A stretch of 21,813 nucleotides of DNA from a virus. The first letter of the stretch is position 1, and the number at the start of each line of letters is the position of its first letter. The stretch lies in the IMG/VR virus record IMGVR_UViG_3300009285_003110, positions 1 to 21,813 of that record; one strand, given 5' to 3'. Below are positions 1-21,813 of this stretch, one piece after another. The position numbers were made by a program, and so were the translations under genes. The notes beneath the pieces were generated by a model that was not told the DNA's origin, made no database searches, and was given only the letters and a program-made list of their open reading frames with translations.

Positions 1-573
1 CACGACCAGGACCGGACGATCGCTGGTTTCCGCGAGGCGGATCGCCGTGCAGCGGAACCTGCCGATGGACGTCTTGTGGTCGTGTCGGCCGACGACGACA
101 CAGGCTGCCCGGTGGCGGTGCGCGGCGTCGGCGAGCGCGGTCGCTGCGTCGCCGGCGCGGATCTCGAAGCTCCAGTCCAGGTCGGCACCGGCGAGGGCGG
201 CATCGCGTAGGTAGGCACCGGCGAGGTCGGCATCGCGGAGGTCGGCACCGCGGAGGTAGGCACCGCCGAGGTAGGCACCGCCGAGGTCGGCACCGCCGAG
301 GTAGGCACCGGCGAGGTCGGCATCGCCGAGGTAGGCACCGGCGAGGTCGGCACCGGCGAGGTCGGCATCGCGGAGGTAGGCACCGGCGAGGTCGGCACCG
401 GCGAGGTCGGCATCGCGGAGGTCGGCACCGCGGAGGTAGGCACCGCGGAGGTCGGCACCGCGGAGGTCGGCACCGCGGAGGTCGGCACCGCCGAGGTCGG
501 GGGTCTGGCCCCCGGCGCGGGCCTTCGCGACGCCCTGCACTACCTGGTCGCGGGTCATCGGAGTGGTGGTCAT
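1..573 (-). CDS. Pentapeptide-repeat protein, 3' end beyond window
   Basis: An open frame of exactly 191 codons runs from ATG at 573 to the left edge with no stop. The start follows AAGGGAGGG at a good ribosome-binding distance. Residues 25-134 form about 22 consecutive A(D/Y)LXX pentapeptides (ADLRG, AYLRD, ADLAG and similar), the signature of right-handed quadrilateral beta-helix proteins. The N-terminal 24 residues are a short polar lead-in. After the array, residues 135-191 change character, with a hydrophobic VVVG strand and a segment ending in PVLVV. Pentapeptide proteins are known for DNA-gyrase mimicry and other roles, but no function can be assigned here. The gene is the last visible member of the leftward accessory cluster. 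The very regular repeats are coded by near-identical 15-bp units, so length variation is likely. The family call is firm; the role is unknown. Confidence 0.85.
   Translation of the reverse strand, partial: MTTTPMTRDQVVQGVAKARAGGQTPDLGGADLRGADLRGADLRGAYLRGADLRDADLAGADLAGAYLRDADLAGADLAGAYLGDADLAGAYLGGADLGGAYLGGAYLRGADLRDADLAGAYLRDAALAGADLDWSFEIRAGDAATALADAAHRHRAACVVVGRHDHKTSIGRFRCTAIRLAETSDRPVLVV
172..501 (-). repeat. 15-bp tandem repeat array coding pentapeptides
   Basis: About 22 head-to-tail 15-bp units, on the minus strand reading GCC(G/T)ACCTC plus two variable codons, encode the A(D/Y)LXX array. Variation is almost confined to the second codon (GAC or TAC) and the fourth and fifth codons (CGC/GCC/GGC and GGT/GAT). 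The unit is a coding repeat and not a CRISPR, because there are no unique spacers. Confidence 0.9.
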
Positions 574-592
574 GAGCCCTCCCTTGTCACGG

Positions 593-871
593 CTAGATGT
601 CCTGGAGCATCCGCCTCAGGATGCCGGCGGCGGCGCTGGTGTGGCCGTCGCGCACGTAGTCCAGGGCGGCGCGCAGGTCCTCGTCGTAGTGGGCGAGGAG
701 GTCGGGCGCGGTGTTGGCGAGGCGGACTAGCTCATCCGCCACGTCGCCGGCATCTACGTGGACGGTGGCGATGATGACCGGGCACAACCCGGTCGTCACG
801 AGGTAGGTGCGGCCCCTCTGGTCAGCTGTCGGGCTAGTGCGGCCAAACCGTGGTGCCGGTGTTGGGGTCAT
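593..871 (-). CDS. Small hypothetical protein, 92 aa
   Basis: The ATG at 871 follows GGAGGAAACTCT, a strong ribosome-binding site, and overlaps the stop of the upstream gene as ATGA, so the two are probably translationally coupled. The N-terminal 20 residues are Pro/Arg/Thr-rich and probably disordered. The rest reads as one strand (TYLVTTGLCPVIIATVHVD) followed by helices (DVADELVRLANTAPDLLAHYDEDLRAALDYV and an Ala-rich C-terminal helix). I recognise no family. It sits in the leftward accessory cluster and its product is probably a small soluble protein. Confidence 0.7.
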   Translation of the reverse strand: MTPTPAPRFGRTSPTADQRGRTYLVTTGLCPVIIATVHVDAGDVADELVRLANTAPDLLAHYDEDLRAALDYVRDGHTSAAAGILRRMLQDI

Positions 872-1089
872 AGAGTTTCCTCCGGGCCGAATAGCTCATC
901 CTCGGATTCGCCGAGGTCTGCGGTAGTCATGTAGACGCCAATCTTGGTGCCGTTGCGGTCGTGGACGTAGCCGGCGGTGGTGCCTGCCTCCGCCGCGTCC
1001 GCGATGGTGCGCAGGATGGATGCGAGTTCCTGATAGAAATGGAGGCCGTGGAGGGCGGCCACGTCACCCGAGAGGCTAAACCGGAACAT
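868..1089 (-). CDS. Small hypothetical protein, 73 aa
   Basis: The frame is open upstream to 1182, but the start at 1089 is preferred because GGAGGAGGAGG lies just upstream of that ATG and because the longer version would overlap the zinc-ribbon gene. The protein begins MFRFSLSGDVAALHG, has a helix HFYQELASILRTIADAAEAG and a short beta segment GTKIGVYMTTADL, and ends in an acidic tail (ESEDELFGPEE). No family is recognised. Its stop overlaps the next start by four bases (ATGA). Confidence 0.65.
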   Translation of the reverse strand: MFRFSLSGDVAALHGLHFYQELASILRTIADAAEAGTTAGYVHDRNGTKIGVYMTTADLGESEDELFGPEETL

Positions 1090-1106
1090 GGGACGCCTCC
1101 TCCTCC

Positions 1107-1220
1107 TCACGTGGGCTTGGGCTGCCACGTATAGCTGTGGCAGCGGGGGCAGGACTTGGGCGCGGGGACCATCGGCTGCCACGTGTAGCCGCAGCGCTGG
1201 CAGGTCACGGTGGTGGTCAT
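1107..1220 (-). CDS. Zinc-ribbon microprotein, 37 aa
   Basis: A short gene with ATG at 1220 behind GGAGGCCAA and TGA at 1107-1109. The 37-residue product holds two Cys pairs, C7-x2-C10 and C24-x2-C27, spaced like a four-Cys zinc ribbon or rubredoxin knuckle. Each pair is followed by the same aromatic block, YTWQP (CQRCGYTWQP and CPRCHSYTWQP), so the protein looks like two copies of one knuckle. Small zinc ribbons of this kind are common among phage accessory genes; the partner is unknown. The ribosome-binding site, cysteine spacing and fit between neighbours support a real gene despite its size. Confidence 0.75.
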   Translation of the reverse strand: MTTTVTCQRCGYTWQPMVPAPKSCPRCHSYTWQPKPT

Positions 1221-1245
1221 TTGGCCTCCATTCTGCGGTGGTGGG

Positions 1246-1929
1246 CTAGCTCACATCGCCGCGAAGGTAACGAAAAAGGCGTGCGTTTTGCCAGGTGCGC
1301 TCGGCGGCGTAGGCGGCGTCGGCGGCGTCGGCGGCGTTGGAGGCGGCGGCGGCGGCGTAGAAGGAGGCGTCGGCGGCGTTGGAGGCGTCGGCGGCGGCGT
1401 AGAAGGAGGCGTCGGCGGCGGCGTAGAAGGCGTCGTCGGCCTTGGTGGCGGCGTAGGTGGCGGCGTAGGTGGCGGCGTAGAAGGCGTCGTCGGCGGCGGC
1501 GTGCATCTCATCGACGGTGGCCTCGCCGCGGGCGTAGCGGCGGACCACAGCGATAGTGTGGCGGGGACGCATATCGCTGGGGTAGCGCGCCTCCCACAGA
1601 TGGAGTACGTGCTCAGCGCAGTCGGAGGCGAACAACCGCTGCGTGCGCGAGTTCCACGTCTCCACGCGGCGCAGGAGACGCGCAGCTCGCGCGACCACCT
1701 TGTCCGGTGTCTCTTGGACCTCGCCATCAGCTTCGGCCTCGTAGATAGCGGGGCCGAGCCATTGTCGGAGGTGCTCGGGTCGGCACAGATGGTAGCCACG
1801 CCGGCACGGAATGAGCTCCCCCTGGATTTCAGGCATCCACGCCCCCGGCTGGCCGTCCTGGGGGAGGTGCCAGCGGCCTGTGCCGCCATGACATGGGGTG
1901 CCGTCGAGGTTCAACGCTTTGTAGAGCAT
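1246..1929 (-). CDS. GYHLC-head / Ala-rich repeat-tail protein (DUF7666-like, putative-immunity-like)
   Basis: The start at 1929 is chosen over 1956 because AAAGGAGAGACC precedes this ATG; the product has 227 residues. Residues 1-70 (MLYKALNLDGTPCHGG, then PCRRGYHLC at 41-49 and AIYEAE at 61-66) resemble the small DUF7666-type phage domain, which has a conserved G(F/Y)H-x-C block; I match this by eye only. Residues 75-110 are helical and include ASDCAEHVLHLWE. Residues 120-140 (RPRHTIAVVRRYARGEATVDE) lead into an Ala-rich tract at about 143-210 with repeated DAFYAA, ASFYAAA and NAAD units, then a helical end (AERTWQNARLFRYL). That second half resembles bacterial proteins annotated 'putative immunity protein'. 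Function is unknown. The gene sits in the leftward accessory cluster. Confidence 0.7.
   Translation of the reverse strand: MLYKALNLDGTPCHGGTGRWHLPQDGQPGAWMPEIQGELIPCRRGYHLCRPEHLRQWLGPAIYEAEADGEVQETPDKVVARAARLLRRVETWNSRTQRLFASDCAEHVLHLWEARYPSDMRPRHTIAVVRRYARGEATVDEMHAAADDAFYAATYAATYAATKADDAFYAAADASFYAAADASNAADASFYAAAAASNAADAADAAYAAERTWQNARLFRYLRGDVS
1300..1510 (-). repeat. Degenerate GCGGCGT-rich coding repeats (Ala-rich tract)
   Basis: The 3' half of the Ala-rich gene is built of short degenerate repeats. On the + strand these read as runs of ggcggcgtaggt, ggcggcgtcggc and gaaggaggcgtc. They code Ala-rich helical repeats with periodic Tyr/Phe. Repeat phase is multiple-of-three throughout, so copy-number changes would keep the frame. 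Confidence 0.75.
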
Positions 1930-1941
1930 GGTCTCTCCTTT

Positions 1942-1990
1942 GCCCCGGCTTGCCACGGGGCCTGCGGGTTACGCCCCGATTGCTCGGGGC
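1942..1990 (-). promoter_or_regulatory. Two GC-rich hairpins in the leader of the Ala-rich gene
   Basis: Within the 70-bp gap upstream of the 1929 start there are two perfect inverted repeats: GCCCCG/CGGGGC (1942-1947 with 1956-1961, 8-nt loop) and GCCCCGA/TCGGGGC (1973-1979 with 1984-1990, 4-nt loop). All four arms share the same core, so alternative pairings are also possible. There is no T-run on the minus strand, so this is a weak candidate for a terminator and may instead shape the leader. Confidence 0.45.
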
Positions 1991-1999
1991 TGGCTCACC

Positions 2000-2224
2000 C
2001 TAGAGGGCGCTGACGACGCGCTCAATGATGCCGGACAGGTCCACCTCGTCAAGGTAGTCCTCCCAGTCGTCCCCCCATGCCAGGGACGCAGGACGCCCGG
2101 CGCGGAGTGCGTCCGTGACGGTATCGATGAGTTGGTCGCGATCGGCGGGTGTGCATCCGTCCCACCACCCGCCCGAGTCGCTCACCCACTGACGGAGGTC
2201 GTTGCGGGTTGTGATGATTCGCAT
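2000..2224 (-). CDS. Small acidic hypothetical protein, 74 aa
   Basis: The ATG at 2224 follows AAAGAGGAGACC, and TAG lies at 2000-2002. The protein is acidic and Trp-rich (WWDGC, WGDDWEDYLDEVDL) with helices TPADRDQLIDTVTDALRAG and GIIERVVSAL. It is the first gene of the leftward cluster, directly downstream of the regulatory region. No family is recognised. A hairpin GCGGCG/CGCCGC (2239-2244 with 2251-2256) sits just upstream of its ribosome-binding site. Confidence 0.7.
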   Translation of the reverse strand: MRIITTRNDLRQWVSDSGGWWDGCTPADRDQLIDTVTDALRAGRPASLAWGDDWEDYLDEVDLSGIIERVVSAL

Positions 2225-2265
2225 GGTCTCCTCTTTCTGCGGCGATGCCCCGCCGCTCTGACCTC

Positions 2266-2327
2266 CATCATCATAACCATCCGCGCCCTACCTGTATAGT
2301 CCGTGAAACCCGCTGATTATGATGATG
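2266..2327. repeat. Perfect 11-bp inverted repeat upstream of the leftward genes
   Basis: CATCATCATAA (2266-2276) is matched by its exact complement TTATGATGATG (2317-2327) across a 40-bp spacer. It lies 42 bp upstream of the first leftward start, and the first GTCCGTGAAA repeat falls inside the spacer. It could be a two-site operator or a leader hairpin. Confidence 0.6.
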
Positions 2328-2363
2328 ATTGTCCGTAAAACCAGCAGGGCCTTGTCCGTAAAA
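2299..2363 (-). promoter_or_regulatory. Three direct repeats, TTTYACGGAC on the minus strand
   Basis: GTCCGTGAAA at 2299-2308 and GTCCGTAAAA at 2331-2340 and 2354-2363 are direct repeats spaced 32 and 23 bp apart. On the minus strand the extended copies read GGCTTTTACGGACAA, GGTTTTACGGACAA and GGGTTTCACGGACTA. They lie 75-139 bp upstream of the leftward cluster. They are candidates for phage-specific promoters or regulator-binding sites. Confidence 0.5.
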
Positions 2364-2499
2364 GCCGCCTACCACAGAAACCTACGAAAACCTACCTTCT
2401 CATCACAAGGACCAACGACTATACGCGCGCGCCCCCGCCCGCCAAGGTACCAAGGATTCTAATAACCAAGGACTAGGTACTAGAGCACCTAACCACCAA

Positions 2500-2515
2500 G
2501 TACGTAACTACGTAC
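2500..2515. repeat. Palindrome GTACGTA-AC-TACGTAC
   Basis: A perfect inverted repeat with 7-bp arms around a 2-bp centre. It follows two ACCAAGGA direct repeats (2449-2456 and 2465-2472) and CTAG-GTA-CTAG (2473-2483). The loop is too small for a stable RNA hairpin, so a dimeric DNA-binding protein site is more likely. Confidence 0.5.
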
Positions 2516-2560
2516 CCCGTAACCCCCCACCAAATACTATCGCGTCATTATGTCTTCTTC

Positions 2561-2634
2561 TTCCTCGGGTGAGGAAAGGGTAACGGAGTTACGGGGGTTC
2601 TTAGGGGGAAAGAACCCTAGGGGAAACCTAGGGG
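2561..2634. repeat. Hairpin cluster with G-tracts
   Basis: Consecutive structures are TTCCTC/GAGGAA (2561-2566 with 2571-2576, 4-nt loop), GTAAC/GTTAC (2580-2584 with 2588-2592) and GGGTTCTT/AAGAACCC (2595-2602 with 2610-2617). Two CCTAGGGG copies (2616-2623, 2627-2634) follow. Four G-tracts (2593-2597, 2604-2608, 2620-2623, 2631-2634) could alternatively form a loose G-quadruplex. CCCCGTAAC at 2515-2523 also pairs with GTTACGGGG at 2588-2596. No T-run follows, so this is not an ordinary terminator. Confidence 0.5.
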
Positions 2635-2641
2635 CTCCACC

Positions 2642-2829
2642 TGCAACCGTTCGCACCTGCAACCACTCGCAATAAGCAAGATTTCCTAGCTAATTCTCAG
2701 CACTTTTGGTCACGAGCACATACCAAAGTATGCCCTTGGAGCGCAGGCTACATCTTATGGGTGACACTAGCTACGAAACGGGGAAATCTCCACTTGCGAC
2801 CCCCCTCGCAGTTGCAACCGTTCGCACCT
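2642..2829. repeat. TGCRACC...TCGCA elements including a 17-bp exact direct repeat
   Basis: The sequence TGCAACCGTTCGCACCT is present exactly at 2642-2658 and again at 2813-2829. Two variants lie alongside: TGCAACCACTCGCA at 2658 and TGCGACCCCCCTCGCA from 2795. Each is an interrupted palindrome of TGC(A/G)A and TCGCA half-sites. Further TCGCAC cores occur at 2875, 2897, 3020 and 3186. The arrangement looks like iterons or operators. Confidence 0.55.
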
Positions 2830-2844
2830 ACAAAGCTACCGCCC

Positions 2845-2859
2845 TGATACCCAGTATCA
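2845..2859. repeat. Palindrome TGATAC-CCA-GTATCA
   Basis: A perfect inverted repeat with 6-bp arms and a 3-bp centre, 23 bp before the first 31-bp repeat copy. Its size and symmetry fit a repressor operator. No repressor gene is visible in the window. Confidence 0.45.
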
Positions 2860-2881
2860 ATACCCAGCTCCCAGTCGCACC

Positions 2882-2912
2882 CTCAGCTAGTGTTGTCGCA
2901 CGCAACAACATG
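2882..2912 (+). repeat. 31-bp direct repeat, copy 1
   Basis: This 31-bp segment begins CTCAGCTAG and ends CAACAACATG; it matches 3171-3201 at 30 of 31 positions (C2887 against A3176). It contains the internal inverted repeat TGTTGT/ACAACA around CGCACGCA. Sequence on either side of the two copies is unrelated, so the boundary is sharp. Confidence 0.8.
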
Positions 2913-3024
2913 GGATACCAGGTTGACGCCCCCGCATGGATGTGCTACGTAGGGGGAGAGGGGGTCGCGGTCCTCCTCCGCGGGCAGAGCCTCACCGCGT
3001 TACCAGAGTAGGCCGCCGTCGCAC

Positions 3025-3040
3025 CGGGGGAGACCCCGGC
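3025..3040. repeat. Hairpin CCGGGG-GAGA-CCCCGG
   Basis: A perfect 6-bp GC stem is closed by a GNRA-type GAGA loop. It lies between the two 31-bp repeats. No T-run follows on either strand, so a terminator role is not supported. Confidence 0.45.
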
Positions 3041-3170
3041 TAGGTACGCAGCCGCGTCTGAGGCAGCACGGCACCTAGCGGCACGAGGCCCGTGAGACCC
3101 AGACGCCTGATATGCGCCGCCGTAGGATGCGCATGACAGCACCCGGTCACCGGCGGCCCCACCAGATAGG

Positions 3171-3201
3171 CTCAGATAGTGTTGTCGCACGCAACAACAT
3201 G
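3171..3201 (+). repeat. 31-bp direct repeat, copy 2
   Basis: This copy lies 289 bp from copy 1 and 101 bp before the small-terminase start. It differs from copy 1 only at the sixth base. The position just upstream of the terminase genes fits a promoter, an operator or a terminase-binding (pac/cos-type) site. Confidence 0.8.
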
Positions 3202-3302
3202 AACCTACGGAGCGCACTTTGCCTGATAGGGGCTACGGGGGAACCCCCTAGGGGCGACGGAAACCACGTGATGCGGCCCCATCCACCGAGAGGACTGCCT
3301 GC

Positions 3303-3878
3303 ATGGGACCTGACAACGAGCTCAACCCCGGCCCTACTCCCGACTACCCATTCCACGGCCCCAGCACTGCGTCCAGGGCCTGGCCTCGCATGGTCCCACC
3401 TCTGCCCCGCCATCAGCCCATGCAGGACCCGCCACCCGTCGCCTACGACGGCCCCACACCCATAGACCCACCTAAATCCCCGCGCAGGCGTGAACTCCGT
3501 CCTCCCACCCCCGGCCAGCAGCGCGCCATCGCCATCTGGGGTACTCGCCAGGTGCCAGCCGCTCCCGCCGTCGCAGCCATCCGCCAGTACTGCCGCTCCC
3601 TCACTCCCGAACTCATCGACCGCGCCCTCGCCATCATCCGCGACCCAGAGACGCCGCCTGCCGTGCAGATGGCCGGCATCCTCGGCATCGTGGACCGTGG
3701 GGGTGCGGCGCCGCGTAAGAGCGACGATACCCCGGAGACGCCCGGCCCAGACCTCGCCACCCTCATCCGCGGTGTGGCGCCGGCGGACCTAGCCGCGCTG
3801 GTGGAGCTCGCCAGGGCGGTGCGTGAGGCGAGGATGGAGGCCCAGGGCATCGTGGAGACGACGGCCACGGAGGGCTAG
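3303..3878 (+). CDS. Putative terminase small subunit, 191 aa
   Basis: The ATG at 3303 is preceded by GAGAGGA, and the stop at 3876-3878 abuts the next start. Residues 1-70 are Pro-rich and probably disordered, ending in a basic patch (SPRRRELRPP). Residues 85-135 are helical and include ELIDRALAIIRDPETPPAVQMAG, a pattern often seen in small-terminase and related DNA-binding phage proteins, followed by ILGIVDRGG. The C-terminal helices (DLAALVELARAVREARMEAQ) could mediate oligomerisation. Position at the head of the packaging module, upstream of terL, supports the call. The sequence alone is not diagnostic. The gene is strongly C-rich on the + strand, unlike the genes that follow. Confidence 0.55.
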   Translation: MGPDNELNPGPTPDYPFHGPSTASRAWPRMVPPLPRHQPMQDPPPVAYDGPTPIDPPKSPRRRELRPPTPGQQRAIAIWGTRQVPAAPAVAAIRQYCRSLTPELIDRALAIIRDPETPPAVQMAGILGIVDRGGAAPRKSDDTPETPGPDLATLIRGVAPADLAALVELARAVREARMEAQGIVETTATEG

Positions 3879-4082
3879 ATGTCTGACACCCTGCAGACAT
3901 GGTCAGACGTGGCCGCCACGCTCGCTGTGCGGTGCGTCGTCCAGCACGATCGGGAGGGGTGGTTGGTGCTCGCGTGTTGGGCGGTGCAGGAGGGAGCGGT
4001 GTCCCTGCCCGAGGTGGACACGGGACAGGGGGTAGCGTCGCTGTGCGGCCCTGCGCGGGGCCTCTATGGGGATGCTAGGTAG
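3879..4082 (+). CDS. Small hypothetical protein, 67 aa
   Basis: The ATG directly follows the previous TAG, and GGAGGG lies six bases upstream inside the preceding gene. The protein has a helix (LQTWSDVAATLAVRCVV), an amphipathic strand-rich centre (GWLVLACWAVQEGAVSLPEVD) and a Gly-rich end. Three cysteines occur without a CxxC pair. No family is recognised. It opens the run of tiny genes between the small- and large-terminase genes. Confidence 0.6.
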   Translation: MSDTLQTWSDVAATLAVRCVVQHDREGWLVLACWAVQEGAVSLPEVDTGQGVASLCGPARGLYGDAR

Positions 4083-4094
4083 GGGGGGGGAGCC

Positions 4095-4175
4095 ATGGAC
4101 CGTGACGGGGGGCTGCTAGCGGGCGGCATCGTGCTGACGCTGGTGCTGTGGGCGCTGCTGTGGGTGTGGAGGTGA
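4095..4175 (+). CDS. 26-aa single-span membrane microprotein
   Basis: The ATG at 4095 is behind a run of nine Gs followed by AG (4082-4092), a purine-rich ribosome-binding site. The product has a charged start (MDRDGG), one continuous hydrophobic helix (LLAGGIVLTLVLWALLWVW) and a terminal Arg. The charge pattern would predict an N-out or membrane-inserted peptide. It is short enough to be chance, but the frame fits exactly in the gap between two genes. Tiny holin-associated or membrane peptides are known in phages; no role can be assigned. Confidence 0.5.
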   Translation: MDRDGGLLAGGIVLTLVLWALLWVWR

Positions 4176-4245
4176 GGCAGGGGATAGGGTGCGGCTGCTG
4201 TGGGATGGGGAGCCGCTGTGTCCGGTGCGTGAGGGAGTAGGGCGC

Positions 4246-4437
4246 ATGATCTGGCGCGTGCTGCTCGGGGCGTATGCCGTGGAGGGGATGGCGGCGACAG
4301 TAGGGGTCGTGGTGTCGGTGCTGGATGGCCGGTGGGTGCTGTGTGGGCTGCTCGTGGGTGTGGTGGGGCTGGCGTGCCTGGGGGTGGGGATGACGTGGCG
4401 GTGCCAGGATGGGGCGCATGTGCGGGAGGAGGGATGA
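4246..4437 (+). CDS. Small two-span membrane protein, 63 aa
   Basis: The ATG at 4246 follows GGGAGTAGGGCGC; an upstream GTG at 4189 would add 19 residues without a better ribosome-binding site. The product has two hydrophobic helices (VLLGAYAVEGMAATVGVVVS and WVLCGLLVGVVGLACLGVGM) joined by a short loop (VLDGR), then a polar C-terminus. Size and topology resemble a small holin, but nothing in the sequence or neighbourhood (no endolysin) confirms this. The stop overlaps the following start. Confidence 0.55.
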   Translation: MIWRVLLGAYAVEGMAATVGVVVSVLDGRWVLCGLLVGVVGLACLGVGMTWRCQDGAHVREEG

Positions 4438-4619
4438 TGGTGCTGTGTGTGTTGTGTCGGGAGGAGGTGGAGACAGGGGAGGTAGTGCACTGGGCGTGCA
4501 TGGTGTGCCCGGTGTGTAGGTCGCGGCACGTGGCGTGCTGGTGTACGGAGGAAGAAACTGCGAGGGCGCGGTGTTCGAGCTGTGGGCATGAGTGGGAGGG
4601 TGCTCATGACGGTGTGTGA
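4434..4619 (+). CDS. Cys-rich putative zinc-ribbon protein, 61 aa
   Basis: Two consecutive ATGs (4434, 4437) overlap the preceding TGA behind GGAGGAGGG. The protein has nine cysteines: C5-x2-C8, C22-x2-C25-x2-C28, C35-x-C37 and C47-x2-C50, the last in CSSCGHEWEG, a typical zinc-ribbon knuckle. The frame is open upstream to 4332, but that part is a shadow of the membrane gene. It is the first of four successive Cys-rich genes. Zinc binding is inferred from spacing; DNA, RNA or protein partners are unknown. Confidence 0.6.
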   Translation: MMVLCVLCREEVETGEVVHWACMVCPVCRSRHVACWCTEEETARARCSSCGHEWEGAHDGV

Positions 4620-4896
4620 GGTGGGGCCGGCGGTGTTAGGGGAGCCGTGCCCTCTGTGTGGGGTGGCGATGATTGGGTGGCGCGCGACGCATATGACGGT
4701 GTGGCGGTGTGTGGTGACGGGGATGCCGATGGTGATGGAGTTGCGGGCTGGGTGGGTAGGGGAATGGCAGTGTCGGGCGTGTCTGGATATGTGGCTTGGG
4801 GAGGTGAGGGCATGGCCTGTCGAGCATGCGCACGTGGAGGGGCCTGGGGTGGCGTGTGGGGTATGTGAGGCGTCGCGGATGTTAGGGGGTGGGTGA
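4606..4896 (+). CDS. Cys-rich putative zinc-binding protein, 96 aa
   Basis: The ATG at 4606 follows GGGAGGGTGCTC and overlaps the end of the previous gene by 14 bp. Three CxxC pairs occur at residues 15-18 (CPLC), 56-59 (CRAC) and 84-87 (CGVC), with an extra C35 and histidines at 29, 74 and 76. Between the first two pairs lies a strand-rich segment (MTVWRCVVTGMPMVMEL), as expected for a zinc ribbon. The third pair may bind a second metal. The stop overlaps the next ATG as TGATG. Confidence 0.6.
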   Translation: MTVCEVGPAVLGEPCPLCGVAMIGWRATHMTVWRCVVTGMPMVMELRAGWVGEWQCRACLDMWLGEVRAWPVEHAHVEGPGVACGVCEASRMLGGG

Positions 4897-5222
4897 TGGT
4901 GGTGACGGTATTGGCGGCGGCGTGGCGGGATGACTGTGTGTGCTCGCTGGTTGGGGGCGAGTATGTATACCCGTGTGGGTACCGGGTGCTGGAGGATGTG
5001 GCTGGGTTGAGGGCGACGGCGGCGAGAGTGCGGGAAGTGGCGGTGGAGCATGGGAGGCTGCATGAGGTTGGGAGTGGGGTTGAGAGGGTGGAGGTTATAG
5101 AGTTGCGGGTATGTAGGCATCGGCGGGTGGTGCGGGTGTGGGACGGGGATAATGGGGATGAGGTGCCTCCGTGGGTATGCATGGACTGCCAGGAGGAGTT
5201 ACCGATGGTGGAGACGGCGTGA
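4896..5222 (+). CDS. Cys/His-rich putative zinc-binding protein, 108 aa
   Basis: The ATG at 4896 shares its A with the previous TGA (TGATG), and AGGGGGTGGG lies upstream. The N-terminal part has three cysteines (C14, C16, C27). The centre is helical (LEDVAGLRATAARVREVAVEHGRLHEVGSG). The C-terminal part carries C73-x-H75, then 19 residues, then C95-x2-C98 (CMDC). The same CxH...CxDC pattern occurs in the following gene, so the two probably share a fold. The stop at 5220-5222 overlaps the next start. Confidence 0.6.
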   Translation: MVVTVLAAAWRDDCVCSLVGGEYVYPCGYRVLEDVAGLRATAARVREVAVEHGRLHEVGSGVERVEVIELRVCRHRRVVRVWDGDNGDEVPPWVCMDCQEELPMVETA

Positions 5223-5422
5223 TGAGTGACGGGCAGCTTGCGGATGCGAGGAAGCGGGCGGAGGAGGGGGACAGCACGGTGGGGCAGGAGGCAATGCTAA
5301 GGCTGGCGCAGGCGCGGTGTGCGCATGAGCGTACGTATGCGTTGTACGAGCCGGTTGCCGGCGGGCACAGTATTGTCTGCCAGGACTGTCAGTGTACGGT
5401 GGATACGCGGGTGACGTCGTGA
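5222..5422 (+). CDS. Cys/His zinc-finger-like protein, 66 aa
   Basis: The ATG shares its first base with the previous TGA. A charged N-terminal helix (LADARKRAEEGDSTVGQEAMLRLAQAR) leads into C33-x-H35, 17 residues, then C53-x2-C56 (CQDC) and C58. This repeats the CxH...CxDC layout of the upstream gene. The 3' end overlaps the GTG start of terL by four bases (GTGA), so terL translation is probably coupled to it. Confidence 0.6.
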   Translation: MSDGQLADARKRAEEGDSTVGQEAMLRLAQARCAHERTYALYEPVAGGHSIVCQDCQCTVDTRVTS

Positions 5423-6966
5423 AGGTGGGGCCGTTGGAGGAGTTGGAGGCGTTGCGGGGGAGTAATCCGCAGGCGGCTGCGCTGCTGGAGGCGTTGGCGG
5501 CGAATGTGGGGGTGTTGGAGGCGGAGGAGGCGAAGCAGGACTTTCGGGTGTTTCTGAGGCATGTGAAGGTGGTGGACCCGCCGCCGGAGGGGAAGGGGGT
5601 GCTGCGGTTTGTTCCGTGGCCGCACCTGATGGATTTGGCAGAGGCGCTGACGCACAACCGGCTGCTGGCGGTGCTGAAGGCGAGGCAGTTGGGGGTGTCG
5701 TGGTTGTTGGCGGCGTATGCGTTGTGGATGGCGCAGTACCACGAAGGGGCGGTGGTGTTATTGCTGTCGCGGAGTGAACCGGACGCATGGAAGTTGCTGG
5801 GGAAGTGTCGGACGATCTATCAGGAGTTGCCGGCGTCGTTGCGGGTGCCGCTGACGCGGGACACGAGTGGGGAGATGGTGTGGGAGGGGCATCATGCGAG
5901 CATCAGTGCGCTGGCCTCGACGCCTGATGCGGGGCGGTCGGTAACGGCGACGCTGGTGATACAGGACGAGGCGGACTTTCACGAGTATCTGGACGCGAAC
6001 TATACGGCGGTGAAGCCGACGGTGGATGCGGGTGGGCAATTGGTGCAGGCGAGCACGAGCAACAAGCTCAAGATGATGTCGCTGTTCAAGGGGTTGTATC
6101 GCGGGGTTCCTGGGAATGGGTTTACGAAGCGGTTCTATGGGTGGAGGGTGAGGCCAGGGCGTGATGATGCGTGGTACGAGAGGGTGAAGGGGAATGTGCC
6201 GGCGACGGAGAAGTTGTCGCCGGAGCAGTTCATGGAGCAAGAGTATCCCGGGACGGAGGAGGAGGCGCTTTCGCCGTCGCGGGCGCGTGGGTATTTTGAC
6301 AGGGATGCGTTGGTTGGCATGATAGAGGAGTGTGAGGAGCCGCGGTTGCTGTTGTTGGGAGGGTTGTTGATGGTGTGGCGGCAGCCGGTGGTAGGGCGGA
6401 AGTACGTGATGGGGGTGGACACGGCATGGGGGGTGCATGGGAGCGCGAATGCGGCGGTAGTGTTGGACTGGCAGACGGCGGAGCAAGTGGCGGAGTTGTA
6501 TGGGCGGCCCAGGCCGGACGAGATGGCGCTGGCGGTGAAGGAGTTGGGGGAACGGTACAATGATGCGTACCTGGTGATTGAGCGAGCTGGGCAGGGGCAG
6601 GAGAGGGACAGCGAGGCGGTGGTGGTGGTGGACAAGCTGGTTGAGATGGGGTATGGGAAGAGGATGTACCACCATGGGGTGAACTGGGAAAAGGAGGAGA
6701 AGCAGCGGGGGTGGCAGACGGATGTGAACACAAGGCCGATGATGTTGGGGGAATTGGAAGAGGCGGTGCGGTTGCGGGCCATCAGGCCGAGGAGTCGTGC
6801 TGCGGTGGGGGAGTTTTTGACGTTCATTCGGAATGAGAAGGGGAGGCCGGAGGCGGCTGAGGGGGCGCATGACGATTACGTCATGGCATGGGCGATGGCA
6901 TGGCAGGGGCGGAAGTACGCGCGGTTTAGCGTAGGCGGGACAAGTCGTCCGGTGTTCATACCGTAG
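5419..6966 (+). CDS. terL: Terminase large subunit (ATPase-nuclease)
   Basis: This is the packaging motor, which cuts concatemers and pumps DNA into the prohead through the portal. The start GTG at 5419 overlaps the upstream stop; a GTG at 5392 is also possible. The 515-residue length is usual. The ATPase domain shows an atypical Walker A, K87-ARQLGVS, and Walker B LVIQ-D183-E184. The RNase H-like nuclease domain follows, with D334 in YVMGVDTAWG, E388 in YLVIERAGQG and the late acidic pair D485-D486 in AHDDYVMAWA. All hallmark residues are present. The coding strand is extraordinarily G-rich, with TTG and GTG favoured, in contrast to the capsid genes. Confidence 0.93.
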   Translation: MKVGPLEELEALRGSNPQAAALLEALAANVGVLEAEEAKQDFRVFLRHVKVVDPPPEGKGVLRFVPWPHLMDLAEALTHNRLLAVLKARQLGVSWLLAAYALWMAQYHEGAVVLLLSRSEPDAWKLLGKCRTIYQELPASLRVPLTRDTSGEMVWEGHHASISALASTPDAGRSVTATLVIQDEADFHEYLDANYTAVKPTVDAGGQLVQASTSNKLKMMSLFKGLYRGVPGNGFTKRFYGWRVRPGRDDAWYERVKGNVPATEKLSPEQFMEQEYPGTEEEALSPSRARGYFDRDALVGMIEECEEPRLLLLGGLLMVWRQPVVGRKYVMGVDTAWGVHGSANAAVVLDWQTAEQVAELYGRPRPDEMALAVKELGERYNDAYLVIERAGQGQERDSEAVVVVDKLVEMGYGKRMYHHGVNWEKEEKQRGWQTDVNTRPMMLGELEEAVRLRAIRPRSRAAVGEFLTFIRNEKGRPEAAEGAHDDYVMAWAMAWQGRKYARFSVGGTSRPVFIP

Positions 6967-6975
6967 GAGGCAGCC

Positions 6976-8769
6976 GTGGCGGGAGCGGTGGCGAAGGAAC
7001 TGAAGACGATTGAGGAGTTGTTCTACAACTTGCCGCCGCCGAAGCAGCGGAGGCCGGACATGGGGTATGTGCGCAAGCGGAAGGACCAGTTGGCGATGCT
7101 GTGGGGAGAGGCGCACGCCCACTGGGACGTGGTGGACGCTTTTGTCAATGACGAGAACCCGCTGTGGGTCGAGATGCCCGAGTTGGTGAGGAAGGCGCGG
7201 GGGCCGGGGATCAAGCGGAGTGGGCGGGCGCGGCAGTTGCTGGATACTGCCGCGTCGGTGTTCTTGGCATCGGACCCGAAGGTGAGGCGGGAGCCGGTGG
7301 GCGAGGGCAAGACACACGACGCGAAGGCAGACGTGGTCGAGGACTTTGGCGCGGCATGGCTCAAGGACGTGGACCGCAAGGAGATGGAGGCGCCGTCGCA
7401 AACGATTAAGAAGCACCTGCTGCTCTACAACTACGCGGTGATGGAAGCTGTCACGCTGGAGACGAACGCGCAGGAGCGGCTGCCGGAGGCGGTGGAGAAC
7501 AGTCGTCCGAAGCGGCTGTTCAATCCCACGCGGATTGGGGCGCCGCACCCGCGGTCGGTGCTGATGGACCCGCGGCAGGCCATCGCGAAGGAAGCGGTTG
7601 TCCTGCTCAGGATGACGAGGGGGCAACTGGAGGACATTTCGTTGGAGTATGGGAGCCAGTACCTTGCGGGCGATGACCGGTACCTGGATGTGGAGGCGTG
7701 GGAATACTGGTCTGAGGACTGGCACCAGCTGTACGAGGCAGACAACGGCAAGGCCATCGTGGACGAGCGGAACCCGCACCTGTCGGTGCCGTTCGCGCAC
7801 CGTTTCGGGCCCCTGGGGATGGTCACGGGCGACACGCAGGATAGCCGGTGGCTGCGTCGGAAGTGCGTGGGCATCCTGGAGCCGGTCCTTGACTTGCTAA
7901 CGCAGTACGACGAGATTAGCTCGGCGGAACAGCACTACCTGCAAAAGGCGGCCTACCTCAAGCTTAGGGTGGACAACAAGGATGTGGCCGAAGCTGCGGA
8001 GGAGGCCACGGGGAACCTGGTGACGGGAGGGAAGGACGACTGGGGGTACATCGTCACTCCCGACCTGCCGGCGACGTTGGCGCGCATCAAGGAGGACATC
8101 GACCGGCGGATTGAGGAGAACACGTTCCCGAAGCACCTGGGCGGGTTCAGGCCGGAGGGGGTCACGACCGTCGGGCAGAACGCGCAGTTGAATGTGGCGG
8201 CTTCGAGGAAGTTCCAGCCCTTTCTGCGGGTGATGGAAGACCTGATGTCCATTGCGCTGGCGCGGGCGTTCAGGCTCATTATCACCTGGAATCATGCGGT
8301 GACGGTGGACGGCATCACGTTGAAGCCGGAGGACCTAGAGGGCGACGACAACGTGCGGGTGTCGTACCCGTACTTCGACGCACTGTTGGAGTTGGAGAAG
8401 CGGCAGGATGCCTATCTGCGGAAGGACAAGGGACTGCTGGACTTCGATGGGGTGCAGGAAGCTATCGGAGTGGAGAACCCCACGAAGATCAGGAAGGGCA
8501 TCTACCGCGACCTTCTGATGCAGCATCCGGCGTTGATTGAGCGTGGGGTGCGGCAGGTCGCGGAGGAGGACGGGCTGGCCGACATCATTGACGAGTGGAC
8601 GCGGAAGCAGCGGGCAGGGGCGCTCGTGGGGCCGCGCGGCGAACCCATCAGTTCTGGACAGGGTGGTGGCGGTGAGACGCCGCAGCGTCGGCAGCCTGTG
8701 GATATTGCTACGGCGAAGCCGCCGCAGCAGGGGATGGCGCAGGCTGCGGCGATGACGGGGGGTGCGTAG
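6976..8769 (+). CDS. Portal protein, 597 aa
   Basis: The GTG start at 6976 sits seven bases after AGGAGG, nine bases beyond terL. Position, length and general pattern fit a phage portal, the dodecameric ring at the DNA-entry vertex that binds terminase. Supporting segments are the helical N-terminus, a wing region with LVGP-like turns and strands around 180-270 (PHPRSVLMDPRQAIAKEAVVLL), and a long helix toward the C-terminal half (LARIKEDIDRRIEENTFPKHLGG, then FLRVMEDLMSIALARAF), as in the stem and crown of portals. The last 60 residues are Gly/Gln/Pro-rich and probably disordered. The call rests on context plus pattern; no unique active-site motif exists for this family. Confidence 0.85.
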   Translation: MAGAVAKELKTIEELFYNLPPPKQRRPDMGYVRKRKDQLAMLWGEAHAHWDVVDAFVNDENPLWVEMPELVRKARGPGIKRSGRARQLLDTAASVFLASDPKVRREPVGEGKTHDAKADVVEDFGAAWLKDVDRKEMEAPSQTIKKHLLLYNYAVMEAVTLETNAQERLPEAVENSRPKRLFNPTRIGAPHPRSVLMDPRQAIAKEAVVLLRMTRGQLEDISLEYGSQYLAGDDRYLDVEAWEYWSEDWHQLYEADNGKAIVDERNPHLSVPFAHRFGPLGMVTGDTQDSRWLRRKCVGILEPVLDLLTQYDEISSAEQHYLQKAAYLKLRVDNKDVAEAAEEATGNLVTGGKDDWGYIVTPDLPATLARIKEDIDRRIEENTFPKHLGGFRPEGVTTVGQNAQLNVAASRKFQPFLRVMEDLMSIALARAFRLIITWNHAVTVDGITLKPEDLEGDDNVRVSYPYFDALLELEKRQDAYLRKDKGLLDFDGVQEAIGVENPTKIRKGIYRDLLMQHPALIERGVRQVAEEDGLADIIDEWTRKQRAGALVGPRGEPISSGQGGGGETPQRRQPVDIATAKPPQQGMAQAAAMTGGA

Positions 8770-8771
8770 CC

Positions 8772-9011
8772 ATGGCGGACAGGCACTGGATGGACGAGGC
8801 GACAAGCGAGGCGATGGCGTTCTTCGGGGCGTTGCGCGAGGATGCAAAGAAGGCCATCGTGACGAAGGTGGGGATGGTGGAGTTGTCGGCGCGGGACTAT
8901 GACAACCGCGTTGCGCAGATGACGCCGGAACAGGTGCGGACTGCGTACGCGAAGGACCCGGACGCGGTGATGCAGTCCATAGGCCGCATGGTCGAGCGGC
9001 AGAAGGGGTAG
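8772..9011 (+). CDS. Small helical hypothetical protein, 79 aa
   Basis: The ATG at 8772 follows the portal stop by two bases and is preceded by GGGGGGTG. The product is predicted all-helical (WMDEATSEAMAFFGALREDAKKAIVTKVG and TPEQVRTAYAKDPDAVMQSIGRMVERQKG) and highly charged. No family is recognised. Its place between portal and a large virion-like protein suggests a head-associated role. Confidence 0.75.
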   Translation: MADRHWMDEATSEAMAFFGALREDAKKAIVTKVGMVELSARDYDNRVAQMTPEQVRTAYAKDPDAVMQSIGRMVERQKG

Positions 9012-9016
9012 GCGAC

Positions 9017-11026
9017 GTGACGACGGGGACTGATGCACCGCGTGGCGGCAAACTCGCCTTCCCCCTTGAGAAGTTCAGGGGGGAGAAGGGCGACTACCTC
9101 TATTATGAGGGGGCGTGGTACTACGCGCCGTCGCGGGGGACGTGGGAGAAGGTGACGGACGCCGACACGTTGACGGACCTGGAGGACACGAAGAAGTACG
9201 CGCCCGCCCTCATCTATGCGATGACAGACCTATGGGGCGAGGTGCTGTTCTTCGACCACGTGGTATCCCCCGAAGAACGTCAGCAGCAGATGGATGATGC
9301 CTTGCTGTTCGGGCCCCCGATTGTTGATGTGCCGCCTGTGCCGAATGCGTCCGACTTTGAGAACACGTATGGGACTCTCACCAAAGACGGGCGGGCAGCC
9401 TACAACGCTGCGGTAGCCGAGCGTGCCGTTGCGGTGGCCGCTGCCAATCGGCGGCGGAATTGGGAAGCGCAACAGAAGATTGTCGAAGAGCGCGGCAAGA
9501 GGGATGAAGAGGCACGCAAGACAGACCCGCAGGTCCCCATGCCAACCGAAGAACCGAAACCTGGGTTCCAGTGGGAATGGGACAAGTCCCAAAACCGCTG
9601 GTACGAGGAGCGAGCCCCTGTAGCCAAGGAGACCATCTCCGACTTCACCAAGTGGGATGATGCCGCTGCCGCCGCAGAGCGCATGGGGCCATGGGCCTAC
9701 GCCGTGCCCGACGGCAAGGGCGGCTTCACCATTGAGGTGGACGAGGCGCAGCGCCGGCAATCCATGGCGCCGCAGGAGCAACCGCGGCTGGCTTCCTTTG
9801 ATGACCGCATTATGGAGGCGTTCCAGCGCGGCGACTACGCCCAGGCCTACCAGATTGACCAGTTCCGCGACATGCTCGGTGCCGACCGCAACGCCATCGC
9901 CAACCAGGTGATGGGCTTCTACCTGGACAACGCCACAGCGGCACAGGTAGAGGAGTACATACGCAATCCGCCGCCGCTGTTGGCGCAGGCCATTCAGCAA
10001 TGGGCGAGTGCGCTAAACCCCATGGGCATGGTACCTGTAGGCCAGGTGATGCAGCAGAACGCCCAGGCGCCGTCATGGATGGAACTGGCGCAGATGTACG
10101 CTGCCGCTGGTGGGAAGGTGGAGTATGGGCCGGACGGGAAGAAGCTCGCGGAGCCCATCACTCGTGAGACCTTCCCGCAAGGGCCAGCGGGCATTCCTAG
10201 ACCCACCGGCGAGGACTTCACGCGCGGGAAGGTGTTCGAGCGTGCCCGCGCGGAGGGGATGACGGCAGAGGACTTCGCCATCAACCCCCAGACCGGCCAG
10301 GCCTACACCCCCAACTTCTCCACGCTCGACGAGAGCCGCGAGGGGGAGGCGCTTGACGCCTTCGCCCCGCTGGGCCAGCGGCGCCAGGACATCTACAACT
10401 TCGACCCCGGCGAAAACGGTCTCAGGGGCTTGCCGATGGACGAGCCTGCGCCGCCCACGCCGGGCCAGGGCGGGCGCACCGCAGCGGATGCCATGCAGAG
10501 CTTTCAGGCAGACCGGCAGTCCATCTACTCGCTCGACGAGACGGGCGCGCCAGGCCCCATCTCCACGCGGCCAGCGCAGCGCGACATCTATGCGCGCGAG
10601 GCCATGGACGAGCCCACGCCGCCCACGCCGGGCCAGGGCGGGCGCGATGTGTGGCGGAAGGAAACGAGCGGCCTGTGGACCCACGTGTCCGGGGATAACC
10701 CGTACACAACTCCGCCGGAGATGCAGGCCGACCCAGACTTCCGGAAGGCGCAGGGGTGGGACACGGTGGATACGTCCACCGAGGACTACCGGACTGACGT
10801 GGATGCGTACATGCGGCAGATGGACCTGGATAGGCCCACGGCAGAGCGCTACGCCCTGAGCAACCAGATGCAGAAGGCGCAGGAAGCGTCGCGGGCGGAG
10901 GAGCGGCGGCAGTCCATCTATGCTCAGCCTCCTGGCGCCGACGTTGCATCCATCCTTGGCCCCATTGCCAAGGCGAAGCGGGAACGCGAGTACAAGCCGC
11001 GGGTGCGGCGCGTCATCTACGGGTAG
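9017..11026 (+). CDS. Large low-complexity structural protein, 669 aa
   Basis: The GTG start lies at 9017 behind AAGGGGTAGG. Residues 20-100 are aromatic-rich (YLYYEGAWYYAP, then WGEVLFFDH). Residues 130-200 are helical and charged, with two Trp-rich patches (FQWEWDKSQNRWYEE). The central part (250-400) is Gln/Ala-rich helix. The C-terminal 220 residues are Pro/Gly-rich and contain a recurring R-x-x-IY motif (RRQDIY, DRQSIY, QRDIY, RRQSIY at about 457, 500, 522 and 632) and two copies of MDEP(A/T)PPTPGQGGR at 474 and 530. I recognise no family. The location between portal and the LPD38 protein suggests a virion or internal protein, perhaps an anchor built of short linear motifs. Confidence 0.75.
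   Translation: MTTGTDAPRGGKLAFPLEKFRGEKGDYLYYEGAWYYAPSRGTWEKVTDADTLTDLEDTKKYAPALIYAMTDLWGEVLFFDHVVSPEERQQQMDDALLFGPPIVDVPPVPNASDFENTYGTLTKDGRAAYNAAVAERAVAVAAANRRRNWEAQQKIVEERGKRDEEARKTDPQVPMPTEEPKPGFQWEWDKSQNRWYEERAPVAKETISDFTKWDDAAAAAERMGPWAYAVPDGKGGFTIEVDEAQRRQSMAPQEQPRLASFDDRIMEAFQRGDYAQAYQIDQFRDMLGADRNAIANQVMGFYLDNATAAQVEEYIRNPPPLLAQAIQQWASALNPMGMVPVGQVMQQNAQAPSWMELAQMYAAAGGKVEYGPDGKKLAEPITRETFPQGPAGIPRPTGEDFTRGKVFERARAEGMTAEDFAINPQTGQAYTPNFSTLDESREGEALDAFAPLGQRRQDIYNFDPGENGLRGLPMDEPAPPTPGQGGRTAADAMQSFQADRQSIYSLDETGAPGPISTRPAQRDIYAREAMDEPTPPTPGQGGRDVWRKETSGLWTHVSGDNPYTTPPEMQADPDFRKAQGWDTVDTSTEDYRTDVDAYMRQMDLDRPTAERYALSNQMQKAQEASRAEERRQSIYAQPPGADVASILGPIAKAKREREYKPRVRRVIYG
10436..10650 (+). 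repeat. Direct repeat coding PPTPGQGGR within the 669-aa gene
   Basis: Two copies 168 bp apart start at the ATG codons 10436 and 10604. They share a long identical stretch coding PPTPGQGGR, and differ in the Ala/Thr codon before it. The spacing is a multiple of three, as expected for an in-gene duplication. Confidence 0.8.
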
Positions 11027-11035
11027 GAGGCCACC

Positions 11036-14000
11036 GTGCCGGAACTGCCCATCGAGACCCCGACGCAGCGGCGTGCGAAGCGGCTTGGCCGCCTTCTCAT
11101 GCCCCCTGCCAACGCTGGCGCGAGCGGTGACCGCGGCCTCAAGGCCAAGGTCACGCCGTCGCCCCTGCTTGCACGCCCCATCCCGACGACGCAGCCGATA
11201 CCCGACAGGGGAGTTGTCACGCCGCAGCAGGAACAGGCGCTGGCGCGGCAGGCGCGACTTGCAGACCCGTCCAGCGCCTACTACGGCCAGCGTCTCCAGT
11301 CCCAGGGAGGGAACATCCCCGACGTTCCGAGAACGATAGGGACCGGCGCGGCGGCGATGAACCTCCTTGCGGGCAACCAGGCCATCACAGAAGAACTGGC
11401 CTCTATCGTCGGGCAACTCAATCCCGCACAGCGGCGACGTGCGGCAGAACTCCAGCGGGCAGGCGCATCGCGGGCGAATGCCATCGTGCAGGCATATCGG
11501 GAAACAGACTTGCCGTCGGCGAAGTTCAAGGTTGGCCCTCTGCGCCCGCAGGTGGGTGTCAAGGGTGCTTTGGAGTTGGTGACTGACCCGACGAACCTCC
11601 TCCCTGGCGGCTTGATTGGGGATGCAGCCAAGCCCCTGACCCGCGCAGCGGTGAGTGCGGGTGGGCGTGCTGCCAAGGCAATGCCACAGGTAGGCGAGGC
11701 TCTCCGGAATGCTGCCGTTGCTCCCGTAACGGGCGCGTTGCCCACAGGGGCGCGCGGACACCTTGGCGCACCCAAGGCCGGTGTGCGCGTGGCGGGCATC
11801 CCCAAGGTGGCTGGAGCGGCGGAGGCCAAGCAGCCGTGGGAGATGACGTACCAAGAACTGCGCCGGGTGATAACTCCAGAGGATAAGACAGAGGTAGCGC
11901 AAGCAGCCCCTGCGCTGCGGTCTTTGTTCCCTGAGTTCACCAATCTTGCCCCCGCAACTGGTAAGCAACCCTTACAAGTTGAGGTGCCGCGTGGACCCGC
12001 GACAGCGGGCGCTCAAGGCGTTCCTGCGGTACAGCCCACCGCTGGCGCTGTTCCCCCTCCTCGTGGGCGACCCTCCGTTGCCGCCGCCGGGCCTGTCAGT
12101 CCTGCGCCACAGCCTCCCGCTCAGCCAGGTCCAACCGTTCCTGTTCATCCGAGTCAACTGACACCCCAGGGTGCGGCTCAGACGGCTGGTTATCGGGCAG
12201 GCAGGTCTCAAAAGCCTCTTCCTGCACCGCCGCTACCGCCACTTTATGACAACTACCGCAAGCCACTCGCTACGTATACGGACGCCCTGTACCACGAGAC
12301 ATCACCAGAGTTGGCTTCGCGATGGTTCTTCACCAACACTGGTCAGAACAATTATTACTTTGCCAACACCGCCAACTTAGCACGTGGGCAGGGCGGGCAT
12401 GGAGTGATGCTGGAGCTAGACCCGGCAGGCATCATGGGGCAGGTCAACACGTCCAAGCCAGCATGGACGCTGGTTTGGCGGGCAGGCGAAGCAGAGTTCC
12501 TGGTGCGAGATGCAATGCTCCGGGAGTTCACGCAGAACATCCGCAGCGTGACGTTATCCAAGGACCTGCGCATGTCCAACGTGGACAGGCAGGTGTTGAA
12601 AAGAGCAGTAGCCGGATGGCCGGAGACTATCAATCCTGATGGCAGTATTACCTATGTTCGTCCCGCTCCACGTAGAGCCACCCCGTCCGCCGCTCAACCT
12701 CCCGCTCAGACGAGTGCTGTCGCTGCCCCCCCTCCGAGTCAACTGACACCCCCAGGCGCGGCAGCGGGCACCGCGCCTCCAGCTACCGGCGGTACCCTCC
12801 CACCGCCGGTAGCTTCCACCTTCTCTGGCGCTCGGCGCGTGAACATCGGGCGCGCGGGCGGCACTCCCACGGCTAGGCCCAAACCCACGGCGCCCTCTGC
12901 GGCTCCTGCACAGCCGCCAGCGCGTGTCCCTGTGTGGCAGCGCGGCAATGCGGGCGTTCCCCCTTCATCGCAGCCGCCTACGCCGCCGCGTGCCTCTGGC
13001 GCACAGGGGCTACCTCCGCCACCCACGGGCACCGTCCCTCCGTCTGGGCGCGTTCCCGGAGGCCCCAAAGCGCCGGGTCCTACGCCGCCACAGCCGCCGG
13101 ATTACGACTACGGCGTGCTGCGTAGGTCGCTCGAACCCGACCGCGACCCGCTGGTGCAGCGGGCCATGGACGAAATCCCGGTGCAACTCTACGACGCGAA
13201 CTATCCGTTGGTGAGCCTGTCGAAAGTGACGGGGGTTCCTGCTAAGGACCTGGCACAGGTGGTACCGGGTTCTGTGGGATGGGGACAAGAGATCGTTCGC
13301 CGCTACTTCAAGCCCGTCCTCAAGTCGGTGGGAAAGGACCTCCGCTTGCTTGAGGAGTACATGGTCCTCCAAGCTGAGAAGGACATCCTTGCTAACAACC
13401 CTGCCGCCAAGCTGCCTGGCGCTATGGCTGGACGCGGTGGCATCGACCGCGCCGAACGAACGCTGAGGGCGCGATTAGGGACGGCGCGGTTCCAGCGCAT
13501 TGAACAGGCAGCGGCGGAGTTGGCACGGCTGAACGACGAACAGGTGCTGCGCCCGCTGCTTGAGAACGGCATCATCTCGCGCGACCTGTACACCAATCTC
13601 AAGCGGACGCATCCGCACTACATCCCCCTCAACCGCGCCGACTTTGACGACCTGCTGGCGTACGGAACGCGCCCCGTGGCGAGCGTGACAAGCACCGGCA
13701 TCAAGCGGATGCTGGAGGGCGGAAGCACCCGCCTGCTGTCCAACCCGCTTGGGCGGCTGTTGTCGCAACCCATCACAGTACAGACCCGTATCGCTCGCAA
13801 CCGAGCGGCCAAGAGCATTGTGGAGGCCCTACGGGTGCGCGGGGAACAGACTGGGGTTGACCTCATTCGCTTCGTGGACGGGCCTGCGGAGAAGATGAAA
13901 GCCCTAGAGTTGGCGGCGCAGCGCAAGGGTAAAGACGTGTCGCGACCCGCTGAGCACTCCAAGCTCATGGACACCATCTCGTTCTACCAGGATGGCGAGA

Positions 14001-15817
14001 AGTGGACGGCGGAGATTCCGGCCGAGTTTGCCAGGGTTGCCAAGAGCCTTGGCGTTCAGCCAGACAATATCTTCCTAGCGGTGCTCCGTCAGCCAGGCAA
14101 CATCCTCCGCGCTGGCGCGACGCAGTACAACCCGTTCTTCTTGCCGGTCAACATGGTGCGCGACGCGGCGGAGGCGTTCTTCCGCGAGGGCATGGTCCCG
14201 TTCAGCCCAGACTACTTGAGGGGTTGGCAGGCCGTCATCACGAAGAACAGCCTCTACCAGGACGCGGCGCGTAGCGGCGTGTTCATGTCTGGCATCGTGG
14301 ACGACATGACGCGGGCGAAGGTGGCAAAGGGCCGTATTGGGGGGCTGGAAGTCCGCAATCCCATGGATGCCTTGCTCCTCCCGTTCACTTTCACGTCGGA
14401 AGCGAATACGGCGATGGAACGGTCCACGCGCATCGCTGCATTCACGAAGTTCCGGCGGCAGGGGCTTAGTGAGTTGGAGTCCGCTGTCCGCGCCAGAGAC
14501 GTGACGGTGGATTTCTCCAGGTCGGGGCACTCCCTGCGCGTGATCAACCAGGTCATTCCATTCACGAATGTGTCCGTACAGGGTTCCATCAACCTAGTCC
14601 GTACTGTGGGCAGGCATCCTGTGCGGTCCGCGGCCATCGCCACGCTGTTCGCAGGCCCGACGGTGCTGTCGCGCGTGAACAACATGCGTTACGACACGTC
14701 TAAGGACATCCCTGACTACGAGTACACCCGCAACTGGGTCATCCAGTATGGCGAGGGGACTCGGAAGGACGGCACACGCTTCCCTCTTTACGCGAAGGTA
14801 CCCAAGTCCGAGTTTGCTGCTGTAGCAACCTTCCCGGTGGAGGCCCTGTTCTCTCTTGCTCGCAAGACGGAGGACCGGAGCGGGGCCGAGTTGGTGTTCG
14901 ACTACGGGATGGACACAGCGCGCAACATCTCGCCCGTGGACCCTAATATCGTCAGCATGTTCCCGATGGCAGACCTGCCGATGGGCTTGGCAACGGGGGT
15001 TGACTCCTTCACGAAGGCACCCATTGTGCCGCAGCGGGAACAGAAACTGCCGCCAGAGGACCAATTCGGTGCCGAGACCTCTGAGGCGGCGGTGGCGTTG
15101 GGGCGAGCGACCGGCATATCCCCTCGCAAGCTGGACTTCGCCATGCGGCAGGCGTTGCCCGGTACGTTCCAACAGGTACGGTGGCTTCTGGATATGGGGT
15201 TGGAGGCGATTGGCTACCATCCACAGCCATTCGGTGCGGCCACCCAGGCGCAGCCGACGACGACGGAGACGGTCTCGCGCGTACCTGGAGTGTCCCGCTT
15301 CGTGGGAACGCGGGCGACGCAGACTGAGCGCCGTGGGAGGGAAGTCCTCGCCGATGTGTACCGTGCAGGTCAGCGAGACTTCCTCGCCATCCCTGGCATG
15401 AAAGACTTGGGGGTTGCGCTTGGAGCGGCGGGGAACAGCATCGACCTTGACCCCGGCAACGCCGGCGGGTCGGTGGACCTCACGCCGCAGCAAGAGGCGG
15501 ATTACCAAACCGTCATCAACGAGATTGTGGTTCCCCAGATGCGGGCATATGCGGCTACACTCACAGACGACCTCTCCAATGAGGAGAAGCGGTTGCGCCT
15601 CATGCGCGTGATGGGCGTCCTCCGCGACGAAGCGACGAAGAAGTACCGGGCAGACCATCTGGACGAACTGAGAGCGCAGTTACCTGTGGCCGCCCCCGCT
15701 GCGGGGAGGGTGACACCGGCTCCCACTCCCACACCATCACGCAGCGGTGGGTCTCTGGCCCCCAGTCTTGGCGGCACGATGCAGGGCAGGAAGTTGCGTA
15801 TGCGGGTGGTTCGATGA
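11036..15817 (+). CDS. Giant LPD38-type polyvalent virion protein with ART-like segment, 1593 aa
   Basis: GTG start behind GGAGG. Residues 1-320 are mostly helical and include a WEMTYQELRR block typical of polyvalent phage proteins. Residues 325-415 and 530-690 are Pro/Ala-rich linkers. Between them, 419-530 look like a small ADP-ribosyltransferase-fold segment: YHETS (Y419, H420), NNYYFANTANLARGQGG (Y440, Y441), MLELDP, then GEAEFLVRD (E485, E487). Residues 690-1020 are helical. Residues about 1028-1260 match the LPD38 pattern as I know it: NPFFLPVNMVRDAAEAFF, VTVDFSRSG, VIPFTNVSVQGSINLVR. The C-terminus is basic. LPD38 belongs to large polyvalent proteins thought to enter the cell with phage or plasmid DNA. 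Enzymatic activity of the ART-like part is unproven. Confidence 0.8.
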   Translation: MPELPIETPTQRRAKRLGRLLMPPANAGASGDRGLKAKVTPSPLLARPIPTTQPIPDRGVVTPQQEQALARQARLADPSSAYYGQRLQSQGGNIPDVPRTIGTGAAAMNLLAGNQAITEELASIVGQLNPAQRRRAAELQRAGASRANAIVQAYRETDLPSAKFKVGPLRPQVGVKGALELVTDPTNLLPGGLIGDAAKPLTRAAVSAGGRAAKAMPQVGEALRNAAVAPVTGALPTGARGHLGAPKAGVRVAGIPKVAGAAEAKQPWEMTYQELRRVITPEDKTEVAQAAPALRSLFPEFTNLAPATGKQPLQVEVPRGPATAGAQGVPAVQPTAGAVPPPRGRPSVAAAGPVSPAPQPPAQPGPTVPVHPSQLTPQGAAQTAGYRAGRSQKPLPAPPLPPLYDNYRKPLATYTDALYHETSPELASRWFFTNTGQNNYYFANTANLARGQGGHGVMLELDPAGIMGQVNTSKPAWTLVWRAGEAEFLVRDAMLREFTQNIRSVTLSKDLRMSNVDRQVLKRAVAGWPETINPDGSITYVRPAPRRATPSAAQPPAQTSAVAAPPPSQLTPPGAAAGTAPPATGGTLPPPVASTFSGARRVNIGRAGGTPTARPKPTAPSAAPAQPPARVPVWQRGNAGVPPSSQPPTPPRASGAQGLPPPPTGTVPPSGRVPGGPKAPGPTPPQPPDYDYGVLRRSLEPDRDPLVQRAMDEIPVQLYDANYPLVSLSKVTGVPAKDLAQVVPGSVGWGQEIVRRYFKPVLKSVGKDLRLLEEYMVLQAEKDILANNPAAKLPGAMAGRGGIDRAERTLRARLGTARFQRIEQAAAELARLNDEQVLRPLLENGIISRDLYTNLKRTHPHYIPLNRADFDDLLAYGTRPVASVTSTGIKRMLEGGSTRLLSNPLGRLLSQPITVQTRIARNRAAKSIVEALRVRGEQTGVDLIRFVDGPAEKMKALELAAQRKGKDVSRPAEHSKLMDTISFYQDGEKWTAEIPAEFARVAKSLGVQPDNIFLAVLRQPGNILRAGATQYNPFFLPVNMVRDAAEAFFREGMVPFSPDYLRGWQAVITKNSLYQDAARSGVFMSGIVDDMTRAKVAKGRIGGLEVRNPMDALLLPFTFTSEANTAMERSTRIAAFTKFRRQGLSELESAVRARDVTVDFSRSGHSLRVINQVIPFTNVSVQGSINLVRTVGRHPVRSAAIATLFAGPTVLSRVNNMRYDTSKDIPDYEYTRNWVIQYGEGTRKDGTRFPLYAKVPKSEFAAVATFPVEALFSLARKTEDRSGAELVFDYGMDTARNISPVDPNIVSMFPMADLPMGLATGVDSFTKAPIVPQREQKLPPEDQFGAETSEAAVALGRATGISPRKLDFAMRQALPGTFQQVRWLLDMGLEAIGYHPQPFGAATQAQPTTTETVSRVPGVSRFVGTRATQTERRGREVLADVYRAGQRDFLAIPGMKDLGVALGAAGNSIDLDPGNAGGSVDLTPQQEADYQTVINEIVVPQMRAYAATLTDDLSNEEKRLRLMRVMGVLRDEATKKYRADHLDELRAQLPVAAPAAGRVTPAPTPTPSRSGGSLAPSLGGTMQGRKLRMRVVR

Positions 15818-16038
15818 CAGACACGCGCCGTCTACTCCGCTGCGACTGCCACGGGACTGAGCCGATGGCGGAGTTGGTGGGCAACCGCCTTGTCATCCGC
15901 CGGCGCGAGCATGGCGTGGTGCATACCTACGCGGTGATTGTGGCGACCCAGGTCTTGCACGATGTTCAGGAATGTGGTACGGATTGGGAAGGCGTTAGTG
16001 TAGGGCACAGCGCCACAACCGAATACCGCGCCCGCTAG
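15814..16038 (+). CDS. Small hypothetical protein, 74 aa
   Basis: The ATG at 15814 overlaps the TGA of the giant gene (ATGA), implying coupled translation. The protein begins with a CDCHG knuckle, followed by a strand pair (AELVGNRLVIRRREHGVVHTYAVIV). Similar small CxC/CxxC proteins occur in phage genomes, but no function is known. It is the last gene before the intrinsic terminator. Confidence 0.7.
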   Translation: MTDTRRLLRCDCHGTEPMAELVGNRLVIRRREHGVVHTYAVIVATQVLHDVQECGTDWEGVSVGHSATTEYRAR

Positions 16039-16060
16039 ACGGGCCAACGAAGGGTCATCG

Positions 16061-16102
16061 AACCCGGCTTCCCTCCTCGGAGGGGCTGGGTTCTTTGTTT
16101 TT
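16061..16102 (+). terminator. Strong intrinsic terminator
   Basis: AACCC (16061-16065) pairs with GGGTT (16088-16092), and inside it CCCTCC pairs with GGAGGG around a short loop. The stem is followed at once by CTTTGTTTTT. This splits the late series into an upstream packaging/portal part and a downstream scaffold/capsid part. It should either lower readthrough or require a separate promoter for the capsid genes, although I found no sigma-70-like promoter in 16103-16143. Confidence 0.85.
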
Positions 16103-16143
16103 GCGGCGACTCCCACAAGGGACGACCCGCGCTGGAGGCATGG

Positions 16144-16932
16144 ATGGTCATGGATGCGGCGCCTACGTCGGATGCCACCACAGAGGTAAAGGCCCCGGTT
16201 GCGGTCCCTCCGGCAACGGACACGCCCGCAGACAAGGCGCCCGAACCTGACTGGCGGGGGCAGGCCGAGAAGGAAGCCGAGGCGCGGAAGGCCGCTGAGA
16301 AGCGGGCCAACGACGCCAAGGCTGAGGCCGGACGCGCACTCAAGGCAGCGCGCGAGGCCCGAGAGGAAGCGGAGCGGCAGTCCAAACTCCTCGACAAGGT
16401 CCTCGCAGGCGAGGTGACTAACAAGGACGAGGCGGACGCCTTCCGCGCCAAGAGCGCATCCGAGTCCACGCGCTCCAGTCTGCTGGCAGAGATCAAGACT
16501 GAGGTTGCCCGCGTCCGCGCCCTCACGGATGCGCTTGGGGTAGACCCAGTCACAGACGACAACTTTGAGGAAGCCTTCGACTTCCTGGCTGAGGCGGACG
16601 ACGCCGCAAAAGCGGGTCTGCCGGGCACCTTCCGCCGCGCGCTGAAACAGGCGAAGCAGGCCCACGACGCGGCGATTGAGCGCATCAAGGCAAAGCAGGC
16701 TCCGGCGCCTGCCAAGCCGGCTGAGAAGGTCGTTGAGCCTTCCCCCGAGAAGGTCGCAGCGGATGCCGCCGAACTGGACAGGGCTCGGACACGGGCGCTG
16801 TCGAAGGTAGCGGGCACCTCACAGGCCACAACGATGTCCGACGACAACCTGTGGAAAGCCTACGGGCGCGGCGAGATCGAGTGGAGCAAGGACGTGCGCG
16901 AGGCGGGCAAGCGGCTCGGCTTCGCGGAGTAA
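16144..16932 (+). CDS. Capsid scaffolding protein, 262 aa
   Basis: The ATG at 16144 is seven bases after GGAGG; an in-frame ATG at 16150 is an alternative, while the ATG at 16140 is out of frame. Residues 1-35 are Pro/Ala/Thr-rich. Residues 37-95 form a continuous Ala/Lys/Glu coiled coil (AEKEAEARKAAEKRANDAKA). Helices at 110-190 follow, then a flexible Pro-rich hinge and a short charged helical C-terminus (WSKDVREAGKRLGFAE), where scaffolds usually bind the capsid protein. Composition, size and position two genes before the major capsid gene make a scaffold the best call. No protease motif is seen. Confidence 0.8.
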   Translation: MVMDAAPTSDATTEVKAPVAVPPATDTPADKAPEPDWRGQAEKEAEARKAAEKRANDAKAEAGRALKAAREAREEAERQSKLLDKVLAGEVTNKDEADAFRAKSASESTRSSLLAEIKTEVARVRALTDALGVDPVTDDNFEEAFDFLAEADDAAKAGLPGTFRRALKQAKQAHDAAIERIKAKQAPAPAKPAEKVVEPSPEKVAADAAELDRARTRALSKVAGTSQATTMSDDNLWKAYGRGEIEWSKDVREAGKRLGFAE

Positions 16933-16959
16933 TCCCACCCTGACAGAGTGAGGCTACAT

Positions 16960-17712
16960 ATGGTCGCTCAGAGCGAGTTCGGGACCATCGAACTCAAGGA
17001 CCACTTCTGCGGCCCGGAAATCCCGGTCGCGAACGCGGTGGCCTACGGCACCACCGCTGGCGGCTGCAACTACTACATCGGCCCCTTCACCGTCATGGGC
17101 GACCTTGCCGAGACCGACACGGGCATCGTGTACATCGACAAGGCCGGCGGCTACATCCGCATCAGCGGCAACGACGAGGACGGCAAGGGCGTCTGGGTTG
17201 GGACAGGCATCTGCCTCTCCCCGGTCCTCAACGGGCCGCTTCTGGTGGAGGCCCGCCTGGAACTCCAGGCCCTCACCACGCGCTCCGTCTTCGTAGGGTT
17301 CATGGGCACGCTGGCGAATGACGTCGCCGAGCCTGTGACCTCCACGACCACCACGCACACCCTTGTTGCGGCGAACCTCTGCGGCTTCGTGCTGGATAGC
17401 CAGCTTACCGCCGCAGCGGTCTGGCACTGCGTCTACAACGGCGGAAGCACCACCGGCGCCACCGACTCCACCACCACCACCACCGGCGTGAGCGCCGTGG
17501 CCGCGGAGTCTGACATCCTCCGCGTGGAGATTGACCCCAACGGCACCGCGCGCTGGTACATCAACGGCGTGCTCAAGAAGACCGTCACCAACGCCGTGTC
17601 CACCACCGCACTCCAGGCTGGCGGCGTCGGGTGCTGGGGCACGACCACCACTGCGGCAGATGCCGACGTGGACTACCTTGTGGTCCGCGGCAACACGAGC
17701 TGGGCCCGCTAG
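16960..17712 (+). CDS. ConA/LamG-like capsid decoration or structural protein, 250 aa
   Basis: The ATG at 16960 follows GAGG eight bases upstream; a GTG at 16948 would add four residues. The protein is almost all beta: alternating strands and Gly/Thr turns, with the C-terminal pattern DILRVEIDPNGTARWYINGV then DVDYLVVRGNTSW. That pattern recalls laminin-G/concanavalin-like jelly-roll domains found in phage decoration and receptor-binding proteins. Thr-rich loops (TSTTTTHT, TDSTTTTTG) may be exposed. The position between scaffold and major capsid protein favours a head decoration protein. The fold is inferred by eye only. Confidence 0.65.
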   Translation: MVAQSEFGTIELKDHFCGPEIPVANAVAYGTTAGGCNYYIGPFTVMGDLAETDTGIVYIDKAGGYIRISGNDEDGKGVWVGTGICLSPVLNGPLLVEARLELQALTTRSVFVGFMGTLANDVAEPVTSTTTTHTLVAANLCGFVLDSQLTAAAVWHCVYNGGSTTGATDSTTTTTGVSAVAAESDILRVEIDPNGTARWYINGVLKKTVTNAVSTTALQAGGVGCWGTTTTAADADVDYLVVRGNTSWAR

Positions 17713-17748
17713 CGAGCGGACTGACCATTCTGGCAAGGAGGCCATCAC

Positions 17749-18624
17749 ATGGCCGTTGGGACGACTACTACCGGGTCGCTGGCGGATAGCCTAGACGACA
17801 TCGTCGCGTCCGCCCGTTCCCGCCGCGAGTATGACGGCGTGGTCACGCAACTCGTGGACAAGAAGACCCTTGACCCGAACACGGGCACGTCCTGGAAGGA
17901 AGCCCTGTTTGAGCAGCTTGAGGTCACGGCAGTCACCGAGCAGACCGAGAACGACAATGCCCAGCAATTCGTGGACAGCGCCATCACCGTCACGCCATCG
18001 ATGTTCCAGATCGTCACCTGTATCACGGACAAGGTGCGGCGCAACCTGAACCGCGCATCCCTCGCCCAGATGGGCAAACTCGCGGGTCAGGCCATGGTGC
18101 GCAACCAGGACGAGCAGGGGCTGACGGCCATGGACGGCTCGACGACCGTCCTTGGCACGGCGGGCGCCACCGTTACCACGAACCTGATTACCGCCGCGCG
18201 GTACCGCATCTCGTCGAACGCGACTGAGCGTGGAATGCCGCCCTACAACGCGGTGTTTCACGGCTACATCCTCAAGTCCCTCGCGAACGAGTTGACCGCC
18301 TCTGTGGGGAGCTCGGAAGTCACCAGCGGCATCACCGCCGAAGTGCTCAAGTCCGGGTTCAAACTCCCAATCTCCAGCGTGAACATCTACGAGGACGGGA
18401 ACGTCACCATCGACTCCTCGTCCGACGCCAAGGGCTTCGTCTTCGCGAAGGACGCTTGGATTCTCGTGCGCGGGTTGAACATCCGCACAGAGACCGAGCG
18501 CAAGCCTGGGCGCGGCGGTGGCGCCGACTTGGTCTACCTGACCGAGGAGTTCGCCTTCGGCGAGCGGTCTGCGGGCAACTGGTCCTATGAGATACTTGGA
18601 GATGCGGCCACGCCTACGTCGTAG
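17749..18624 (+). CDS. Major capsid protein, 291 aa
   Basis: The ATG at 17749 follows AAGGAGG, the strongest ribosome-binding site in this part and fitting for an abundant protein. The protein begins with a Thr/Ser-rich arm and a charged helix (LADSLDDIVASARSRREYDGVV), then segments that fit an HK97-fold protein: E-loop-like residues, long helix RNLNRASLAQMGKLAGQAMVRNQDEQGL, and a peripheral-domain region ending in FVFAKDAWILVRGLNIRTETERK. Typical length, position after the scaffold and the late-gene context support the call. There is no N-terminal protease or delta domain, in agreement with a separate scaffold gene. Confidence 0.82.
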   Translation: MAVGTTTTGSLADSLDDIVASARSRREYDGVVTQLVDKKTLDPNTGTSWKEALFEQLEVTAVTEQTENDNAQQFVDSAITVTPSMFQIVTCITDKVRRNLNRASLAQMGKLAGQAMVRNQDEQGLTAMDGSTTVLGTAGATVTTNLITAARYRISSNATERGMPPYNAVFHGYILKSLANELTASVGSSEVTSGITAEVLKSGFKLPISSVNIYEDGNVTIDSSSDAKGFVFAKDAWILVRGLNIRTETERKPGRGGGADLVYLTEEFAFGERSAGNWSYEILGDAATPTS

Positions 18625-18643
18625 GTAGATGCAAGCAAGCCAA

Positions 18644-18679
18644 CATGAGATACTGTTCTTAAATAGGGGGTGTCTCATG
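18644..18679 (+). promoter_or_regulatory. Hairpin sequestering the HNH gene start
   Basis: CATGAGATAC (18644-18653) pairs with GTGTCTCATG (18670-18679): ten RNA base pairs, one of them U-G, around a 16-nt loop. The loop holds TTCTTAAATAGGGG, and the GTG start codon (18670-18672) lies in the 3' arm. The structure would block initiation on long readthrough transcripts. The arrangement recalls hairpins that silence early translation of T4 homing-endonuclease genes. Confidence 0.65.
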
Positions 18680-19206
18680 ACGGCAACACTCTTGCCAAGT
18701 GGTGCCAGACGTGTGGGGTTATTCGCAGGAAGCAATACCTCCATGAGTACGAGAAGGGCAAACGGCGTGGCCAGTGCGTGGACTGCAAGAAAGACATCGC
18801 TGCTAGGTCGCTTAGGTGTCGGGTTTGCGACAACGTTTCTCGCAGTGAACGCTATACAGGCAAGGCCAACCCCAACTGGCAAGAGGGGCGGTCCAACAAA
18901 GACGGGTACGTCTATGTGCGAGTCAAGGAAGGGGCTCCGGGCAAAGGCAAGGGGGCATTCTACCGTGGCGAACACATCGTCGTGTGGGAACGGGCCAATG
19001 GCAAGCCGCTTCCGAAGGGATGGGTGGTTCATCACCTCAATGGGACGAAGGACGACAACCGCATTGAGAATCTTGTGGCTATGCCACGGCAGAACCACCA
19101 CTCTCACCCACGGGATGCACTCAAGGTCTACGAACGCCGCATCCGCGAGTTGGAGCAACAACTGAAGACTATCCAGCAACTGCGATTTAATCAGGGCAAT
19201 AGGTGA
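18670..19206 (+). CDS. Free-standing HNH homing endonuclease, 178 aa
   Basis: The frame has a stop at 18664, so GTG at 18670 is the first usable start. Residues 12-53 carry three CxxC pairs (C12/C15, C36/C39, C50/C53), probably a zinc-binding DNA-recognition head. Residues 70-145 hold the nuclease core: YVYVRV, GEHIVVWERANG, and H121-H122-L-N124-G...N130-R...N134, the classical HNH beta-beta-alpha metal motif. A charged coiled helix (YERRIRELEQQLKTI) ends the protein. Such genes cut related phage genomes lacking the insert and spread by repair. It is inserted between the major capsid gene and the next structural gene and is less G/C-skewed than either. All core residues are intact, so it is probably active. 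Confidence 0.88.
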   Translation: MSHDGNTLAKWCQTCGVIRRKQYLHEYEKGKRRGQCVDCKKDIAARSLRCRVCDNVSRSERYTGKANPNWQEGRSNKDGYVYVRVKEGAPGKGKGAFYRGEHIVVWERANGKPLPKGWVVHHLNGTKDDNRIENLVAMPRQNHHSHPRDALKVYERRIRELEQQLKTIQQLRFNQGNR

Positions 19207-19209
19207 CAC

Positions 19210-19647
19210 GTGGTCTCAGCATCAGCCTCGCGACGTGGGGTCTGGCCCATCACGACAATCCTGCTCCCGGACGAGTGGGGGTACCTGCTCTACGAGATTG
19301 ACGAGCCCAGTCCGGACGGGCGCGGGAAACATCGGTGGCAGGTCGTCCGCGTCGCGCGCAACGACGCACCGGCGGAGCACTGGACGGACCTCGGCCTGTC
19401 CGCTTCGTTCAAGGCCAACCAGTTTGAAATCCTGGGCGGCGTGGTGGACAAGGCGACAGGCCGGGCCATCCCGTGCAACACGGTGGCGGAACTCCAGGAC
19501 ATTGCCGACTGGATGCGGGGGGAGAAGCCGAAGCAGGTGGAACCCACCGACCTCCAGGGGCTTTGGCGCAACTACGTGGAGGAGCGCCATCGGCGCCGCC
19601 GCCACCAGAGCACATTCGGTACCTACGGACGTGTGGAGCGACGATGA
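19210..19647 (+). CDS. Hypothetical structural-region protein, 145 aa
   Basis: The GTG at 19210 follows AGGTGACAC. The N-terminal half is strand-rich (WPITTILLPDEWGYLLYEID, WQVVRVARNDA), the middle is mixed, and the C-terminus is helical and very basic (NYVEERHRRRRHQ). No family is recognised. The position after the capsid gene might suggest a head-completion or adaptor function, but nothing in the sequence shows that. The TGA overlaps the next ATG (ATGA). Confidence 0.65.
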   Translation: MVSASASRRGVWPITTILLPDEWGYLLYEIDEPSPDGRGKHRWQVVRVARNDAPAEHWTDLGLSASFKANQFEILGGVVDKATGRAIPCNTVAELQDIADWMRGEKPKQVEPTDLQGLWRNYVEERHRRRRHQSTFGTYGRVERR

Positions 19648-20273
19648 CAAGCCAACAGGTGCCAGTCAAGCACGGGACGGACAGCGACTGGGAAAAGCTC
19701 ATTCAGGCATCAGCGGAACCCGACGAGGGCGGCGGTCTGCGGGCCGGGGACATCATCAACGATGGCAGTGATGCCAAGAGCCCTGCGCCCATGCGGGTGC
19801 AGGCGACCAACAAGGGTTACGTCGCCATCTACAACCGGAAGACCGGCGACAGGTCGCTCCAGCCGCAGTTCATGCTCTGGCAGCGGCTCCAGCAGAAGGA
19901 CGCAAACGGCGAGCCGGTGTTCACGCTGACTGACCCTGGCATCCGTCCGTCGCAGGGCGAGATCAAGTGCCTGCTCCACGAATCCGACCCCAGCCGCAAG
20001 GAGTACGACCGCATGGGCTTCGCAGTCTGCAACAAGTCCAACATCCCCACGCTCATGGACGTGGATGCGCACATGAAGTTCACGCACCCACGGGCCTATG
20101 CAGCGCTGGCGAAGGACCGTGAGGAGGCCAGCAAGCGCGAGGACCGCGAACTCCAGAAAGCCAACCTTGCGGCGCTCCAGGCGCTGGCCGGGCGCATCAC
20201 ACCGCCGCCAGCGGCCCTGGCACCGACACCGCCGGCTGAGAAGCCGCCGCTGTACGTGAGGCAGCCCAAGTAG
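19644..20273 (+). CDS. Zinc-finger-like phage protein, 209 aa
   Basis: The ATG at 19644 follows GGAG and overlaps the upstream stop; an earlier in-frame start near 19473 would overlap a whole gene and is rejected. Residues 45-100 are strand-rich (YVAIYNRKTGDRSLQPQFMLW). Residues 105-150 carry C109-x2-H112, C129, H143 and H148, ending HMKFTHPRAY, a layout seen in small phage proteins with a lone zinc finger. Next comes a charged helix (KDREEASKREDRELQKANLAALQALAG) and a Pro-rich tail. Function is unknown; it may be a structural or DNA-linked virion protein. Confidence 0.7.
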   Translation: MTSQQVPVKHGTDSDWEKLIQASAEPDEGGGLRAGDIINDGSDAKSPAPMRVQATNKGYVAIYNRKTGDRSLQPQFMLWQRLQQKDANGEPVFTLTDPGIRPSQGEIKCLLHESDPSRKEYDRMGFAVCNKSNIPTLMDVDAHMKFTHPRAYAALAKDREEASKREDRELQKANLAALQALAGRITPPPAALAPTPPAEKPPLYVRQPK

Positions 20274-20278
20274 CTAGG

Positions 20279-20295
20279 TCAGGGACGTACCCTGA
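20279..20295 (+). promoter_or_regulatory. Small hairpin TCAGGG-ACGTA-CCCTGA
   Basis: A perfect 6-bp stem with a 5-nt loop lies between two genes. Only a mixed TAAATCTTCTG follows, so it is at best a weak terminator or an mRNA-processing or stability element. Confidence 0.4.
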
Positions 20296-20322
20296 TAAAT
20301 CTTCTGTGAAGGGGTACATGCC

Positions 20323-21813
20323 ATGGCATTCGCTGACGATGGAACTTCGGCTACCCACGTCTCCGGAGCCGCGCCGTTCATCCTGGTCACTGCGGGCGGC
20401 GCGTGGTTCAAGGGCGACCTTCTCGGACGCTCCGGAACGAGCATTGTGCAGGCGGACGCCACCGCCACGGCTATTCAACCGGAGTTCGTTGCCGCCACAG
20501 ACGCCGTGAGCGGAGAGACCAACAAGAAGGTCTACTTCCAGGCACTTGTTAGGGGCGGGCGCTACAGCGGCGGCACGGCAGGCTCGACACTCTACCTATC
20601 GAACACCGCTGGCGGCTGTGGCGAGAGTGCGGGCGACACGAGCATCGTTGTTGGGATGACGATGGCTGCCGATGCGGTGTTCCTGAACCCGCGGCTGGCC
20701 CTCCAGACGGCGGGCGTGACGTCTACGGGCGCCATCATCCTCAACGACGACGTGTCGCTGAACCTTGGTTCCGACAGTGACGACGCTATTCGCCACAAGT
20801 CCACAGCCACGCTCGCCGACACCGCAGTCGCAGGGGTCCTCACAGGGACGGCTTCCCGGCAGGCGCTGGCCGCCGATTCCCTCATCATCTCCAACACCAC
20901 ACAGGATGGCGACCTGGGCATCTACGTGGCTGGCCTTGGCGCCACCACGTCCCTGGAAGCCATCTGGATTGACGCCTCCGCCGGCCTGATTGAGTTCGGG
21001 CATGGCGGGTTCGACGTGCTCGTAGCGAACGGGCAGGGCGTCGTCGTTGGCAGCACCACGCAGCGTACCCTGAACGCCCTGGTGCCAGAGTTCCAGGTGC
21101 AGGGCACCACGGTCGGGGTGGACGCCGCCATTGCCGCCGTCCTCTACAGTTCTACTGCGGCGGAAGGGGCGGAGATTATCCTGGCCCGCTCCAAGTCCGC
21201 CACGCTCGGCACCAACACCATCGTTGCATCCGGGGACTTGCTGGGGCGCATCGTTGCGCTGGGCGCGGATGGCGGCACAGGCTTCGACCCTGCGGCGGCT
21301 ATTGCCTTCGAAGTGGATGGCTCTCCAGGCGCATCCACGGACATGCCGGGCCGCATCGTCTTCCTCACCTCGCCTGACGGGTCGCAGACCCCCACAGAGG
21401 TGTTCCGCGTCACCTCGGCGCAGAACCTGGTGGTGGGCAACGCGAACGGGCTAATTGTCGGCAGCACGACCATCAACACCATCTCGGATGGCGACGGGGC
21501 AACCAACCTCATTCCGGAGTTTCAGCTGCACGGTGTTGGCACCGCGTTCGCTGGCGGCGCCGCGCTTGTTGCCTCCTACAACACGACGAACGACCGCACG
21601 GTCTCCCCGAAGATTGCGCTCCTCAAGGGAGCCGCGGCAACCCAGGTCGCGACCACAGCGGTGGCCGACAACGAGGTGGTCGGTTCCATCATCGCCTACG
21701 CATCGGACGGGGCGGACTTTGAGACGCCGGTCGCGGCTATCGAGTTCGTCGTGGACGACGCGGGAGGCCCTGGGGCCGGGGCCATTGGCGGGGCTCTGGG
21801 GGTTTACACCCCC
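20323..21813 (+). CDS. Fibre-like repeat virion protein, 3' end beyond window
   Basis: An open frame of exactly 497 codons runs from ATG at 20323 to the right edge; GAAGGGG precedes it. Residues 1-115 are a beta-rich head (PFILVTAGGAWFKGDLLGRSG, KVYFQALVRGGRYSGGT), reminiscent of small capsid-binding domains. The remainder is Ala/Thr/Val/Gly-rich beta repeat. Two 143-residue-spaced units are visible, starting VVVGSTT...LVPEFQVQG (P255) and LIVGSTT...LIPEFQLHG (P398). Each contains the fibre-type block GDLLGRIVALGADGG or its relative EVVGSIIAYASDG and a VDGSPG/VDDAGG turn, as found in tail and head fibres of many phages. It should be exposed on the virion and may contact the host surface. The C-terminal tip is not seen. 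Confidence 0.8.
   Translation, partial: MAFADDGTSATHVSGAAPFILVTAGGAWFKGDLLGRSGTSIVQADATATAIQPEFVAATDAVSGETNKKVYFQALVRGGRYSGGTAGSTLYLSNTAGGCGESAGDTSIVVGMTMAADAVFLNPRLALQTAGVTSTGAIILNDDVSLNLGSDSDDAIRHKSTATLADTAVAGVLTGTASRQALAADSLIISNTTQDGDLGIYVAGLGATTSLEAIWIDASAGLIEFGHGGFDVLVANGQGVVVGSTTQRTLNALVPEFQVQGTTVGVDAAIAAVLYSSTAAEGAEIILARSKSATLGTNTIVASGDLLGRIVALGADGGTGFDPAAAIAFEVDGSPGASTDMPGRIVFLTSPDGSQTPTEVFRVTSAQNLVVGNANGLIVGSTTINTISDGDGATNLIPEFQLHGVGTAFAGGAALVASYNTTNDRTVSPKIALLKGAAATQVATTAVADNEVVGSIIAYASDGADFETPVAAIEFVVDDAGGPGAGAIGGALGVYTP

Follow-up and report, generated by a model that had tools for sequence, protein, structure and literature searches.

The hairpin at 18,644–18,679 of the window, the complete 21.8-kb virus fragment (IMG/VR record; 21,813 nt) analysed here, is best explained as a translation lock inherited with a free-standing homing endonuclease gene (HEG) of the HNH type, located at the 3′-end of a capsid gene, with an internal promoter as bypass (estimated probability roughly 0.7). 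In intact copies of this arrangement, the −10 element of a sigma70-like promoter is contained in the hairpin, either in its 5′ arm or in its loop. Capsid mRNA reading through into the endonuclease gene would carry both arms, so that the Shine-Dalgarno (SD) sequence and AUG would be paired and the gene silent. RNA from the internal promoter would start in the loop, some 7 nt beyond the −10; lacking the 5′ arm, it would be translated. The copy in the window appears to have kept the lock, but its promoter is weak and a 5′ deletion disrupts the frame; it is probably decaying. Sequence comparison establishes the position and homology of the element, the placement of the promoter, the pairing with its compensatory changes, and the dependence of that pairing on the gene's own 5′ arm; a transcript start, repression, timing and homing are what we infer.

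The capsid–endonuclease locus

The major capsid-like gene of the window (17,749–18,624, + strand; C-terminus …DAATPTS), the presumed neighbourhood of the endonuclease target, has a weak match to Pfam Phage_capsid_4. It can be aligned over its full length with the capsid genes of related loci, and shares 45% identity with the first of them. The stem begins 19 nt downstream of the capsid stop. It is followed by an HNH endonuclease reading frame of 178 codons from a GTG (18,670–19,206, + strand), which is probably damaged at its 5′-end; the next gene begins at 19,210. Its assignment to the HNH endonucleases in the first-pass annotation, which was made from the letters of the window alone, is borne out by an HNH_3 domain match (E = 4e−16, above cutoff) and by PHROG HNH families. 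An origin as a group I intron-encoded endonuclease was rejected, as no Rfam intron family was matched up to E = 1 and the capsid ORF has its own stop. Elsewhere in the window, a Type-P5 twister ribozyme match is found on the − strand at 1,944–2,000 (40.1 bits vs. a gathering score of 37.6). No DNA similar to the window was present in the phage collection searched, and neither near-identical relatives nor a close allele of the window itself were found.

Capsid and HNH searches recovered six other distinct loci in which a related HNH gene lies directly 3′ of the same capsid gene (L002 [= L003], L004, L005, L006, L235 [= L487] and L489), and all six capsids end in ATAPTS. The majority of about 80 other capsid loci have no HNH gene at this site. 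Some of them are empty there, and others have a small HNH-like ORF, which overlaps the capsid stop with its start or begins immediately behind it; the ORFs directly after the capsid stop in L170–L241 have the core HN instead of HH, and are possibly domesticated endonuclease remnants. The insertion found in L004 is missing from the alleles L197, L199 and L203, and these empty or scar alleles also lack the hairpin. L199 and L203 run through the insertion site as TAACTTTTAGCAGCC, while L197 has 11 extra bases (CATGACGCTAA) that exactly match the start of the L004 promoter block and look like the scar of a lost element. The HNH gene of L006 ends in ATVPTS-stop (3,455–3,477), resembling the ATAPTS-stop of the capsid, as if the target end had been duplicated behind the element. 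In L219, a LAGLIDADG-type ORF (3,400–3,579) lies 3′ of the same capsid gene with a TTGACA-N17-TACAAT promoter, and a hairpin formed by TTGTCTCGG and CCGAGACA surrounds its SD and ATG, which suggests the same device in another endonuclease family.

Predicted pairing of the start region in read-through RNA

The 5′ arm CATGAGATAC (18,644–18,653, + strand) pairs with the 3′ arm GTGTCTCATG (18,670–18,679, + strand) through nine Watson-Crick pairs and one U-G, exactly as first described. The 16-nt loop between them (18,654–18,669) contains TAAATAGGGG and a predicted transcript start near 18,661, placed by its distance from the −10. Folding of 18,600–18,720, which the first-pass annotation had proposed as a check, gives a minimum free energy of −41.7 kcal/mol (z = −1.6), with this stem as the core of the structure. 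Within the window alone the stem is not unusual: stems of its class (10 or more pairs, no more than one of them G-U) number 14 in the window and 3–13 in eight shuffles. Its reality is decided by homologues, and comparison with these confirms the hairpin. A terminator was rejected as an explanation, since no U tract lies 3′ of the stem and the scan does not list it.

In each of the six relatives the SD falls inside a hairpin, as does the start codon in most. Five of them share the stem register of the window, with compensatory changes; the stem of L006 is in a different register and covers the SD. The covariation set comprised six distinct, related capsid-linked stems in the window's register, the window included. 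For pair counts the arms were joined without the loop and the register was fixed by hand; a MAFFT alignment of the whole stem-loop misplaced two gaps. In this set 91.7% of cells are paired, and the covariation score of 0.507 compares with 0.301 ± 0.058 after shuffling (0/500) and with at most 0.175 when the arms are slid. Three pairs have changed on both sides, so the lack of covariation that the first-pass annotation had named as counter-evidence did not occur. The window substitutes A-U for the C-G or G-C of other copies, and G-C for their U-A.

Masking of the SD and/or start in read-through RNA is also predicted from folding energies. The cost of opening the SD and start was calculated for two forms of each RNA, one extending upstream of the predicted transcript start and one truncated at it. 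In 15 HNH genes with a promoter the median cost was 14.6 kcal/mol in read-through RNA vs. 4.2 kcal/mol in RNA from the gene's own promoter, compared with 4.9 and 3.3 kcal/mol, respectively, in 120 controls (viral genes of other kinds in which a perfect promoter, AGGAGG and ATG are comparably spaced). The difference between HNH genes and controls has p = 1.4e−6, although this and the other p-values are optimistic, as some of the sequences are related to one another and the promoter idea arose from part of the data on which it was then tested. The result held for assumed starts 5–9 nt beyond the −10, and when genes of similar GC were compared. When upstream parts were swapped among 18 HNH genes, the mean cost was 13.3 with the gene's own upstream part vs. 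7.7 ± 0.7 with permuted ones (0/20,000 permutations). Control genes were less structured with their own upstream part (3.65) than with a foreign one (4.26). The swap reveals coevolution of the two arms, independently of any alignment. With its ATG at 18,677, the window ranks second of 18, with costs of 14.7 for the long RNA and 2.9 for the short one.

Of the HNH genes that have a promoter, 73% are locked, vs. 15% of those that have an SD but lack a promoter. Among the promoter-bearing HNH genes, L094 and L031 are not locked, and L007 and L008 are locked only weakly. Some genes other than HEGs are locked as well. The same promoter-in-hairpin layout occurs at non-endonuclease genes in L288, L336, L347 and L354, which encode a conserved MASAKPVKYPKMPTE protein and HicA-like small proteins.

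Predicted internal promoters and the 5′-end of the window copy

The relatives carry sigma70-like promoters whose −10 lies in the hairpin (5′ arm or loop): TTGACA-N17-TATAAT in L006, TTGACA-N17-TATGCT in L005, TTGACA-N17-TATACT in both L235 and L489, ATGACG-N17-TATACT in L004 and GTGATG-N17-TACAAT in L002. Strong promoters (at least 10/12 matches) occur at 21 of 148 HNH starts, where 2.1 would be expected from shuffles. The −10 lies 17–34 nt from the ATG in fifteen of these and exactly 6 nt from it in the other six. The latter form a second HEG layout (6/148), which has no SD and is probably transcribed as leaderless mRNA; it is seen, with a near-consensus promoter whose −10 ends 6 nt before the ATG, at the HNH starts of L089, L095, L099, L013 and L033. 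A scan of viral contigs for this leaderless-type layout also returned many unrelated genes, including GIY-YIG-like ones. An excess of extended −10 elements (10/15 vs. 50/120 controls) was not significant.

An internal promoter that would remove the 5′ arm is thus predicted to be strong in the relatives and weak in the window. The window has a degenerate candidate −35, TAGATG (18,626–18,631, + strand; 3/6), at the same 17-nt spacing as in the TTGACA relatives. The candidate extended −10 consists of TG (18,646–18,647) followed by GATACT (18,649–18,654, + strand), in the same stem register as the TATACT and TATGCT of the relatives. Together they form a poor promoter (7/12), and the promoter scan, from which this −35 is absent, reported none at the locus. 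The first-pass annotation had pointed to a T4-late-like core in the loop. A T4-late promoter was rejected, as TATAAATA is not enriched in the window and the relatives carry sigma70-like elements; its geometry is also wrong, since RNA starting from TTAAATA (18,659–18,665) would begin after the SD.

The SD of the window, AGGGGG (18,665–18,670, + strand), aligns with those of the relatives and lies 6 nt before an ATG in the 3′ arm (18,677–18,679, + strand). By homology to the relatives' starts, this ATG is the ancestral start codon, rather than the GTG at 18,670 that the hairpin had been said to trap. The GTG restores the HNH frame, but has AGGGG at zero spacing and no usable, spaced SD. In the capsid-linked relatives the HNH proteins begin MxA…CxxC…KRSDA from a well-spaced SD. 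The distance from the ATG to GCCAAGTGG (codons for AKWC) is 57–60 nt in the relatives and 17 nt in the window, which points to a deletion of about 43 nt with its junction at 18,690–18,694 (+ strand). The first CxxC knuckle and linker appear to have been lost, and the HNH core and later CxxC pairs are retained. The gene is probably not intact, and its ATG no longer reads into the HNH frame. Although an assembly error could in principle account for the missing nucleotides, the weak promoter and the frame-breaking 5′ deletion together suggest that the window copy is probably a decaying element. The idea of an I-TevI-like lock of the start region thus holds for the masked SD and start of the homologues and for the layout of an internal-promoter bypass, but not for the T4-late core, the GTG start or a working safety device in the window phage itself.

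A further feature of these promoters is a block resembling the 3′-end of the capsid gene. In the window, the putative homing-site-like block AGATGCAAGCAAGCCAACAT (18,627–18,646, + strand) lies between the −35 and −10, and the presumed homing-site region is the capsid 3′-end AGATGCGGCCACGCCTACGT (18,600–18,619, + strand). In a fixed-register comparison over seven copies, the 20 nt upstream of the −10 share a mean identity of 56% with the last capsid codons, vs. 41 ± 3% for permuted columns (0/500), and the L002 block matches the L235 capsid end at 17 of 20 positions. Only this pooled test was significant. Pairwise comparisons of each block with its own capsid end were not, apart from a 10-nt repeat in the window, and own pairs were no better than swapped ones. 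In the window, ATGAGATACT is present at the capsid end and again in the 5′ arm. The block could equally be an operator or a duplicated target.

Alternative readings and known systems

The inverted repeat could act as DNA, as a palindrome overlying the promoter to which the endonuclease or a phage repressor binds, with RNA folding incidental. The homing-site-like block in seven copies, the repeat of ATGAGATACT and the operator bound by I-TevI (PMC2988022) would fit such a site. We consider it unlikely. The copies differ in stem sequence yet remain paired, in part through G-U pairs, which are incompatible with a palindrome in DNA; the SD is covered in every case and the AUG in most, and the operator-like block lies mostly outside the stem. 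About as unlikely is a purely translational lock without an internal promoter, opened by temperature, a helicase or the ribosome finishing the capsid gene. The window copy has no good promoter and its stem lies close to the capsid stop, as this would predict, but the near-consensus promoters of the relatives have their −10 within the stem-loop, and lock and promoter are correlated across HNH genes. Gaps of 49–89 nt between capsid stop and ATG would also make opening by the ribosome inconsistent.

The window HNH protein might still be made, from GTG 18,670 or a leaderless start, in which case the lock would protect a functional, shortened enzyme. This is somewhat more plausible, although still improbable: the frame is open for 178 codons and keeps its HNH core and later CxxC pairs, but the spacing before the GTG is zero, the ATG with the good SD leads into a different frame, and no promoter places a start at 18,670. 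A chance stem in one phage is very improbable; stems of its class are common in the window, but the arm-swap and covariation tests both speak against chance. The inherited lock with an internal-promoter bypass remains our preferred reading.

The logic of this lock is that of I-TevI, and is known. In T4, the ribosome-binding sites (RBS) of I-TevI, I-TevII and I-TevIII are sequestered in read-through RNA, and RNA from an internal promoter is too short to fold (PMC2988022). The I-TevI promoter is in addition overlapped by an operator that resembles the homing site, with 15/20 matches to it (PMC2988022). The bypass of a start-region hairpin by an internal promoter is common to these genes and the present ones, but in T4 the ORFs (GIY-YIG or HNH) lie within group I introns and use T4 late or middle promoters, whereas those described here are free-standing HNH_3 genes downstream of a capsid gene, with a sigma70-like promoter. 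The same logic is seen in segB of T4 and mobE of Aeh1, free-standing HEGs with an RBS-masking hairpin (PMC2988022; PMC3014915). mobE is likewise an HNH gene, and its hairpin has been shown to lower translation (PMC3014915; PMC2988022). Both belong to T4-type phages, and mobE has been classed as a cassette that lacks a promoter (PMC2988022); in the present genes, the promoter lies within the hairpin, and the phages are unrelated by DNA search.

The ShiLan-domain hidden HNH endonucleases of mycobacteriophages also lie within phage genes, require independent translation and have similar HNH proteins. They are encoded out of frame inside a methylase gene, with leaderless initiation proposed and no promoter or hairpin lock reported (PMC11855218), in contrast to the promoter and hairpin lock described here. 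Five named laboratory phages with related HNH genes were checked, and the promoter-plus-lock layout was clear in none. In Mycobacterium phage Jabbawokkie, a very strong, perfect 15-pair hairpin (L503, 523–565) abuts the ATG of gp30, an annotated HNH endonuclease gene, and no promoter was recognised there.

Our literature search, which covered few subscription papers, found no report of such a lock outside T4-type phages or with sigma70-like promoters, and a lock with a sigma70 promoter, beyond the T4-like phages, appears to be a new form of the device. Tentatively, at somewhat less than even odds, the free-standing HNH HEGs of many non-T4 phages may share one cassette, probably evolved repeatedly, in which a host-type sigma70 promoter lies in a start-hiding hairpin and its −35 and −10 flank an operator resembling the homing site. 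Such genes would be expressed only from their own promoter, perhaps early and by the host polymerase, and would stay silent when carried on the plentiful capsid mRNA made late, a timing opposite to that in T4. More broadly, a regulatory trick known in detail from T4 and its relatives appears to recur in unrelated phages with ordinary bacterial-type promoters. If this is correct, read-through silencing is a general requirement for selfish endonucleases in essential operons, and its signature, a −10 paired with the gene's own SD or start, could serve to detect such elements and to forecast the timing of their expression.
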